Assembly (NCBI GenBank): GCA_951813325.1
Contig: OX638350.1
Span: 3,205,954-3,269,953 of the forward strand
Direction: 5' to 3'
DNA: 64,000 bases
Source: an uncultured Acidimicrobiales bacterium
GTDB lineage: Bacteria; Actinomycetota; Acidimicrobiia; Acidimicrobiales; Bin134
The position numbers and the translations under genes were made by a program. Below, piece by piece: positions 1 through 64,000 of this stretch (its first letter is position 1; each line of letters opens with the position of its first letter). A model generated the notes under the pieces. The model did not search any database and had not been told where the DNA came from. It saw only the letters and a list, made by a program, of their open reading frames with translations.

Positions 1-740
1 GCCTTGTCGCGGCCGTCCAAAACCACCGGCCCCCACGCATCCGAAATAAGGATCGAGCAGGTTAGTGCGGAGACTTCGTAGGTGGCCAGGGACTCCTCCA
101 TCCAGCCCCGCCGCACCATCTCCTGCCGACGGTCGTGATCCTCGCGCATGCACTGGGTCATCCAGTCCAGGTCAGCCTGCCCCTCCCCCGCGGGGGGCCA
201 GGGGTTGCGGGTCTCGGCCTGGGACCACACCCGAGTCGCCACCGGCTGGCCCCGGGAGTTGTAGGCCCACCCCGTCCCGCCGCCCCACAGCTCCTCCGCC
301 GGCTCGGGGTCGGGGCAGCCGCCGGGCACCACCTCGGTGTCGATGTCGAACCGGCACCGATAGGCGTTCAACAGCGCCTCCTGAGCGGCCACCAGCCGGT
401 CGCGCACCGCGATGTCCTCCGCATCGGGCTCGCCCTCGAACCCGCCCGGCCCGGCCGCGGGCCGCACCGGCACGCCGCCCGCGCAGCCGCCGGGCACCAG
501 CTCGGCATCGACGCCGAACCGGCACCGATACACGTTCAACAGCGCCTCCTGGTCGGCGACTAGCTCGTCGCGCACTGCGATGTCCCCGGCGGTCTGCGCC
601 GCCGCCGGCACAACCGCGAAGGGCGCGGCCAGCACCAAACCGGCGGCCAGCGCGCCCACCAGCGCGGCGGCCGCGGCGACGCAGCGGACCGCGCCCGCCC
701 CCGTCCTGTTTCCGGTGTTCGGGTTCGGGTGGGTGCCCAT
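1..740 (-). CDS. secreted Cys-rich repeat protein, copy A (partial, runs off window start)
   Basis: Open from an ATG at 740 to the window edge (about 246 codons seen). The N-terminus is a signal peptide: basic start, Ala/Leu/Val-rich core, then AQT. The mature part has two copies of a ~50-residue unit containing ALLNxYRCRF and VPGGC, then a domain beginning LWGGGTGWAYNSRG. It is a paralog of the next gene upstream (740-1798), and the two junctions are identical (TGATG, stop overlapping start), so they arose by tandem duplication. Function unknown. The position at the distal end of the Tad-type pilus operon suggests an exported surface or pilus-associated protein (inference). Confidence 0.8.
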   Translation of the reverse strand, partial: MGTHPNPNTGNRTGAGAVRCVAAAAALVGALAAGLVLAAPFAVVPAAAQTAGDIAVRDELVADQEALLNVYRCRFGVDAELVPGGCAGGVPVRPAAGPGGFEGEPDAEDIAVRDRLVAAQEALLNAYRCRFDIDTEVVPGGCPDPEPAEELWGGGTGWAYNSRGQPVATRVWSQAETRNPWPPAGEGQADLDWMTQCMREDHDRRQEMVRRGWMEESLATYEVSALTCSILISDAWGPVVLDGRDK

Positions 741-1798
741 CAGCAGGCTCTCCAGTCGTAGTTGGTGGTGTTGTCCAGCCCCTGGGCCCTGAGCCACGCC
801 CAGTACAGCCACTGGGCGGCGAAGCGCTGCGAGTTGCACGGATTGGCGGGGTCGCGGGCCGGCACGGCCTCGGGCACGCACACCGCCCGCTCATACCCCG
901 CGGCCACCAGACGGTCCACCAGCTCTTCGCAGCGGACCTCGAACGGGCGCAGCGGATCGGGATCAGTGCCGTCCGGGCCCGTCGGGCAATCCCATATCGT
1001 GTGCTCGTGGTTGGTCCCCGAGATCGTCCGCACCCGCCGGTTCATCAGCTTCTCGTACACGCACGCCTTGTCGCGTCCGTCCAAAACCACCGGCCCCCAC
1101 GCCGCGGCGATTCTGAGCGAGCAGGATCGTGCGGTCTGGTCGTAGGTAACCACAGACTGGTCCAGCCAGCCCCGCCGCACCATCTCCTGCCAATAGTCGT
1201 ACTGCTCGCGCATGCACCGGGTCATCCAGTCCAGCTCGAACTGGCCCTCCCCCGCCGGGGGCCACGGGCTCTTCGTCTCAGCCTGGGACCACACCCGAGT
1301 CGCCACCGGCTGGCCGCGGGAGTTGTAGGCCCACCCCGTCCCGCCGCCCCACAGCTCCTCCGCCGGCTCGGGGTCGGGGCAGCCGCCGGGCACCACCTCG
1401 GTGTCGATGTCGAACCGACACCGATAGGCGTTCAACAGCGCCTCCTGAGCGGCCACCAGATCGTCGCGCACCGCGATGTCGTCCGCGGTCGGCTCGCCGT
1501 CGAACCCGGCGGGCCCGGCCGCGGGCTGAGCCGGCACACCGCCCGCGCACCCGCCGGGCACCTGCTCTGTGTCGATGTCGAACCGGCACCGATAGGCGTT
1601 CAACAGCGCCTCCTGGTCCGCTATCAGCTCGTCGCGCACCGCGATGTCCCCGGCGGTCTGCGCCGCCGCCGTCACAACCGCGAAGGGCGCGGCCAGCACC
1701 AAACCAGCGGCCAGCGCGACCGCCGCCGCGGCAGCGCCAAGGAGCCGGCGAGGCGCCCTCGCTCTCGCCCCCGGTCTAGTTGTCGGCCGCTCGCTCAT
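740..1798 (-). CDS. secreted Cys-rich repeat protein, copy B
   Basis: 352 aa. ATG at 1798 was chosen because it overlaps the stop of the upstream fragment (TGATG) and starts directly before a signal peptide with an Ala-rich core. Two ~50-residue repeats (ALLNAYRCRFDIDTE and PGGC) are followed by a C-terminal domain rich in Trp, Tyr and paired Cys (MTRCMREQYDYWQEM, ARSCSL, KACVYEKL, IWDCPT, RCEEL, AVCVP, NPCNSQRF) that ends AQGLDNTTNYDW and Cys. Many Cys residues after a signal peptide suggest disulfides outside the cell. The C-terminal motif YW..LRAQGLDN resembles the end of the lipoprotein at 11539-12969 (YWFEAQGLENP), so both may share a fold. No family recognised. Confidence 0.8.
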   Translation of the reverse strand: MSERPTTRPGARARAPRRLLGAAAAAVALAAGLVLAAPFAVVTAAAQTAGDIAVRDELIADQEALLNAYRCRFDIDTEQVPGGCAGGVPAQPAAGPAGFDGEPTADDIAVRDDLVAAQEALLNAYRCRFDIDTEVVPGGCPDPEPAEELWGGGTGWAYNSRGQPVATRVWSQAETKSPWPPAGEGQFELDWMTRCMREQYDYWQEMVRRGWLDQSVVTYDQTARSCSLRIAAAWGPVVLDGRDKACVYEKLMNRRVRTISGTNHEHTIWDCPTGPDGTDPDPLRPFEVRCEELVDRLVAAGYERAVCVPEAVPARDPANPCNSQRFAAQWLYWAWLRAQGLDNTTNYDWRAC

Positions 1799-2013
1799 CA
1801 GCAGGGTCTCCAGTCGTAGCGGGTGGTGTTGGGCGGGTCTTGGACTTGGAGCCGCGCCCAGTGCAGCCACTGGGCGGCGAAGCGCTGCGAGTGGCACGGG
1901 TCGGCGGGATCGCGGGGCGGGTTCTGCCCGTCGGGTTGGCGGTGGGGGCCCGGCGGCGGCCGCGGGCTCGTCGTCTCGGCCTGGTACCACACCTGAGTCG
2001 CGTGACCGAGCGG
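1798..2013 (-). pseudogene. degenerate third copy of the secreted Cys-rich protein
   Basis: A short frame reading ATQVWYQAET..., then DPADPCHSQRFAAQWLHW and NTTRYDWRPC matches the beginning of the C-terminal domain and then the last ~37 residues of copy B. The ~130 residues between them are missing, and no signal peptide is joined. It ends with the same TGATG junction into the next gene. It is best read as the remains of a third tandem copy after internal deletion. Confidence 0.7.
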
Positions 2014-2085
2014 CCATGGCCTCAGCTCGGCGTGGGGTTCGGCGGTGTTGCGATGGCGGTCGTGCTCGGTTCCACAGCCCCGCTC

Positions 2086-3285
2086 CTAGGATGGGTAGAG
2101 CCTGTCTACCGCGGTGCGCAGCAGGCGGCTGTCGGGCCACCGCTCGACGGCTTCAGCCAGAGCCCGATCGGCCAAACTGGTGATCTCCTCGCGCGGCGTC
2201 GGCCCTGCCACATAGTGGTCCAGCCACGCAGCGTCCAGCCGCGGCAGGGGCGGCCCGAACCCCTTGGCGACCGTCTCGGCCAACTCCAGGTCGTCGTCGC
2301 TGACCGCCTGGTCCAACAGGTCCAAGTCGGTGGCGAACTCGTCGTCCAGCCGCCAATACTTCCCCCCCATGAAATCGAGCCACCCGTCCTCGGTCGCCCG
2401 TCGCAGCAGCATCCGCACACTGGACGCGCCGCGGTCCATGATCCTCGCCGCCTCCCCCAGCTCGATCCGGCCCTGCGACACCCACACAACAGCCAGCAGT
2501 TCCTCGCGGGTCGTCCTCATCCCCGGATTCTTGCCGCACAAAAAGAACACCTTTTCTACCTCTTCCGGGCTATCGGCGGCCTCCGACTGGCCCGCGGCCG
2601 GCGCCGCCAGCATCGACTCGATCTCGTCGAGCCGCCGGGAGGGGATGACAACGGGCTCGAGCTGGCCGCCGTCCTCCTCGCCCGGCCCGTCGAGCAGGGC
2701 GGGCACATCGTCGGTCTGCGGTGCTTCTGCGGGCGGCCCGCCGGGATGGACCGGTCCCGGATGGAGGCCGCTGGCGGCCAGAGACTCCTCCAGCACAGCC
2801 GGCGGCGGCTCGGCCAGTTGTCTGTGAGAGGACCTCGCCGGCGGCCGGTCAGAGACCACTGGCTCCGAGAGGTCGGCCGACAAGGTCGGCGACCGGGGGA
2901 TGCCGCGCACCGGGCGCTGGACCGAGCCCCTCAGGTGCGCGCCTCCGAGGTGCGGTCGCCACGGTCGTCGCCGCACGGCGACGACCAGAGCGGAGACGAC
3001 GACCGGGGCGCAGATCACAGCCAGCACCGTGACGGCGGCGCGGGCCAGCGGCTCGCCCGGCTCGCCGGCGACGAGAAGGTCCCACGCTTCGACCCACTGC
3101 TCAGAGGTGTCGACGATCTGGTTGTTGACCCAAATCGCCCAACCGGTGGCGGCGGCCGCGCCGACCAGGATCACAGCCCCGCACCAGCCGCCGGCGTCCC
3201 GGCGGCCCCGGCGGGTGCCGAGCCGGTTGCGGAGAGACTGCGACCGCGTCGGCCGGGGCACCGAGCTGCGGGCGCGGCGCCTCAC
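2086..3285 (-). CDS. membrane protein with C-terminal winged-helix/BTAD-like region
   Basis: 399 aa from a GTG at 3285 that overlaps the preceding stop by 4 nt (GTGA). Two hydrophobic segments lie near the N-terminus (around GAVILVGAAAATGWAIW and AVTVLAVICAPVVVSALVV). A long Pro-rich linker follows, then a ~190-residue soluble part: MRTTREELLAVVWVSQGR, ARIMDRGASSVRMLLRRA (helix-turn-helix-like) and a helical tail ending LLRTAVDRLYPS. The tail layout resembles winged-helix plus bacterial-transcriptional-activator modules found in membrane proteins of actinobacterial Tad loci (family knowledge, not verified here). It is the last gene of the pilus run and may be regulatory or structural. Confidence 0.65.
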   Translation of the reverse strand: MRRRARSSVPRPTRSQSLRNRLGTRRGRRDAGGWCGAVILVGAAAATGWAIWVNNQIVDTSEQWVEAWDLLVAGEPGEPLARAAVTVLAVICAPVVVSALVVAVRRRPWRPHLGGAHLRGSVQRPVRGIPRSPTLSADLSEPVVSDRPPARSSHRQLAEPPPAVLEESLAASGLHPGPVHPGGPPAEAPQTDDVPALLDGPGEEDGGQLEPVVIPSRRLDEIESMLAAPAAGQSEAADSPEEVEKVFFLCGKNPGMRTTREELLAVVWVSQGRIELGEAARIMDRGASSVRMLLRRATEDGWLDFMGGKYWRLDDEFATDLDLLDQAVSDDDLELAETVAKGFGPPLPRLDAAWLDHYVAGPTPREEITSLADRALAEAVERWPDSRLLRTAVDRLYPS

Positions 3286-3632
3286 GGGCAGCTCCACTGG
3301 CCTTGCACCGGAACTCCCGCCTCCTTCTGGGCGACGTGGACCACGGTGGCCCAGCCCGCAAACAGCGCCGGCTCCCACTCCCGGCGGACGACGACTTGCA
3401 CGGTCTCGTCTTGGGCGGCGGCCGTCCAGGTTCTCCCCGCGCCGGGCGCGCACGCCGGCACCGCGGCGGCGCAGGACCCCCGGCTGCACTCCGCTGCCAG
3501 CTCTTGGGCCACCCGCTCGGCCTCGGCGGCGGCCAGCGCCCGCGCCGACACCACGTTGGACGTGTCGCTGGCGGCCACCAGCAGCAGCGACACCCCGAAG
3601 GCCAGCGCGAGCACGATGAAGCCGGTGTTCAC
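3282..3632 (-). CDS. TadE-like pseudopilin
   Basis: 116 aa. GTG at 3632 overlaps the upstream stop (GTGA). The N-terminal segment NTGFIVLALAFGVSLLLVAA is a single hydrophobic helix, followed by an Ala/Glu-rich amphipathic stretch and a small Cys-containing domain (AECSRGSC, VPACAPG, and a terminal CP). A short N-tail, one hydrophobic helix and a small extracytoplasmic domain, coupled to two similar genes and to tadB and tadC, is the arrangement of TadE/TadG minor pilins of Flp-type systems. Confidence 0.7.
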   Translation of the reverse strand: MNTGFIVLALAFGVSLLLVAASDTSNVVSARALAAAEAERVAQELAAECSRGSCAAAVPACAPGAGRTWTAAAQDETVQVVVRREWEPALFAGWATVVHVAQKEAGVPVQGQWSCP

Positions 3633-4048
3633 GGCGACCACCGCACGGTCGCGACGCCGACGGCCCCAATGGGGCCGCTGCGGCCGAACAGGGCCGTCGA
3701 CGGCCGGCACCTCACCGCGGCCACAACCGCCCACGGCTGCGGCCCGCCGCTTTGCGTGTCCACCAACTCGATCGTGGCCCAGTCGCCCTCCGCGGGCGTG
3801 CAGAGCCCCGCCACAGCCACTGCCGCCGACCGCTCGTAGGCGGCGGCGATCTCGGACCAGCGGCCCGGCTCGGCGCCGGCCTGCGGCGGCGGCTCGTCGG
3901 CGGCCTCGGCGGCGGCTGCGGCGGCGGCCTCGGCGGCGAAGGTCTCGATCCGGTAGTTGGCGGACGCCCGGCTGCCGCCGGTGTCCAGCACAACCAGCGC
4001 CACCACCAGCGCTCCCAGCGCCATGATCACCGCTACTGCCTCATCCAT
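3629..4048 (-). CDS. TadE/TadG-like pseudopilin
   Basis: 139 aa. ATG at 4048 is preceded by a G-rich Shine-Dalgarno sequence (GAGGGGG, about 8 nt). The N-terminal helix is AVAVIMALGALVVALVVLD, followed by an Ala-rich amphipathic segment and a small beta-rich domain with two Cys (AGLCTPAEG, AVRCRP). It overlaps the next gene by 4 nt and follows 4068-4502 by 19 nt, so the three pseudopilins are co-translated. It is probably a minor pilin of the Tad machine. Confidence 0.7.
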   Translation of the reverse strand: MDEAVAVIMALGALVVALVVLDTGGSRASANYRIETFAAEAAAAAAAEAADEPPPQAGAEPGRWSEIAAAYERSAAVAVAGLCTPAEGDWATIELVDTQSGGPQPWAVVAAVRCRPSTALFGRSGPIGAVGVATVRWSP

Positions 4049-4067
4049 CGACAAACCCCCTCTCGGG

Positions 4068-4502
4068 TCAACACGGCCGGGCGGCCGATACCACCGACGC
4101 GGCCACGGGCCGACACGACAGCGCGGTGACCGTCCACGTCCTCGCGCCGCCAGACGAGGCCCGCACGGCCACCGCCACGGTGCAGTCGCCGACCGCTGAG
4201 ACCCGCACGTCGCGCACTGAGGCGTCCATCAGCCCGATGATGCGCTCCACCGCGACCTCGGCGGCCGCTTCCTCGGCCTGCCTGTGCAGCGCCTCGGGGG
4301 CGAACCGGCCGCCGGCGGAGCTGCAATCGCCGGGGCGGCCCGAGGCCGCCGCCGATATCTTGTCGGCGGCGGCATCCGCGGCGGCATCGGCGGCGGCGCC
4401 TGCGGCCAGCTCGGTGGCGTGGCGGGCGAACAGCGTCACCGCGATCACCAGAATCGCCAGCATCAGCACCGACATGCGCAAAGCGACGAGCGAGTACTCC
4501 AT
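4068..4502 (-). CDS. TadE-like pseudopilin
   Basis: 144 aa, ATG at 4502, one base after the stop of tadC. The N-terminus MEYSLVALRMSVLMLAILVI has a Glu near the start of a hydrophobic helix, like type IV-related pilins. An Ala-rich helix and a small domain with Cys at GDCSSAG, VGDCTVAV and the terminus follow. Same architecture as the two downstream genes, from which it differs in sequence. It would be secreted through or assembled by the adjacent TadB/TadC/CpaF machine. Confidence 0.7.
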   Translation of the reverse strand: MEYSLVALRMSVLMLAILVIAVTLFARHATELAAGAAADAAADAAADKISAAASGRPGDCSSAGGRFAPEALHRQAEEAAAEVAVERIIGLMDASVRDVRVSAVGDCTVAVAVRASSGGARTWTVTALSCRPVAASVVSAARPC

Positions 4503-4503
4503 C

Positions 4504-5241
4504 CTAGAAGTCCAGGCTCGCTATCACGGCAACGATCAAAAGGGCCCCGATCGATATCGACAAGAGCGTGATCTGGAGGGCAACCGAGCTGGCGAGCCGG
4601 TCGATGGCCTGGCGCCGCCCGTCTTCCAGGCCAGCCGCGGCGCGGCTGAAAACCTGGTCCAAAAGCCCGGTTGTCGCCGCCCCGGACCGCTCGGCCGCCT
4701 CAATGCTCGCAATGATGTCCGCGGCGGGCCGCCCGGCGAGCCGCTCGGCGGCGAAGCGCAGCGGATCGGCGCCCGTGGCGACGGCCTCTGCTATCGCGGA
4801 GCGGACCGCCGCGAAAGCCGGGTCGTCGATCTGGCGCGCCGCGGCCACGCACGCCGCGTTGATCGGGACGCCGGCGGCGGCCAGCAGCCTCATGTCGTAC
4901 AGCCAGCCCATCAAGGCGTCGTCCTGCTTCGCGTCGGCGCCCGCTATCGCCGACCAGGCGATGGCCCGCGCGGCCACCGCGGGCAGCCACGCCCCCGCCG
5001 ACACGGCGACGGCCAGGCCGCCCCGGACGCCGAAGAGCCACGCGGCCGCGGCGAACAGCGCCGCCGCGGCACCCGCAGACGCCGCCCAGGCCAAGAGCCG
5101 CACCGCTGCGACGGTCCACCCCGCGTCGCTCAACGAGACCGCGGACAGCGGCCGCGGCGCCGGCCGCCACACCAGCGCCAGCGCCAAGGGGAGCCCGGCG
5201 GCGAGCAGCAGCCCGGCGGGCCACGACACGTCGGGGCTCAC
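4504..5241 (-). CDS. tadC: TadC-like type II secretion F-domain membrane protein
   Basis: 245 aa. GTG at 5241 overlaps the tadB stop (GTGA). Hydrophobic helices lie near the N-terminus (PAGLLLAAGLPLALALVW), in the middle, and at the C-terminus (QITLLSISIGALLIVAVIAS). The cytoplasmic region contains the helical pattern of T2SSF domains (GVPINAACVAAARQ, AAERSGAATTGLLDQVF). It would form the inner-membrane platform with TadB and receive the CpaF ATPase. Order cpaF-tadB-tadC with overlaps is the usual tad order. Confidence 0.85.
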   Translation of the reverse strand: MSPDVSWPAGLLLAAGLPLALALVWRPAPRPLSAVSLSDAGWTVAAVRLLAWAASAGAAAALFAAAAWLFGVRGGLAVAVSAGAWLPAVAARAIAWSAIAGADAKQDDALMGWLYDMRLLAAAGVPINAACVAAARQIDDPAFAAVRSAIAEAVATGADPLRFAAERLAGRPAADIIASIEAAERSGAATTGLLDQVFSRAAAGLEDGRRQAIDRLASSVALQITLLSISIGALLIVAVIASLDF

Positions 5242-6164
5242 CGGACCAACCGCCATGCAGGGCTGCACACCCGGGAGATGATCCCCGCCCACAGCAGGCC
5301 GGTGACCAACAGCACCAGCTGGCCGTCGGCGCTGCGGAACCAGTCGCCGACGTCGGCCATCAACAGCCCGGCCGCCGCCGCGGCCGCCACCGCCACCGCG
5401 ACCGCCGAGACGATCTGGGGCATGAGGGCGGCCACCCGGCGGTGGAAGTGCTGGCGGGTGGCGAGCTCCTCGGTCGCCATGTGCTGGGCGACTTCTGCGA
5501 GATGGGCCCATCCGCTGCCCCCCTCGCCGGCCATTGCCACCACCGCGGCGATCCGCCGGCTGGTGGCGGTGCCGATCCGGTCGGCGAACCGGGCGGCGGC
5601 CTCGGCCACCCCGAACGCCTCGGCCTCGGCCACCAGGCGCGCCGCGGGGCCAGCCAGCGCCCCGGACGCGGCCGGAGCGGCCCGCCGCAGCGCATCCTCG
5701 ACGGTGGCCGCGACGCTGCTCTGGTTGGCCAGCCCCGAGCAGAACTGGGCCATGTCGGCGGCCCCGGCCACCGCCCGGCGGCTCGCCACCCGCACCAGCA
5801 TCGCCCACGCGCACGCCGCGCCGGCCGCGGCGGCCCCCACCGCGGGCAGCGGTCCGATCACCACCGCGCCCACCGCGCCCGCGGCCGCCCCGGCCACCGC
5901 CGCCGCGGCGCCCGCATTGGGGACGCGCCGACGGCGCATCTTCTCGGCTCTGAGCCGCACCGCCGCCGCAGACGGGCCCGGCAGCGCCCCCGACCACCAC
6001 AAAAGCGCCACCGCGGCCCCCGCGCCCACTGCGGCCAGAACAGCCGACGGCACATCCACCACCGCGGCCACAACAGCCGATGGCACATCCACCACCGCGG
6101 CCACAACAGCCGACGGCACATCCACCACCGCGGCCGCAACGGCCGACGGCGCGGCCGCCCACAC
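5238..6164 (-). CDS. tadB: TadB-like type II secretion F-domain membrane protein
   Basis: 308 aa from a GTG at 6164, two bases after the cpaF stop. The N-terminus includes three tandem AAVVDVPSAV units encoded by a 33-bp repeat, then hydrophobic segments, a cytoplasmic T2SSF region (MAQFCSGLANQSSVAATVED, GEGGSGWAHLAEVAQHMATEE) and two C-terminal helices. It pairs with TadC as the inner-membrane platform of the pilus assembly system. The repeat-expanded N-terminus is unusual for TadB. Confidence 0.8.
   Translation of the reverse strand: MWAAAPSAVAAAVVDVPSAVVAAVVDVPSAVVAAVVDVPSAVLAAVGAGAAVALLWWSGALPGPSAAAVRLRAEKMRRRRVPNAGAAAAVAGAAAGAVGAVVIGPLPAVGAAAAGAACAWAMLVRVASRRAVAGAADMAQFCSGLANQSSVAATVEDALRRAAPAASGALAGPAARLVAEAEAFGVAEAAARFADRIGTATSRRIAAVVAMAGEGGSGWAHLAEVAQHMATEELATRQHFHRRVAALMPQIVSAVAVAVAAAAAAGLLMADVGDWFRSADGQLVLLVTGLLWAGIISRVCSPAWRLVR
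6041..6139. repeat. 33-bp tandem repeat, three units, inside tadB
   Basis: Three successive 33-bp units (begin CAGCCGACGGCACATCC; 6041, 6074, 6107) differ at only one or two bases. They keep the reading frame and encode repeated VDVPSAV segments in the first hydrophobic region of TadB. The near identity points to recent slippage expansion. Confidence 0.9.
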
Positions 6165-6166
6165 GG

Positions 6167-7798
6167 CTAGCGCCCCCGACGGCGGGTCGGGGTGGCCGCC
6201 CCGGCGTCCTCGATGGCCATCTGGCCCGCAAGCACCGGCGGGGGCGACGACCTCGCCGCCTCGATCTGGTGCGCGACCTCGCCGTGCACCCCCGCCGACT
6301 TGTACAGCTCCTCGATGCGGCCCAGCGGATGGCCCACGGGCACCGCCCAGCGCCGTCCCGGCACCCGCCGCCACAGGCACCGAGTCGATATCCACCCGGT
6401 GGCCTCGTCGAACCCGGTGATCTGGGTCACGTCGCCGATGACGCGCCGGTCGGCCTCGTCGCGCCCCATCCAGACAAGGAGGTCGACTGCGCCGGCGATC
6501 AAAAGGCGGGCATAGCTCAACTCCGCGCCCTCGAAGCTGGCGTAGGAGATCAGCTTGTCCAACACGCCGCGGCCGGGGTGGGCGTGGATCGTGACCATGC
6601 AGCCCGACAAGCCGCTGGACATCGCGTCCAACAGGGCCATCGTGCCCACGCCGCGGACCTCTCCCACCACCAGCTTGTCCGAGTTCGCCCGCTTCGCGTC
6701 GCGAATGTGGTCGGCCATGGTGTGCTGGCCGAAACCGTCGTTGTTCGCGTCGCGCGTCAGCCGCTCGTAGGCCTGGGGGTGGATCCCGTACTCCGCCAGG
6801 CGCAGCTCGGGGGTGTCCTCGATGGTGTCGATCCGCTCGGTGTGGGGGACCTCGCCCAAAAGGGACTGCGCCAGCGTGGTCTTGCCGCCCGACATCGGCG
6901 CGGCGATCACCACGTTGGCCCGGACATCCCCGGCGACCGCCTCGACCAGCACCCGGCCCAGCCGGTCGTCGCACACCCCCAAATCCGAGACGGCGACCCT
7001 GCCGGCCTGGTTGGAGCGCAGCACCATCGTCGGCGGCCAGACCACGTGGCCCTCGGCGTGGAGCCGCCACCGGCCGAGCTGCATGTCGACGCGGGGGTCC
7101 AACGGGTCGAACCGCTGGGAGGCCTGCCCGCCGAACGCGGCCAGGTGCCGACAGGTGTCGATCAGCTCCTTCTCGGAGTCGAACGGGCTCGGATGCACCT
7201 CCCGGCTCTGGTCGGCATAGTGGACGACCATGAAGCGGTCGCCCATGATCTGGAACTCCTCCACGCCGTCGGCCTCCAGCAGGTCGTCGAGGCGCCTGCG
7301 GGCCGCGGCCTGCGCCCCCGCGCCCAGCGCATCGGAGCCCGGGGCGTCCGCGGCGGCCGACAACAGGCGCCTGCCCATGCGACGCAGAGCCCTCACCGAC
7401 CGCTTCGACGGCACCGGCGCAACCCACCGGACCCGGTCGGCGCCCGCCTGCACCGCCGCCAGCGTCGCGTCGGGGCGCTCCTCGCACACCAGCAGCAGCC
7501 ACAGCGGCTTGACCCGCCCCGACCCCAGGCCGAGGCTGTCCCTCAACCCCGGCCGGGCCGCAGCAGCGACGCACACAACCTCGGACGCGGCCGCGGCCGG
7601 GGCGGCCAGCTCGCCCGAGCCGATGCCCCCGTCGAGCACCATCACCACCGGGCGGCGGCTCACGCCGGTCGCGCCGATGCCCGGCTCGGCCAACCGGACC
7701 ACCTCGGGCGCCGCGGCCCTCAACCCGGCGACCACCGCCTCGACAGCCCACTCGGCCGCCGCTGCGTCCAGGCTGCGGTCAACCACTACCAGAAGCAC
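6167..7798 (-). CDS. cpaF: CpaF/TadA-type secretion ATPase with N-terminal TadZ-like extension
   Basis: 543 aa. GTG at 7798 has GGGGAG 6 nt upstream. The C-terminal ~350 residues are a VirB11/CpaF hexameric ATPase: VVIAAPMSGGKTT (Walker A, with APMSGGKT in place of the usual GTGSGKT), IEDTPELR, the His-box IHPQAYERLTRD, KLVVGEVRG (Walker B) and MVTIHAHPGRG. It powers pilus assembly from the cytoplasm through TadB/TadC. The first ~190 residues read like an alternating strand/helix fold (VLLVVVDRSLDAA, PVVMVLDGGIGSG, EVVCVAAAARPG, WLLLVCEERPD), reminiscent of MinD/TadZ (CpaE) without a P-loop. No separate tadZ is seen, so this may be a TadZ-CpaF fusion (inference). Confidence 0.85.
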   Translation of the reverse strand: MLLVVVDRSLDAAAAEWAVEAVVAGLRAAAPEVVRLAEPGIGATGVSRRPVVMVLDGGIGSGELAAPAAAASEVVCVAAAARPGLRDSLGLGSGRVKPLWLLLVCEERPDATLAAVQAGADRVRWVAPVPSKRSVRALRRMGRRLLSAAADAPGSDALGAGAQAAARRRLDDLLEADGVEEFQIMGDRFMVVHYADQSREVHPSPFDSEKELIDTCRHLAAFGGQASQRFDPLDPRVDMQLGRWRLHAEGHVVWPPTMVLRSNQAGRVAVSDLGVCDDRLGRVLVEAVAGDVRANVVIAAPMSGGKTTLAQSLLGEVPHTERIDTIEDTPELRLAEYGIHPQAYERLTRDANNDGFGQHTMADHIRDAKRANSDKLVVGEVRGVGTMALLDAMSSGLSGCMVTIHAHPGRGVLDKLISYASFEGAELSYARLLIAGAVDLLVWMGRDEADRRVIGDVTQITGFDEATGWISTRCLWRRVPGRRWAVPVGHPLGRIEELYKSAGVHGEVAHQIEAARSSPPPVLAGQMAIEDAGAATPTRRRGR

Positions 7799-7808
7799 GA
7801 GCGCTCCC

Positions 7809-8408
7809 CTACTCGACGGCGGCGCACGCCGGCCACCCCTCCGCCGGAGCCTCCCACACCACCAGCTTGGACGCCTCGGCCAGCGCCGCGGCCAGCGCGA
7901 AGTCCGCCTCGACCAACACCGTCCCCGCTCCCGCATCCGCGTCCGCCAACACGGCGACCGCGGTCGCGCACTCCCCGAAGGCGGTGGCGAATACGGCCAC
8001 GTCGCCCGCCGCGGGACCCGCCGACCCCCACCACGAGGTGTCCACTCCCAGCCGGAACAGCGCCGAGTTCGGGGCGCGGTCCACATCGGGCGGCCCCAGC
8101 ATCGATTTCGACACCAGCGCCCCGGCCGGGACACGAGACAAGGGCACCTGGCCGGCCAGATCGCCCGGCCCCGCCAGCAGCACCCCTGCCGGGCCCATCA
8201 CCTCCACCACGGTGAATTCGCCCGGCGGGCTGCCCGCCCGCCAATCCTCGGACGCGGCCACCGCCTCCCACGCCTCGGGCGCGTCGGGCTCGCGGTCGGA
8301 CCCGAACAGGATCGCCGCCGCGAACACCACGGTCACCGCCGCGGACAAGCCCAAACGGACCGGCCAGCCCACCTGCCAGCCGCCCGCCGGCAGCCCCGCC
8401 TCAGCCAC
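7809..8408 (-). CDS. SAF-domain protein, CpaB/RcpC-like
   Basis: 199 aa, ATG at 8408. One membrane helix near the N-terminus (LGLSAAVTVVFAAAILFG) is followed by an extracytoplasmic SAF-like region: EFTVVEVMGPAGVLLAGPGDLAG, then LSRVPAGALVSKSMLG (the VPAGxxL motif of SAF domains) and further beta-rich sequence. CpaB/RcpC proteins with this layout support Flp pilus assembly at the envelope. It lies 10 bp before cpaF in the same operon. Confidence 0.75.
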   Translation of the reverse strand: MAEAGLPAGGWQVGWPVRLGLSAAVTVVFAAAILFGSDREPDAPEAWEAVAASEDWRAGSPPGEFTVVEVMGPAGVLLAGPGDLAGQVPLSRVPAGALVSKSMLGPPDVDRAPNSALFRLGVDTSWWGSAGPAAGDVAVFATAFGECATAVAVLADADAGAGTVLVEADFALAAALAEASKLVVWEAPAEGWPACAAVE

Positions 8409-8437
8409 AGCAACCTCCGCTCACGGCAGTGCCGAGA

Positions 8438-8650
8438 CTACGGCGCGGCACACGGCGGATCGTCGGCGCCGTCCCAGGCGCCGCCCGCGGCATCGCAGAT
8501 GATCTCACTCTGGATGTCGTCGTAGTAGCCGCCGTCGGTGTCGATCTTCTCGGCCGTGTCGGCCAGCACCGACCACACGATCAAAACCACCACTCCGGTG
8601 ACCACCAGCCCCACCACCAGCCAGATAAGGCGAACAATGGACTCAGTCAC
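8438..8650 (-). CDS. small membrane protein, possible pilin
   Basis: 70 aa. GTG at 8650 has GGAAGGGGG about 8 nt upstream and overlaps the end of the preceding small frame. One strong hydrophobic helix (LIWLVVGLVVTGVVVLIVW) near the N-terminus is followed by an acidic tail with two Cys (IICDAAGG, PPCAAP). Size and layout (short N-tail, one helix, small outside domain) fit a pilin-like subunit, and no classical Flp pilin is otherwise seen in the locus, but the Flp GATAIEY motif is absent. Pilin role is a guess. Confidence 0.6.
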   Translation of the reverse strand: MTESIVRLIWLVVGLVVTGVVVLIVWSVLADTAEKIDTDGGYYDDIQSEIICDAAGGAWDGADDPPCAAP

Positions 8651-8768
8651 GGCCGGCCCCCTTCCCGAACGCGGCGGCCGGCGCACCGGCGGCGGCCCCC
8701 AACGGGCCGGACACGCCCACAAGGCGCCCGCGGCCACTCCAAACCTCTATGACATTCGCTCGTCTCAT
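8643..8768 (-). CDS. 41-aa small protein at head of the Tad operon
   Basis: ATG at 8768 lies 6 nt after a perfect AGGAGG. The frame codes 41 residues (starts MRRANVIEVWSGRGRLVG, Ala/Gly-rich end) and stops at 8643, overlapping the next start by 8 nt. It is the first frame after the terminator hairpin at 8807-8849, so it is probably the first cistron of the pilus operon. It may be a leader peptide whose translation couples to 8438-8650, or a small protein. No family recognised. Confidence 0.55.
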   Translation of the reverse strand: MRRANVIEVWSGRGRLVGVSGPLGAAAGAPAAAFGKGAGRD

Positions 8769-8806
8769 ATGGAACCTCCTGATAAATAATTGAATACAAG
8801 ATAGCC

Positions 8807-8849
8807 AACCCGGCGGGCCAGCCGCGAAACGCGGTCGGCCCGCCGGGTT
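8807..8849 (-). terminator. strong hairpin between secreted-protein gene and Tad operon
   Basis: A 13-bp perfect inverted repeat (AACCCGGCGGGCC at 8807-8819, GGCCCGCCGGGTT at 8837-8849) encloses a second stem CCGCG-AAA-CGCGG. On the minus strand it directly follows the stop of the 8855-11539 gene and is followed by AT-rich sequence, so it is a likely intrinsic terminator separating the two minus-strand operons. Confidence 0.8.
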
Positions 8850-8854
8850 CTGGC

Positions 8855-11539
8855 CTAGGGATCGTCGGGTTGGTTGAGCTCGATGAGTCCGGCGGGGCCG
8901 GTGAGTTTCAAGAAGCGGGATATGCCCCGGCCGATCTGGACCCAGCAGGCCGCGTCGGGCTGGTCGCAGCTCTCGTCTCTTTCGGGGACCAGCTCCCATT
9001 CGATCCACCATTCCCAGTACCCCTCGCGGGGCACGACCCACGCGCAGCCCGGCGGCGGGTCGGTGCGGTTGGCCCGCTCGGGGGTGCCTCGGAAGGTGGC
9101 CTCGGGCACGTCTGAGGCCCGGCACCGCGCCGATATGTCGCAGTCGTCGCGGCTGTCGCGCGCCGGGCCCCGGGAGGTCTCGCACCGAGCCGGGAGACCG
9201 TACCCGGCGGGCACGCCGTCGCCGCCGTAGGCGCCCCGGTCGTGCCACACCGCCCAGTACTGCTGTTGTTGGGCCGACGTGTCGTCCCAGATGTCCACCG
9301 CTTGGGCCCAGTAGTCCCACTGGCCGCCCGACTCGGTATCAGCGAGGGCCAAATCGGCGGCGTCGGTGAACAACAGCTCGCGCAGGGCGACGTTGATCTC
9401 GTCCAGCCGCCAAGAGCAGCCCGACTCCGGGTCGCGCGCCGATTGCCAGCTCACCCCGGGCGCGCCGTTGTCGCGGCCGTGCTCGGTGAGCCACACGACG
9501 CTGTCGGGCACCCCGTCGATCACCGACAGCAGCGATGCCGGCAACAGGGTCTGGTCGCCGCCGGGCACCGCCGACTGGGCTATTTGGGCCTGGGTGCCGT
9601 CATAGGCGCCCAGCCATCCCTCCCACCGCAGATCCCCGTATCTGGCCCGCGCCTCGGCGGCCACCGCGGCGGGCACCGCCGCGGGGCACGGCGGCGGCGA
9701 GCACGTGTCCTGGGCCAGCGCCGAGTACGCGCTGGTGCCCCCCGAGCTCGTCGCCCGCACCCGCACCTCAACCGTCACCGGCGCCAGAACCTCCAAGTCC
9801 TCGTCGTCGGGATCAGCCACCACCACAGCCGCCACCACACCGGTGTGCTGCGCCGCCGCCCCGACATAGCCCAAATCGCCCACCAACTCGAACACCACCC
9901 CCGCGCCAGACTGGGCGTCCCAGCTCACGAACACCGTGTAATACCCGTCCCCATAATCGCCGGCCGGCTCCTGCCACCCAAAACACGTCACCACCAACCC
10001 CGTCGGCACCCCCGGCGGCGTCGACGGCGGATCAGGCGGGCATGTCTTGGTCTGCTCGACGTAGTGGGCGGCTATCCAGTTGACCGTCTGGCCGGCGTTC
10101 GACGAATCGCACGTCGGCTCTGTCGTGGTATGGCTGTTGGAGGCGCAGTGCGAATCGAGCGAGTTGTGGTTGTGCTGCGAGCACCCCGACGCGACGCAGC
10201 CCGGAACTTGAGTCGCCACATCGTTCCCGCTCGCATCGTGGTATGTGTACGACGTGTATACGTTGTCATTCTGCCCGGCCACACACAGTGGAACCGCTGA
10301 GTGGGTGTGCCCTGGGCAGATTTCCGACTGAGGCGATCCGTCGGAGGCGGTCCATGTGATCGCCACATCGGCGGCGGTGTGCGACGGGCAAGGCGGCTTG
10401 CTTGTCGCGTGGTCCAGATCGTCGCAGTGGTCGCCGAAGCTGTGATGGGCGTGCTGAGTGCATCCGACAGTCTGCGCCGGGCAGGTCTTCGACTGAGGCG
10501 ATCCGTTGGAAGCGGTCCATGTGACCGTCACATCTTCCGTGTTGTCGGTGGGGCACGCCGGCTCGGGAGTCGCGTGGTTCACGCTCGCGCAGTGGTTGCC
10601 GAAGCTGTGATGGCTATGAGAAGCAGGACCGTACAGGGTTCCCTCAGCGTCGTTCCCGCTCGCATCGTGATATGTGTACGTCGTCGTCGCCCCGCACGCG
10701 GTGGGCGTGGAAGGCACCGTGTGGCTATGGGCGCACGGGCCTATCGTGCTCGACCCCGTGCTCCCATCGCTGTTGTGGAACTCCCACACCGTTTCCGCAT
10801 GGTTCACGCACGCCGGGGCAGCGGGATGCGGGTGCGGATGGTGGCTGTGGGTGTGGACCGCCTCCGACATCGCGCAGGTCTCGGGATAGCCGTCGCCGTC
10901 GCCGTCGAAAGGGGCAGTTATGTGGGTGTGCGTAACATGGGCGTCATCGCCGTAATGGGTGACGTGATGTGCCGAGCAGTCCGGCGGGGGAGGCAATTGG
11001 CAGGTGTCGTGCCCCGTGAGGATCTCCGGCGGCGTGCAGCTATGGTCGGGGTGGCAGCCGTAGCCCTCCCAGTGGTAGCCGTCAATGCACGAGTACTCGC
11101 TGGTGTGCCAGGGGCCGAACCCGGTGTGGGAAGCCAGTGTGAAACCGGCCGGGGAGTAGTTGCATCCCGAGCCGTGCCCGTGCCACGAGTGAGGAATGGT
11201 GCAGTCGGTAGTATCGGTGTCAATCACCGTGGTAATGGTCACCTGCTCCAGGCACACGCCGAAAGCGCACAGGCACCCCGGCTCGCCCTGAGTGCATTCC
11301 TCCCATTCGGTGGTGGTGGCCGTCTTCTCGAAATAGTTTGTATGGTGTTGAGCTACGGTGGCTGTTTCGCAGTGTTGCAAGCCGACGGAGATTATCGAGC
11401 ATGTCTCGCCGCCGGTATTCGCCGCCGCTTCCGGCGCCCCGCGGGTGTCGTATACCAGCGCGGCCGACAGCAGGGCGACCAGGCAGCACAGCGCCGTGAG
11501 GGCCGCTGGTCTGCGCGTCGCGCCGTTCGGCCCGTCCAT
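8855..11539 (-). CDS. large secreted Cys/His-rich protein with fibronectin-III-like domain
   Basis: 894 aa. ATG at 11539 overlaps the upstream stop (TGATG) and precedes a signal peptide (ALTALCCLVALLSAALV). The N-terminal half is extremely rich in Cys, His and Thr, with paired CxxC-like spacing, a calcium-loop-like FDGDGDGYPETC followed by HTHSHHPHPHP, and three or more diverged modules of the type HHSFGDHCDDLDHAT...TWTASDGSPQS.(x)CP. A fibronectin type III-like domain follows (PPGVPTGLVVTCFGW to TVEVRVRATSSGGTSAYS). The last ~250 residues are Trp-rich (QWDYWAQAVDIWDD, YWEWWIEWELVPE). Probably disulfide-bonded and surface-exposed. Metal binding by the His clusters is possible. No known family recognised. 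Confidence 0.8.
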   Translation of the reverse strand: MDGPNGATRRPAALTALCCLVALLSAALVYDTRGAPEAAANTGGETCSIISVGLQHCETATVAQHHTNYFEKTATTTEWEECTQGEPGCLCAFGVCLEQVTITTVIDTDTTDCTIPHSWHGHGSGCNYSPAGFTLASHTGFGPWHTSEYSCIDGYHWEGYGCHPDHSCTPPEILTGHDTCQLPPPPDCSAHHVTHYGDDAHVTHTHITAPFDGDGDGYPETCAMSEAVHTHSHHPHPHPAAPACVNHAETVWEFHNSDGSTGSSTIGPCAHSHTVPSTPTACGATTTYTYHDASGNDAEGTLYGPASHSHHSFGNHCASVNHATPEPACPTDNTEDVTVTWTASNGSPQSKTCPAQTVGCTQHAHHSFGDHCDDLDHATSKPPCPSHTAADVAITWTASDGSPQSEICPGHTHSAVPLCVAGQNDNVYTSYTYHDASGNDVATQVPGCVASGCSQHNHNSLDSHCASNSHTTTEPTCDSSNAGQTVNWIAAHYVEQTKTCPPDPPSTPPGVPTGLVVTCFGWQEPAGDYGDGYYTVFVSWDAQSGAGVVFELVGDLGYVGAAAQHTGVVAAVVVADPDDEDLEVLAPVTVEVRVRATSSGGTSAYSALAQDTCSPPPCPAAVPAAVAAEARARYGDLRWEGWLGAYDGTQAQIAQSAVPGGDQTLLPASLLSVIDGVPDSVVWLTEHGRDNGAPGVSWQSARDPESGCSWRLDEINVALRELLFTDAADLALADTESGGQWDYWAQAVDIWDDTSAQQQQYWAVWHDRGAYGGDGVPAGYGLPARCETSRGPARDSRDDCDISARCRASDVPEATFRGTPERANRTDPPPGCAWVVPREGYWEWWIEWELVPERDESCDQPDAACWVQIGRGISRFLKLTGPAGLIELNQPDDP

Positions 11540-12969
11540 CACAGCTCGCGGACGGGGTTTTCGAGGCCCTGGGCCTCGAACCAGTAGTTGATGAGGTTCA
11601 TGTGGGCGATTAACAACCGCACCGGGTCGCCGGTTTGCTGCGCCTGGCGAAGTTGATCTAGAAAGAACTGCTCCAATTTGCCGCCGACCTGTCTCGCCTT
11701 CTCCTCGACGGCGCACTCGCCGCAGTCCCAGGCGATGGTCGGGCAATTCCACCAGGGCGCACGAGCGCCGGAATTCAGTATTCCCCCGCTCTCGGCCAGC
11801 TCCGCCGTAGCCGAGAAGCCGCATGACCAGGTGACCCCGAGGTGCTTGACGACCGGGGCCAGATGCTCGACGTACATCAGGCATCTTTCAACAATCCAGG
11901 CGGGGTCAACTCCCGGGCGGTTGTCCACCGCGAAGACGTGGCTGTTGTAGGTGCATGTGTTGACAGCGGCCAGGACCACCGGGTCGGCAGCGGGGATGTA
12001 GTCGACGGGCTGAGTTCCCGCCAGTATCGTCGAGCCCTGAGGCGACAGCCGCGACACGACCGGCGCGCCCGTCGCCTCATCTGTCGTCCATATGGTTTGG
12101 TTCCCGGGCGCGATTGGCTCTGGGGTGGATGGCGGGTGCTCGTGGTCATGTGCCGGCTCCGGAGTCGGCCTTTGGGCAGTGCCCGGTCTGGTTATGCAGG
12201 ACGGGTCCACTTCGCCGCTGTCGAGGTCCAAGAGTTCGAAGGGTTCGTCCGTCTCGCCGCGCAGGCGCCGCAGGACTTCGGCGCCGCAGTCGGGGGCCAG
12301 CGCCACCGCAGCGCATTCGTCCCGCTGTCCGTCGCCGTCGTCGTCCATCGCCCGGTACCACGTCACCGCACCGCCCGTCTCGGTGAATACGGGGCTGCCG
12401 GCCCCGCATACCGCCGCATGCAAATCCATAGCCGCCGGCGCGACGCCCTGCTCTTCTGGCGGCGCGCCGATCACCAGCCCATCTTCCGGCCCGCACACTG
12501 CGCTGTCGCCTGTCCCATACTGGATTTGCCCGTCGGGGCAATCGAGCAGCGCGGCGGTTTCTTCGTCTCTGTCCTGGCAGGCGTCGATCTCCCCGTCGCC
12601 GTCGCCGTCCACGCCGATCTGGTCCGGCTGGCAAAGGGGCGGCGGAGGCTCGGAAGCGGCCAAGGGGTCGGGAGACGGAGTAGGGCGGGGATCAGGAGTG
12701 GCGGGTTGCTGGGTCGGCTCGGGATCGGGCTGAGCGGTCACCACCGGCTCGGGATCGGGCTGAGCGGTCACCACCGGCTCGGATGTCGCCTCCGGGGTCG
12801 CCTCGGTCTGGGGCGTGTTCTCGGCCAGCGACGGCGTTGCAGCCTGGTCGGCAGCCTGGTCGCCTCCCCCTCCTCCGCACGCCGAGGCGGCCAGCGCGAG
12901 GACCGCCGCCACGGCGAGCAGCGTGCGTCGGGGGCCCGCTGGGCTGAACAGTGTCGAGAATCGTGTCAT
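11539..12969 (-). CDS. lipoprotein with calcium-loop repeats
   Basis: 476 aa. ATG at 12969 has GAGG 7 nt upstream; an alternative ATG lies at 12981. A lipobox (LALAASAC, then GGGGG) shows lipid anchoring. A Pro/Glu/Thr-rich spacer has a duplicated PVVTAQPDPE unit. Two thrombospondin-3-like motifs follow (DGDGDGEIDAC and DDDGDGQRDEC). A His-rich linker (AHDHEHPP) leads to a C-terminal Cys-rich domain ending LINYWFEAQGLENPVREL, which resembles the end of the secreted proteins at 1-1798. It overlaps the next gene (TGATG). Likely an envelope-anchored partner of that large secreted protein. Confidence 0.8.
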   Translation of the reverse strand: MTRFSTLFSPAGPRRTLLAVAAVLALAASACGGGGGDQAADQAATPSLAENTPQTEATPEATSEPVVTAQPDPEPVVTAQPDPEPTQQPATPDPRPTPSPDPLAASEPPPPLCQPDQIGVDGDGDGEIDACQDRDEETAALLDCPDGQIQYGTGDSAVCGPEDGLVIGAPPEEQGVAPAAMDLHAAVCGAGSPVFTETGGAVTWYRAMDDDGDGQRDECAAVALAPDCGAEVLRRLRGETDEPFELLDLDSGEVDPSCITRPGTAQRPTPEPAHDHEHPPSTPEPIAPGNQTIWTTDEATGAPVVSRLSPQGSTILAGTQPVDYIPAADPVVLAAVNTCTYNSHVFAVDNRPGVDPAWIVERCLMYVEHLAPVVKHLGVTWSCGFSATAELAESGGILNSGARAPWWNCPTIAWDCGECAVEEKARQVGGKLEQFFLDQLRQAQQTGDPVRLLIAHMNLINYWFEAQGLENPVREL

Positions 12970-12988
12970 TGGGTGCCTCATAGGCCGA

Positions 12989-13837
12989 TCAAACTTCCAG
13001 GAGAGCCACACCGCGAGATATTGCGCTAAGGCCAGTGGCCTTGGCTGCGGCGATCTCTGGATGTTCGTTCGCCCTGTTGCATGACTGACAGGCGTCGTCG
13101 GCCGCCCCGAACGCCGAGGGCGCTGGTTGCTGACGCTGGGAGCCGTCGTCTGCTGGGATGGTCGCCTCCCCAGGGGTGGGCGGGGGGTGATCGTGGCCGT
13201 CGGAGCAGGTGTCAGCGGCCCCGTCCCCGTCAGTGTCGACCGGCTCGGTGACGTGGACCTCGCCATGGACCTCGATCGGCTCGCACACCAGCAGCTCGGG
13301 GGTGGGGGAGGAAACCGGGGTCGGTTCCAGGACGACCGGCTCGGGGGAGGGAACCGGGGTCGGTTCCGGGGCGGCGGTCGGCTCCCCCGGCGGGTAGCAC
13401 GCGGGCGGAGTGCCGCTCCACGTCCCGCCGGAGGTCTCGCAGGCGGCCTGGTCCGCGATGTCTCCGAAGTCGTCGTTGACGGCCGGCTGCTCCGAGACAG
13501 CGGGATGGGGGTGGTCGTGCGGAGAGACGCAGGTGTCGGCGATGTTGTCGCCGTCGGTGTCGGCTGGTTCGAGGCGGTGGGGCTCGCCGTGGACCGGGGC
13601 GGTTCCGCACTCTACCGGAACCGGGGGCGGCGGCGGGGCATCGGTGGGGGCGGCTGTGGCGACGGGGGGCAGCAGGGGCGGGATCGGCCGCGGTGTGGTG
13701 TCAGCAGCCGTCGGCGCGGGAAGGGGCGGGGCGCTTTGCTCGGCCGGGCCGCCGCACGACGCGAACGCCAGCGCGCCCACCACAAGCACTGCCGCGGCCC
13801 GCCGGGGGCGGGCGGGGGTGTTGCTCGTCGTCAGCAC
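12989..13837 (-). CDS. lipoprotein with paired DGD-Cys-His motifs
   Basis: 282 aa. GTG at 13837 is 7 nt after AAGGAGG. The lipobox is ALAFASC. After a Pro-rich spacer there are two copies of a module: C.....VHGEPH/VHGEVH, (E)PADTDGDNIADTC / PVDTDGDGAADTC, then HDHPHP / HDHPPP. The DxDGDxxxDxC loop resembles thrombospondin type 3 calcium-binding repeats, and the His tails could bind metal. It precedes the larger lipoprotein by 19 bp and overlaps the preceding frame by 7 nt, so this is one operon of exported proteins. Confidence 0.8.
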   Translation of the reverse strand: MLTTSNTPARPRRAAAVLVVGALAFASCGGPAEQSAPPLPAPTAADTTPRPIPPLLPPVATAAPTDAPPPPPVPVECGTAPVHGEPHRLEPADTDGDNIADTCVSPHDHPHPAVSEQPAVNDDFGDIADQAACETSGGTWSGTPPACYPPGEPTAAPEPTPVPSPEPVVLEPTPVSSPTPELLVCEPIEVHGEVHVTEPVDTDGDGAADTCSDGHDHPPPTPGEATIPADDGSQRQQPAPSAFGAADDACQSCNRANEHPEIAAAKATGLSAISRGVALLEV

Positions 13838-15810
13838 CTGACACCTCCTTGTTCTGGGTTGCGCGAACCGTCAGGTTTGGTGAAAGGGGAGCCCGCGGTA
13901 GTGGCCTCGCCGGCTGTTGGCTCCGCCCCCCGGCGAGCGCGATACGAATACCGCCTCCAAGACCTCTGTGCCAGCGGGATCCGCCGACAGGCCCTAGAAG
14001 TGCATCGCATCGACCTACATGGCACGATATCAACATCGCGCCTGCGGCGCAACTGCCCGCCGCGGCGAGGGGCCCGACCCGCCCCTGTGCCCGTCGGGCG
14101 CCGCCGGAGCGGCGGGGCGGCCGCGGTCGCCCGCGTGCTGCTCGCAGCGCTCCCGGCCCCGGCCCTGTCGCCGGCAGGGCCGCCCAGCACAGCGCCTATA
14201 TCAACGAAGGCATCGCCGGCGGCCGCCCGGCCCACCAGCTCGCGCAACGACACGCCGGCCCGCCGACCCGGCGCGCCAGACAAGACACCGTCCCCCGCGG
14301 CCGCGGCCGACACAACAAAACCGCCGAGTTGGGCGGAGCAGACGGCCTCCTCGGCCGCGATCGCCACAACAACGCCGCCGAGTTGGGCAGACCAGACGGC
14401 CCCCGCGGCCGCGCCGGCCTGGCCCGGCCCGCGGTCGGCGGCGCCCGCGTGGGCCGAACCGCCCGAATCGACTGGGAGCCCCGGCCGCCTCGATGCCTCC
14501 AAAGCGAGGGCGGCCGCTGCGGCCGCGGCCGCCTGCCCGCCTTCGCCGGCACAAACAGCGGTGGCCGCCGCCGGCCCAGCCCGCCCGCCACCGGATAATC
14601 CGGCCCATGTGGAACAGACCATCATCTCGGGGGTCGCTGCGCCGTGTTCGGTATCGCCGGGCGCCGTGAGCGCCCCCGACCGCCACCTCCCGGCCCGGCC
14701 GCCGGCTGCGGCCGGCTCCGGGGCCAGCCGAACCCGATCACAACCACCGCGCGATCCACATCGGCGGCCCCAACGAGACCGGCGTCGCTTGGGGGCCAGC
14801 GGAGCCCGGTCGAGACCATCGGGCGGCGGCGGAACCGGACGCAACCAGCGCTCCGGCGGCCTCGCACCGCCCACCCGGCCGGCCCCATCGTCAACTGCGG
14901 GCTGGCGAGTCTCTCGAACCCAGACCGGACCATCGGGCGGCGGCGGTACGGGACGCAACCAGCGCTCCGGCGGCCTCGCGCCGCCCACCCGGCCGGCCCC
15001 ATCGGCAACTGCCGGCTGGCGAGTCTTTTGAACCCAAACCGGACCATCGGGCGGCAGGGGTACGGGACGCAGACAGCGCTCCGGCGGCCTCGCGCCGCCC
15101 ACCCGGTCGGCGACTGCCGGTTCAGGGGCCTGTTGTTCTCGGTGGAGACCAAGCGGAGCGGTTGCCTCGTCGGTGTTGAGCCACGGCGCCGGATCGCCAA
15201 GACGCACAGCGGGCGGCTCGAGGTGCTGGGCCGGCGCCGCGGCCCGGTCTTCGGGGACCGCGCGGCAATCTGCCGCCGACACCCCGACCTCGCCGCGACC
15301 CATCGGGTACACGGCGCCCTTCAGCTTCCACCGCGGGGCGAATACCGCCTCGTCCAACCGCTCAGCCCCGGCGACCGCATTGTCGGCGGCCGCGTCGTCG
15401 ATGGCCGGGGTGTCGGCGGCCGGGGTGTGGGTGGCCGCGTTGTCGATACAGACCCTGGGGATTAGCCCCCCGGCGACGGCCCCGGCCGCCGCCAGCGGCA
15501 ACAGCACCAGCGCCGGAGCCCCCGCCACGACCAGGATCAGCCCCAAGGCGAGCGCGGCTGAAAACACGCCGATCTGGGGAAGCGGGAACGCCCCCAGGAT
15601 TCTCCATCCCAACAGCCGGCCGAGCTCTTGGCTTTGGGGCCGGCGCCAAGAGCTCGTGGAGCTCCCCGCGCCAACCGGTTCTGGCATCGGACTGCGGGCC
15701 GCCAACACAAAACCACCGTCGGGAGGGCCGGTGTCAAAAGAGCCGGTGTCAGAAAGACTACCGTCGGGAGAGACGCCGCCGGGAGCGGCTGGGGGCGGTG
15801 TTGCGAACAT
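13831..15810 (-). CDS. Pro/Arg/Ala-rich membrane protein with internal repeats (whole-length coding uncertain)
   Basis: ATG at 15810 opens a 659-codon frame ending 7 nt inside the next gene. The N-terminal third looks coding: a hydrophobic hairpin (IGVFSAALALGLILVVAGAPALVLLPL and the following Ala-rich helix) that recurs in the gene at 18026-18391. Residues encoded by about 14800-15110 carry three ~38-residue repeats (GGARPPERWLRPVPPPPDG). The last 250 codons are low-complexity Ala/Arg/Gly and may be a chance open frame in very GC-rich DNA. The start is preceded by the repeated CGACC-rich leader. Function unknown. Confidence 0.45.
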   Translation of the reverse strand: MFATPPPAAPGGVSPDGSLSDTGSFDTGPPDGGFVLAARSPMPEPVGAGSSTSSWRRPQSQELGRLLGWRILGAFPLPQIGVFSAALALGLILVVAGAPALVLLPLAAAGAVAGGLIPRVCIDNAATHTPAADTPAIDDAAADNAVAGAERLDEAVFAPRWKLKGAVYPMGRGEVGVSAADCRAVPEDRAAAPAQHLEPPAVRLGDPAPWLNTDEATAPLGLHREQQAPEPAVADRVGGARPPERCLRPVPLPPDGPVWVQKTRQPAVADGAGRVGGARPPERWLRPVPPPPDGPVWVRETRQPAVDDGAGRVGGARPPERWLRPVPPPPDGLDRAPLAPKRRRSRWGRRCGSRGGCDRVRLAPEPAAAGGRAGRWRSGALTAPGDTEHGAATPEMMVCSTWAGLSGGGRAGPAAATAVCAGEGGQAAAAAAAALALEASRRPGLPVDSGGSAHAGAADRGPGQAGAAAGAVWSAQLGGVVVAIAAEEAVCSAQLGGFVVSAAAAGDGVLSGAPGRRAGVSLRELVGRAAAGDAFVDIGAVLGGPAGDRAGAGSAASSTRATAAAPPLRRRPTGTGAGRAPRRGGQLRRRRDVDIVPCRSMRCTSRACRRIPLAQRSWRRYSYRARRGAEPTAGEATTAGSPFTKPDGSRNPEQGGVRC

Positions 15811-16010
15811 GGCCGAAAGGATCGCAGCGGCCAGGGTCGTACAGGGTCGAAACCCCCCTGGGCGTGGTCGCGCGGGGTCGTTTTGGGTCGAAAGCCAGGC
15901 CCGCCGGATCACACAAGCCGCCTAGCTGGGCGAACGCGCCCAGGCCGGAACCAGGAGAAAACGGGCGCCGAGCCCGGGCCGGGGAACGCAACCAACACGT
16001 CGAAGCCCCC
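15811..16010 (-). repeat. repeated ~200-bp leader, copy 1
   Basis: Read on the minus strand this segment ends just before the ATG at 15810 and contains iterated CGACC boxes (TTTCGACCC, ACGACCC, GGTTTCGACCCTG). A second copy is at 19166-19370 and a shorter one at 20116-20190, each directly upstream of a minus-strand start. Conservation covers the CGACC boxes and an upstream frame end of the type GFDxL..GPGSxP. It is a duplicated regulatory leader plus the tail of an upstream small gene (inference). Confidence 0.7.
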
Positions 16011-16290
16011 TGGGCGCTCCCGCCGGTCGCGGAGCGTCGCTTCGAGCAGGAGAACAACACCGCATCAACCCCGACCCCCGCCCCCGCCGGCGGGTCGGGC
16101 CGCCGGGCCCGCTCGGGGGTGTCTCGGAAGTGACCGCTTGTGCAATAGGGCGGACACTTCTGGTGCAGAGGTGCCCGGGCCGTGTTGGTCGCTTTGGACC
16201 GAGCCGGAAGGCCAAACGACAACCCGGTTAGCAAGCACCGCCTAACCCCGAGGTCATGGGACTGAAGGGGTGTGGAGTGGATTTGTGGGC
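16011..16290. other. intergenic region without a convincing gene
   Basis: GC-rich sequence between two divergently oriented genes. Only low-complexity open frames are present on both strands. The right part (from about 16250) becomes less GC-rich and leads into the promoter of the ATPase gene. A short inverted pair GGTTAG/CTAACC lies near 16222-16247. Confidence 0.5.
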
Positions 16291-16336
16291 TGTGACTAGA
16301 AGTTGTGAGTTGTGACTAGAAGTCGTGCGCTATGAT
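16291..16336 (+). promoter_or_regulatory. direct-repeat operator and -10 box of ATPase gene
   Basis: Two adjacent 20-bp direct repeats beginning TGTGACTAGAAGT (16291-16310 and 16311-16330) abut a consensus-like -10 box TATGAT (16331-16336), which ends 6 nt before the ATG at 16343. That spacing predicts a leaderless transcript. Repeats overlapping the -35 position are a likely binding site for a regulator. Confidence 0.65.
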
Positions 16337-16342
16337 GAGCGG

Positions 16343-17647
16343 ATGAGCAAGCTCTTGGGATTGGGACCGCCGGCCAGTACCCCCTTCTCTCCGCACTTCG
16401 GAGGAACGCCGAACACCCTTGTCGGGCGCGACGACCTGCTCGGCACTCTCGGCTCTGGATTGGCGACGGGTCCGAATGACAAGTGGTACACGACCATCAT
16501 CATGGGAGTCAGGGGGTCGGGCAAGACAACGATCCTCAACGAGATCGAGGACAGGGCGGCCGCCGACGGCTGGGTTGTTTTGTCGTTGGACGCCGGGACA
16601 CCAGGGCTTCTCGACCGCATCGCCCAGGCGATGGCTCAGGCGAACCGCTCATACGAGTCCCTGGAGCTCGAGGGAGACGCCCGGGGAAGGTCCGTCGGCA
16701 AGAGCCTAGGGGTCAGACTCGGCCCCCTTGAAGGCAAGATGGAGGCAACGGACTTCTTCGAGTCGCCCACAATGGGCCTCCGGGAGCACTTGGTGTTCCT
16801 GGCACATCAGGCGATGAAGCAAGGCACCTCGGTGCTGCTCACCGTAGACGAGATGCACGGCATAGACAGGGTAGAGGGGCGCAGGCTCTCCAACGACATC
16901 CAGCACATCACTAGGCGGGCGGGGCTGCCGCTTGCTTTTGTCGGGGCCGGCCTCTTGGAGATGAAGCACACCCTGATGCGGGATCGGAAGACGACCTTCT
17001 TCCACCGATGCGAGGACTACGAGTTGCCCCCGCTGGATGTTGTCGATGCCATGAAGGGTATAGCCGCGCCGATTGAGGACGCTGGTGGCTCCATCTCGCC
17101 TGATGCCCTGAACTTGGCCGCGACGGCCGTGAAGGGGTCGCCCTACCGCTTGCAAGTGATTGGAGACGCCGCATGGAGGCTGTCTGATGCGCCCGAAACG
17201 TCCATAGATACCCGAATCGTCGAGATGGCCGTGACCGCGGCGGATGAGGTCGTTGAGAAGAACATCGGCATACCCGCGTGGCACGATCTGTCAGAACGGG
17301 AGAAGTCGGTGGTCGTGTCATTGGCCAGCCAAAGCGGGGCGTCAGATGCAATCAAGGTCGCGCGGGATGTGGGGATCAGCAGCAGACAGGCGAGCGGACT
17401 GCTCATCCATCTGCGGGACGGCGGCTATGTCACCTCTCTCGGCAACGGGAACTATGAGCTTTCGGGGCTCGTGCCAGCGAAAGTGGCCCTTGGAGCCCAC
17501 TCTTCGGGAGAAGGCTCCAGTGCCGAGCCGATCCATCGCCCTGCTGCCAGTGGGCGAGCGGCGGCGAGGTGCCGGAAATGGATGCCGCGCGCTCGCGCGT
17601 ACTGTTCTTTGAGGGCAGGACACGCTGGGCGGTGCCGATCAAGGTAG
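16343..17647 (+). CDS. Orc1/Cdc6-like AAA ATPase with winged-helix tail
   Basis: 434 aa. ATG at 16343 was chosen over an in-frame ATG at 16325 because a -10 box ends 6 nt upstream. After a VGRDDLL motif come MGVRGSGKT (Walker A), LLTVDEMHG (Walker B), a sensor region (PLAFVGAGLLEM) and a C-terminal winged-helix region (LSEREKSVVVSLA, ARDVGISSRQASGLLIHL). This is the domain order of Orc1/Cdc6-like ATPases common on actinobacterial chromosomes and mobile DNA. Role unknown. The last ~60 residues (after LVPAKVALGAHS) are low complexity. A paralog lies at 59851-61071 with the same leaderless layout. Confidence 0.8.
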   Translation: MSKLLGLGPPASTPFSPHFGGTPNTLVGRDDLLGTLGSGLATGPNDKWYTTIIMGVRGSGKTTILNEIEDRAAADGWVVLSLDAGTPGLLDRIAQAMAQANRSYESLELEGDARGRSVGKSLGVRLGPLEGKMEATDFFESPTMGLREHLVFLAHQAMKQGTSVLLTVDEMHGIDRVEGRRLSNDIQHITRRAGLPLAFVGAGLLEMKHTLMRDRKTTFFHRCEDYELPPLDVVDAMKGIAAPIEDAGGSISPDALNLAATAVKGSPYRLQVIGDAAWRLSDAPETSIDTRIVEMAVTAADEVVEKNIGIPAWHDLSEREKSVVVSLASQSGASDAIKVARDVGISSRQASGLLIHLRDGGYVTSLGNGNYELSGLVPAKVALGAHSSGEGSSAEPIHRPAASGRAAARCRKWMPRARAYCSLRAGHAGRCRSR

Positions 17648-17699
17648 CGGGGGGCAAACAGCCGGGCTGGGGGGATTAGCCCCAAAAGGTGGCTGGCTG

Positions 17700-18002
17700 T
17701 CAATTCAGGATCAAGGGGCCTGCTCGCCTACCGTGGCCCCTTTGACCGCCCGCCCTCGGCCCTGCGGCCGCCGCGCAGAGGATCAGGGCCACGAGCACGC
17801 CGAGCCTTGACCTGGTGGCAATGTTGGCGCCGATCAGCCAGAAGCACGCGGCCATGAACGCCCCCATCACGATGCGCTGAGAGGGGGGCGACAGCCCCGC
17901 TATGTCCCCGCCATCCTCATCGGTGCCATTCTCTGCGGATTCTTGGCCGAGGAATGCGACGAACCGGGCGGACACCCAGCACAGCACAGCAGCAGATTCC
18001 AA
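17700..18002 (-). CDS. small hypothetical membrane protein
   Basis: 100 aa from ATG at 18002. It has an acidic N-terminal region (ESAENGTDEDGGD) and two hydrophobic segments (IVMGAFMAACFWLIGANIA and LGVLVALILCAAAA). No Shine-Dalgarno sequence is evident. The opposite strand from about 17890 also reads like coding sequence (see the region entry at 17892-18150), so either could be a remnant. No family recognised. Confidence 0.4.
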   Translation of the reverse strand: MESAAVLCWVSARFVAFLGQESAENGTDEDGGDIAGLSPPSQRIVMGAFMAACFWLIGANIATRSRLGVLVALILCAAAAGPRAGGQRGHGRRAGPLILN

Positions 18003-18150
18003 GAGGCGGTGGAAGCCGAGATTGACTACGGATTCCTACCCGACCACTTCCCCGTTGCCGAGGCAAGCGAGGTGTATGCCGGCCTGGTCGAGCAGGTAGC
18101 CGAGGCCCAAGAAGCCCGCAACGCGGCCGCTCCCGATAGCGAAGACCGGC
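17892..18150 (+). pseudogene. possible gene remnant on the plus strand
   Basis: A plus-strand frame reads YVPAILIGAILCGFLAEEC and then EAVEAEIDYGFLPDHFPVAE and EVYAGLVEQVAEAQEARNAA. This is ordinary amphipathic protein-like sequence, unlike the surrounding low-complexity frames. It has no clear start and breaks at about 18150, where homology to the 13831-15810 gene begins on the other strand. I read it as a fragment cut by the duplication boundary. Confidence 0.35.
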
Positions 18151-18391
18151 CGTCGATGCAGATCCTGGGGGCAAGCCCCCCGGCCACGGTCCCGGCCGCC
18201 GCTAGCGGCACCAGCGCCGGAGCCCCCGCCACGACCAGGATCAGCCCCAAGACAAGCGCGGCTGAAAACACGCCGACCTGGGCAAGCGGGAACGCCCTCA
18301 GGATGCTCCATCCCGCGAGCCAGCCGACCTCTTCGCCCTGGGGCCGGCGGCAAGAACCCGTGAAGCTCCCCGCGACAACCGGTTCTGTCAT
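18026..18391 (-). CDS. membrane protein, partial paralog of the 13831-15810 product
   Basis: ATG at 18391 starts MTEPVVAGSFTGS and continues to a hydrophobic hairpin (VGVFSAALVLGLILVVAGAP) nearly identical to that of the large gene at 13831-15810. Homology stops at ICIDG (about 18150). The remaining ~40 residues look like a chance extension. It starts 5 bp after the stop of the acidic-tail protein, so they may be co-transcribed. Probably a truncated duplicate. Confidence 0.5.
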   Translation of the reverse strand: MTEPVVAGSFTGSCRRPQGEEVGWLAGWSILRAFPLAQVGVFSAALVLGLILVVAGAPALVPLAAAGTVAGGLAPRICIDGRSSLSGAAALRASWASATCSTRPAYTSLASATGKWSGRNP

Positions 18392-18395
18392 CGAA

Positions 18396-19049
18396 CTACA
18401 AATCGCCATCGGGAGATTCGCCATCGGGAGATTCGCCATCGGGAGATTCGCCATCGGGAGATTCGCCAGGACCGTCGTCGCCGGGACCGTCATCGGGAGG
18501 GCCACTATCGGGAGGACCATCATCGCCAGGACCATCGTCGCCGGGATCGTCATCGGGAGGGCCACTATCGGGAGGACCATCATCGCCAGGACCATCGTCG
18601 CCGGGATCGTCATCGGGAGGGCCACTATCGGGAGGACCATCATCGCCAGGACCATCGTCGCCGGGATCGTCATCGGGAGGGCCACTATCGGGAGGACCAT
18701 CATCGCCAGGACCATCATCGCCAGGACCGTCGTCGCCGGGATCGTCATCGGGAGGGCCACTATCGGGAGGACCATCGTCACCGGGATCGGTGTCGGAGCA
18801 GCCGCCCCACTGCACGCATACGTCTCTCAACTCGAATTCGGTTATGTGGCGTTTCACGTTCGATCCGAGCCGCGAGGCGATTTCGCCCGTGTTGGCCACG
18901 CCGTAGAACGCGGTGACCGCCACGGCGATGACGACGACAACCACAGCTGATTTGATCAACCTCCCCGCCGAGACCACCAGCACGATCGCCGCCAAGGCGA
19001 CGGCCGCGAAGACTCTCCCGTCTTCTGTCCATCCCATTAGTTCCTGCAT
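18396..19049 (-). CDS. membrane protein with acidic Asp-Gly-Pro repeat tail
   Basis: 217 aa. ATG at 19049 has AAGGAG 8 nt upstream. Two hydrophobic segments (VFAAVALAAIVLVVSAG, SAVVVVVIAVAVTAFYGVA) are followed by a short domain (SNVKRHITEFELRDVCVQWG) and then ~110 residues built from DDGPGDDGPPDSGPPDDDPG units, ending with five ESPDG repeats. The tail is strongly acidic and disordered, encoded by a 60-bp minisatellite, and probably lies outside the membrane. No family recognised. Confidence 0.65.
   Translation of the reverse strand: MQELMGWTEDGRVFAAVALAAIVLVVSAGRLIKSAVVVVVIAVAVTAFYGVANTGEIASRLGSNVKRHITEFELRDVCVQWGGCSDTDPGDDGPPDSGPPDDDPGDDGPGDDGPGDDGPPDSGPPDDDPGDDGPGDDGPPDSGPPDDDPGDDGPGDDGPPDSGPPDDDPGDDGPGDDGPPDSGPPDDGPGDDGPGESPDGESPDGESPDGESPDGDL
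18410..18785. repeat. 60-bp and 15-bp minisatellite
   Basis: From about 18470 to 18785 a 60-bp unit (contains GGATCGTCATCGGGAGGGCC) recurs about five times with near identity. From 18410 to 18470 a 15-bp unit (GGAGATTCGCCATCG) recurs four times. Both stay in frame with the minus-strand gene at 18396-19049. Confidence 0.9.
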
Positions 19050-19165
19050 TGTGTTGCTCCTTGCTGATCGACGCCGAAAGCTCCGAATCCGGCGATCCCG
19101 CCGGCCATGCCGCCCAGATCCGCCGACAAGCGGCGGCGGCCGGATGCGGGCGGTGTGGCGAACAT
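19037..19165 (-). CDS. 42-aa small protein sharing the MFATPP start
   Basis: ATG at 19165 opens a 42-codon frame (MFATPPASGRRR..., Gly/Ala-rich middle) ending in TAA at 19037, 13 nt inside the next gene. The first residues match the start of the 13831-15810 product (MFATPP), and both starts follow the same CGACC-rich leader. It may be a decayed duplicate of that gene start that now acts as an upstream cistron. Confidence 0.4.
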   Translation of the reverse strand: MFATPPASGRRRLSADLGGMAGGIAGFGAFGVDQQGATQCRN

Positions 19166-19370
19166 GGCCGAAAGGATCGCAGCGGCCAGGGTCGCTCAAG
19201 GTCGAAACCCCCCTGGGCGCGGTCGGCCACGGTCGTTTCGGGCCGAAAGCCAGGCCCTTTTGATCATCCAGGGCGTTGAGCGGGGTGAATGCGCTCGGAC
19301 TGGAGCAACAAGAAAATGGGCTCCGAGCCCGGCCCGGCGATCATCCCCAGCAGGTCGAAGCCCCCCGGCG
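19166..19370 (-). repeat. repeated ~200-bp leader, copy 2
   Basis: Matches 15811-16010 by eye over most of its length, including CGACC boxes next to the start codon and, further upstream, a frame ending in GFDLLGMIAGPGSEPIF (19264-19458 minus, a possible 64-aa gene). The interval up to 19488 holds nothing else convincing. Confidence 0.65.
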
Positions 19371-19488
19371 CCCAGCGCGGCAGCCACCTCGTCGACCACC
19401 CGCCCAAGCGGGCTCTGCTGCTCGGCGGTGCCGACATGGCCGCAGAAGCAGTCGGCAAAAAAGCCTCGTCGCCGCGGGCCGCTCGGGC

Positions 19489-20115
19489 CTACTCGGGCCG
19501 CGCGGCCGCTTGGCGGGCCGCCTCGGCGGCCATGGCCTGGGGCGCCCCGAACCAGCGCAGCAGGCGGGCGACCACCTCGGCGGGCTCGCCGCCGGCGCCC
19601 AGCGCGGCGGCCACCGCGGCCGCGCGGTCCCAGGTCCACTCGCCGCGGGCCGCGGCGTCGGCGTCGGCCCGATGGGCGCGGCGCAGGTGCTGGGGAAGGC
19701 GGGCAACCACATGCGGGGGAGCCTCGGGCAGCCACCGCCTCACCGACCACACCGCCCCGCCCGGCGCCTGGGCGGCGATCTGGAACTGCTCAAGGCGCCG
19801 CAACGCCTGGCCCAGGCCCTTGGCGCCGCCCCTCGGGCTCACCCCCAGCTGCGACGCGGCGGCCGCGGTGTCCAGCTCGAAGCCGCCGGGGCTGCGACCC
19901 AAGCCGTCGGCCACCATCCGCAGGCACAACAAACTGGTCGGGCCGAGCCCGGCCAGCCAGTACCGCTCCACGTACACCGACCGGGCATCGTGGACGCAAT
20001 CGCGCCCATCAACCCGCCAGGGCGCAACCCAGATCGCCCCGGGCAGACACAACCCCGCGGCCCCGCCCCCATCAGCCCCGCGAGCACCATTCGAAAGCAC
20101 GCCCCACGGTCCCAC
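19489..20115 (-). CDS. hypothetical protein with helix-turn-helix-like core
   Basis: 208 aa from GTG at 20115; the true start may be further in. The core reads VYVERYWLAGLGPTSLLCLR, then GGFELDTAAAASQLGVSP and ALRRLEQFQIA, a winged-helix-like pattern seen in hypothetical actinobacterial proteins of phage or plasmid-like regions (recognised by pattern only). A Leu/Pro-rich helical tail follows. The start lies directly after the short third copy of the CGACC leader. Possibly a DNA-binding protein. Confidence 0.55.
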   Translation of the reverse strand: MGPWGVLSNGARGADGGGAAGLCLPGAIWVAPWRVDGRDCVHDARSVYVERYWLAGLGPTSLLCLRMVADGLGRSPGGFELDTAAAASQLGVSPRGGAKGLGQALRRLEQFQIAAQAPGGAVWSVRRWLPEAPPHVVARLPQHLRRAHRADADAAARGEWTWDRAAAVAAALGAGGEPAEVVARLLRWFGAPQAMAAEAARQAAARPE

Positions 20116-20190
20116 CGGCCAGGGTCTTGCAGGGTCGAAAACCCCGTCCCCAAGGTCGCGGCGGGTCGCACAGGGTCGAAAACCAGACTC
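20116..20190 (-). promoter_or_regulatory. CGACC-box leader, copy 3 (short)
   Basis: On the minus strand: TTTTCGACCCTG, GCGACCC, GCGACCTTGG, GGTTTTCGACCCTG, AGACCCTGGCC, then the GTG at 20115. Same box order as the two longer leader copies. The iterated boxes suggest an operator or promoter element shared by three genes. Confidence 0.6.
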
Positions 20191-20380
20191 CCAGCCAACC
20201 CCACCCCGGGCCGCCCGCCCACCACAAACACCGCCAGCCTCAGCAGGGCGCCCAGCACCAGATCTGCCGGTGCCCGGCCAATGAGGCCCAGTACATCAAC
20301 CGCCTCGGCCCGGAGCAGGGCTGGAGCTCGCCTGAGGATACGGCACAGAGATCGAAGTGGAGGTCCCGCCAAGAGGCCCC

Positions 20381-20506
20381 ATGTCCGTCTACATCGTCCG
20401 GCCAGACGGCACAGCGGATGAGCGATCCGCCTATCTGGGGGATGAGCCGGTATGGGAAGAGCTGGGCGCGGCCATCGCCCAGATGAGGCCCGACAGAGCC
20501 GGATGA
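20381..20506 (+). CDS. 41-aa small protein
   Basis: ATG at 20381 codes MSVYIVRPDGTADERSAYLG and 21 more residues (acidic/hydrophobic, ends MRPDRAG) before TGA at 20506. Codons are protein-like, and the frame is also open for 15 codons upstream (EIEVEVPPRG), so it may be the tail of a lost gene. No family recognised. Confidence 0.4.
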   Translation: MSVYIVRPDGTADERSAYLGDEPVWEELGAAIAQMRPDRAG

Positions 20507-20584
20507 CGGCCACGCTCATTGACACCTCCGTAGGCGTAGCCGCCCTTTCCTGCTCCGAAGCGTTGTGCGCCGATCCCCGGAGTT

Positions 20585-20959
20585 GTGCGCTGGGATGCTG
20601 CTGTGGCTGAAGAGGTGCCCCCGTTGGGGGAAGCGAGCCTCAATCCCTTCTCGCCGGGTTTTGGGCAGATCCCCGCGATGCTGGTCGGGCGAGCGATGCA
20701 GGCGGTGCAATCACCGACGACGGGCTGGATCAGCATACGGGGCGGCGGCGGGCGGGTCGGGCGGCGGACGGCTGCTGGCGGGCTGGCCATCAAGGAGGGC
20801 GAGAGGGTCAGCAGGGAGGACTGTCTCGCATGGATGTTTGGATACGACCCTGTGACCGGAACCCAGCTGGGCCGCCACCACACCACGCCCTTTCCATCGG
20901 ACAACACCTGGCCGAATAGTGTCTCCAATGTCGCGCGACACCTGTCGCCTGTGCTCTGA
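20585..20959 (+). pseudogene. chimeric remnant: ATPase N-terminus joined to relaxase fragment
   Basis: A 124-codon frame begins with NPFSPGFGQIPAMLVGR, the N-terminal signature of Orc1-like ATPases (compare PFSPHFGGTPNTLVGR in the 16343 gene). It then jumps to WISIRGGGGRV... and IKEGERVSREDCLAWMFGYD plus PVTGTQLGR, which resemble the N-terminal region of TrwC/MobF relaxases. Both parts are far too short to work. It looks like a deletion junction between two mobile-element genes. Confidence 0.55.
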
Positions 20960-21055
20960 AACACCTCACCTCCCCGTGACCATTTTCCTCTTGTCGCGGC
21001 CGTTCGCGCGTGCCATCATGAAATATATGGACAGACCATGAAAAGAGGTTTGATC

Positions 21056-21163
21056 ATGGCGACGCCGATAGAGCCCCGAGTAGCCGCCCTCGAAGAGCGG
21101 GTGGCACGTCTCGAGGAGCACTCAATGGAGGAGAAGGTGATCGACTTGCGCAAGGAGCCCTGA
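21056..21163 (+). CDS. 35-aa coiled-coil peptide
   Basis: ATG at 21056 is 8 nt after AGAGG. The product MATPIEPRVAALEERVARLE and 15 more residues has heptad-like Leu/Val spacing, so a short coiled coil is likely. It lies 140 bp upstream of the Hachiman genes in the same orientation. Could be a small partner or the remnant of a larger coiled-coil protein. Confidence 0.45.
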   Translation: MATPIEPRVAALEERVARLEEHSMEEKVIDLRKEP

Positions 21164-21302
21164 CTCAGTACGCCTAGAGACTCGCCAACGACACAGGGCC
21201 ATCCCCAGACAGCGACTCGCCATGCCAAGCACTATCTTCAGAGGATCTCAAGGCACCTGCACATGGTCCGGCGACGCGTGGACTGGGGAGGAAATGGTGG
21301 CT

Positions 21303-21986
21303 ATGTCGGCAGACATCACAGAGCGAGCCCGCGACGTGACCTTCGAGAACGACGTTGCCAATAAGCTCCAAGATCTAGCATCGACGGGTGCGTCAGCAGA
21401 GTGGCTCGCCGAGTTTCTCGACGAGGCGGCCTCACATGAGGTCCTGTCGTGGCAAGTCGGAGAGGCCATCGCCGAAGCCGTTCTCGAAAGCTCCCACGGC
21501 GTCAACTTTCCTTGGAACGTCAGGCGAGATGAACGCAATCCGAGAGCAAGTCTTCAAGGAGCAGACATCGTTGGGATCAGCGAGGAGCCTCAGGGATGTC
21601 GGCTCGTCTTCGGGGAAGTGAAGTCCTCATCTGATCAGAGTTCGCCGCCAAGGGTCGTCACCGGCAAGAGCGGATTGGATAAGCAGCTTGAACGGCTGAT
21701 CGAGGACAACAAGCTAAAATACGCCCTCATCAAGTGGCTCTTGGCTCGCGTGGGCGAGGCAGCCGGAACTTCATTCGACGAGGCCCTTACCGCGTTCATC
21801 GAGAGTGAAGGGACCTCAGTTCGGTTCATTGGAGTACTCGTTCGCGATACGCCTGCAAGCGAGAAAGATGTCAGTCGCCGAGGAAGGGCGTTGGGCGGGC
21901 AGGTACCTGAACCTGGTTCAGTCGAGCTCTATGCCATGTACATGCCTAGGCCGATGGCTGAATGGACAGGGTGGGTGGCAGCATGA
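21303..21986 (+). CDS. hamA: HamA-like nuclease of a Hachiman defence system
   Basis: 227 aa. ATG at 21303 was chosen for GGGGAGG 11 nt upstream; an ATG at 21294 is also possible. The region FPWNVRRDERNPRASLQGAD and then LVFGEVKSSSD gives the acidic-then-ExK layout (about D88, E105, K107) of the PD-(D/E)xK-like DUF1837 fold. In Hachiman (family knowledge) HamA is a nuclease effector held inactive by the HamB helicase and released on DNA damage or phage infection. It overlaps the helicase gene by 4 nt (ATGA). Length is a little short for HamA. The assignment rests on the ExK motif and the partner. Confidence 0.7.
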   Translation: MSADITERARDVTFENDVANKLQDLASTGASAEWLAEFLDEAASHEVLSWQVGEAIAEAVLESSHGVNFPWNVRRDERNPRASLQGADIVGISEEPQGCRLVFGEVKSSSDQSSPPRVVTGKSGLDKQLERLIEDNKLKYALIKWLLARVGEAAGTSFDEALTAFIESEGTSVRFIGVLVRDTPASEKDVSRRGRALGGQVPEPGSVELYAMYMPRPMAEWTGWVAA

Positions 21987-24900
21987 CTGACTCCCTTGCT
22001 GGAACCATCCATTCTGAGCCCATTCGCTCCGCATCTCAGGACGCGGGCAGCCTGGCTGCGTTGGCCATTCTTGGTGAGGACAGCGCACTTCAAGATCCAG
22101 ATGCAGTTTCCTTCTCGGCACACACAATCGAGGTAGTTGCACTTCGTCTTGCGCTCGCTGGGGATGATGGCGCCAAGGCAGCATGCCGGGAGGCGTTCGA
22201 GTTGCTGCGAGCAGTTTTGCAAGACGGCGGATTGCGATCGGAGCTCTCGGCACTCGAGGCTTCGCAGGTCCGCACCCGGGCTGCTGTATTCGGAGTGCTC
22301 GGAGAGGTGCATGCGCAGACGAGGCAACTCCTCGAAGGAGTAGAGGGTACGGAGATCGGGGCCACCGGATGGGGCACCGCCACCGAACTGGTCGTGCTCG
22401 ATGTTTGGCAACTTCTCATTCGAAAACGCGGGTGGGGGGATCTGGATCAACTGCATGAGCACATTGGAGAGGTCCGCGCCCAGCAGGCGACGAACGAGCC
22501 CCCGTTCCTCAACAACCAGGCCAAGGCCAGCGATGGTTGGAAGCTAGTCGCGATGTACCACCTGCTTCGTGCGGCCGAGATTGTGGCCGAGTACACCGAA
22601 CGTGGGTCAAGTGATGGCCTCTTCGATCCCGTTGAGCAGGCGGAGCTCCATTTCGACCGGGCGCGGGACGCCGCGGCAGAGGCAGGGGACGCCGACCTGT
22701 CGTTCCTTGTCAGCCTGCTCGATCTTGCCACTCGTTCATTGGTCGAGCGGAGCATCTGGAGAATCGTGCGCGGCGCCGGGACTAGGGCTCGCGAGTTCGT
22801 CGAACAACTGGCGAGTCGCGACAATGACCAGCCATTCCTTGAGCTTCTCCCGCCCCAACACAAGGCTCTCGTTGACCAAGGACTCATGGGGACCGGCCGC
22901 CGGTCGGTTGTCGTCTCTCTGCCCACGTCGGCTGGAAAGACGCTCATTGCGGAATTCCGGGTTCTTCAGGCGCTTGACAACTATGACGCCCAAGCTGGCT
23001 GGGTGGCCTACACGGCCCCGACCCGCGCCTTGGTCAACCAGCTGACAGCTCGTCTGCGAAGAGACTTCGCTCCGCTCGGCATACGGGTTGAGCGATTCTC
23101 TCCTGCCCTTGAAATCGACTCCGTCGAGGCTGAGATTCTGGACGCGTCGGAGGATCCATTCCGCGTCGTCGTGACCACACCCGAGAAGCTCGACCTTCTC
23201 CTGCGAGGCGGTTGGATATCGAATCTCGGCAGGCCCCTGTGCCTGGTCATAGTGGACGAGGCGCACAACTTGGGTACGAGCGGTCGAGGGCTCAAACTCG
23301 AATTGCTCCTCGCGACGATCAATCGTGAGGCGCGAGATGCCAGCTTCTTGCTGATGACGCCGTTCATCCCCAACGCTGAAGAGATAGCCTCATGGCTCGA
23401 TCCCGCCAACAACCAAGCGGTGGAGCTCGGGCTTGAGTGGCTGCCAAACGACCGCGTCGTTGGACTGGCCAAGCTGGAGAAGATGGCACAACGAGGGCAC
23501 TCCCGAGTTGTAGCAGAGACAATCCTCACCTCTGCTCGGTCGCTTCACACCGATCAAGAGGTCGAGCTTGCTTCGGGCAGGCCACTGGGACTCCCCTACT
23601 CGGGCCTCAACCGTCCGACAGCGCTGGCGACTGCCACCGCCCATGCACTGGGCCAACGCGGTACAACAGTCACGCTCGTAGGGCAGCCAAGCTACTCATG
23701 GGCTCAGGCGGAGCGCCTTGCCGGCGAAGTCGATGACGACGTGCGAGATGATCTAGTTGAATCGGTCGGCAATTTGCTCGCGGACGAATACGGGCAGGAC
23801 TATCCGCTCGCGCGCCTTTTGAGAAAAGGGGTAGCAGTCCACCACGCCGGGCTCTCTGACGATGTCCGCTTGATGATTGAGGCCCTTGCCGAACGCGGCA
23901 CGCTTCGCCACATCGTCGCGACCACGACTCTGGCTCAAGGCATCAACTTTCCCATCAGCAACGTGGTGCTCGGCAGCTACCAATACCCGTACGGCGTAGC
24001 GATGCCAACCGAGGACTTCTGGAACATCGCGGGTCGAGCGGGTCGAGCAAACCATGGCCAACCAGGCGTGATCCTCCTGGCAGCCCACGATGCGAAGCGA
24101 GAGGCTGCACTGAGGAAGTACCTCGCCTCGGCAGCTCTAGAGCTGAACTCGGCCCTGATTGCCATGGTGGAAGACGCTCTGGCGAAGTACCACACACTCG
24201 ATCTCGCGAGGCTCAGTTTCATGGGCAGTTGGTCGAGCTTCCTTCAGTTCATCACCCACACATATCGAATCGTGGGTGCTGAAGAGTTCTCAGTTCGGGT
24301 TGAGCAAGTCTTGCGAGGCACGCTTGGCTTCCGAGAGCTGCGGGCAAGCCAGCCTGCGTGGGCCGATGCCCTTGTCCAAGGCGTTCAGGCCTACGCGTCC
24401 CAACTCTCTGGGAAGCCCATTTCGCTCGTTGACTCGACCGGCTTTTCCTGGGAGAGCGTGAGCGCGACTCTGGCTCGGATGGCCGACCGTGGAATCGGCG
24501 AACAACTCCTGGGCAACGAGCTATTTGCCAGGCGCTCAGAAGTTCTAAGCGACGCCATCGGGGTTCTCCTCCAAGTACCTGAACTTCGCGAGCAGCTAGT
24601 GGAGCGGTTGGATCCCGCGGAATCCGAAGGCGACTTCTTATCTCGAGTTGTCAAAGACTGGGTAGGAGGGATGACGCTCGGTGACCTCGCCGACAATTAC
24701 TTCGCAAGAGCGTCAGGTGGAAAGCAACGCGATCGCACTCAAGCGCTTACGCAGTGCTGCCAACGCCTCTTCGGGTCTATTTTGCCAACTGTTTCTTGGG
24801 GTTTGTCTGCTTTACAGGCACTTGCTATGTCCAGGCGCCCTGAAGAAGAGATCCCGAGAAACTCGCGAGACATACCCTCCTACGTTTTCTACGGAGTCGA

Positions 24901-25105
24901 TACGCGCGAAGCGGTTGCGTTTCGCCTTTTCGGTGTGCCAAGGGCAGCCGCCCTTGCACTTGCCCGGACGCACGGCCAGGGCCGCAGGACAGAGGAACTC
25001 CGACAATTCCTCGCATCCAGCTCACCAACTGACTGGACAGATGCCCTGGGAGAGATAGGGCAGTCCTACTATGACGCCTGGCGATTGGTGGAGCCAGCGA
25101 CATAG
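21983..25105 (+). CDS. hamB: HamB-like Ski2-type helicase of a Hachiman defence system
   Basis: 1040 aa from the ATG at 21983 that overlaps the hamA stop. A ~300-residue N-terminal helical region precedes a superfamily 2 helicase core: SLPTSAGKTLIAEF (Walker A, about residue 312), VAYTAPTRALVNQLT (Ia), TTPEKLDLLLR (Ib), LVIVDEAHNLG (DEAH, about 423), ATTTLAQGINFP, and FWNIAGRAGRA (motif VI, about 680). A long helical C-terminal part follows. Ski2-like motif VI plus an adjacent ExK nuclease matches Hachiman. Together they would sense aberrant DNA and release HamA. GC content is visibly lower than in the pilus region, consistent with acquisition. Confidence 0.8.
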   Translation: MTDSLAGTIHSEPIRSASQDAGSLAALAILGEDSALQDPDAVSFSAHTIEVVALRLALAGDDGAKAACREAFELLRAVLQDGGLRSELSALEASQVRTRAAVFGVLGEVHAQTRQLLEGVEGTEIGATGWGTATELVVLDVWQLLIRKRGWGDLDQLHEHIGEVRAQQATNEPPFLNNQAKASDGWKLVAMYHLLRAAEIVAEYTERGSSDGLFDPVEQAELHFDRARDAAAEAGDADLSFLVSLLDLATRSLVERSIWRIVRGAGTRAREFVEQLASRDNDQPFLELLPPQHKALVDQGLMGTGRRSVVVSLPTSAGKTLIAEFRVLQALDNYDAQAGWVAYTAPTRALVNQLTARLRRDFAPLGIRVERFSPALEIDSVEAEILDASEDPFRVVVTTPEKLDLLLRGGWISNLGRPLCLVIVDEAHNLGTSGRGLKLELLLATINREARDASFLLMTPFIPNAEEIASWLDPANNQAVELGLEWLPNDRVVGLAKLEKMAQRGHSRVVAETILTSARSLHTDQEVELASGRPLGLPYSGLNRPTALATATAHALGQRGTTVTLVGQPSYSWAQAERLAGEVDDDVRDDLVESVGNLLADEYGQDYPLARLLRKGVAVHHAGLSDDVRLMIEALAERGTLRHIVATTTLAQGINFPISNVVLGSYQYPYGVAMPTEDFWNIAGRAGRANHGQPGVILLAAHDAKREAALRKYLASAALELNSALIAMVEDALAKYHTLDLARLSFMGSWSSFLQFITHTYRIVGAEEFSVRVEQVLRGTLGFRELRASQPAWADALVQGVQAYASQLSGKPISLVDSTGFSWESVSATLARMADRGIGEQLLGNELFARRSEVLSDAIGVLLQVPELREQLVERLDPAESEGDFLSRVVKDWVGGMTLGDLADNYFARASGGKQRDRTQALTQCCQRLFGSILPTVSWGLSALQALAMSRRPEEEIPRNSRDIPSYVFYGVDTREAVAFRLFGVPRAAALALARTHGQGRRTEELRQFLASSSPTDWTDALGEIGQSYYDAWRLVEPAT

Positions 25106-25441
25106 ATCTAGGCCGACGCGGCCTTGCCGGCTTTCCGTGGGGCTGGATGCTCACGTCTATCGCGGGTATTGCTGCATCTCAAGTCGATGTACGGGCTGGC
25201 GGGAACCTCTAGAAGAGGTTCTGTGCCATCCCAACCCCACGGGACGGCAAGGCCGCTGGTGGGTTCCCCGCAATGCCGTTGTGCGGCTCTCTGGGGATCA
25301 CAGGGGCAGCGTGGTTGTGAGCTTCCCCCCAATCGTGGACCATTGGATGCTTGAGGATTTGTGGCGCGACACTCCTAAAAGAGGACGTCTCCACGAAAAA
25401 GGGGGAACCTCAACCCGTTGCACATGTCCCGCGACATCACA
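25106..25441. other. gap after hamB with an old IS481-type end
   Basis: No convincing gene. A perfect inverted repeat GAACCTCT-AGA-AGAGGTTC lies at 25203-25221 and could form a hairpin. The last bases (25423-25441) match the right terminus of the neighbouring IS481 elements at 17 of 19 positions and end exactly where the tRNA-derived duplication begins, so this is probably the right end of an older related element. Confidence 0.6.
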
Positions 25442-25456
25442 AAGCGGAGAGGGTGG
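25442..25456. repeat. 15-bp target duplication, left of IS481 copy 1
   Basis: AAGCGGAGAGGGTGG at 25442-25456 is identical to 26751-26765. The right-hand copy is the 3' end of tRNA-Ser(GCU) plus adjoining bases. They flank the 1293-bp element directly. Confidence 0.9.
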
Positions 25457-26749
25457 TGTGGTGGTTCAGGACATGTGAACCTTATGTCGCGAGACATCGG
25501 AAACTCTGGTGGTTTGCCGTGCGGGTGATTGTAGGGGGTGTCGAAGGCTCGAGCGATCATCATGTCCGTCGTTTTGGAGGGCCGGTCCCAGACCGAGACA
25601 GCCAGGCTCTATGAGGTGTCCAAGGGCTGGGTCTCCAAGCTGGTGGCCCGCTACAAAGCCGAGGGCGAAGCGGCGTTCGAGGCCCGGTCGCGCCGCCCCC
25701 GCACCACCCCTGCGGCGATCCCCGCCGAGACAGTCGAGCTGGTCGTGAACCTGCGCTCAGAGCTCGCCGAACTGGGGCTCGACGCGGGGCCCCACACCAT
25801 CTGCTGGCACCTCGCCCAGCGCCACCAGATCACCGTGTCGCCGTCCACTGTGCGCCGCCGCCTGGCCGAGCGGGGCCTCGTCGAGCCCAACCCCAAAAAA
25901 CGGCCGAAGTCGTCCTATGTCCGGTTCGAGGCCGATCTGCCCAACCAGATGTGGCAGTCCGACTTCTGCCACTGGAACCTCGCCGACGGCTCCACAGCCG
26001 AGGTCATCACCTGGCTCGACGACCATTCCCGCTACGCCCTCTCGGTCACCGCGCACCGCCGCATAACCGGCCCCATAGTCGTCGACACCTTCGACCAAAC
26101 CTGCTGTGAGCACGGCTTTCCCGCGTCGGTGCTCACCGACAACGCCATGGTCTACACCACCCGCTTCTCCGGCGGCCGCGGCGGGCGCAACGCGCTGGAG
26201 ACCCGCCTCGCGGCCCTGGACATCGAACAGAAGAACTCCTCCCCCAACCACCCCACCACCTGCGGAAAGGTCGAGAGGTTCCAACAAACCCTCAAGAAAT
26301 GGCTCAGAGCCCGAACCCCCGCCAACAACCTCAACTCCCTCCAGGGCCTCATCGACGAATTCGCCGACACCTACAACCACCACCGCCCCCACCGATCCCT
26401 CGGCCGGACCACACCAGCCGCCGCCTACCAGCGCATCCCCAAAGCCGAACCCGCCCGACACGGCGACAGAACCCACTTCAGAGTCCGACACGACCGCATC
26501 GACAAATCAGGAACCGTCACCCTGCGCCACAACGGCAAACTCCACCACATCGGCATCGGACGCAAACACAAACGAACCCCAGTGCTCCTGCTCATCGCCG
26601 GCACCCACATCAGAGTCATCGACACCCAAACCGGCGAACTCCTACGCCAACTCCAACTCGACCCAACCCGCGACTACCAACCCCGAAACAAAACCTGAAA
26701 ACCCACCCCCGCGCAGGTTCACAAGTTTCCTATGTCTTGACACATCACA
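25457..26749 (+). mobile_element. IS481-family insertion sequence, copy 1
   Basis: 1293 bp. The left end is TGTGGTGGTTCAGGACAT, and the right end on the complementary strand is TGTGTCAAGACATAGGAAAC; the termini are imperfect inverted repeats beginning TGTG. It contains one transposase gene. It is flanked by a 15-bp duplication of the tRNA-Ser(GCU) 3' end. A second copy of exactly the same length lies in opposite orientation at 28163-29455. Confidence 0.9.
25538..26698 (+). CDS. IS481-family transposase
   Basis: 386 aa, GTG at 25538; an ATG nine codons in is also possible. An N-terminal helix-turn-helix (ARLYEVSKGWVSKLVARY) and a second HTH (HQITVSPSTVRRRLAERG) precede an rve-type DDE core: QMWQSDFCHW (first Asp), SVLTDNAMVYTT (second Asp), GKVERFQQTLKKWL (Glu). 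The typical IS481/IS3-type RPHRSLGRTTPAAAY follows. A ~70-residue C-terminal beta region is present (FRVRHDRIDKSGTVTLRHNG). All catalytic residues are intact. It catalyses cut or copy and insertion of the surrounding 1293-bp element. Confidence 0.95.
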   Translation: MSKARAIIMSVVLEGRSQTETARLYEVSKGWVSKLVARYKAEGEAAFEARSRRPRTTPAAIPAETVELVVNLRSELAELGLDAGPHTICWHLAQRHQITVSPSTVRRRLAERGLVEPNPKKRPKSSYVRFEADLPNQMWQSDFCHWNLADGSTAEVITWLDDHSRYALSVTAHRRITGPIVVDTFDQTCCEHGFPASVLTDNAMVYTTRFSGGRGGRNALETRLAALDIEQKNSSPNHPTTCGKVERFQQTLKKWLRARTPANNLNSLQGLIDEFADTYNHHRPHRSLGRTTPAAAYQRIPKAEPARHGDRTHFRVRHDRIDKSGTVTLRHNGKLHHIGIGRKHKRTPVLLLIAGTHIRVIDTQTGELLRQLQLDPTRDYQPRNKT

Positions 26750-26754
26750 CAAGC

Positions 26755-26844
26755 GGAGAGGGTGGGATTCGAACCCACGAACCACCTTGCGGCAGTTACT
26801 TCCTTAGCAGGGAAGCGCCTTCAACCGGACTCGGCCACCTCTCC
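26755..26844 (-). tRNA. tRNA-Ser (anticodon GCU)
   Basis: 90 nt read on the minus strand: acceptor GGAGAGG pairing with CCTCTCC, long variable arm typical of class II tRNAs, anticodon loop CTGCTAA (GCU), T-loop GGTTCGAATCC. CCA is not encoded. Its 3' end faces the accessory region at lower coordinates and is duplicated beyond the adjoining IS481 element. Confidence 0.95.
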
Positions 26845-26913
26845 AGGCCCTTCCACCCTAGTGGGTCGTCCCCGGTCTGGCCTTATGGATTGCGGGGGAG
26901 CAGCGGGATCCTG

Positions 26914-27267
26914 TCATGCAAAGGCATAAACGAGCGACGTGCCCCAGACCGTGAGCATGACCCCAACAAGAAGGCCGACATAGAGGCGCATCTGCTTGCC
27001 TATAGCAGAGTCGATATACGCGCGCAGCTTGGCGAACTCCACTTGGTTCTCGCTTCGCAGGGTGTTCTCAAGGGCCTTCAGATCTTCCTTCGTGGCGAAC
27101 GCCCTCAGATCTTCCTTGGTGGCGAACGCCCTCAGATCTTCCTTGGTGGCGAGATGGTCGAGTCCATCTGTGAGGAGACATTGCATGAGAGTTTCTGTGG
27201 GTTCCTCTCCGATCACGGCAACCAGCCGGTTAGCCAATTCTCTGCGCTCGACCTCGGTGACCGGCAT
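26914..27267 (-). CDS. small coiled-coil membrane protein
   Basis: 117 aa, ATG at 27267. An acidic N-terminal helix is followed by tandem units LATKEDLRAFATKEDLRAFA (a 27-bp DNA repeat) forming a coiled coil, then MRLYVGLLVGVMLTVWGTSLVY as a C-terminal membrane helix. The pattern (TKxDL repeats then one tail helix) resembles DUF1640/CCDC90-type proteins. Function unknown. It lies in the short core segment between two tRNA-Ser genes. Confidence 0.75.
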   Translation of the reverse strand: MPVTEVERRELANRLVAVIGEEPTETLMQCLLTDGLDHLATKEDLRAFATKEDLRAFATKEDLKALENTLRSENQVEFAKLRAYIDSAIGKQMRLYVGLLVGVMLTVWGTSLVYAFA

Positions 27268-27383
27268 CTTGGGTTCCTTTCTTCAATTCAGAGGGAACCC
27301 TTGATCCCCTATCACGGGGATCGATGCCGGTTCCGATTGCTTCTCGTAGGATAACGATCTCATTTGGCCGAAAGCAACAGACC

Positions 27384-28028
27384 ATGACTCCCTTCGACAC
27401 CGAAAACACTGATCGGCTGCTGTCCACCACCCGGTCGGTGCGGCGGCGGCTGGACTTCGACCGGCCGGTGGATCACGACGTCCTGCGGGACTGCGTGCGT
27501 CTGGCCGCGTATGCCCCCAACGCCTCCAACGCCCAGGATTGGCGCTGGGTGATCGTGACCGACCCCGATCAGCGGGCGGGCATCGCCGAGTACTACCGGG
27601 CGGGCATCGTCCCGCCCATGCAGGAACTGCTCGACCGCCGCCGGGCCGACGGGGACGCTCCCGGCGTTCGCCACTCTGAGGCAGTGCTCTATTTGGCCGA
27701 CCGATTCCACGAGGTGCCCGCCCTGGTGATCCCCTGCATCCGGGGCGAGCTCGACTCCGACATGGATTTCGCCTGGACGGCCAGCCTGTTCGGGTCGATC
27801 CTTCCCGCGGTGTGGAGCTTCCAACTGGCCCTCCACAGCCGGGGCTTGGCCTCCACCTTCACCACCGCCCACCTGCTGGCCGCCGACGAGGTGGCCGCCC
27901 TGCTCGACATCCCGCACGGCTACCTCCAAACCTGCCTCATCCCGGTGGCCTACCTGCGGGGCGACAACCTCAAGCCCCCCGCCCGCAAAGACCCAGACGA
28001 GATCATCGCCTGGAACCGCTGGGCCTAA
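27384..28028 (+). CDS. nitroreductase family protein
   Basis: 214 aa; ATG at 27384 was chosen because the longer frame adds a non-conserved basic stretch. The N-terminus LLSTTRSVRRRLDFDRPVD is the nitroreductase RS(V/I)R motif, then APNASNAQDWRWVIV (FMN-binding PSxxNxQPW-like) and IPHGYLQTCLIPVAYLRG near the end. These are FMN-dependent NAD(P)H oxidoreductases. Substrate unknown. It is the only enzyme gene in the core segment between the two tRNA-Ser genes. Confidence 0.85.
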   Translation: MTPFDTENTDRLLSTTRSVRRRLDFDRPVDHDVLRDCVRLAAYAPNASNAQDWRWVIVTDPDQRAGIAEYYRAGIVPPMQELLDRRRADGDAPGVRHSEAVLYLADRFHEVPALVIPCIRGELDSDMDFAWTASLFGSILPAVWSFQLALHSRGLASTFTTAHLLAADEVAALLDIPHGYLQTCLIPVAYLRGDNLKPPARKDPDEIIAWNRWA

Positions 28029-28071
28029 ACCACCCCCTCAGGCCCACCCCCAGACCACTAATCTCCCCCTC

Positions 28072-28158
28072 GGAGGGATGGCAGAGCGGACGATTGCGAC
28101 GGCCTTGAAAGCCGTAGGGCCTTCCGGGGTCCCGGGGGTTCGAATCCCCCTCCCTCCG
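28072..28158 (+). tRNA. tRNA-Ser (anticodon UGA)
   Basis: 87 nt: acceptor GGAGGGA with TCCCTCC and discriminator G, long variable arm, anticodon loop CTTGAAA (UGA), T-loop GGTTCGAATCC. Its 3' end faces right and is followed at 28163 by IS481 copy 2. The last bases of the gene are duplicated at 29456-29471. Confidence 0.95.
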
Positions 28159-28162
28159 CAAG
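28147..28162. repeat. 16-bp target duplication, left of IS481 copy 2
   Basis: CCCCTCCCTCCGCAAG at 28147-28162 is the end of tRNA-Ser(UGA) plus four bases. An identical copy is at 29456-29471 on the other side of the element, so the insertion left the tRNA gene intact. Confidence 0.95.
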
Positions 28163-29455
28163 TGTGATGTCGCGAGACATCGGAAACTTTGAACCTGCGC
28201 GGGGGCGGGTTTTTCAGGGTTGGTTTCGGGGTTGGTAGTCGCGGGTTGGGTCGAGTTGGAGGTGTCGGAGGAGCTCGCCGGTTTGGGTGTCGGTGACGCG
28301 TATGTCGAGGTCGGCTATGAGGAGTGCGATGGGGGTGTGTTTGTGGGCTCGGCCGATGCCGATGTGGTGGAGTTTGCCGTTGTGGCGCAGGGTGACGGTG
28401 CCTGATTTGTCGATGGTGTCTTTGCGGACTCTGAAGTGGGTTCCGGCGCCGTGGTGGTGGGGGCCGGTTTTGGGGAGGCGCTGGTAGGCGGCGGCGGGGG
28501 TTTGGCGGTTGAGGGATCGGTGGGGGCGGTGGTGGTTGTAGGTGCGGGTGAGTTGGTCGAGCTGGGCTTGGAGGGCGTCGAGGTTGTGGGCGCCGGGTTG
28601 GGCTTTGAGCCATTTCTTGAGGGTTTGTTGGAATCTCTCGACTTTTCCGCAGGTGGTGGGGCGGTTGGGCGCGGAGTGCTTCTGGGCGATGCCGAGGTCG
28701 GCCAATAGGGTTTCGAGGGCGTTGCGGCCGCCGCGGCCGCCGGAGAGCCGTGTGGTGTAGACCATGGCGTTGTCGGTGAGCACCGACGCGGGGAACCCGT
28801 GGTCAGCGCAGGTTTGGTTGAAGGTGGCGACGACGATGGGGCCGGTGATGCGCCGGTGGGCGGTGACCGACAGCGCGTAGCGGGAGCAGTCGTCGAGCCA
28901 GGTGATGACCTCGGTGGTGGAGTCGTTTGAGAGCGCCCAACAGCAGAAGTCCGACTGCCACATCTCGTTGGGCAGATCTGCGGCGAATCGGACATAGGAC
29001 GACCGGGGCCGCTTTTTCGGGGTGGGCTCCACGACGCCTGCCTCGACGAGGCGGCGCCAGATCGTCGAGGCAGACACCGTGACCTGATGGCGGTGGGCGA
29101 GGTGCCAGCAGATGGTGTGCGCTCCGGCGTCGAGGCCCTGGGCCACCAGCTCGGCGCGCAGGTTCACCGCCAGCTCCACCACGGCGTCTGACACCTTGGC
29201 CGGAGAGGTTCGGGGACGCCGCGACCGGGGCTCGAACGCGGCGGGGCCATCTGAGCGCCATCGGGCCATGAGCTTGGAGACATGCCCCTCAGACACCCCG
29301 TAGCGCCTGGCTGCCTGGGCTTGGGTGATGCCCTCGACTGCTACCGACATGATGATCGCCTGCCTCTTCGACACCCCCTACAATCACCCACACGGCAAAC
29401 CACCAGAGTTTCCGATGTCTCGCGACATGGGTTTCCGATGTCCTGAACCACCACA
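28163..29455 (-). mobile_element. IS481-family insertion sequence, copy 2
   Basis: 1293 bp, the same length as copy 1. Termini are TGTGATGTCGCGAGACATCG at 28163 and, on the minus strand, TGTGGTGGTTCAGGACATCG ending at 29455. It contains one intact transposase gene on the minus strand. It is inserted at the same relative position of tRNA-Ser(UGA) as copy 1 is in tRNA-Ser(GCU), with a perfect 16-bp duplication. Confidence 0.95.
28214..29374 (-). CDS. IS481-family transposase
   Basis: 386 aa, GTG start at 29374, same length and organisation as the copy at 25538-26698 but with many scattered substitutions, so the two are diverged relatives and not a recent duplication. HTH AARRYGVSEGHVSKLMARW; DDE residues in MWQSDFCCWA, VLTDNAMVYTT and GKVERFQQTLKKWL, all present. 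It should be catalytically competent. Confidence 0.95.
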   Translation of the reverse strand: MSKRQAIIMSVAVEGITQAQAARRYGVSEGHVSKLMARWRSDGPAAFEPRSRRPRTSPAKVSDAVVELAVNLRAELVAQGLDAGAHTICWHLAHRHQVTVSASTIWRRLVEAGVVEPTPKKRPRSSYVRFAADLPNEMWQSDFCCWALSNDSTTEVITWLDDCSRYALSVTAHRRITGPIVVATFNQTCADHGFPASVLTDNAMVYTTRLSGGRGGRNALETLLADLGIAQKHSAPNRPTTCGKVERFQQTLKKWLKAQPGAHNLDALQAQLDQLTRTYNHHRPHRSLNRQTPAAAYQRLPKTGPHHHGAGTHFRVRKDTIDKSGTVTLRHNGKLHHIGIGRAHKHTPIALLIADLDIRVTDTQTGELLRHLQLDPTRDYQPRNQP

Positions 29456-29471
29456 CCCCTCCCTCCGCAAG
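29456..29471. repeat. 16-bp target duplication, right of IS481 copy 2
   Basis: Identical to 28147-28162 (CCCCTCCCTCCGCAAG). Before the insertion this sequence continued into the island at 29472 onward, so the original 3' junction of the tRNA gene with the accessory DNA lies here. Confidence 0.9.
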
Positions 29472-29608
29472 TTATAGGTTGTGGGAATTCCCACAATATG
29501 CCTAAAGTGCGAGGTCAGAGACGGTTTTGGCCGGTTTCGTGTGGTTGTTGTTTCCCGCGTTTTCCTGTATATTTCCGCTGTACCTGTGGGGCAGATTGTG
29601 GGGCAGGA

Positions 29609-29691
29609 ATGGGGAAGCTCACCGCAGCGGAGGTCAAAAGCGCCGGGCCGGGTAGGCACCAGGACGGCGACGGGCTGTATTTGAGGTCGAC
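29609..29691 (+). pseudogene. N-terminal fragment of a tyrosine integrase (DUF4102 type)
   Basis: ATG at 29609, preceded by GGCAGGA, starts MGKLTAAEVKSAGPGRHQDG and DGLYLRST, the N-terminal arm-binding motif of DUF4102 phage/island integrases. After 27 codons the frame runs into the terminal repeat of an IS5-family element. The remaining ~370 residues are not found downstream. Its place ~140 bp from the tRNA 3' end matches an island integrase next to its attachment site. Confidence 0.85.
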
Positions 29692-30660
29692 CTTAGAGCG
29701 CGCGCAGATAGGTGTTAGCTGGGGTTCCATTTGTCGGCTTTTTTGATGAGCTTTATGGCGATGATGATGGTGATGGCGAGTGCGAGTTGCCCGAGGCGGG
29801 CTTTGGTGTTGCGGTCGGTGCTGCGTCGTAGCTGGCCGAAGTTCGACAGCCATGAGTTTGTTCGCTCGATGGTCCAGCGCATTCCCAGGGGGTCGGTGCT
29901 GGGCTGGCCGCGGGCTGTTCCGGGCCGGCGTTTGGGTGTGCGCACGATGTTGTTGATGCCGTGGCTGCGGCAGGTCTGCGCCACGGGGTTCCCGGCGTAG
30001 CCGCGGTCGAGGTGTAGCGTCTCGACGTCCAAGAGCTGGCCGCGGCGGGCGGCGTCGGCGAGGGTGGGTTCCAACAGGGTGCAGTCGTTGCGGTTGGCGG
30101 CGTCGGCCGCCCAGGCGACCGGGATGCCGTCGCGGTCCGCCAAAATAGACCACTTCCAACCGGATTTGCCCCTGTCAACAGGGCTTTTGCCGGTTCCCTC
30201 GCCCCCGCAGGGGGCCTTGTGGATCGACGCGTCCACCGACGCGTCGGACAAGTCGATGCCCACGACGCGGTCATAGCCCTCAAGGGCCTCGGCCACCGCC
30301 CGGTCGAACACCCCCTGGGCGTTCCAATCGTTGTAGCGGGTCCTCAAAACGGTCTCGCCGCCTTTGCCCAAACGGCCCGCGACATCCCACGAGCAGCCCG
30401 TCACCAGCCGGAACAAGACCGCCTCGAACACATCCCGGTCCGGGATCCTCGGCCGGTGACAGCCCAACGGGTGGAACACCTCCTCGCGCTCAGGAATCAA
30501 CGGCTCCACAGCCGCCCACACCACATCCACCACCCGCGGATCCAAAGCAAGCATGATTACAGCACCTCCACCATGTCGTTGTCGTTGGGGTCTCACCCGA
30601 CATCAAAGCCGGTCCAACACAACGACAGGTGGACGCCCACCTATCTGCGCGCTCCCTAAG
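29692..30660 (-). mobile_element. IS5-family insertion sequence
   Basis: 969 bp bounded by 23-bp inverted repeats (left CTTAGAGCGCGCGCAGATAG at 29692; right, read on the minus strand, CTTAGGGAGCGCGCAGATAG ending at 30660; two mismatches over 23). One transposase gene. It truncates the integrase gene at 29609. Confidence 0.9.
29715..30554 (-). CDS. IS5-family transposase
   Basis: 279 aa. ATG at 30554 follows GGAGG by about 10 nt. The N-terminal part (WAAVEPLIPE, RPRIPDRDVFEAVLFRLVTG, GCSW) is the DUF4096-like domain of IS5 transposases. The DDE core has GIDLSDASVDASIHKAP (first Asp), LHLDRGYAGNPV (second Asp) and MRWTIERTNSWLSNFGQL (Glu in the signature W.IER...W). Intact. Confidence 0.95.
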   Translation of the reverse strand: MLALDPRVVDVVWAAVEPLIPEREEVFHPLGCHRPRIPDRDVFEAVLFRLVTGCSWDVAGRLGKGGETVLRTRYNDWNAQGVFDRAVAEALEGYDRVVGIDLSDASVDASIHKAPCGGEGTGKSPVDRGKSGWKWSILADRDGIPVAWAADAANRNDCTLLEPTLADAARRGQLLDVETLHLDRGYAGNPVAQTCRSHGINNIVRTPKRRPGTARGQPSTDPLGMRWTIERTNSWLSNFGQLRRSTDRNTKARLGQLALAITIIIAIKLIKKADKWNPS

Positions 30661-30917
30661 CTAGCTCGGCTCCTGGGCCCGCCGTAGAAGCGGATAGCGA
30701 TGCGAGGCGATGAACCCGATCCAATTCCACTAGAACAGCGAAGTGGATACGAGGAGGAGAACCAACCCGAACAGTTGCCGTGCCATGATTGGTCGAGCCC
30801 ATCACTCTTCCGCCCGCCGGGCACATCAAATTCGATATCCAATACGTCCTATAAGACTTGCCCTCCCACAACGACAGCCGTTGAGGACCCGGAAGAGACA
30901 GAGAGCAAACCCTCTGA

Positions 30918-31130
30918 TCAACGACCTTTCACGGAACCAGAAACAACCATCCGGAAGTCAGCGGCTCGGACTGCCATCCGGCCTACAGCCCGTGCCTGCC
31001 GAACCTGCCCGTCGACGCCTTGAACTGCGGCGACCTCACCGCCGACCAGAAATCGGACACCGTTCTCGTCCCCGGCGCAGACCCGTACCGGCTCGACCGC
31101 GACGGCGACGGCCGGGGCTGCACGTCTTGA
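30918..31130 (+). pseudogene. excalibur-type calcium-binding domain fragment
   Basis: A plus-strand frame with no start codon of its own reads SGSDCHPAYSPCLPNLPVDA, LNCGDLTADQKSDTVLVPG and DPYRLDRDGDGRGC before TGA at 31128. Paired Cys with a D.DGDG.GC end is the excalibur domain found at the end of secreted nucleases and other surface proteins. The rest of the gene is absent, probably lost on IS5 insertion. The 30661-30917 stretch before it holds no other recognisable gene. Confidence 0.65.
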
Positions 31131-31194
31131 GCGACGCGGGCGGACTGGCCGGAGGTCGCTGAAACCGGCTTGATCTGACTCTCCGAGGGGATGG

Positions 31195-31992
31195 CTATCT
31201 GCGGCGTGGGACAGGCGAGGACCAGTTTGCGGTCTCGAGCGTCTCGATGTCCAAGACGATGACCCCGCCGGCGGTGTTGTCGCAATCGAGCCCTTCGATG
31301 GCGACGCCGCCGCGTTCGATGCTGTAGCGGCGGTGCCAGTGGCCGTGCACCACCAACTCGGGTTCGATGGCTTCGACCACCTCTGCGAGGAGCGACTGCA
31401 CCGCCCGGGATGCCTTTTCGTGCTTTTCATCTAGGCCCGGCATGCTCGGGAGCTGGTAACCGACTTCGGGGTAGTCGTGGCTCAGCAGCACATCGGCCGG
31501 GCCGGCCCGAATCGCCCTATGGGCGTCCTCGAAAGAGGGGGCCTCCTCGGGGAACCAGTTCTTTCCGGCGACGCGGGCGTCCATGTCTATGCTGTATGCG
31601 CCGCCCAGGGCCCGGAACTGGACGCCGTCCCATTCCCAGGCGCACCCCCGGGGCAGATACCACAGATTCGGATGCATGAGCACTGGCCGGCCCGGCGACC
31701 CTCCTGGGTCTGCCTGAAGGGCGCTGGCACGAAGGCCCGGATGGTGCTCGTGGTTGCCGTCAATGAACAAAACTTCCACCTTGGCCCGGGCCGCCGCCCA
31801 CGACACCTTTCGGGCAAACTGCATATGAGGCCACCAGCCGAAATCGCCGAGCTGGACCATCACCCGCACACCATCAGCGGCCAGGCTCTCGATGACGCGT
31901 GTCGTCCACCATGTGTTGGCGTGCGTGTCGCCGACCAGGGCGACACGGCCATTCCGAGGGGCGGGAAACTCCTGAGGAACCACTGCGGCCAC
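31195..31992 (-). CDS. calcineurin-like metallophosphoesterase
   Basis: 265 aa. GTG at 31992 was chosen for GAGGAGG 5 nt upstream, which also removes a non-conserved N-terminal extension. Metal-ligand motifs are in order: LVGDTHANTWW, VQLGDFGWWPH, FIDGNHEHH, VLLSHDYPE, VVHGHWHRRY. This is a complete dinuclear-metal phosphoesterase set. Substrate unknown. Island context beside a NERD nuclease leaves open a role in nucleic acid turnover or defence. Confidence 0.85.
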   Translation of the reverse strand: MAAVVPQEFPAPRNGRVALVGDTHANTWWTTRVIESLAADGVRVMVQLGDFGWWPHMQFARKVSWAAARAKVEVLFIDGNHEHHPGLRASALQADPGGSPGRPVLMHPNLWYLPRGCAWEWDGVQFRALGGAYSIDMDARVAGKNWFPEEAPSFEDAHRAIRAGPADVLLSHDYPEVGYQLPSMPGLDEKHEKASRAVQSLLAEVVEAIEPELVVHGHWHRRYSIERGGVAIEGLDCDNTAGGVIVLDIETLETANWSSPVPRRR

Positions 31993-32384
31993 GAATCCTC
32001 CTCGCTCGTAGCCCCATTGAAGTCTGCCAGCCCGCAGCAACGAAACCGGATTTCCGACGAAGCACCCCACCCATGCCAAACAGCAATTCCAAAACAACCT
32101 GACGGGGGGAAGCCCAAACGCACCGCTATAGCCGTAGCGAAACCCCCTTGGGCCTCTCCGAATTCGGGCTACATGCTTCCCAACGCCTCTGATCTGCGGG
32201 CTCAAAAGCCGAGGTCAAAGGTGATACGCCCCGACACGCGCCATCCCCGCTGTTTCGGCTGGTCAGAGATGGCTGCCAAGAGGCCACCAAAGGATCCCAG
32301 GCGTTTGCCTGAGCTCTACTGGCGGCTTGAGGGCTTTGATGCGTTCTCCGACTACTGGCGCCAACATGCGCTCGGGGAGGTTGC

Positions 32385-33458
32385 TCAGGCTTCAGTCCAG
32401 ATCGATTCGGATTTCCCGCAGGCTTTGCAGTCGCGGAAATACGTCTTCTTGTCTTTGCGGACTCGTACCCCGTTGTCTCGCCCTTTCTTGGCTCCGCAGG
32501 CGGAGCACAACGCGGGCATCGCCGTGTTCTTGTCGCACGCGCCGCACTTCCAGTAGTAGCCGTACTGGCCCGATCTGGCAGTCAGGTCTTTGGAGCCGCA
32601 GTGCTTGCAAGCCGGGTTGGCGGATCGTCCGGCCCCGGCGGCCCTGCTTCGGGGTCTTTTGCGGTTCCGATTGGGAGCAGCCCTCTTGCGCGGAGCTGGC
32701 GAACCGCCGGGGCGGTCTGTGTGCAGGGCGGCGAGAAACTCGGCCACCTTCTCCGGTTCTGTGTCCTCCATGGCCCACAGGCCGTACTCGCCGTCGGATC
32801 GGGTTCTGGCCATGCTCGCGCCTTTGCGGTGCGCCTTGATCTCCTGGGCGATCTTGTCGCAGACGAGATCGGCTTTGGCCACGAATGCCCGAAACGGCTC
32901 GCCCGGCTCCTTCCAGCCGCCGAACCGCTTGATCTTCCCCCTGTCGGACACCGCGACCACCAGCTGGATCGGCGCGTTTTTGAAGCCGCGCTGATCGGTT
33001 CCAGTGGCGAGCTTGGCGATGGTGCGAGATCCAAAGGAGTGCTTGCCGAGCAGTTCTTCCCTGTGCCGTTGCAGCAACGCCCGCAAAAAGTCTGACTGTC
33101 GCTGCGCCTGGCGGATAGGCGATGCCATCCCCGTCTCTTTGCCCCGGTACACGCGGGCCCACTCGTCTCCGCCCGATCCGTCAGACCTGATCCGCACTTC
33201 CTCGGTCACCGACTTGCTCTCGATGATGAAAAGCCCTCGGCGGTGCACGACAAGGTGATCGATCTGGCACACCCCGTGGGACCCATTTTGCTCTGGCTGG
33301 TCGCGGTCCTCGAGCCGCAGGCCGTGCAGCACAAGAACCTCCTCGTCTTCGCTGAAGCCCCGATTCAGATAGTGCGCCATCTGCCCTTCGGCGGCGGCAC
33401 CCGCCCGCTGGCGGCGATCCCTGTGAGCCACCCCCTGCTCGTAAGGCTTGACGATCAT
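32385..33458 (-). CDS. NERD-domain nuclease-like protein with zinc ribbon
   Basis: 357 aa; ATG at 33458 lies 6 nt after GGAGG. The N-terminal NERD-type region has QIDHLVVHRRGLFIIESKS, i.e. the D...ExK of a PD-(D/E)xK fold, and further conserved RQAQRQSDFLRALL. After a basic linker the C-terminus has two CxxC pairs (CKHCGSKD, KCGACDKN) and more (LCSACGAKKG, DCKACGKS), zinc ribbons expected to bind nucleic acid. Probably a restriction-like or repair nuclease of the island. No obvious partner gene. Confidence 0.8.
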   Translation of the reverse strand: MIVKPYEQGVAHRDRRQRAGAAAEGQMAHYLNRGFSEDEEVLVLHGLRLEDRDQPEQNGSHGVCQIDHLVVHRRGLFIIESKSVTEEVRIRSDGSGGDEWARVYRGKETGMASPIRQAQRQSDFLRALLQRHREELLGKHSFGSRTIAKLATGTDQRGFKNAPIQLVVAVSDRGKIKRFGGWKEPGEPFRAFVAKADLVCDKIAQEIKAHRKGASMARTRSDGEYGLWAMEDTEPEKVAEFLAALHTDRPGGSPAPRKRAAPNRNRKRPRSRAAGAGRSANPACKHCGSKDLTARSGQYGYYWKCGACDKNTAMPALCSACGAKKGRDNGVRVRKDKKTYFRDCKACGKSESIWTEA

Positions 33459-33490
33459 CCAGACCTCCACATCGGAAACGGCATCGGACA

Positions 33491-33805
33491 GAGCCCCAAG
33501 AACTGGCAAGAAACTATTGCGGCAACAAACCCCGCACCAACCTCGCCGCCTGGTTCACCGCCCACAAAACAGGCGAGCCAGACCTGGCCGACCAAGTCCG
33601 CGAACTGGCCGCCGCCGTCGAACACAACAACACGCAATCAGACCACATCCGCGAACTGGCGTCCGCTATGCAGTCTCTGTCGGCCCAGATCGAAGAAACG
33701 AAGAGAACTGCAACAGCTCCAAGCAGCGATGGCCTGCTTCGCCCATGCCTCTGGCGGCATCCAGCACCAACTGCCGGGGCAACCCAGAGCACTTCTGCCC
33801 TCTAG
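33491..33805 (+). pseudogene. coiled-coil protein fragment
   Basis: A plus-strand frame without an obvious start reads NLAAWFTAHKTGEPDLADQV, RELAAAVEHNNTQSDHIREL and ASAMQSLSAQIEETKRT before TAG at 33803. Heptad-like helices make chance coding unlikely, but the gene start is missing or non-canonical. It is divergent from the NERD gene. Probably a remnant. Confidence 0.4.
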
Positions 33806-34170
33806 GAGTCCTCCCCCCTTTCTTGAGGCTGGCTACAGCGAACCCAGGGGGCCGATTCGCCCCCCTGCCTTGACCATCGGCGCAGTCCAGCGCATCGCGG
33901 CGGGAGAGCCGGGAATTCTCTGGGGCTAGACGAACACCGAAGCCCAATGCGGGCACGGTCCGCGAGGCCGACCCCGACCGGAGAGCAGCAATCGCACCGG
34001 AGCCCTGCGCGCACCATCCGCCTCCAAGTGGCCGTTGCTAGATCCGTGGATGCGCGTGGAAACGGACATATCACCCGATCCCAGAACCAGGAGAAACGCA
34101 ATTGCGCGCCGGCCACCTGATCTGGTCTTACCCAATTTCGCGCACACGCCTATGGCGACCCAGCAAGGGC
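33806..34170. other. intergenic region, nothing recognised
   Basis: Between the coiled-coil fragment and the stop of the 34171-35559 gene. It contains only short low-complexity frames, no tRNA and no clear hairpin with a T-tract. Confidence 0.5.
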
Positions 34171-35559
34171 CTACCAGTAGATGGCGATGATCTCCGCGTC
34201 CAAGAACCGCACCGCTGCCCCGCCGGGCATCGAGGGAGGTGCCGGAGCCTGGGATTCGTCTGAACCGAGATGGCTAAGCCCCGATTCCATCGCGGCCGCA
34301 ACTCGCAGGTGACAGGCGCTCTCGGGGGTGGTCGCCACGCCAATTGCTGAGTCGAAACAGCGAGTGGCTTCCGCGAGGACTGAGCGTCGGACGTCAACCG
34401 TCTCTGTCCAGCCGGTGGCTCGCTCCACGGCGGAGACCAAGTCGGATATCTGAGAGGGGTCAGGTGCTCGACCGTGGCTTTCGGCCAGCATTGTGGCGTA
34501 GCGCCAAAGCAAGGCGTCTTCCCCTTCCGCTGAGTGCGAGTGCGGTTGTTGCGATGCATCTACAGCCATCTCCATTGCATGGAGAGCGGTCTCTCCAAGA
34601 TGTCCGATCTGGTCGCCAAACACTGGGTGGATGTCATGTAAGACATCCATGAGCTTGATTGGGCGCCACCGGTCTTGGAGGCCGTCGCAACCTAGCCTGC
34701 AAAAGACGGTGAACCGGCTGCCTGAGAACAGGACGCGTCGGATGTCTTTCCAGAAGAGGTCCCGTTCAGCGACGCCAACCACAACAGCGTCGCGGAGTGC
34801 AGTGTCTCCTGGTTCGTCAAATTGATCGACGAGGTCGCGGTGTACCAAATGCTCGCGGCCCCCGATCTCCGCTACTCGGTAGTCGACGAGGGTCCCGCGA
34901 ATCGGAACAAGGTCGGCAAGAAGGCTTTCGAGCAGTCGTCCGGTCGATCTCATCTCTGCCAGCTGGGCGACGTTCTCACCGCTGAACAGCTGCATGTTCT
35001 CTTCGAGGATCTCGCGGATGGTCGTGATGATGGCGTTGACGCGGAAGATCGGGTCGGCTTCGAGAACGACCTCGACCTCGATGAGGTCTCCACGGCTGAG
35101 CGTTTGCGGAGCGATGACGCGGCCCTCAGAAAGGTGCAGCTCGAGGTCCCGCTCGAGGTCGAAGCGACTGCGCACGTTGGGCGTTACTGAGTTGTCGATT
35201 GAGCCAGCCAACCTGAGTCCTGGTCGTTCGAGGTCGTGGAGTTCTTTGAAGCTTGTCTGGACAATCGCTTTGCGGAGTACCTGCGAGGTCCGCGACTTGG
35301 CGGCCTCGATCCGCGACCGGAGCTCCGCTTTCGTCACCCCGAAACCGCCGCCCATTGAGCCGCCGAATTCGCTGTTCAGCGAGGCGGTCTGGCTCTCTGT
35401 GAACTCGGTTGCGATGGGTCCCAGGCGGGAAGCGAGCAGGCTGTAGACGGATACCTCGTCGAGGTACACAAATTCGCGGGGGGTTCCTGGCTGTTTCCTC
35501 ATCTCTCGCCTGCGGCCTCGCCTGTGTCGCCAGACTCGGAGGCGCTTGAGGGGGCTCAT
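34171..35559 (-). CDS. unrecognised partner of the AAA+ ATPase (DUF6414-like?)
   Basis: 462 aa; ATG at 35559 overlaps the AAA gene stop by 4 nt. A short basic N-terminus is followed by REFVYLDEVSVYSLLASRLG, TEFTESQTASLNSEFGGSMG and a Lys/Arg-rich helix (KAELRSRIEAAKSRTSQVLR). The YLDE..VYSLL start resembles DUF6414 proteins (pattern memory, uncertain). The middle has a beta-rich part (GDLIEVEVVLEADPIFRV). The C-terminal 200 residues are helical. No catalytic motif is obvious. Tight coupling to the ATPase implies that they act together, perhaps as sensor or effector plus unfoldase. Confidence 0.7.
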   Translation of the reverse strand: MSPLKRLRVWRHRRGRRREMRKQPGTPREFVYLDEVSVYSLLASRLGPIATEFTESQTASLNSEFGGSMGGGFGVTKAELRSRIEAAKSRTSQVLRKAIVQTSFKELHDLERPGLRLAGSIDNSVTPNVRSRFDLERDLELHLSEGRVIAPQTLSRGDLIEVEVVLEADPIFRVNAIITTIREILEENMQLFSGENVAQLAEMRSTGRLLESLLADLVPIRGTLVDYRVAEIGGREHLVHRDLVDQFDEPGDTALRDAVVVGVAERDLFWKDIRRVLFSGSRFTVFCRLGCDGLQDRWRPIKLMDVLHDIHPVFGDQIGHLGETALHAMEMAVDASQQPHSHSAEGEDALLWRYATMLAESHGRAPDPSQISDLVSAVERATGWTETVDVRRSVLAEATRCFDSAIGVATTPESACHLRVAAAMESGLSHLGSDESQAPAPPSMPGGAAVRFLDAEIIAIYW

Positions 35560-36794
35560 GCGGCGGACCCGGTCTTCGTGGGCATATGCCCGATGCGCTT
35601 GCGCTGCCGTTCGACACGTTCGAATCCGCCGATGTAGTCCTCGATGAAGATGTCGCTTCGGTTATCCGCTACTGCGAGTAGGGATGCCTCTGTCCAGATC
35701 GCTGCCAGCTCGGCCGATGACCAGCCATCGGTCCTGGCGGCCACGAGCTTGTGCGGCAGCGGATCCAGCGTCTGCAGCTTCCGGGCGGTCTTGATGAGGA
35801 TGTCCAACCGATCCTCCACACTCGGCAGGGGGAACCGGATCTCCCAGTCAAGCCGCCCAGGTCGGCGCAGGGCGACGTCCAAGTCCTGCGGCCGGTTGGT
35901 CGCCGCGATCACCACGACGTTCCCCGTTGAGTCGAAGCCATCCATCAGAGTGAGCAGCTGGGCCACGACTCGTCGGCTCGCTTCGTGGGCGTCGTCGTCT
36001 CGGTGGGCCGCCACGCTGTCGATCTCGTCGAAGAAAATGATGGCCCGCTCATCCTCCGCCGCCGCATCGAAGATGCGTCGCAAGAGCTCCTCGCTTTGTC
36101 CGTACCACTTGCTGAAGATCTCAGGCCCTGAGATCTCAAAGAACGCTGCGTCAGCCTGGGCCGCTATGATTCGAGCCAACATCGTCTTGCCGGTGCCCGG
36201 CGGGCCTGTGAAGAGCACGCCCTTTATCGCGCGTGCCCCGATCCTGGCCAGCTCTTCATGCCGCCGAAGCGGCAACTCGATCAGCTCGCGTGCACGCTTG
36301 ACTACCGAACTGAGCCCACCGAAGTCGTCGAAGGTGAGCGGGCGATCGGAGCTACCTCCGGTTCGGAATCGGTTCACAACCTCTTCGTCGATTGCCGGCA
36401 GGTCGGTGTACTTTATGGGTTCTTCCGAGAGGACGCGGACGACTCCCTGGACCTCCCCCGCCTCGACAGTGTTGCCGACCTCATAGGGGACATCCGCTCC
36501 GGTTGGAACCTTCCGATACCGACCGCTCGCCTCGATGACGGTTACATCGTCCAGCTTGATCTTGACGACACCGACCCATGAGTCGTCGGGCCACGCGTTG
36601 GCATCGACCCGTTCGACGCGTTGGCTGGGATCTTCACCCAAGATCATGATCACCTCACCGGTGCTGAAGTCGTCCCCGTCCTGGTCGAACCATCCGCTGT
36701 TGCCGTTGCGGAGCTCAAAGTACACCCTGTGACCGTCCCCACTGACTCCGGTCACGCGTGCGAGCTTTCCGATAGTTGTAGTGGCTTCCGTCAT
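35556..36794 (-). CDS. CDC48/proteasomal-type AAA+ ATPase
   Basis: 412 aa; ATG at 36794 overlaps the upstream stop (ATGA). The N-terminal ~120 residues form beta-rich OB-like sequence (GKLARVTGVSGDGHRVYFEL, MILGEDPSQRVERVD), as in proteasomal ATPases. One AAA module follows: FDDFGGLSSVVKRARELIEL, GPPGTGKT (197-204), IIFFDEIDSV (Walker B, about 252-261), AATNRPQDLDVALRRPGRLD (sensor 1 and arginine finger), GWSSAELAAIW (sensor 2 area). All ATPase residues are intact. It would remodel or unfold a protein, probably the partner encoded next. Confidence 0.85.
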   Translation of the reverse strand: MTEATTTIGKLARVTGVSGDGHRVYFELRNGNSGWFDQDGDDFSTGEVIMILGEDPSQRVERVDANAWPDDSWVGVVKIKLDDVTVIEASGRYRKVPTGADVPYEVGNTVEAGEVQGVVRVLSEEPIKYTDLPAIDEEVVNRFRTGGSSDRPLTFDDFGGLSSVVKRARELIELPLRRHEELARIGARAIKGVLFTGPPGTGKTMLARIIAAQADAAFFEISGPEIFSKWYGQSEELLRRIFDAAAEDERAIIFFDEIDSVAAHRDDDAHEASRRVVAQLLTLMDGFDSTGNVVVIAATNRPQDLDVALRRPGRLDWEIRFPLPSVEDRLDILIKTARKLQTLDPLPHKLVAARTDGWSSAELAAIWTEASLLAVADNRSDIFIEDYIGGFERVERQRKRIGHMPTKTGSAA

Positions 36795-37300
36795 GGGGCT
36801 TCTCCACCTGCGCTTTGGGCTGCGTTCAGGCCGTTGTAGGCGTCTCGGATCGTTAGCGGCGCGACCCTAGCGCGGTGCATCGTCATCACAGAGGTGACTT
36901 CCCCAAGCAGGGCTACCAGCGCGGGCCGGCTCACGCCGGAATTGACGAGGCTGGTCCCGAACGTGTGGTGCAACTGGTGCAGTGTGACCCGTAGCGGTTC
37001 GCCGGACGGGCCGGTGAGTGCCGCATCTGCCACGGCGTGTTGGAGACCGGCGGGTAGGCGGTGTTCGCCGAGTCGGCGTTCACGATTACAGAGCACGAAG
37101 TCGGCGAGGTGGCCGTCGCTTGGGTGCGAGAACAGCCGGTGCGAGCCGCGGTGCGTGATCCACTCGTCGAAGAGTGCGACGGTGTGGGCTCCGAAGAGGA
37201 CCATGCGTTCGGCTCCGAGCCTGCTGATCGGGACTCTGAGCCATCTGCCCAGGGTTACACAGTCCTTCGCCAGCTCCCTGCCACTCGCCAGGTGTCGCAA
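36791..37300 (-). pseudogene. truncated tyrosine recombinase with lost catalytic residues
   Basis: A 169-codon frame covers the C-terminal half of a phage-type integrase: an arm-like start, ADFVLCNRERRLGEHRLP, then LRVTLHQLHHTFGTSLVN and ALVALLGEVTSVMTMHRARV. Compared with the family, HxLRHT has become HQLHHT (Arg lost), LLGH is LLGE (His lost) and the nucleophile Tyr in MT..YA is His. So it is not a working recombinase. It is still open and coupled (ATGA) to the AAA gene, so it may persist as a DNA-binding subunit. Confidence 0.7.
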
Positions 37301-37640
37301 TGGCAGGGCCCGGAGAAGGGGATCTACAAGGCGGGACGCCCCCTACGCTGCCCGCTGAGCGCCTAAAATTCCCCCTGTGGAATGGAGCGCCTCGCTCGAA
37401 GACTTCCTGTTGCCCCTTTGGCATGGGCCAAACCCGGCCGAGTCTAAAAGGCTCTAATCTGGGGAAACGTACGAATGAGACAGCCAAACTGCGGTGAGAG
37501 TCCGTTAAGTTTGTGGAACGCTGCCGACATTTCTGTGGAATACGCTCTCCGGGATTTCAAAAGCCCAGATCAGGTCCCCCAAAATGGACTCGCGAACACC
37601 CCGCAATAGGCGACTTGCCCCTACTTCCACTCCAAAATGC
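37301..37640. other. intergenic region, nothing recognised
   Basis: Separates the recombinase-AAA operon from the MITE. It has short frames only; GC is lower than in the flanks. The operon promoter probably lies near 37300-37400 (minus strand), but no consensus is obvious. Confidence 0.4.
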
Positions 37641-37807
37641 CTAGTGGTCCGTCCGCAAATTGATCGAGGCGTCCCGCCAGCCATCGACGTCGCTCGCGGC
37701 GTTGCGCCTCCTTGTCATACGCTGCAAGTATGGCTGCGTCGTTGCATCTTGCGGAGAACGCCGCTGGCGTCGCAAGCCATCCCGTCAATACACATACGGA
37801 CCACTAG
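37641..37807. mobile_element. MITE-like element, copy A
   Basis: 167 bp bounded by the perfect inverted repeat CTAGTGGTCCGT (37641-37652) and ACGGACCACTAG (37796-37807). The interior, inverted, matches the element at 62204-62371 along most of its length (shared GCGGCGTTGC, CTCCTTG, AAGTATGGCTGCGTCG). No coding capacity of its own. The TA within the terminal CTAG on both sides fits a TA target duplication of the IS630/mariner type (inference). Confidence 0.85.
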
Positions 37808-37868
37808 TTGACCAGCGTCAACCGGTGTCTACGCAATCCGGATAAGTCACCTTGCTACAGCAACATCC

Positions 37869-39602
37869 ATGAGCCTGCGACGACTTCTCAAGAGCCATTT
37901 GGCCCCCCACCGCCAGGCGATCGCATTCGTGCTGGTCCTCCAGGCCGGCCAAACCACCGCGGGCCTGTTGCTGCCAGGGCTGAACGCCACCCTGATCGAC
38001 GATGGCGTGCTGCTCGGCGATCAGGCTGTGATCTGGCGGACGGGCGCGGTCATGTTGTTGGTCTCGTTCGTGCAGGTGGCGCTGCTCGCCGGCGCCGTCT
38101 GGTACGCCTCGAAGGTGGCCATGGCGTTCGGCCGCGACGTCCGGCGCGACGTGTTCGACCGGGTCACCCGGTACTCCACCCGAGAGATCGGCCGATTCGG
38201 CACCCCCTCGCTCATCACCCGCATCACCAACGACACCCACCAGATCCAGACGTTGATGGCCATGGTGGGAACCATGATGATCACCGCCCCGCTGACCATG
38301 GTGGCCGGCACCGTGCTGGCCGTTCGCACCGACGCCGGGCTCTCGGTGCTGCTGGTGGTGGTGATCCCCCTGGAGATCATCGTGATGGGCTCGATCATCG
38401 CCGCCATGAACCCGGCGTTCCAGAAGATGCAGGAGCGCATCGACCGGGTCAATGCCGTGCTGCGCGAGCAGATCACCGGGATCCGCGTGGTGCGGGCCTT
38501 CACCCGCGAGCCGGTGGAGAGCGCCCGGTTCGCCGAGGCCAACCACCGCCTCACCGCCACATCGATGCGGGCGGCCCGGCTCATGGCGGCCACCTTCCCC
38601 GCGGTCACGCTGCTGGTGAACCTGTCGAGCGTGGCCCTGTTGTGGATCGGCGCCGATCGGATCGAGGACGGATCGACCCAGATCGGATCGCTGGTGGCCT
38701 ACATCACCTATCTGCTCCAGATTCTCTTCGCGGTCACCATGGCCGCCTTCATGGTGTCGATGATCCCCCGGGCCGCGGTGGCCGCCGAGCGCATTGTCGA
38801 AGTGCTCGACACCGAGTCGTCGGTGATCCCGCCGGCCAGCCCGGTACGGGAACTCTCCCGGCCCGGAACGGTGGAATTCCGCGGGGTCGGCTTTCGATAC
38901 CCCGGCGCCGAGCATTCCGTGCTCGACGACGTCACTTTCGCCGCCGCGCCGGGGCAGACCACCGCCATCATCGGCTCGACCGGCGCCGGCAAGACCACGC
39001 TGTTGGCGCTGGCCGCCCGGTTGGCCGACGCCAGCACTGGAGAGGTCTGGGTGGGCGGCGTGGATGTGCGCCGGCTCGACCAGGCGACGTTGTGGAGCAC
39101 CATCGGCTACGTGCCCCAACGGGCCTACCTGTTCAGCGGCACGGTGGCCTCCAACCTGCGGTATGGGCGCCCCGATGCCGCCGACGGCGAGCTGTGGGAA
39201 GCCCTGGAGATCGCCCAGGCCGCCGGATTCGTCCAATCCATGCCCGACGGGCTTAACAGCCCCGTCAACCAAGGGGGCACCAACGTTTCCGGCGGGCAGC
39301 GACAGCGGCTGTCCATCGCTCGGGCCCTGGTGGCCCGCCCGGCCGTCTACCTGTTCGACGACTCGTTCTCGGCCCTCGACCTGGCCACCGAGGACCGGCT
39401 CCGCCGCGCCTTGGAGCCCCACACCCGCGACGCCGCCGTCCTCGTGGTCGCCCAGCGGATCTCCACCATCGAGACCGCCAGCCAGATCATCGTCCTCGAG
39501 AGCGGAGTCATCGTCGGCCAGGGGGACCACGACCAACTGCTCAGCACCTGCCCCACCTACGCCGAGATCGTCTCCTCCCAGAGGGGAGGCGAGGCCGCAT
39601 GA
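37869..39602 (+). CDS. ABC exporter half-transporter (permease-ATPase fusion), first subunit
   Basis: 577 aa, ATG at 37869. Six predicted helices occupy the first ~330 residues (AIAFVLVLQAGQTTAGLLLP, AVMLLVSFVQVALLAGAVWY, MMITAPLTMVAGTVLAV and others). The nucleotide-binding domain has IIGSTGAGKTTLLALAARLA (Walker A), YVPQRAYLFSGTV (Q-loop), NVSGGQRQRLSIARAL (signature) and VYLFDDSFSALD, where the usual catalytic Glu after Walker B is Asp-Ser. The degenerate Glu suggests one impaired ATP site in a heterodimer with the next gene product, as in many heterodimeric exporters. Confidence 0.9.
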   Translation: MSLRRLLKSHLAPHRQAIAFVLVLQAGQTTAGLLLPGLNATLIDDGVLLGDQAVIWRTGAVMLLVSFVQVALLAGAVWYASKVAMAFGRDVRRDVFDRVTRYSTREIGRFGTPSLITRITNDTHQIQTLMAMVGTMMITAPLTMVAGTVLAVRTDAGLSVLLVVVIPLEIIVMGSIIAAMNPAFQKMQERIDRVNAVLREQITGIRVVRAFTREPVESARFAEANHRLTATSMRAARLMAATFPAVTLLVNLSSVALLWIGADRIEDGSTQIGSLVAYITYLLQILFAVTMAAFMVSMIPRAAVAAERIVEVLDTESSVIPPASPVRELSRPGTVEFRGVGFRYPGAEHSVLDDVTFAAAPGQTTAIIGSTGAGKTTLLALAARLADASTGEVWVGGVDVRRLDQATLWSTIGYVPQRAYLFSGTVASNLRYGRPDAADGELWEALEIAQAAGFVQSMPDGLNSPVNQGGTNVSGGQRQRLSIARALVARPAVYLFDDSFSALDLATEDRLRRALEPHTRDAAVLVVAQRISTIETASQIIVLESGVIVGQGDHDQLLSTCPTYAEIVSSQRGGEAA

Positions 39603-41488
39603 ACCAGCGCAATCCGGGCGACCAGGCACCCGGCGACAACGAGCAAGCCGATCAAGAGGCCCTCCAGAACTTCGGGCGCGAGGCCATGCGCTACTCCGGG
39701 CGCATGGGCGCCCCGATGCCCGCGGAGGCCACCCGCAACTTCCGGGGCACCGTCCGCCAGCTCGGCAAGATAACCGGCCGGGAGACACCGGTGCTGATCT
39801 TGGTGATCGCCCTCGCGGTGATGAGCGTGAGCCTGGCGGTTCTCGGTCCCTGGCTCCTCGGCGGAGCCACCGACATCATCGTGAGCGGGGTCCGCCAGGG
39901 CAGCATCGACACCGACCGGCTCCAGGATCGGCTCTTGGCCATTGCCGGGGTGTTCGGGGCCGCGTGGGCACTGGGATACGCCCAGACGTATCTGCTCACC
40001 GGCGCGCTCCAGCGGTCGATGCTCCGGCTGCGAGAGACGATCGAGGCCAAGCTCCACCGCCTGCCCCTGTCCTATGTCGACCGCCATGCCCGGGGCGATT
40101 TGCTCAGCCGGGTGACCAACGACATCGACAACCTCACCCAGAGCCTCCAGCAGACCATCAACCAGATCCTCACCTCACTGCTGACCGTGGTGGGGGTGAC
40201 GGTGATGATGCTGACGGTGTCCCCCCTGCTGGCGCTGGTGGCTTTCGTGACCGTGCCGCTGTCGGTGATGGCCACCCGCCTGTTCGCCCACCGGGCCCGG
40301 CCCCGGTTCCTGCGGCAGTGGCGGACCACCGGCACCCTCAACGCCCAGGCCGAGGATGTGGTGAGCGGACACGCCATCGTCACCGTCTTCGGCCGACAAG
40401 ACCAGGAGCGCCGGCGATTCGAGATCGAGAACGACCAGCTCTACGACGCCAGCCGGTCGGCCCAGTTCCTGTCGTCGGCTATGCAGCCGGTGATGATGCT
40501 GATGGGCAATCTCCAGTTCGTGGCCGTCGCCGTCGTGGGCGGGCTGCGCATCTCCAGCGGGGCCATCACCATCGGCGACATGCAGGCGATGATCCAGTAC
40601 ACCCGACAGTTCGCCATGCCGGTCCAGCAACTGGCCTCGATGGCCGCCACCTTCCAGTCGGGGATCGCCTCGCTGGAGCGGGTGGTGGAGTTGCTCGACG
40701 TCGAAGAGCAGAGCCCCGACCCCGAGCCGGCCCCCCATCTGCCGCCCACTGCCGGGCGGGTGGTGTTCGACGGCGTCTGCTTTGCCTACGACCCCGACAA
40801 GCCCCTGATCACCGGGCTCGACCTCACCGCCGAGCCGGGCCAGACGGTGGCCATCGTCGGGCCGACCGGGGCGGGCAAGACCACGCTGGTCAACCTGCTG
40901 CTGCGGTTCTACGAATTGGACGGCGGGCGGATCATCCTCGACGGACGCGACATCACCACCCTCCCCCGCCAGGAACTGAGATCGAAGTTCGGCATGGTGC
41001 TCCAAGACACTTGGCTGTTCGGCGACACCATCTGGGAGAACCTCCGCTACGGCAACCCCGGCGCCACCGGCGCCCAGATCCTCGATGCCGCCCGGGTCAC
41101 CTATGTCGACCGCTTCGTCCACTCGCTGCCCGACGGCTACGACACCGTCATCAACGACGAGGGCGACAACATCTCCGCCGGCCAAAAGCAGCTCCTCACC
41201 ATCGCCCGGGCCTTCCTCGCCGACCCGGCCATCTTGATCCTCGACGAGGCCACATCATCGGTGGACACCCGCACCGAGGTGCTGATCCAAGAGGCCATGA
41301 ACGCCCTGCGGGCCGACCGCACCAGCTTCGTCATCGCCCACCGCCTATCCACCATCCGAGGTGCCGACACCATCGTGGTGATGGACGGCGGCCGCATCGC
41401 CGAACAGGGCGCCCACGACGAGCTGCTCGCCCGAGCCGGCCCCTACGCCGACCTCCACGCCGCCCAATTCGCCGGCGAGGCCACCTAA
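39599..41488 (+). CDS. ABC exporter half-transporter, second subunit
   Basis: 629 aa; ATG at 39599 overlaps the first subunit stop by 4 nt. A hydrophilic N-terminal extension (~60 residues) precedes six helices. The ATPase has IVGPTGAGKTTLVNLLLRFY, FGMVLQDTWLFGDTIWENLR, ISAGQKQLLTIARAFLA and AILILDEATSSVDTRTE with an intact catalytic Glu. With the first subunit it forms a heterodimeric exporter (drug or lipid type); substrate not predictable. Confidence 0.92.
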   Translation: MNQRNPGDQAPGDNEQADQEALQNFGREAMRYSGRMGAPMPAEATRNFRGTVRQLGKITGRETPVLILVIALAVMSVSLAVLGPWLLGGATDIIVSGVRQGSIDTDRLQDRLLAIAGVFGAAWALGYAQTYLLTGALQRSMLRLRETIEAKLHRLPLSYVDRHARGDLLSRVTNDIDNLTQSLQQTINQILTSLLTVVGVTVMMLTVSPLLALVAFVTVPLSVMATRLFAHRARPRFLRQWRTTGTLNAQAEDVVSGHAIVTVFGRQDQERRRFEIENDQLYDASRSAQFLSSAMQPVMMLMGNLQFVAVAVVGGLRISSGAITIGDMQAMIQYTRQFAMPVQQLASMAATFQSGIASLERVVELLDVEEQSPDPEPAPHLPPTAGRVVFDGVCFAYDPDKPLITGLDLTAEPGQTVAIVGPTGAGKTTLVNLLLRFYELDGGRIILDGRDITTLPRQELRSKFGMVLQDTWLFGDTIWENLRYGNPGATGAQILDAARVTYVDRFVHSLPDGYDTVINDEGDNISAGQKQLLTIARAFLADPAILILDEATSSVDTRTEVLIQEAMNALRADRTSFVIAHRLSTIRGADTIVVMDGGRIAEQGAHDELLARAGPYADLHAAQFAGEAT

Positions 41489-41644
41489 TCCCCCGGCGCT
41501 CAGGCGAAAGCGAACGGCGGAGGGCGCGTCGTGTCGGTGATCTTCACAGGGAACTAGCCGATCTCTCGGTTTTCGCCGCGCCGGAGAATCTCAGCCACAC
41601 CCGTCAGCGCGGCAGGGTTGGAGGCGTGAATTCTCGGTTCCGGT

Positions 41645-43321
41645 TCAGGTCGGGGTCGGTAGCTGTGGGGCAGATGGGCGGTAGCGGGCGGTTCGTCGGG
41701 CGCCGGTCATTTGGAGGGCACCCTCAGAAGCCATCCGACGAAGAAGGCGCGAGGCTTGGTCGGGGGACAATCGGCATAGTTCGGCGGCTTCGCTCCTTCC
41801 GATAGATCCGTGCTCGGCGGTGTAGGTCAGCACCATCTGCTCCTGCTGGATAGGGGTGAATCCGCGACTCCGCACATAGGCGGCTGGCTCTCCGATCTCA
41901 CGATACACCTCAGCGGCAAGGTGATAGGTGCGCCCTCTGCCCTCGCCGCGAGCCTCTAGCAGTCCGCGTTCGACGATGATGTTCAGCGATGCACGCGCTT
42001 CTGCAACCGCTATATGCGATAGCTCGGCGGCGCGTTCTGAGGTGATCCGACCTTCGGAACGCACTTCATTCAGGACTTGGAGAGTCCGAAGATCGAGCAC
42101 CTTGTCATCTCGCGCCGCGGCGGCGGCAAACACCGCGAGCTCTCGGTCTGCTGCGCCGCCCGGCACTCGTGCTTCAACCCACGATCGGTTTGAGCGAGAG
42201 TAGTCGGGTTGGGGTCGCCCGATTACGAGCTGGTGGCGGTAGACGCGGTTGATCCCTCGGCCGGTGCGCTCAACAAGCCCGGCGCGCTTGAAGGCTTCGG
42301 AGATCAGAGGGTTTCTCGCCTGTGGGGGGGCAGTGAGCAGGTTGCCGATTGTGATGCCGTCAGGAAACCCTCCAGGGCTGGTGATCGAGAGCGTAGTGTC
42401 CTCGATGGCCAAGCGGACTTGCCTGTTTATCGAGTAGTCGCGGTGGACAAGGGCATTGGCTATCAGCTCCCGCACTGCGACGTCGGAGAAGCGGGGGAGG
42501 CCAAGGCGAAAAAGGCCGTCTTGGATTTCTTCTTCAGGGTTGTAGGGCTTCACGGCTTCGGTGAGCTCGAGCATCGCCCGGAGAAGCGGGGCCCGCAGGC
42601 TGCGATTGGCTAAGACCCTGTCGTGGGGGTCGAGCGCCTGGAACACCACCTCATGGGTGGGGACAAAGGTCTCCAGCACCGCTGGCGTGCCGAACAACAA
42701 GGCCGCTCCCAGTGTCGGAGTGCCATCGCGGGACATGAATCCAAGGGCTGAGAGCAGGTCGACGGCGGAAAGGCTGGCCAGAACTGAATCCCCGCCGCTT
42801 CCTGCAACATTGCGAAATCGGTCGAGTTCCCCAGAATCCAGATCATCGATTGACAGGCCAGCAATCGGCAATGTCGACACGTCGTGCGCCCCAAGTGCGC
42901 TGGCTCGGGTCTGGATCTCATGTGGGGGCATGGGTCGGCATTCGGGTTTTCCGTGCACATCCGTTGCTCTGCGCAGGTAGCGACCCGAGGTCGTTGCCAG
43001 TACTCGAGAAGCCTTGGGTACCGCCACGACGAGGATCTCTTTGCCGTCGAGTTGCTCGGTGCTGGCCTCGACGGAGAGGGAAGGCGTGGTCTTGTTGGCA
43101 ACGAGGGCCGCAATTCGCTCGCTGTGCGTCGTACTCCCATGTCGGGGCGGAGCTCCGACCGCCTCGCCGTCGTCGCTGACGCCAATGAGAAGCCACCCTC
43201 CGTCACCGTTGGCAAGACACGCGACAGCCTCAACGAGTTCGTCGTCGTTCACGTCGCTCTTGAATTCGACGGTGTATGTCTCGCCTGCTGCGATAACTTT
43301 CCTGAGTTCGGCGGCGTCCAT
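41645..43321 (-). CDS. AlbA_2/Schlafen-like protein with RecG-C-like and winged-helix region
   Basis: 558 aa; ATG at 43321 lies 6 nt after a TATAAT box. The N-terminal Schlafen AlbA_2 domain has TYTVEFKSDVNDDELVEAVA, NGDGGWLLIGVSDDG and LVVAVPKASR. The middle has SDVAVRELIANALVHRDYSI and SPGGFPDGITIGNL, the ATP-binding-like region seen in this family, then ERTGRGINRVYRHQ. The tail has two winged-helix segments (ERAAELSHIAVAEARASLNI; EAAELCRLSPDQASRLLRRM). Such proteins are often regulators or defence-island components. Confidence 0.85.
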   Translation of the reverse strand: MDAAELRKVIAAGETYTVEFKSDVNDDELVEAVACLANGDGGWLLIGVSDDGEAVGAPPRHGSTTHSERIAALVANKTTPSLSVEASTEQLDGKEILVVAVPKASRVLATTSGRYLRRATDVHGKPECRPMPPHEIQTRASALGAHDVSTLPIAGLSIDDLDSGELDRFRNVAGSGGDSVLASLSAVDLLSALGFMSRDGTPTLGAALLFGTPAVLETFVPTHEVVFQALDPHDRVLANRSLRAPLLRAMLELTEAVKPYNPEEEIQDGLFRLGLPRFSDVAVRELIANALVHRDYSINRQVRLAIEDTTLSITSPGGFPDGITIGNLLTAPPQARNPLISEAFKRAGLVERTGRGINRVYRHQLVIGRPQPDYSRSNRSWVEARVPGGAADRELAVFAAAAARDDKVLDLRTLQVLNEVRSEGRITSERAAELSHIAVAEARASLNIIVERGLLEARGEGRGRTYHLAAEVYREIGEPAAYVRSRGFTPIQQEQMVLTYTAEHGSIGRSEAAELCRLSPDQASRLLRRMASEGALQMTGARRTARYRPSAPQLPTPT

Positions 43322-43327
43322 AAGAGA

Positions 43328-43333
43328 ATTATA
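43328..43333 (-). promoter_or_regulatory. -10 box TATAAT of the AlbA_2 gene, leaderless layout
   Basis: Minus-strand TATAAT at 43333-43328 is followed by 6 nt and the ATG at 43321. The upstream 60 bp are markedly AT-rich for this genome and contain inverted GTTTAC/GTAAAC half-sites (about 43340-43347 and 43381-43389), a possible operator. Confidence 0.65.
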
Positions 43334-43434
43334 ACGCAGTTGTTTACGAATTAGAAAACTAGAACATCAATGCGTATAGTTTTGTAAACCATCGCAGAAC
43401 TCCCGCTGATTAGCTCGCCTAGTTCGTCATCCTC

Positions 43435-43470
43435 AACATCTCCGCCGGCCAAAAGCAACTCCTCACCATC
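43435..43470. repeat. 36-bp copy of the ABC transporter signature region
   Basis: Matches 41168-41203 (codons of NISAGQKQLLTI in the second exporter subunit) at 35 of 36 positions, in the same orientation, with no ABC gene around it. It is a leftover of duplication or recombination at the edge of the accessory block. Confidence 0.85.
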
Positions 43471-43482
43471 ACCCCCTGCTCG

Positions 43483-44175
43483 CTACCCAGAGGCCGCTCG
43501 TTGTCGTTGCAGCGTTTCTTCTATTTCCAGGGCGCGGTTTTTCAGGTAGGCAATCACCGTTTCGCGGGAGTCGTCAAACAGCGGGTCGGCGTCTCGTGCC
43601 GAGGGGAATCTCAGTCTGAAGACCACCTGGCCCAGCGCGGCGTTGTCCCATTGGGCCCCGAACTTCTGAATCCAGTAGCCCAGCCCGTCTTCAAGGCTGT
43701 GGCTGCTGTGCCGATCGATGGCGGCGATGTCGATCAGGTCGCGTAGCGCTGCCCTCCATCGAATCAGATCGAGTTTGAGGGCCAGCAGGTCCTTTAGCGA
43801 CGCCACCGGCATCCCGTCGATTATCGGGCCCTCCTGCAAAACCGCCACATCTCCAGTGCGGGAGTCGGCGTTGAGATCCTCGAACACGTGCACGCTGACT
43901 CCGTCAACCAAGACGTGAACCTCATGCGGGCTGTGACCGATCATCGTGAAGGAGTCCTCGGCTTCCTCCGCCATCAGCGACCTGACAGCCGCGGTGTCAA
44001 GCGGGTCGGGCGCCAAGATGTCGATGTCCCCACTGTTCCGGTGTCGCAGGTAGATGGCCACCGCGGTGCCCCCTACCAGCACGCCTCGGCAAGCGAGAGC
44101 GGCTCTCGCCGCTTTGGGCCACACGGCGCGCTGGCTCTCGCCGAGCACCTCCTGCCAGTGGTCGATCTGGCTCAC
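43483..44175 (-). CDS. AbiEii-like nucleotidyltransferase toxin
   Basis: 230 aa; GTG at 44175 overlaps the upstream stop by 4 nt (GTGA). CRGVLVGGTAVAIYLRHRNS and GDIDILAPDPLD give the GG..A..L..R.S.DiD motif of AbiEii/DUF1814 nucleotidyltransferases, followed by VHVFEDLNAD, MPVASLKDLLALKLDLIRWR and DLIDIAAIDRH, the conserved K..A...R....DLxDI segment. AbiEii toxins transfer nucleotides and are neutralised by an upstream AbiEi antitoxin. Here the upstream partner is an unusual zinc-ribbon protein. Confidence 0.8.
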   Translation of the reverse strand: MSQIDHWQEVLGESQRAVWPKAARAALACRGVLVGGTAVAIYLRHRNSGDIDILAPDPLDTAAVRSLMAEEAEDSFTMIGHSPHEVHVLVDGVSVHVFEDLNADSRTGDVAVLQEGPIIDGMPVASLKDLLALKLDLIRWRAALRDLIDIAAIDRHSSHSLEDGLGYWIQKFGAQWDNAALGQVVFRLRFPSARDADPLFDDSRETVIAYLKNRALEIEETLQRQRAASG

Positions 44176-45386
44176 CCGACCACCATCATCGGCTGTCGAT
44201 CGGTTTCGCTCGACTCTTGCTCGACCAGCTCGGCAACGGCTAGCTGCACGCTTTCTGGACAACCCGGAATCCCCGTCTGCGCAACCAGGGCATCGAGCGG
44301 CAGGCAGCGCAGGGCCCAGCGACGGGCGTCAAAGTTCAACAGCCGCCCGTTCAGCAGCCGATTGGCCACCAAAAGAGCGTCGCGGGGCAGCCGGATGTCG
44401 GCAGGATCAGGGCCCGACCAGAACAGGGGCCAGATGTCGGAAGGCAGCCTTTCAGGGCACGGGACCCGCCGCCGCCAGCGCATCAGCGGCAGATAGGGGC
44501 GCAGGTCATCATAGGGACCGCTCGAAACAAGCCTCCACCTCAAAAACCGTCTGATTCCCTGCTTCCAGGGCACCTCTGTGACTGCGGAGTCGACATACCC
44601 GTCTGCCTCCAAGCACCGCAGCACCCGCTGAGTGCTGCGGCGGGTTATCCCCACGGCATGAGCAACCACCGCCGAGTCGGCGCCGCCCAGATACGAGCGC
44701 AGCGCGGTGAGCACCAGCACCTCCGACTCGGTGATTCCAGGACGGGGATGCGGCGACAGGCCAACCGCCAGCCGCTCGGGCGGAGTTGGAGGCGTCAGCC
44801 ACCGATCCACGCCATCGGGAACCGTAAATTCACGATCCGACAATCTGGCCAACCAACCTGGCTCTGCTTTCTCGCCGGATTGGCCGGGCCTCGCCTGCCC
44901 GGCGTCACCCGACGCTTCCGTGATCCTGGCCGCAAGCTGTTCCGGGCGGTCATAGGGACTCACCCGGCTGCCGCACACCCGGCGAATCCCATCAGCAACC
45001 GCTCTGGCCGCTCCTGGGGAAACCCCGGCCATCCTGCTCAGCACTCCCGGCTTTACGGTGAATGGGCCGTTGGCGGTGAGGGCAGCGCCTACCGCCCACA
45101 CTCGCAAAGGCGCATGCCCTCTTGCCAGGATCGTCCCCGTGCGCACGCTGTAGCGCTGACGGCACCGGCCGCACCATCTCCTCCCGGCAGCGTCGGGGAA
45201 CCGGCTCTTCGCCTCACCCCCGCACCGGGGGCAGGCGGCTCCGCCCGGCCACCGGGCCTGCTCCAAAAACGAGACAGCCGCCGGCTCATCCCGAAAGGCA
45301 CGAAGCACCTCATTGGCCGAAATCGCACCTGGATAGCACAAAGAACGACTCACCACTCCCCCAAACCTACCCGCGAACAGCGACAA
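44172..45386 (-). CDS. zinc-ribbon plus winged-helix protein, putative antitoxin partner
   Basis: 404 aa if the TTG at 45386 is used; GTG codons at 45356 or 45353 are equally plausible. The N-terminal domain (FRDEPAAVSFLEQARWPGG, ACPRCGGEAKSRF, RRWCGRCRQRYSVRTGTI) is the zinc ribbon of IS1595-type transposases, but no DDE domain follows. Instead there is a helical part and a winged helix (GADSAVVAHAVGITRRSTQR, VLRCLEADGYVDS), then ~120 residues with no known fold. Overlap with the AbiEii-like gene suggests that it is the cognate antitoxin/regulator, replacing AbiEi (inference). Confidence 0.7.
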   Translation of the reverse strand: MSLFAGRFGGVVSRSLCYPGAISANEVLRAFRDEPAAVSFLEQARWPGGAACPRCGGEAKSRFPDAAGRRWCGRCRQRYSVRTGTILARGHAPLRVWAVGAALTANGPFTVKPGVLSRMAGVSPGAARAVADGIRRVCGSRVSPYDRPEQLAARITEASGDAGQARPGQSGEKAEPGWLARLSDREFTVPDGVDRWLTPPTPPERLAVGLSPHPRPGITESEVLVLTALRSYLGGADSAVVAHAVGITRRSTQRVLRCLEADGYVDSAVTEVPWKQGIRRFLRWRLVSSGPYDDLRPYLPLMRWRRRVPCPERLPSDIWPLFWSGPDPADIRLPRDALLVANRLLNGRLLNFDARRWALRCLPLDALVAQTGIPGCPESVQLAVAELVEQESSETDRQPMMVVG

Positions 45387-45662
45387 TTCGCGCCATAAAC
45401 TCTAGTTTGTGTCACCAATTGGCCAGAATCTTCACTCCCCGCGCGGCATACCTCGCGCCCGCCACTAGGCGCGGCGACCTCCTGCGTCGACATGCCCGAA
45501 GTTCCAACTGTCCCAACCAAGCACAGCTCGGTACCCACCACAGCCTGCGTGATACCCGATGGGGCTCAGCGGACGCCAGACATGGCACCAGACATGGCAC
45601 CAGACCACTGCTGCGCTGACATAATCCCATGTCAACAGCCATATTGTGGTCTATTCTTTGAG
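45387..45662. other. intergenic region next to tRNA-Ser(GGA)
   Basis: No convincing gene. It contains an 11-12 bp tandem repeat (GACATGGCACCA twice, about 45583-45607) and a short inverted repeat TGACAT/ATGTCA (about 45618-45635). Confidence 0.4.
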
Positions 45663-45747
45663 CGGAGGGGGTGGGATTCGAACCCACGGTGGCTTACGCC
45701 ACACACGCTTTCCAAGCGTGCCGATTCGGCCGCTCTCGCACCCCTCC
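45663..45747 (-). tRNA. tRNA-Ser (anticodon GGA)
   Basis: 85 nt on the minus strand: acceptor GGAGGGG with CCCCTCC and discriminator G, long variable arm, anticodon loop CTTGGAAA (GGA), T-loop GGTTCGAATCC. Its 3' end faces the accessory block at 41.6-45.6 kb. Confidence 0.95.
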
Positions 45748-45840
45748 TGAAGGTAGTGAATTTATCGCACACCGACGGGCGGTCATGCACCGATAGCCGC
45801 TAGCCTGGCTGCAACTGGGCCGTGGGCCCGGTTTGGAATG

Positions 45841-45944
45841 TGATGGTCGGGTCCTGTGCAACGCCAGCCCGTGAACCGAGTCAGGGCCGGGAGGCAGCAG
45901 CTCTCAGCGGACCCTGGGGTGTGCCGCAGATCGCCTGGCCATCA
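45841..45944 (+). ncRNA. ffs: signal recognition particle RNA (small bacterial SRP RNA)
   Basis: Contains the conserved domain IV core: CAGCCCGTGAACC, then GTCAGGGCCGGGAGGCAGCA (compare GTCAGGTCCGGAAGGAAGCA). The ends pair (TGATGG at 45841, CCATCA at 45939-45944). It lies directly upstream of dnaX, its usual neighbour in Actinobacteria. The RNA binds Ffh and targets membrane proteins. Ends are estimated from the pairing. Confidence 0.88.
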
Positions 45945-46076
45945 CTTTCGAGACCGGGATAACGCAGCCAGCCTGAGCCTTGGGCCAGGCTCGTCGTCGG
46001 CAATAGGTACATCGAGCCCGGAACCGCATCGCCCGGCTCAGCCTTGTTGTCGCTCAGCCTGAGTAAAGTCGGCGGC

Positions 46077-48092
46077 ATGGCCCACCAGGCGCTGTATCGA
46101 CGCTACCGGCCGGCTTGCTTCGGCGAGTTGCGCGGACAACAACCCGTGGTTCGGGCCCTCCAGAACGCGGTTCAACAGGGGCGGGTGGGCCATGCCTACC
46201 TGTTCAGCGGTCCTCGGGGCACCGGCAAGACCAGCACAGCCCGCATTCTGGCCAGAGCCCTCAACTGCACCGCGTTGAGCAGCGACGGCGAACCCTGCGG
46301 CCAGTGCCAGTCCTGCCTCGATGTCGTCAACAACACCTCCTACGACTTGATCGAGTTGGATGCCGCCTCCAACAACAAGGTGGACGACATCCGCGACCTC
46401 ATCTCCAAGGTGGCGATGGGCTCGCCGGGCAAGGCCAAGGTGTACGTGCTGGACGAGGTCCACATGCTCACCCCCGGCGCCGAGAACGCCCTGTTGAAGA
46501 CGCTCGAGGAACCTCCCGATCACGTGGTGTTCGTGCTGTGCACCACCGAGCCCCACAAGGTGGTGCCCACAATCCGCAGCCGGACCCAGCACTTGGAGTT
46601 CAACCTCATCGACGGCGACGTGCTGGCCGACCATGCCCGATGGGTGGTCGAACAAGCCGGATTGGAAGTGGATGAAGGCGCCATCGACCACGCCGTGCAC
46701 CGGGGAGCCGGTTCGGCTCGGGACACGCTATCGGCTCTCGACCAGATCGTGGCCGCCGGCGGAGTCGCCGATCGGGTCGACGCGGTCGACGCCATTGTCG
46801 CAGCCCTGGGAGGCCAGGACTACGGCCCCGCGTTCGTTGCAGTGCACGAGGCACTGCGGTCGGGGCGGGAGCCGAGATTCATCGGCGAAGCCCTGCTCGA
46901 CGTTCTCCGCAACGCCTTCTTGAGCGCTATGGGCGCCGATTTGAGCCATCTCACCGACGCCCAGCAACAGAGCGCTCAGGCCACCGCCGCGCAGATTCCC
47001 CCTGCCGGGCTCACCCGAGCCCTGGAGGTGTTGGGAACCGCCCTGGTGGATATGCGCCAAGCCCCCGATCCGAGAGTGGACTTGGAGGTGGCGCTGGGGC
47101 GGCTCACCCGCCGCGATCTGGACACCGACGTCACCGCTCTGCTGGAGCGCATTGAGCGGTTGGAGCGACACGGCCCCCCGCCGGCTGCTGGCTCTTCCGG
47201 CCGCGCCCAGGATGCCGCCGCTCCCGAGACTCCGCCGCCCTCCCCGCAGACCAGTGGCCCAACCAGCGGACACGAACGGGCCCGAGCGGCCATCGCTCAA
47301 ATCCAAGCAAAGCAGACCGAAGCCGAATCCCGTCCGACGGCAACAGCCACTCCCGGCGAATCCCGTCCGACGGCAACAGCCACTCCCGGCGAATCCCGTC
47401 CGACGGCAACAGCCACTCCCGGCGAATCCCGTCCGACGGCAACAGCCACTCCCGGCGAATCCCGTCCGACGGCAACAGCCACTCCCGGCGAATCCGAACC
47501 GGGGACGGATGCAACCTCCGATCGGGCCCCGCGGCCCACACTGGGAGCGGTGCGGTCGGGAAAGGCGCCCACTGCTCCATCGAGCAGCCCCGATACCGCA
47601 AATGATGCTTCGCCGGCTACCGGCCCCGCTGAGGTCGACGGTTTGGCACCCAGTCGCGAGGAGATCGTCATCGCTTGGGCCGACGCCATCCTGGGCAACC
47701 TCCCGAACAGGGCTCGTATCCGATTCCAGGCTGGCCGGTTCATTGCCAACGATGCCGGCAGCGTGGTGTTCGCCCTTCCCGACCAGATCCATCTGGACCG
47801 CTGCGAAGAAGTCCGCACCGCCGTGGACGACGCCCTTCGCGAGCACTTCGGGCGGCCAGTGCCCCTGCGCCTGGCCATCGACGACGACAGCACCGCACCG
47901 CCCCCCGACATTCAGCCGGCCCGGGCGCGTTCTGCTCCGGCCGACCTCGACGAGGCCGAGGCCATCGATCCCGACGAGCTCATGGACGAGGAAACCGCCA
48001 CCCAAGAAGCCATCTCCAACCTCATGGCCGCATTCCCCGACTCCGAGATCGTGACCATTGATCCGCCGGCTGATTCCAGCCAGCGGGGATAG
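46077..48092 (+). CDS. dnaX: DNA polymerase III subunit gamma/tau
   Basis: 671 aa; ATG at 46077 follows TAAAGT by 7 nt (leaderless) and begins [18 protein letters not shown]. Walker [11 protein letters not shown] (about 44-53), zinc-module Cys at about 64, 74, 77 and 80 (CGQCQSC), [10 protein letters not shown], and [15 protein letters not shown]. It loads the sliding clamp in the replisome. The linker between the AAA+ core and the C-terminal tau-like part carries five perfect [11 protein letters not shown] repeats. Frame continues to an acidic C-terminus. Confidence 0.96.
47325..47489. repeat. 33-bp minisatellite in dnaX, five units
   Basis: Five consecutive identical 33-bp units beginning GAATCCCGTCCGACGGCAAC and encoding [12 protein letters not shown] sixth, diverged start (GAATCCGAACC) follows. 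Expansion of the disordered tau linker; copy number probably varies between strains. Confidence 0.95.
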
Positions 48093-48103
48093 CCGAGCCC
48101 AAC

Positions 48104-48715
48104 GTGAGCAGCGTCTACGCCGCCCCCGTCCAGGTGCTCATCGACGAACTGGGCCGTCTTCCCGGCATCGGCCCCAAGTCGGCTCAACGCATCGCTTTCC
48201 ACCTGCTGAAGGTGTCGGAACAGGACGCCCTCCGGCTGGCCGAGGCCATCAAGGAGGCCAAGGCCAAAATCCAGTTCTGCCGACGGTGCTTCAATATCAG
48301 CGAGCATGCCGAATGCGAGCTGTGCTCCGACCATCGGCGCGACCCGGCCGTGTTGTGCGTGGTGGAGGAGCCCCGCGACATCGTGGCCTTGGAGAAGACC
48401 CGGGAATTCCGAGGCCGCTACCACGTGCTGGGCGGCGCCATCAACCCCATCGAGGGCATCGGCCCCGATCAACTCAAGATCAAAGAGCTGTTGGCCCGCA
48501 TCGACGACGAGAACGTGGCCGAGGTTATCTGCTGCACCAACCCCAATATCGAAGGCGAGGCCACCGCCATGTACCTGGCCCGGCTCATTCAGCCGCTCGG
48601 GGTGGCCGTCACCCGCATCGCCAGCGGCCTGCCGGTGGGCGGCGATCTGGAATACGCCGACGAGCTCACCCTCAGCCGGGCGCTGGAGGGGCGCCAGCGC
48701 CTTACCGCCGGCTGA
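48104..48715 (+). CDS. recR: recombination mediator RecR
   Basis: 203 aa, GTG at 48104, 11 bp after dnaX. Helix-hairpin-helix [19 protein letters not shown], four-Cys zinc finger [19 protein letters not shown], Toprim region ([39 protein letters not shown]) and the C-terminal [20 protein letters not shown] are all present. RecR acts with RecF/RecO in loading RecA at gaps. The dnaX-recR operon is conserved in bacteria. Confidence 0.97.
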
Positions 48716-48736
48716 GCGGGGGATCAGCCCTCAAAA

Positions 48737-48804
48737 GCAAGACACCGCCTCAGCGAGTCGGGCGGGGGGCATTGGTACCGACGCACGTGAGGCGGTGCTT
48801 GTTT
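48737..48804. terminator. bidirectional terminator hairpin between recR and thiolase
   Basis: Inverted repeat GCAAGACACCGCCTCA (48737-48752) / TGAGGCGGTGCTTG (48788-48801) with one bulged A. TTTG follows on the plus strand and a T-run (TTTTGAGG) on the minus strand, so it can serve both convergent genes. Confidence 0.75.
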
Positions 48805-48863
48805 GTTGCAATTATATTACGAAGATGACGAAACAAAGTCAAGTCATGGCTGATTTGTAACAA

Positions 48864-50042
48864 TCAAACGTGAACCAGCAGCGCGTCCCCCTGGCCTCCA
48901 CCACCGCACAGGGCGGCTGCCCCCATGCCGCCGCCCCGACGGCGCAGCTCGTGAAGCAGGGTGAGCACGATGCGGTTCCCGCTGGCCCCGATGGGGTGTC
49001 CCAGGGCAATGGCCCCGCCGTTCACATTCACCACGTCGTCAGAAATCCCCAGATCGGCCATCGACGCCAGCGCCACCGCGGCGAACGCCTCATTGATTTC
49101 AAACAGGTCCACATCGCCCAGGCTCAAATCAGCCGACTTGAGAGCTTGGGAAATGGCCCGCGACGGCTGGGTGAGCAGCGAGGGATCGGGCCCGGCCACC
49201 TGCCCGTAGCCCACATAGGTGCCCAAAGGCGCCATCCCGAGCTGTTCGGCCCGCTCCCGGCTGGCCACTACCAGGGCGCTGCCCCCATCGGAGATCTGCG
49301 AGGCGTTGCCCGCGGTGATGTTGCCCGACTCGGCGAATGCTGGCCGCAACCGGCCCAGCGATTCGGCGGTGGCGTCTGTTCTCACTCCTTCGTCGGTCGA
49401 TACCAACACCGGGTCGCCCCGGCGCTGGGGCACCTCCACCGGCACCAGTTCATCGTTGAACACTCCAACAGTCGCCGCAACCCCCGCCCGATGGTGAGAC
49501 TGGGCCGAGAACGCGTCCTGGGGCTCACGGGGCAGCCCGCTCGACGCAGCGTATTTCTCGGTTCCCGTCCCCATGGCACAGTGGTCGAAAGCGCAAAACA
49601 GCCCGTCGTGCATCATGGAGTCAACCAGATCGCCGTCGCCCAGGCGATACCCCTCCCTGGCCCCCATCAGCAGGTAGGGCGCCTTGGTCATCGACTCCAT
49701 CCCCCCGGCCACCACGATCTCGGCATCGCCGGCTGAGATCATCTGGTGGGCCAGATAGACCGTGTTGATACCCGACAAGCACACCTTGTTGACCGTGGTG
49801 GCCGGCACCGTCATCGGAATGCCTGCCCCCACCGCCGCCTGTCGAGCGGTGGCCTGGCCCTCTCCGGCCAAGAGCACCTGACCCATGAACACGTAGTCCA
49901 CCTGCTCGGGGGCCACTTCCGCCCGGTCGAGAGCAGCCCGAATGGCCAGCGCCCCCAGTTCGGCGCCCTGAAACGATGCCAGTCCTCCCGACATCTTGCC
50001 CATAGGCGTGCGGGCTCCGGCCAAGATCACCGTCTCGCTCAT
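48864..50042 (-). CDS. acetyl-CoA C-acyltransferase (thiolase)
   Basis: 392 aa; ATG at 50042 has GGGG about 6 nt upstream; an in-frame start at 50060 is less likely. Active-site Cys in [14 protein letters not shown], then [47 protein letters not shown] (catalytic His) and [12 protein letters not shown] (second catalytic Cys). It condenses or cleaves acetoacetyl-CoA/3-ketoacyl-CoA in beta-oxidation or related pathways. Position far from other fatty acid genes except the carboxylase at 52.8 kb. Confidence 0.93.
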
Positions 50043-50153
50043 TGCATCCCCTTTGTCCATTCGCCAGCGCTGCCCACCAGGATACGGCCAGGGCTTCGAC
50101 CACTTGACAGTTCAGACCCGGCCAGATGCCGTCCAACGGGATACGGTCAGGGT

Positions 50154-51029
50154 GTGCGGGTTCATCTGGTCGATGGCACATATGAGCTGTTCCGCTACCA
50201 CTTCTCGCCCGGCAACCGGGATCCGGAGCGGGGGGCGGCCCGAGGGGTGGTCCACAGCATGCTCCAGCTCATCGACGACGGGGCCACCCATGTCGGAGTC
50301 GCCACCGACCACGTGATCGAGTCGTTCCGCAACGAATTGTGGCCCGGCTACAAGACCGGAGCGGGGGTTCCTCCCGAGCTGATGGCCCAGTTCCCGCTGG
50401 TCGAAGAGGCACTGGCCGCGGCCGGCTTCTGTGTGTGGCCCATGGTCGAGCACGAGGCCGACGACGCCCTGGGGGCCGCGGCTCGCAAAGCTGCCCTCGA
50501 CTCGGGCGTGAAGCAGGTGCTGATCTGCACGCCCGACAAAGACCTGGCCCAATGCGTCACCGCCGACGGGCGCATCGTGCAATACGACCGCCGCCAGCAG
50601 AAGCTCATCGACCACGACGGGGTGGTGGACAAATTCGGAGTGCTCCCCGAATCCATTCCCGACTACCTGGCCCTGGTGGGCGACACCGCCGACGGCTTCC
50701 CCGGGCTGCCCGGCTGGGGAGCGCGCTCCACCGCGGCGGTCTTGTTCCACTATCGCCGCCTGGAGAACATCCCCGACGCCGTTGGCCAGTGGGAGGTGAG
50801 CGTGCGGGGCTCGGCCAAGCTGGCCGCCACCCTGGCCGAGAATCGGGAGCTGGCCATGCTCTTCCGCCAGGTGGCTACCATTGCCGATGATGCCCCCACT
50901 TTCGACCGTCTCGAAGAGCTTGCCTGGGCTGGCCCCACGGCCGAGTTCCCCGATCTGATGGGCCAAATGGGCGGCGAGCACCTTGTCGAGCGAGCCGAGA
51001 CATTGAAAGCCCGGATCGGGCAGAGCTGA
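50154..51029 (+). CDS. 5'-3' exonuclease (FEN-like)
   Basis: 291 aa; GTG at 50154 follows TACGGT by 6 nt (leaderless). The N-terminal PIN-like domain has VHLVDGTYELFR, GATHVGVATDH, NELWPGYKTG and VEHEADDALGAAARKA plus LICTPDKDLAQCV (acidic metal ligands). The H3TH region has VLPESIPDYLALVGDTADGF and LPGWGARSTAAVL. It resembles stand-alone 5' nucleases homologous to the exonuclease domain of DNA polymerase I, for flap or primer removal. Confidence 0.88.
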   Translation: MRVHLVDGTYELFRYHFSPGNRDPERGAARGVVHSMLQLIDDGATHVGVATDHVIESFRNELWPGYKTGAGVPPELMAQFPLVEEALAAAGFCVWPMVEHEADDALGAAARKAALDSGVKQVLICTPDKDLAQCVTADGRIVQYDRRQQKLIDHDGVVDKFGVLPESIPDYLALVGDTADGFPGLPGWGARSTAAVLFHYRRLENIPDAVGQWEVSVRGSAKLAATLAENRELAMLFRQVATIADDAPTFDRLEELAWAGPTAEFPDLMGQMGGEHLVERAETLKARIGQS

Positions 51030-51044
51030 AAGGGAAGACCACCC

Positions 51045-52181
51045 ATGCGCACCGCAGTCACCGAGATGTTCGGCATTGAATTTCCCATCATGGCCTTCAC
51101 CCACTGCCGCGATGTGGCCGCAGAGGTAAGCCGGGCAGGCGGGCTGGGCGTGCTGGGCGTTAGCGGGCACACCGATGAGGGTCTCGACACCGACCTGGCC
51201 TGGATCCGGGAGCAGGTCGGCGACCGGCCCTTCGGCGTCGACCTCATTATTCCCGCCCGGTACGAAGGCGCCGACCGGGGCGGGCTGGACACCGACGAAG
51301 TGAGCGCGCTCATACCGCAGGAGCATCGGCAGTTCCTCGACGAGATGCTCGACCGCTACGACGTGCCCCCGCTGCCCGACAACGACGCTGCGACCCACAA
51401 CTGGGGTCCCGCGGCCCCACTCTCCAGCCGCCGAGCCGATCGCCAGCTGGAGATTGCCTTAGCCCACGAGCCCGCCTTGGTGGCCAACGCGCTGGGCCCG
51501 CCGCCCCCGGCGATGATCGCCAAGAGCCACACCGCCGGGGCCAAAGTGGCCGCACTGGCCGGCCGGGCCGCCCACGCCGAGCGCCACGTTGCGGCCGGCG
51601 CCGATCTCATCATCGCCCAGGGACACGAAGCCGGCGGCCACACCGGCGAGATCGGCTCGATGGTGCTCATACCCGAGGTCGTGGACGCGGTGGCCCCCGT
51701 CCCGGTGCTGGGCGCCGGGGGCATCGGCCGCGGCCGCCAGATGGCTGCGGCCATGGCGTTGGGCGCGCAGGGAGTGTGGTGCGGATCGGTTTGGCTGACC
51801 ACCGAAGAAGCCGAGACCAGCCCGGCAGTCAAGCAGAAGTTCCTGGCGGCCGCATCATCGGACACCGAGCGATCCCGCACCCTCACCGGCAAGCCGGCCC
51901 GGATGCTGCGATCAGCGTGGACCGAAGAGTGGAACCGGGCCGACACCCCCGACCCGCTGCCCATGCCCTTGCAGCTCATCTTGACCGGCGAGGCCCGCCG
52001 CCGCATCGACCGCATGTCCCACCACCCCGATAGCGGTGCCCAGAAGCTGGCCAACTACTTCGTCGGCCAAATCGTCGGCACCATGAACCAAGTCCTCCCC
52101 ACCCGCCAGGTGGTCTACAACCTCGTCGAGGAATTCATCGAGGCGGTTGACTCGCTGCGCTCTCAACTCGAGGACGGATAG
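51045..52181 (+). CDS. nitronate monooxygenase / 2-nitropropane dioxygenase-like
   Basis: 378 aa, ATG at 51045 with AAGGGAAG upstream, 15 bp after the exonuclease. TIM-barrel FMN enzyme: FGIEFPIMAFTHCRDVAAEV (start), GGLGVLGVSGHT, DLIIAQGHEAGGHTGEIGSM, VPVLGAGGIGRGRQMAAAMA and GVWCGSVWL. Family members oxidise nitronates or act as FMN-dependent oxidoreductases. It overlaps convergently with the LOG gene by 19 nt. Substrate not predictable. Confidence 0.85.
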   Translation: MRTAVTEMFGIEFPIMAFTHCRDVAAEVSRAGGLGVLGVSGHTDEGLDTDLAWIREQVGDRPFGVDLIIPARYEGADRGGLDTDEVSALIPQEHRQFLDEMLDRYDVPPLPDNDAATHNWGPAAPLSSRRADRQLEIALAHEPALVANALGPPPPAMIAKSHTAGAKVAALAGRAAHAERHVAAGADLIIAQGHEAGGHTGEIGSMVLIPEVVDAVAPVPVLGAGGIGRGRQMAAAMALGAQGVWCGSVWLTTEEAETSPAVKQKFLAAASSDTERSRTLTGKPARMLRSAWTEEWNRADTPDPLPMPLQLILTGEARRRIDRMSHHPDSGAQKLANYFVGQIVGTMNQVLPTRQVVYNLVEEFIEAVDSLRSQLEDG

Positions 52182-52744
52182 AGCAACGCCAAGGCCTCAT
52201 CAACCGAACCAGCCCTTCGGATGATCCCCGCCTTTTCCTGCTTCACAAATCCAACTTCCACCAGCCGATCATGGAACTCAGCCAGCGGTGCCCAAAACCC
52301 GTCATCGTCCAAGAGCACCACCGGCTTGTGCCGCCCACCCTCATGAAGCCCCAGCTGTGTCCAGGTCGCGGCCTCGAACAGCTCCTCCATCGTCCCCAAC
52401 CCGCCCGGCAGCGCGCAGAACCCGTCGGACAGCGAGTACATGAGCTGCTTGCGATCGTGCATGTCGTCCACCAAGCAGAGCTCGGTCAACCCCTGGTGGG
52501 CCACTTCGATCTCGTCCAAGAACTTCGGGATCACCCCGATCACCTCGCCGCCCGCGGCCATCACTGCGTCGGCCATCACCCCCATGAGGCCCACCCGGCC
52601 TCCGCCGAACACCACCCCGATCCCCTGCGCGGCCAGCCGCCGGCCCAGATCGGCGGCCAGCGCGGCGTGGCTTGGCTCAGTGCCCAGCGATGAACTGCAA
52701 AAAACCGCCACCCGCCTCTGCACCAGTCCCGAATCCAATGGCAT
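52163..52744 (-). CDS. LOG family protein (TIGR00730-type phosphoribohydrolase)
   Basis: 193 aa; ATG at 52744 follows TACCCT by 7 nt. Motifs: VAVFCSSSLG, GVVFGGGRVGLMGVMADAVM and ALPGGLGTMEELFEAATWTQ (PGGxGTxxE). LOG enzymes release the base from nucleoside 5'-monophosphates (cytokinin-activating type). It is complete and near the normal size. Divergent from the carboxylase gene, with 76 bp between the starts. Confidence 0.92.
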   Translation of the reverse strand: MPLDSGLVQRRVAVFCSSSLGTEPSHAALAADLGRRLAAQGIGVVFGGGRVGLMGVMADAVMAAGGEVIGVIPKFLDEIEVAHQGLTELCLVDDMHDRKQLMYSLSDGFCALPGGLGTMEELFEAATWTQLGLHEGGRHKPVVLLDDDGFWAPLAEFHDRLVEVGFVKQEKAGIIRRAGSVDEALALLYPSSS

Positions 52745-52820
52745 GGGACAAAGGGTACCGGGCTGTGCCTTGGGCGAGAGGTCGTGGAAGAACGCGAACC
52801 CCATGTAGCCTGGCACGATC

Positions 52821-54377
52821 ATGGCCGAGCACTCGATGAAAGACCGCCTCAGCGATTTGGAGCGCCGCAAGCACGAGGCCCTCCACGCCGGGCCCCAGCG
52901 AGCGGTGGACCGCCAGCACGAGAAGGGCAAGATGCTGGCCCGGGAGCGCATCGAGTACCTGCTCGACGACGGCTCCTTCCACGAACTCGACATGCTGGCC
53001 CGCCACCGGGCGCTGGACAGCGGCATCGAGGAGCGGCCCTACACCGACGGCGTGATCACCGGCTGGGGCACTATCGACGGCCGCAAGGTGTTCCTGTTCG
53101 CCCAGGACTTCACCGTGTTCGGCGGCGCGCTGGGGGAGGTGTTCGCCGAGAAGATCCACAAGGTGATGGACCTGGCCCTGTCGGTGGGCGCGCCCATGAT
53201 CGGCCTCAACGACGGCGCCGGCGCCCGCATCCAGGAAGGGGTGGTCTCGCTCGACTCCTACGGCGGCATCTTCCACCGCAACGTCAAGTCATCCGGCGTC
53301 ATCCCCCAGATCAGCGTGATCCTCGGGCCGTGCGCCGGGGGGGCGGTGTACAGCCCGGCCATGACCGACTTCGTGTTCATGGTGGCCGAGAAGTCGCACA
53401 TGTTCATCACCGGACCCGACGTGGTGAAAACGGTCACCGGCGAAGAGGTCACCTTGGAGGATCTGGGCGGAGCCCGCTCCCATTCCACCAAGTCGGGGGT
53501 GGCCACCTTTGTGGGCCCCACCGAGGAGGAGGTGCTGGACGAGGTGCGCTTTTTGGTCGGCCACCTGCCGGCCAACAACCTTGAGGAGGCCCCCCGGGCA
53601 GACACCACCGACGACCCCGAGCGGCTCACCCCCGAGTTGCGCGACATCATGCCCGACAGCCCCAACCTGCCCTACGACATGCGCACGGTGATCCAGGCGG
53701 TGGTGGACCACGGGGAGTTCATGGAGTACCACGCCCACTGGGCCCAGTCCATCGTGTGCGGCTTCGCCCGATTGAGCGGCTACACCGTCGGCGTGGTCGG
53801 CAACCAGCCGATGGTGCTGGCCGGGGTCCTCGATATCGAGTCGTCGTCCAAAGCAGCCCGCTTCGTGCGGACCTGCGATGCCTTCAACATCCCGCTTTTG
53901 ACGCTGGTGGACGTGCCCGGCTTTTTGCCCGGGGTGGATCAAGAGCACGGCGGCATCATCCGCCACGGCGCAAAGCTGCTGTACGCCTACTGCGAGGCCA
54001 CCGTGCCCCGCATCCAGGTGATCACCCGCAAGGCCTATGGCGGGGCCTATGTGGTGATGGACTCCAAATCGGTTGGCTCCGACCTGTCGTTCGCCTGGCC
54101 CGGCGCCGAACTGGCCGTGATGGGCCCTCAAGGGGCAGTCGAGATCATCCACCGCCGCGAGCTCCAGTCGGCCGCCGATCCCGTCGCCCGGCGAGCCGAA
54201 CTGGTGGACGACTACACCGAGCGCTACGCCAACCCCTACATCGCCGCCGAGCGGGGCTACATAGACGATGTGATCGACCCGGCCGACACCCGCCGTCTGG
54301 TGATCGCCGGTTTCGAGATGCTCCGCTCCAAGCGCGAGGAGCTCCTGCCCCGCAAGCACGGGGTCATCCCGCTCTAA
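52821..54377 (+). CDS. acyl-CoA carboxylase beta subunit (propionyl/methylmalonyl type)
   Basis: 518 aa, ATG at 52821. Carboxyltransferase signatures: MLARERIEYLLDDGSFHELD, AQDFTVFGGALGEVFAEKI, GLNDGAGARIQEG, ILGPCAGGAVYSPAMTDFVF, TGPDVVKTVTGE, FMEYHAHWAQSIVCGFARL, VDVPGFLPGVDQEHGGIIRH and RKAYGGAYVVMDSKSVGSDL. It transfers carboxyl from biotin to propionyl-CoA or acetyl-CoA. Actinobacterial beta subunits of this type work with a separate alpha subunit (not in the window) and often a small epsilon subunit, here encoded next. Confidence 0.95.
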   Translation: MAEHSMKDRLSDLERRKHEALHAGPQRAVDRQHEKGKMLARERIEYLLDDGSFHELDMLARHRALDSGIEERPYTDGVITGWGTIDGRKVFLFAQDFTVFGGALGEVFAEKIHKVMDLALSVGAPMIGLNDGAGARIQEGVVSLDSYGGIFHRNVKSSGVIPQISVILGPCAGGAVYSPAMTDFVFMVAEKSHMFITGPDVVKTVTGEEVTLEDLGGARSHSTKSGVATFVGPTEEEVLDEVRFLVGHLPANNLEEAPRADTTDDPERLTPELRDIMPDSPNLPYDMRTVIQAVVDHGEFMEYHAHWAQSIVCGFARLSGYTVGVVGNQPMVLAGVLDIESSSKAARFVRTCDAFNIPLLTLVDVPGFLPGVDQEHGGIIRHGAKLLYAYCEATVPRIQVITRKAYGGAYVVMDSKSVGSDLSFAWPGAELAVMGPQGAVEIIHRRELQSAADPVARRAELVDDYTERYANPYIAAERGYIDDVIDPADTRRLVIAGFEMLRSKREELLPRKHGVIPL

Positions 54378-54435
54378 TCCCGTTTATCCGGAAAATCACC
54401 CCGGCACAGCCGAAAAGACCAGCTAGAACAACCCC

Positions 54436-54630
54436 ATGACCGCCATCCAGATCACCCCGCAGCCCACCAACGGGGAAGTGGCCGCCATCCTTGCCGCCTA
54501 CGAGGCTCTCTGGCCCCGTCCCTCGGTCGAACAGCCTCCCGCACCAGTCGCCCCGCGCTGGCGGTTCAGCGGGCGCTGGTGGACTGCACCGGCCGCAACC
54601 CGCCGCAAGCAACAAGGACTGCGACGATGA
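54436..54630 (+). CDS. acyl-CoA carboxylase epsilon-like subunit
   Basis: 64 aa, ATG at 54436, 58 bp after the beta subunit. TNGEVAAILAAYEALWPRP followed by a Pro-rich linker and RWRFSGRWWT is the layout of actinobacterial AccE/PccE: an N-terminal helix (E(E/V)AALVA) and a terminal W-rich segment. Epsilon subunits stabilise the alpha-beta complex. Identification rests on size, position and these motifs. Overlaps the next gene (ATGA). Confidence 0.75.
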   Translation: MTAIQITPQPTNGEVAAILAAYEALWPRPSVEQPPAPVAPRWRFSGRWWTAPAATRRKQQGLRR

Positions 54631-55193
54631 CCGCAGATCCCGCTCGCCACCGGACGCCCGAGGAGTTGGAGACCGCCCTCGACCACATCCGCCAAGCCCC
54701 CGTCGACCACGGCACTCTCGAGTTGATCGTGCGTCGCCCTGCGGTGAACGAGCGAGAAGTGCTGGAATCCGGCCTGCTCACCATGGAGGAGGGCCTTGAG
54801 GGCGACACTTGGAACCAGCGGGGCTCAAGCAAGACCTCCGACGGCGGCCCGTTGATCGACGCCCAGATAAACATCATGAACGCTCGCACGGCTGCGGCGA
54901 TTGCCGGACCCATCAAACGGTGGGCCCTAGCCGGCGACCAGCTCTACATCGACCTCGACATCAGCATCGATACCCTTCCCCCCGGCACCCGCCTCGCCAT
55001 CGGCGAAGCCGTCATCGAGGTCACCGCCGAGCCCCACACGGGATGCGGCAAGTTCTCTGCCCGATTCGGCCGAGACGCCCTCCGCTTCGTCAACTCCCCC
55101 ACCGGCCGCGTCCTCAACCTCCGCGGCATCAACGCCAAAGTCATCCACCCCGGCCCCATCCACCAAGGCGACCCGGTTACCCGCCTCCCCTAA
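54627..55193 (+). CDS. MOSC-domain protein
   Basis: 188 aa; ATG at 54627 overlaps the epsilon-like stop by 4 nt. GLEGDTWNQRG, LIDAQINIMNARTAAAIAGP, RLAIGEAVIEVTAEPHTGCG with its conserved Cys, then GRVLNLRGINAKVI. MOSC domains bind sulfur or molybdenum cofactor at the conserved Cys. Substrate unknown. It ends 4 nt past the stop of the convergent aat gene. Confidence 0.85.
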   Translation: MTADPARHRTPEELETALDHIRQAPVDHGTLELIVRRPAVNEREVLESGLLTMEEGLEGDTWNQRGSSKTSDGGPLIDAQINIMNARTAAAIAGPIKRWALAGDQLYIDLDISIDTLPPGTRLAIGEAVIEVTAEPHTGCGKFSARFGRDALRFVNSPTGRVLNLRGINAKVIHPGPIHQGDPVTRLP

Positions 55194-55864
55194 CGGGGCC
55201 ACGGCGCCGACGGCTGCTTCGCCGCCGCTGACAGCCGCGCCAAATACTCACTCCGCGGAATCTCCACCGCCCCCAAACTCCGCAGGTGCTCCGTCGCCCA
55301 CTGCACATCCAACAGCCGCGTCACTCCTCCATGAGCCAACCGCCCCACCAGCGAAACCAACGCCACCTTCGACGCGTCCCGATCGACATGGAACATCGAC
55401 TCGCCGGCGAACAACCCGCCGATCGACACCCCGTACAGGCCACCGACCAGCTCCCCCTGTTCCGACCACGCTTCCACGCTGTGGGCCCACCCAAGTTTGT
55501 GCAACCGCACATAGGCATCTCGGATCTCCGGCGAGATCCACCCGTGGGGGCGCTCGATCGCCCGACAGGCGTCGACCACATCGGCAAACGCCACATCGGC
55601 GGTGATCCGATAGCGCCGCAGCGACCGGCGCAGCGACCGGGTGACCCGAAGATCGTCGAGAGGGATCACCCCTCGCGGATCGGGCGACCACCACCCCAGC
55701 TTGTCGGTGCGCCCCAGCGGCATCGGAAACAGGCCGGCCCGGTAGGCGGTCAGCAGCGTTCCGGGGGCCAGATCGGCCCCTACCGCCACCAAGCCATGCT
55801 CATCCGCCGTCTCCGCGGGCGGGAAGGCCCACTGGCTGGGCTCGGGGACAAGCCTCATCCCCAT
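55190..55864 (-). CDS. aat: leucyl/phenylalanyl-tRNA-protein transferase
   Basis: 224 aa from the ATG at 55864; ATG at 55858 is also possible. FPPAETADEHGLVAVGADLA, LTAYRAGLFPMPLG, LGWWSPDPRGVIPLDDLRVT, GWAHSVEAWSEQGELVGGLY and GVSIGGLFAGESMFH are the family signatures. It transfers Leu or Phe to N-terminal basic residues, marking proteins for ClpS/ClpAP-type degradation. Complete. Confidence 0.95.
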   Translation of the reverse strand: MGMRLVPEPSQWAFPPAETADEHGLVAVGADLAPGTLLTAYRAGLFPMPLGRTDKLGWWSPDPRGVIPLDDLRVTRSLRRSLRRYRITADVAFADVVDACRAIERPHGWISPEIRDAYVRLHKLGWAHSVEAWSEQGELVGGLYGVSIGGLFAGESMFHVDRDASKVALVSLVGRLAHGGVTRLLDVQWATEHLRSLGAVEIPRSEYLARLSAAAKQPSAPWPR

Positions 55865-55899
55865 ACTCTGCCCCACCCAAATGCTCTGGGTCGGGGCCG

Positions 55900-57384
55900 T
55901 TACTCAGATTCTTCGATGGTGACCGACTTGACGATCACCTGGGGTTCGGGAGCTCCGCCCAGCCGGTTGCCGGGCTGGTCGACATGGCTGGCCAGGATGT
56001 CCTCGGCCACTGTCAGGCTCTGCTCGTCCATCTGGCCGAACACCACGTAGGTGCCCTGGCTGTTGAGCACAGCGGTTTTCTCGTTCACCGCGAAGAAGAA
56101 CTGGGCACTGGCGCTGTTGGGCGCTCCGGTGCGGGCCATCACGATCTGACCCGGCTCATAGGTGAACCCCGACCCCTCGTCGACAATGGTGTAGCCCGGC
56201 CCGGGGTCAGACGGCGAGTTGGTGTGGGGCGCCCCGCCCTGGATGATGCCGATGCCCGGATCGGTGCGGAACAACAGCGTGTCGTCGTAGTAGTGGTATC
56301 GGGCCAGCACCGCGAAGTTGTTGGCCGTGATCGGCGTGTTCACCGTATCGAGGTCGATCCGCATCTCCCCCGCAGTGGTGTCGAACACCGCGGTGTACTG
56401 CTTGGATCTGTCCAAGCACATGGGCTGGGGACCGTCGAAATCCAGGACTGTTGGTCCCGATCCGTCTGCGGGCGGGCATGCGCTCACGTCAATACTCCCT
56501 TCAGGAGTGGGGTCGGTGGCTTGTATATCGATGGAGTGGACGATGACCGACTCCGACGGCCGCCCTCCGAATGCGGTGGCGGGATCGTCGACATGCATAA
56601 CCAGGGCATCCAGCACGACAGCCAGGCTGCTGTCTTCAATCTGGCCCAAGGTTGCCAGCCCCGATACCGGCTCGGACGGCAGGAATTCGTCGTAGGCCAA
56701 AAGCAGGAACTGTCCGGTCGAATCGCCCTGGGCCGACCACAGCAGCTGGCCGGCCTTGTATTCGACTGCCTCGCCCGGATCGACCGTGAATCCCGGGCCG
56801 GGATCGTCAGCAGAGTTGGTATGGGGCGATCCACCCTGGATGTAGCCCCCAGTGGGATCGGTGTAGAAGATGGCTGTTCCGTCGTAGTAGTCGTAGCCCG
56901 CCAGCACGGCAAAGGCGTTTACCGCCTCAGGAGCAGCCTGCGGGTCGAGCGCCACCCGTATTCGCCCCAGACTGGTGTCGAATACCGCGGTGTAGTCGAT
57001 CTCGGGATCGAGGCACTCGCCGGGGGCTGCTTCGAACTGGGTCACTCGGAACGCCGGTTCCGCCGGGTCGGGACACGGGGTGACTGCCTCGCTCAGCTCG
57101 CCTCCGGGTGCGGGTGGCGGAGGCAGCTCGGGGAAGCCTCCACTTGCAGACGCGGCGTCGGTGACCGCGGTTTCTCCGGGCGCGGTGGCGACATCGCCGC
57201 CACCGCCCTCGTCGTCACCGCGAAGCGTCAGCCAAAGAACCAGCACCGCGACCACGATCGCCAATGCGATCAGAGCAACCCGCACCCCTCCAGAGCGAAT
57301 CCTGCCCCGGGTCGCGGTCACCTTGGCCCGCTGTTGAACAACTTGGCGGCGCTCTCGCTGTCGCTGCCTCTTGCTGGTGGCCAT
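55900..57384 (-). CDS. membrane-anchored double cyclophilin-type peptidyl-prolyl isomerase
   Basis: 494 aa; ATG at 57384 lies 8 nt after TAGATT. A basic cytoplasmic N-terminus (KRQRQRERRQVVQQR) precedes one helix (VALIALAIVVAVLVLWLTLR), a Gly/Asp/Pro linker, and two cyclophilin-like domains (~160 residues each), with YTAVFDTSLGRIRVALD and YTAVFDTTAGEMRIDLD at their starts and GGYIQGGSPHTNSADDPGPG and GIIQGGAPHTNSPSDPGPGY in the core. The second retains QFFFAVNEK; the first has QFLLLAYDEF. Two domains in tandem are unusual; they probably fold exported proteins. Confidence 0.88.
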   Translation of the reverse strand: MATSKRQRQRERRQVVQQRAKVTATRGRIRSGGVRVALIALAIVVAVLVLWLTLRGDDEGGGGDVATAPGETAVTDAASASGGFPELPPPPAPGGELSEAVTPCPDPAEPAFRVTQFEAAPGECLDPEIDYTAVFDTSLGRIRVALDPQAAPEAVNAFAVLAGYDYYDGTAIFYTDPTGGYIQGGSPHTNSADDPGPGFTVDPGEAVEYKAGQLLWSAQGDSTGQFLLLAYDEFLPSEPVSGLATLGQIEDSSLAVVLDALVMHVDDPATAFGGRPSESVIVHSIDIQATDPTPEGSIDVSACPPADGSGPTVLDFDGPQPMCLDRSKQYTAVFDTTAGEMRIDLDTVNTPITANNFAVLARYHYYDDTLLFRTDPGIGIIQGGAPHTNSPSDPGPGYTIVDEGSGFTYEPGQIVMARTGAPNSASAQFFFAVNEKTAVLNSQGTYVVFGQMDEQSLTVAEDILASHVDQPGNRLGGAPEPQVIVKSVTIEESE

Positions 57385-57473
57385 CGTCTGTGAATCTAGG
57401 CCCGTTGACGCCCAAGTGCCTATCAGCCCGAGAATCTCGGATAACAACAACCGGAGCAGCAATCAGGGGCCGG

Positions 57474-57479
57474 TAGCGT
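57474..57479 (+). promoter_or_regulatory. -10 box TAGCGT of ask, leaderless layout
   Basis: TAGCGT (57474-57479) ends 7 nt before the GTG start at 57487 and no Shine-Dalgarno sequence is present between. Similar boxes occur before asd (TAGGCT, 58730-58735, 7 nt), the ATPase gene (TAGGGT, 59839-59844, 6 nt) and dnaX (TAAAGT, 46064-46069, 7 nt). Confidence 0.6.
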
Positions 57480-57486
57480 TTCTGCC

Positions 57487-58701
57487 GTGGCCTTAGTGGT
57501 ACAGAAGTTCGGCGGCACGTCGGTGGCCAACGCCGACCGCATTCGAGAAGTGGCCGATCATGTGCGGCGCTGCCGAGATAGGGGCGACCACGTGGTTCTG
57601 GTGATCAGCGCCATGGGCAAGGAAACCGACGAGTTGCTGGCGCTGGCCTCCGCGGTCTCCGACACCCAGCCGGGCCGGGAGCTGGACATGCTCATCACCG
57701 CCGGTGAGCGCAAGGCCTGTGCACTGGTATGCATGGCCCTCCACGATCTGGGGGTGCCCGCCGACTCCTTCACCGGCAGCCAGGCCGGCTTCATCACCGA
57801 CACCAACCACGGCAACGCCAAGATCCTGGAGATCACCCCCGACCGGGTTCAGGCTGCGCTGGTGGCCAACCGGGTGCCAGTGGTGGCTGGATCGCAGGGG
57901 GTGAGCACCGAGAACGACGTGACGTTTTTGGGCCGGGGCGGCTCTGACACCACGGCGGTGGCCCTGGCCCACACCCTGGGCGCCGATGCCTGCGAGCTGT
58001 ACACCGATGTGTCCGGTGTGTTCACCACCGATCCCCGGGTGTGCGCCGCCGCCCGCAAGCTGACCAGCATCTCCTTCGAGGAGCTGTTGGAGATGACCGC
58101 GGTGGGCTGTCCCAAGCCGGCAATGCGCTCAGTCGAGGTGGCCCAGAACTACGGCGTCAAGCTGCACATCCGTTCCGCATTCACCTGGGAGCAGGGAACC
58201 TGGGTGGTCAAAGAGGAGTCTTCTATGGAGCAACCCATCATCCGATCGGTCACCCCCGATACCTCCGAGGCCAAGATCACTGTCACCGGTGTGGCCGACC
58301 GCCCGGGCGTGGCCGCAGCCATGTTCCGACAGCTGGCCGATGCGGGGGTGAACGTGGACATGATCGTGCAGAACGCCTCGGAGCACGGCATCACCGACAT
58401 CTCCTTCACCGTGCCTGACGGCGATGTCGACACCGCCGCTGGCATCACCCGTGGCCTGGCCGACGACATCGGTGCCACCGGGATAACGGTCGACCGGGAT
58501 ATCGCCCGGATCAGCCTGGTGGGGGCGGGAATGAAATCGCACCCCGGTGTGGCCGCCACCATGTTCGAGACCCTGTCGGAGAACCAGATCAACATCGAGA
58601 TGATCTCCACATCCCCCATTCGCATTAGCTGCGTGATCCGCCAAGATTGCGCTGATGCGGCGACTCAAGCTCTGCACGAGGCCTTCGGCCTGACCCGATA
58701 A
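57487..58701 (+). CDS. ask: aspartate kinase
   Basis: 404 aa, GTG at 57487. VVQKFGGTSVANADRIREVA at the start, then DELLALASAVSD, ITAGERKACALVCMALHD, FITDTNHGNAKI, TTAVALAHTLGADACELYTD and VSGVFTTDPR (substrate and ATP sites). The C-terminal half has two ACT domains (KITVTGVADRPGVAAAMF; ARISLVGAGMKSHPGVAATM). Phosphorylates Asp in the Lys/Thr/Met/diaminopimelate pathway and is usually feedback regulated through ACT domains. asd follows by 41 bp. Confidence 0.97.
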   Translation: MALVVQKFGGTSVANADRIREVADHVRRCRDRGDHVVLVISAMGKETDELLALASAVSDTQPGRELDMLITAGERKACALVCMALHDLGVPADSFTGSQAGFITDTNHGNAKILEITPDRVQAALVANRVPVVAGSQGVSTENDVTFLGRGGSDTTAVALAHTLGADACELYTDVSGVFTTDPRVCAAARKLTSISFEELLEMTAVGCPKPAMRSVEVAQNYGVKLHIRSAFTWEQGTWVVKEESSMEQPIIRSVTPDTSEAKITVTGVADRPGVAAAMFRQLADAGVNVDMIVQNASEHGITDISFTVPDGDVDTAAGITRGLADDIGATGITVDRDIARISLVGAGMKSHPGVAATMFETLSENQINIEMISTSPIRISCVIRQDCADAATQALHEAFGLTR

Positions 58702-58718
58702 CGGCATCAGTTCCTTGA

Positions 58719-59783
<1,065 letters not shown>

Positions 59784-59850
59784 GTTTATCAAAGATAGTT
59801 AATATAACAAAAACTATAGAAAACTTAGAAAACTGAACTAGGGTGGTGGT

Positions 59851-61071
59851 GTGGACCGACGGGACAACCCGTACACGCCGAATGCGGGCGCAAGGCCGCC
59901 GGTGCTGGTTGGGCGCGAGGAGGAGATCGAGTCGTATGACGTGCTCCTCGCCCGCCTCTCCGCTGGCCGCTCCGAGCAGTCGTTGATAGCCGTCGGACTC
60001 CGGGGAGTGGGCAAAACAGTGCTGCTGGGCGAGTTTCGCACTATCGCCGAAGAGAGGCAATGGCAGGCCATCGAGATCGAGGTCGACAAATGGGACGACC
60101 GTCAATTCCGGCAAGCCTTTGCCCGTCAAACACGCGAGGCCCTCCACGGTATCGCCCCTCGTGAGAAGTGGACCGATAGGGTCAAGCGGGCCGCTGGCCT
60201 TCTCAGGTCGTTTACCGTGAGCATCGATCCAGATGGAAAGCTCACGGCTGGATTGAGCGACAGCATGATCGAGGCGCACGCCGACAGCGGAATGCTGGAC
60301 GCTGATTTGACCAATCTGCTGGTAGGGGTGGGCGAGGCTGCCAGCGACCAGGACACGGGTGTCGTCCTGCTGCTCGATGAGCTGCACTGTTTGGATCGCA
60401 GGCAGCTGGGAGCTCTCATTTCTGCCCTGCACAAGGCAGTACAGCGTGCCCTTCCCATTGCGGTGGCGGCTGCGGCCCTGCCGCAGATCCACGAGCTCGT
60501 TGGCGAAGCCAAGACATACGCGGAGCGGCTGTTCAGGTTCTCGCGGATCGGGAACCTTCGGGAGGAAGACGCGGCGCGAGCGCTGAGGGAGCCGGCAGCT
60601 CGACAGGGCGTCAACTTCAGCGAGACCGCAGTTCAGGTCGCCATAGACTTCACCGACCGGTATCCGTACTTCCTGCAAGAGTTCGGGGAGGCCGCCTGGA
60701 ATATGGCCACCGGCAAGGACATCACCGGGCGCGACGCTGAAAACGCTCGAAAGATCGTCGAGGAGAAAATGGACTCCGGCTTCTTCAAGGTCAGGTTGGA
60801 CCGCACTACCGAACTGCAAAGGATGTATCTGCGGGCGATGGCAGAGCTTGGCCCCGATCCGCAGCCGGCCAGCAAGGTTGCAGAACTGCTCAATCGAACT
60901 TCTCAGCAATGCGGAGGCACCCGTAAACAACTGATCGACAAAGGCCTCCTCTACACCCCGGACTACGGCTATGCGGCGTTCACCGTGCCCCTGTTCCACA
61001 ACTACCTCAAACGGGCCATCCCCGAATTCGAGGCACCGCCAGTCCGCAGACGGCAGGCCAAGGCCCCATGA
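59851..61071 (+). CDS. Orc1/Cdc6-like AAA ATPase, second paralog
   Basis: 406 aa, GTG at 59851, 6 nt after TAGGGT. PPVLVGREEEIESYDVLLAR, AVGLRGVGKTVLLGEFRTIA (Walker A), GVVLLLDELHCLDRRQLGAL (Walker B), PIAVAAAALPQIHELVGEAK (sensor), then a C-terminal helical and winged-helix region (KVAELLNRTSQQCGGTRKQL; IDKGLLYTPDYGYAAFTVPL). Same architecture as 16343-17647. Upstream ~70 bp are AT-rich with AGAAAACT-type repeats, unlike the neighbours, suggesting acquisition. Role unknown. Confidence 0.85.
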   Translation: MDRRDNPYTPNAGARPPVLVGREEEIESYDVLLARLSAGRSEQSLIAVGLRGVGKTVLLGEFRTIAEERQWQAIEIEVDKWDDRQFRQAFARQTREALHGIAPREKWTDRVKRAAGLLRSFTVSIDPDGKLTAGLSDSMIEAHADSGMLDADLTNLLVGVGEAASDQDTGVVLLLDELHCLDRRQLGALISALHKAVQRALPIAVAAAALPQIHELVGEAKTYAERLFRFSRIGNLREEDAARALREPAARQGVNFSETAVQVAIDFTDRYPYFLQEFGEAAWNMATGKDITGRDAENARKIVEEKMDSGFFKVRLDRTTELQRMYLRAMAELGPDPQPASKVAELLNRTSQQCGGTRKQLIDKGLLYTPDYGYAAFTVPLFHNYLKRAIPEFEAPPVRRRQAKAP

Positions 61072-61136
61072 ACCGCAGACCAGCAACGGGAAGACACCGG
61101 CCAAATCGACATCAAGGCCCTCGTCGTCTCCGCCGA

Positions 61137-61391
61137 CTAGCGCGGCGGGTCGTCGCGATACCGCTGAGCCGCTTCTTCGAGGCTGAGGCCGAGTTGGTTG
61201 GCCAGCGAAGCCAGCCAGGCCAGCACATCGCCCAGCTCGTGAAGTCGCTCGGCGTCATCGCCCTTTCGAACCGCCTGGGCCAGCTCGCCCAGCTCCTCAC
61301 ACAGCCATGCCACGGTTGCAGGGATGCCCCGCTCCCGGTCTTGGAGACCGTAGAGCTCGTCCATGAGCTGTTGGAAGGCCGCAATCTCCAC
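61137..61391 (-). CDS. MazG-like nucleotide pyrophosphohydrolase
   Basis: 84 aa; GTG at 61391 is 6 nt after TAACGT (61403-61398), leaderless. FQQLMDELYGLQDRERG, WLCEELGELAQAVRKGD (EExxE metal site) and LHELGDVLAWLASLANQLGL (second acidic ExxD) give the MazG/all-alpha NTP pyrophosphohydrolase fold in single-domain size. It hydrolyses non-canonical or stress nucleotides. Confidence 0.85.
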   Translation of the reverse strand: MEIAAFQQLMDELYGLQDRERGIPATVAWLCEELGELAQAVRKGDDAERLHELGDVLAWLASLANQLGLSLEEAAQRYRDDPPR

Positions 61392-61415
61392 CGCAGCACG
61401 TTACCCACCGCGGTG

Positions 61416-62192
61416 TTAGAGGCGGTAGCCCCCATCCACGCCTATCACCTGTCCGGTGATGCTCACGCCCGCCTCTGATGCCAGCAACACCGCCATCGGG
61501 GCCAGCTCCTCGGGCGCCAAGATCCGGCGCTGGGCACTGTCGGCATGGGCATCGGCCCGAGCCTGGGCGGCGCTGACCCCCTGGGCCGCGGCCAGGCGTT
61601 CAAAGTCCACCAGCGAGGTGTTGGTCCACCCCGGACAGAGACAGTTCACCGTGATCCCATAGGGGGCGGCCGCCATCGCCAACTGCTTGGTCAACCCCAC
61701 CAAACCGTGCTTGGCTGCGGTGTAGCCCACGCTGGCCGCGGCTCTTTTTGATGCGCCCGAGCCGATGTTGATGATGCGGCCGTAACCTTGGTCTCGCATA
61801 GAAGGGAGAGCCTCCTGGCTGGTCCAAAAGGCTGAGACTAGGTTCAACCGCAAGGTGCCCATGAACGCCTCTGCGTCTCCCGAGAAAGGGTCGTGATTCC
61901 CCCCGGCTGAGCCCCCCACGTTGTTGACCAGCACGTCGATGCGTCCAAATTCGGCCAGTGCCGCCCGCACCGGCAACCGCGCCTCATCCTCGTCGGATGC
62001 ATCCGCCACCACCGCCAGCCCCTGTCCGCCCGCGCGGTCGATCTCGGCCACCACCGCATCAAGCTGTTCTCGAGTTCGAGATGACACCACCACCGTCGCT
62101 CCCTCATAGGCCATGGCCCGCGCAATCGCCCGGCCGATCCCCCGGCCGCCGCCGGTGATTACCGCAATCCGGTCCGCTAGCTGTCCGCTCAC
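61416..62192 (-). CDS. short-chain dehydrogenase/reductase
   Basis: 258 aa, GTG at 62192. Rossmann start AVITGGGRGIGRAIARAMAY, VLVNNVGGSAGG, INIGSGASKRAA (catalytic Ser), GYTAAKHGLVGLTKQLA (Tyr-x-x-x-Lys) and the terminal GQVIGVDGGYRL. NAD(P)-dependent; FabG-like length, substrate unknown. The -10-like TAGCCT 8 nt upstream lies partly in the terminal CTAG of the adjoining MITE. Confidence 0.93.
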   Translation of the reverse strand: MSGQLADRIAVITGGGRGIGRAIARAMAYEGATVVVSSRTREQLDAVVAEIDRAGGQGLAVVADASDEDEARLPVRAALAEFGRIDVLVNNVGGSAGGNHDPFSGDAEAFMGTLRLNLVSAFWTSQEALPSMRDQGYGRIINIGSGASKRAAASVGYTAAKHGLVGLTKQLAMAAAPYGITVNCLCPGWTNTSLVDFERLAAAQGVSAAQARADAHADSAQRRILAPEELAPMAVLLASEAGVSITGQVIGVDGGYRL

Positions 62193-62203
62193 CGCGACAA
62201 AGG

Positions 62204-62371
62204 CTAGTGGTGTGTCGTGGGTTTAGCGCCGTGGATTGCGACGGCAGCGGCGTTCCTCGCAAGGCGCACCGACGCAGCCATACTTCCAGCGTACGGCAAG
62301 GAGGGGCAACGCCGCGAGGGGCGTCGATGCCTAGCAGGACACGCGCGAATAAACCCACGACACACCACTAG
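62204..62371. mobile_element. MITE-like element, copy B
   Basis: 168 bp bounded by CTAGTGGTGTGTCGTGGGTT at 62204 and its near-perfect complement ending CACCACTAG at 62371 (TIR about 24 bp). The interior is the reverse-complement match of copy A at 37641-37807. No coding capacity. Inserted between two minus-strand genes. Confidence 0.9.
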
Positions 62372-62387
62372 TGGCGTGTGCTCGCCG

Positions 62388-62777
62388 TCAACCGTACGAG
62401 ATAGTCCGGTGGGCCAGCTTCCAGCCGCCTTCCGTGCGCACCAATCGATCTCGATACGTGCCGAACAGCGCGACCGACGGCTCGGCGGCGGTGTTCACCC
62501 AGAACTGCCAATAGGCGTCGGAAGTAGCCTCGTTGCCGTCCACCGCCACCGCCTGGGTGGTGATCACATGGCGAGTGTTGCTACCCGGTCCAACCGTTCC
62601 CGCCGCCCGTCGCTCAATGGCCCCCGCCAAGAGGTTCTCCCGCCCCCGAATAGCCGCCCCCGGCATCTCCCAAAGGGCATCGTCGGCGAACAACCCCGTG
62701 TACTCCTCCAAATCCCCCTCATCGGCCAACTGCGCCAGCCGGGCCACCACATTCCGAATCGCCGCATCATCGCTCAT
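62388..62777 (-). CDS. SnoaL-like (NTF2-fold) protein
   Basis: 129 aa, ATG at 62777, 6 nt after TAGTCT. DDAAIRNVVARLAQLADEGD, EEYTGLFADDALWEMPGA, VDGNEATSDAYWQFWV and GTYRDRLVRTEGGWKLAHRT are the SnoaL_4/NTF2-like pattern, a small cone-shaped domain that binds or isomerises polyketide- or steroid-like substrates. Next to an SDR and an amidohydrolase. Substrate unknown. Confidence 0.88.
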   Translation of the reverse strand: MSDDAAIRNVVARLAQLADEGDLEEYTGLFADDALWEMPGAAIRGRENLLAGAIERRAAGTVGPGSNTRHVITTQAVAVDGNEATSDAYWQFWVNTAAEPSVALFGTYRDRLVRTEGGWKLAHRTISYG

Positions 62778-62783
62778 GTCGAG

Positions 62784-62793
62784 AGACTAACTT
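62784..62793. promoter_or_regulatory. overlapping divergent -10 boxes
   Basis: Minus-strand TAGTCT (62789-62784) and plus-strand TAACTT (62788-62793) share two bases. Each ends 6 nt before its start codon (62777 minus; 62800 plus). The two genes are separated by only 22 bp, so both are probably transcribed leaderless from mutually exclusive promoters. Confidence 0.65.
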
Positions 62794-62799
62794 CGACCC

Positions 62800-64000
62800 A
62801 TGCACGACCTCGCCATCCGCGCCGGAACACTCGTCGACGGCACCGGCCAAGCACCGTTCACCGCGGATATCGCCGTCAACGGCGGCGCCATCACCGAGAT
62901 CGGCAATAACATCGGCTCAGCCCGCCAAGACCTCGACGCCGACGGCCTCCTGGTCACCCCCGGCTTCGTCGACATCCACACCCACTACGACGGGCAGATC
63001 TCCTGGGACCCCGACATGACTCCGTCGGTGTGGCATGGAGTGACCACCGTGGTGATGGGCAACTGCGGCGTGGGCTTCGCCCCGGTGCGCTCCGGCTCAG
63101 AGGAGTGGCTCATCGGTTTGATGGAAGGGGTGGAGGACATCCCCGGCGCCGCGCTGGCCGAGGGCATCGATTGGGAATGGGAGAGCTTCCCCGAATACCT
63201 CGACGCCGTCGAGCGCAAGCCCCGCACCATCGACGTGGCCGCCCAAGTGCCCCATGGTGCGCTCCGGGCCTACGTCATGGGTGAGCGGGGCGCCGACCAC
63301 AACAACCGCCCCACTCCCGCTGAGGTCGCCGAGATGGCCCGGCTGGCCGCCGAAGGCGTTGCCGCCGGCGCGGTGGGGTTCACCACCAGCCGCACCATCA
63401 ACCACAAGGCCAAAGACGGCGAGCCCACTCCCAGCCTCACCGCGGGCGCATCCGAGCTGTGGACCATTGCCGAGGCCGTGGGGCAAACCGGCAAGGGCGT
63501 GTTCGAGATGGTGGGCGACTGGGGAGACTTGGACGCCGAGTTCGACTTGGTGGCCGAGATGGCCCGAGTCAGCGGCCGTCCGCTGTCCATAACCATTGCC
63601 GTCCCCGACAGCCGCCCCGATCTGGGCCACCGGCTGCTCGACCGCATCGCCCGGGCCGACGCGGCGGGCATACCGCTCAGAGCCCAGGTGGCCAGCCGAC
63701 CGGTGGGCGTGCTCGTAGGTCTCCAATCCACGTACCACGCGCTCCTGTCATGTCCCAGCTACCACCAAATCGCCGCTCTGGACCATGCCGAGCGGGTGGC
63801 CCGGTTGCGCGAGCCCGAGGTGAGGGCCCGCCTCGTGGCCGAACTGGCTGCCCAGCCCGTCCACACCTTCAATCAACTCGACAAGCTCTTCCCGTTGGGC
63901 GAATTCCCCGATTATGAGCCTTCGCCCGATGCCAGCGTGGCTGCCGACGCCACCCGACGGGGGGTCGCCCCCCACGAGGCCCTCTACGAGGCCTTGCTGG
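62800..64000 (+). CDS. N-acyl-D-amino-acid deacylase/amidohydrolase (partial)
   Basis: About 400 codons seen, ATG at 62800, running off the window. [37 protein letters not shown] (HxH metal ligands), [20 protein letters not shown] (Cys and GNCG of D-aminoacylases), [26 protein letters not shown]. Metal-dependent amidohydrolase of the D-aminoacylase family. Neighbouring SnoaL-like and SDR genes leave the substrate open. Confidence 0.92.

What the first reader, a model, noticed from the sequence alone, without database searches (positions are those of the whole stretch)
25442..29471. IS481-family elements that target the 3' ends of tRNA-Ser genes and rebuild them
Two diverged 1293-bp elements lie in the same relative position of tRNA-Ser(GCU) and tRNA-Ser(UGA). 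Each is flanked by a 15-16 bp direct repeat equal to the end of the tRNA gene plus a few bases, so the tRNA stays intact after insertion. Sequence-level evidence is direct. Site preference for tRNA-Ser ends by an IS481 transposase would be unusual, since this kind of targeting is typical of integrases.
Basis: seen in the sequence. Interest (0 to 1): 0.7.

Follow-up and report, generated by a model that had tools for sequence, protein, structure and literature searches.

The report
Jumping genes that target tRNA ends
A family of small bacterial jumping genes, found across the actinobacteria, inserts at one exact spot at the 3' end of transfer-RNA genes of many kinds, always in the same direction, and copies the severed end so the essential gene keeps working; this gives a single-gene parasite a harmless home that was previously associated with phage-type integrases and Tn7-like transposons.

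Summary
The two 1293-bp IS481-family elements do sit at the 3' ends of tRNA-Ser(GCU) and tRNA-Ser(UGA), each flanked by a 15-16 bp repeat of the tRNA end. Serine is incidental. The same genome has 12 full copies on eight tRNA genes (Ser x2, Arg x3, Met, Thr, Pro), some in tandem arrays. Across Actinobacteria, 77 related copies have a readable junction. In all 77 the first T of the T-loop lies 23-25 nt from the element (40/36/1), and the orientation is always the same. Of these, 61 abut a full tRNA of nine isotypes and 16 abut only a tRNA 3' part. None of 38 other IS481 relatives shows this. The carriers form one clade (support 100). Sister species carry the same tRNAs without the element. Target T-loops are enriched for TTCRAAT (79% against 41%). 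Many copies carry a terminator hairpin in the tRNA sense. Best explanation: a DDE transposase that reads the T-arm as DNA and cuts 15-16 bp apart, so the tRNA is regenerated. Some copies have discordant or hybrid repeats, partly unexplained. A second IS481 lineage targets tRNA ends in the opposite orientation. I found no published tRNA-targeting IS481 element. Transposition was not tested.

The parts
25457..26749 (+). Element A, complete IS481-family element (1293 bp, TGTG...CACA); transposase 3' end faces the tRNA
25538..26698 (+). Transposase A, 386 aa; catalytic residues D142, D201, E246 invariant in 18 relatives
26753..26844 (-). tRNA-Ser(GCU), intact (59.9 bits Rfam); target of A
26750..26765 (-). 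tRNA-proximal copy of target duplication, inside the functional tRNA plus 3 nt
25442..25456 (-). Distal copy of target duplication (15 bp identical)
25417..25441 (-). Remnant of another element's tRNA-side end directly behind the distal repeat (TGTGATGTCGCGGGACATGTGCAAC): trace of an earlier tandem copy
26696..26729 (-). Weak terminator-like hairpin read in the tRNA direction, inside the element's tRNA-side end (-9.9 kcal/mol here; strong in many relatives)
28163..29455 (-). Element B, complete IS481-family element (1293 bp)
28214..29374 (-). Transposase B, 386 aa, 74% identical to A
28072..28159 (+). tRNA-Ser(UGA), intact (56.9 bits Rfam); target of B
28147..28162 (+). tRNA-proximal copy of 16-bp target duplication CCCCTCCCTCCGCAAG
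29456..29471 (+). Distal copy of the 16-bp target duplication
29609..29727 (+). Context only: start of a phage-type integrase-like frame behind the repeat, cut off by an IS5-like insertion; the same tRNA was probably also an integrase attachment site
   Evidence: integrase resemblance judged by eye, no family search run

Best explanation
These are members of a clade of IS481-family insertion sequences specialised to one target: the 3' end of tRNA genes. Proposed working: (1) the transposase (HTH region, DDE core, C-terminal beta domain) recognises the T-arm sequence GGTTCRAATCC as DNA in a fixed orientation; (2) it joins the two unequal element ends to the two strands 15-16 bp apart, one cut 8 nt after the start of the T-loop and the other just behind the tRNA end; (3) gap repair duplicates those 15-16 bp, so one copy completes the tRNA and the other lies beyond the element; (4) the intact tRNA can be hit again, which builds tandem arrays separated by the 15-16 bp repeat; (5) many elements carry a terminator hairpin just inside the tRNA-side end, read in the tRNA direction, which can replace the terminator that was pushed away. 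Shown from sequence: fixed position, fixed orientation, duplication, empty sites in sister species, tandem arrays, T-loop preference, terminator-like hairpins. Inferred: direct DNA recognition by the transposase, present-day activity, and function of the hairpin.
For: Own genome: 12 full copies, all on eight tRNA genes or in tandem arrays attached to one (Met x3, Arg-UCU x2), except one copy near Arg-CCU that still carries a tRNA-Arg repeat. Seven of the eight occupied tRNAs are the only gene with their anticodon, so they must still work. 80 relatives came from 85k species genomes, plus a 296-genome phylum sample. Of 77 clade loci with a readable tRNA-side junction, T-loop-to-element is 23 (40), 24 (36) or 25 (1) nt; 61 have a full ARAGORN tRNA and 16 only the 3' part. 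Isotypes: Ser 15, Pro 13, Arg 12, Leu 8, Met 7, Lys 3, Thr/Ala/Val 1 each. No clade member lies in the opposite orientation. Control: 0 of 38 other IS481 relatives have a tRNA at that end. All tRNA-bearing loci fall in one clade with support 100. Repeats are exact over 14-16 bp in 37 of 66 loci with both ends held. Sister genomes carry the tRNA-Thr and tRNA-Arg(CCG) loci without the element. TTCRAAT T-loops: 61/77 targets against 19/46 tRNAs of this genome, Fisher p 3e-5. Terminator hairpins of -10 kcal/mol or better in the tRNA sense: 29/77, against 2 antisense and 0/77 in coding control windows. Even the only plasmid copy among 72,556 plasmids sits on a tRNA 3' end.
Against: Not every copy has matching repeats: 10 of 66 differ at 1-4 positions and 19 have no match. 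Many of the latter carry the 3' end of a different tRNA on the far side. For Thr and Arg(CCG) of this genome, the empty sites in sister species show that some bases of the repeats are foreign, which a plain target duplication does not predict. Two clade loci (L068, L105) have no recognisable T-loop beside them, although their far flank is a tRNA-Pro end. The background for the T-loop preference comes from one genome only. Strong terminators were found in under half of the copies. No transposition was observed.
Confidence: 0.88

Rival explanations
1. Random insertion followed by selection: the elements go anywhere, but only copies behind tRNA genes survive because they do no harm there.
For: Insertions are harmless here because the tRNA is regenerated.
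Against: Selection alone cannot give one distance (23-24 nt from the T-loop), one orientation and a T-loop sequence preference. Other IS481 elements of the same genus, in the same genomes, are not at tRNAs.
Confidence: 0.03
2. Integrase hot spot: the repeats are attachment sites made by tyrosine integrases of genomic islands, and the IS elements are passengers or late invaders of those sites.
For: An integrase-like frame follows element B. 16 copies sit on tRNA 3' parts, some with breakpoints at the anticodon loop as left by integrase islands.
Against: The 15-16 bp repeats bracket exactly the IS (TGT...ACA) with only a transposase inside. The repeat start is fixed relative to the T-loop in many tRNAs and species. 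Arrays of 2-3 copies carry a repeat between each. Integrases do share these sites, but they do not explain the IS junctions.
Confidence: 0.03
3. The target is not the T-arm DNA but something linked to tRNA expression or folding: a DNA cruciform, an R-loop, RNA polymerase at the terminator, or the tRNA itself.
For: The T-arm is an inverted repeat. The related non-tRNA element L097 sits in a perfect 14-bp-arm hairpin and L098 in a 7-bp dyad. Targets are all structured RNA genes.
Against: The T-loop preference (TTCRAAT over TTCGAGT or TTCRAGT) is sequence-level. Copies on 3' parts of tRNAs, in one case (L032) without the 5' strand of the T-stem, suggest a whole tRNA is not needed, but the island may have come after the IS, so this is not decisive. 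Dyads were not significant in L101, L120 and L135.
Confidence: 0.15
4. Spread by recombination: copies move from tRNA to tRNA largely by recombination that carries part of the donor's tRNA repeat, rather than by clean transposition each time.
For: Arg(CCG): empty site CTGCCGTGGGCGCTT; occupied near copy ends in a foreign G; far copy is CTGCCGGGGGC+GCTT. Thr: far copy CTGCCGGGGGC+TCTG, where the native is CTGTCTCGGGCTCTG. Nine or so loci have different tRNAs on the two sides, for example L033 Pro/Ser, L037 Leu/Arg, L062 Met/Pro. Repeat from tRNA-Arg inside the Met array.
Against: 37 of 66 loci have exact 14-16 bp repeats specific to the local tRNA, as plain transposition predicts. Swapped flanks also follow from ordinary homologous recombination between copies, and short-read assemblies can make chimeras (L029 is a MAG).
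Confidence: 0.2

Closest known systems
IS481 family insertion sequences (ISfinder family; NCBIfam NF033577)
   Same: Single transposase of the family, HTH plus DDE core, TGT/ACA ends, about 1.3 kb
   Different: Known members have at most short target motifs (own knowledge); here the target is a whole gene class at one position, and the duplication (15-16 bp) is at or just over the family's usual upper limit
Tn7-like elements and V-K / I-D / I-B2 CASTs with tRNA attachment sites (PMC11406308)
   Same: DDE transposition to tRNA genes, TGT/ACA ends, related transposase fold (TnsB among best fold matches)
   Different: Those need TnsC and TniQ/TnsD or a guide RNA; here one protein is encoded, nothing else
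Dada DNA transposons of eukaryotes (PMC3706591)
   Same: DDE transposons specific for tRNA (and U1, U6) genes, same site in many genes, tandem copies separated by the repeat, some copies flanked by different tRNA genes
   Different: Different transposase superfamily, 6-7 bp duplications, insert inside tRNA genes of hosts with hundreds of copies; here single-copy essential tRNAs are regenerated
TnGBS / ISLre2 / ISKra4 (PMC3942029)
   Same: [quoted passage not shown] unequal ends set the orientation
   Different: Signal there is a sigma-A promoter; Mutator-type transposase
Tyrosine integrases of phages and genomic islands at tRNA genes
   Same: Same genes, same 3' ends, tRNA restored after insertion
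   Different: Different enzyme class; restoration there comes from sequence carried by the element, here from duplication of the target

Membership tests
IS481 family | Transposase matches the family model above its curated cut-off | tested here: met
   239.8 and 228.0 bits, cut-off 224
IS481 family | DDE catalytic triad in an rve/RNase-H fold core | tested here: met
   D142, D201, E246 invariant in 18 members; Pfam rve and rve_3 above cut-off; best fold match IS21 IstA, then TnsB, RSV/MMTV integrases. The spacing before E is longer than the usual 35, as in non-tRNA relatives too
IS481 family | Terminal inverted repeats beginning TGT and ending ACA | tested here: met
   TGTGATGTC... ends in nearly all copies; TGT/ACA for IS481 per PMC11406308
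IS481 family | One transposase gene, element about 1-1.3 kb | tested here: met
   1293 bp, single 386-aa frame; relatives about 1.27-1.38 kb
IS481 family | Target duplication of about 4-15 bp (own knowledge of ISfinder) | tested here: inconclusive
   15-16 bp here, at or one over the stated limit; family limit not checked against a source
IS481 family | Active transposition by the encoded enzyme | not testable with these tools
   Needs an experiment; A copies almost identical at six loci suggest recent movement
Tn7-like / CAST | Accessory TnsC and TniQ/TnsD or Cas genes in the element | tested here: not met
   Only one ORF between the ends
Integrase-type tRNA island | Tyrosine recombinase inside the element | tested here: not met
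   Only the DDE transposase is inside
Dada superfamily | IS256/MuDR-type transposase with 6-7 bp duplication | tested here: not met
   IS481/rve transposase, 15-16 bp duplication (PMC3706591)

The most novel reading that the evidence does not exclude
A dedicated class of tRNA-gene parasites within IS481. The transposase has become a T-arm reader, the element brings a replacement terminator for the tRNA, and moving copies sometimes carry part of the donor tRNA's 3' end with them. tRNA 3' ends would then be exchanged between tRNA genes, and tRNA loci would become chromosomal recombination points. Targeting of this kind arose at least twice in IS481, with opposite orientation in the second lineage.
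Probability: 0.3. Interest if true: 0.8.

Novelty: new variant of a known kind. Interest (0 to 1): 0.7.

Why it matters
tRNA genes are the classic landing sites of phages and genomic islands. Here a one-protein insertion sequence uses them, in any tRNA and with no accessory protein. That makes it the simplest natural system in which to ask how a DDE transposase acquires gene-class targeting, and a candidate compact enzyme for insertion at a safe site present dozens of times in every genome. It also means that annotated tRNA-associated repeats in actinobacteria, usually read as integrase attachment sites, may in part be IS duplications, and that these copies could drive rearrangements between tRNA loci.

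Tried and rejected
Serine specificity: rejected by the other copies of the same genome. Coincidence: rejected (77 of 77 junctions in a 3-nt window, 0 of 38 controls). Elements being integrase attachment sites: rejected, see rivals. Match between the element's subterminal GGTTCA and the T-arm, as proposed for Dada: looked at by eye, but orientation relative to the junction differs and the motif is not kept in all copies; dropped. Preference of the non-tRNA sister elements for hairpins: clear in L097, suggestive in L098 and L120, absent in L101 and L135; left as a lead. Rfam found no further tRNA in 19 of 20 loci where ARAGORN saw none at the junction, so the 3' parts are real truncations and not missed genes. 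A third IS481-like element whose end abuts tRNA repeats (Met, Arg-UCU, L030) is elsewhere not at tRNAs, so no claim is made. No hit in 50,697 phage records. Eight literature searches found no report of tRNA-targeting by an IS481 element; subscription journals, ISfinder and TnPedia could not be searched, so an earlier report cannot be excluded.
Full report
1. The observation. Both elements are as described. Element A (25457-26749) and B (28163-29455, other strand) are each 1293 bp, begin TGTG and end CACA, encode one 386-aa transposase, and are flanked by 15-16 bp repeats that equal the last bases of tRNA-Ser(GCU) and tRNA-Ser(UGA) plus about three. The transposases pass the IS481 model of NCBIfam. 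In both, the transposase gene points at the tRNA 3' end.

2. Not serine. The genome (one 3.59-Mb contig, 46 tRNA genes) holds 12 full copies and two fragments. ARAGORN puts them at the 3' ends of Ser-GCU, Ser-UGA, Met, Arg-CCU, Arg-CCG, Arg-UCU, Thr-UGU and Pro-CGG. The Met gene has three copies in a row and Arg-UCU two, with a 15-bp tRNA-derived repeat between copies, so a regenerated target can be hit again. Seven of the eight occupied tRNAs are the only gene with their anticodon in this genome, and all score as normal tRNAs.

3. Relatives. A scan of about 85,000 species genomes gave 80 loci; the named ones are actinobacteria (Mycobacterium, Nocardioides, Kribbella, Modestobacter, Kocuria, Salinibacterium, Acidimicrobiia and others), one MAG being labelled Bifidobacterium and a few unlabelled. 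A sample of 296 genomes of the phylum gave more. For 77 clade loci with a readable tRNA-side end, the distance from the first T of the T-loop to the element is 23 nt in 40, 24 in 36 and 25 in one. It does not depend on tRNA type, variable arm or encoded CCA. Full tRNAs abut 61 of them. In 16 only the 3' part of a tRNA is there, in several cases starting at the anticodon loop; this is what integrase islands leave at their far end, although the island may have come before or after the IS. Of 38 IS481 relatives outside the clade none has a tRNA at that end. In a tree of 114 proteins all tRNA-bearing loci of this orientation lie in one group of 84 with support 100. One viral contig and one megaplasmid carry members, both again at tRNA 3' ends; phage records have none.

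4. Duplication and empty sites. Of 66 loci with both ends held, 37 have exact repeats of 14-16 bp, 10 differ at 1-4 positions and 19 have no match. In sister species the tRNA-Thr and tRNA-Arg(CCG) loci exist without the element, with the same downstream sequence. The repeat starts 8 nt into the T-loop motif and ends just behind the tRNA, so cutting is set by the T-arm.

5. What is read. Target T-loops are TTCRAAT in 61 of 77 cases against 19 of 46 tRNAs of this genome (p 3e-5). The T-loop lies outside the duplicated stretch, so this is a recognition sequence and not a by-product of duplication. Caveat: the background is one genome.

6. Terminator. In 29 of 77 copies a hairpin of -10 kcal/mol or better followed by a T-run, in the tRNA sense, lies 45-61 nt inside the tRNA-side end in most cases; the opposite sense has 2 and coding windows 0. 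Five sister elements that do not target tRNAs have none of that strength. The likely role is to end tRNA transcription in place of the terminator that was pushed 1.3 kb away; keeping tRNA transcription out of the transposase gene is an equally good reading.

7. Loose ends. Nineteen loci lack a matching far repeat, but in several of these and in two loci with no T-loop at the near side, the far side is the 3' end of another tRNA (L029 Pro/Thr, L033 Pro/Ser, L037 Leu/Arg, L040, L052 Pro/Ser, L062 Met/Pro, L068 and L105 with Pro). Recombination between copies at different tRNAs explains this; MAG assembly errors may explain some. In this genome the Arg(CCG) and Thr copies have hybrid repeats whose foreign part resembles a tRNA-Arg end, judged against the empty sites of sister species. 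Plain transposition does not give that. Either later gene conversion or carriage of donor flank is needed.

8. A second lineage. A separate IS481 group (L129, L174, L181, L182, L183, L185) has the tRNA at the transposase 5' end, 28-30 nt from the T-loop; other members of that group (L177, L178, L186, L187) lie elsewhere with 14-15 bp duplications. The tree puts non-tRNA elements between the two groups, and orientation and offset differ, so tRNA targeting probably arose twice.

9. Known or not. The closest systems by behaviour are Tn7-like elements and CASTs with tRNA sites (PMC11406308), Dada transposons of eukaryotes (PMC3706591) and the promoter-targeting TnGBS/ISLre2 elements (PMC3942029). 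None is a one-protein bacterial element at tRNA 3' ends. Eight searches of the open literature found no description. The AlphaFold model (mean pLDDT 82.8) resembles IS21 IstA, TnsB and retroviral integrases, as expected for IS481. It is therefore a new variant of a known kind: an IS481 clade with a new and strict target.

Noticed in passing
L129, L174, L181, L182, L183, L185 (other genomes of the phylum): A second IS481 lineage at tRNA 3' ends in the opposite orientation (tRNA at the transposase 5' end, 28-30 nt from the T-loop), with some members at non-tRNA sites.
   Followed up: partly
L019:12537-13829 and L021:2827-4119 (own genome), compared with L210, L211, L190: Hybrid repeats: bases foreign to the native tRNA locus, resembling a tRNA-Arg end, sit at the junctions of recently moved copies.
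   Followed up: partly
L029, L033, L037, L040, L047, L052, L062, L068, L105: In most of these the element has different tRNA 3' ends on its two sides (L047, L068 and L105 have only the far side readable as a tRNA end): likely recombination between tRNA loci (or assembly chimeras in some MAGs).
   Followed up: partly
L017:7063-7210, L020:3830-3860, L030: The end of another IS481-like element (TCTAAAACTGAYGGAGGT...) begins exactly at the tRNA-derived repeat at three loci, although its other copies are not at tRNAs.
   Followed up: partly
L097:2320-2340 and 3650-3680: The nearest non-tRNA sister element sits in a perfect hairpin with 14-bp arms, its 15-bp duplication covering the loop; L098 has a weaker dyad.
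   Followed up: partly
window 29609-30596: Integrase-like start behind tRNA-Ser(UGA), interrupted by an IS5-like transposase; probable old genomic island at the same tRNA.
   Followed up: no
window 27074-27154: Three tandem 27-bp repeats inside a 117-aa gene (DLRAFATKE repeated), next to the tRNA-Ser(GCU).
   Followed up: no
L019:3010-3192: Element fragment beside a bare tRNA-Arg 3' fragment (TTCGAATCCTGCCGTGGGCGCTG), a relic of an attachment site or lost tRNA.
   Followed up: no
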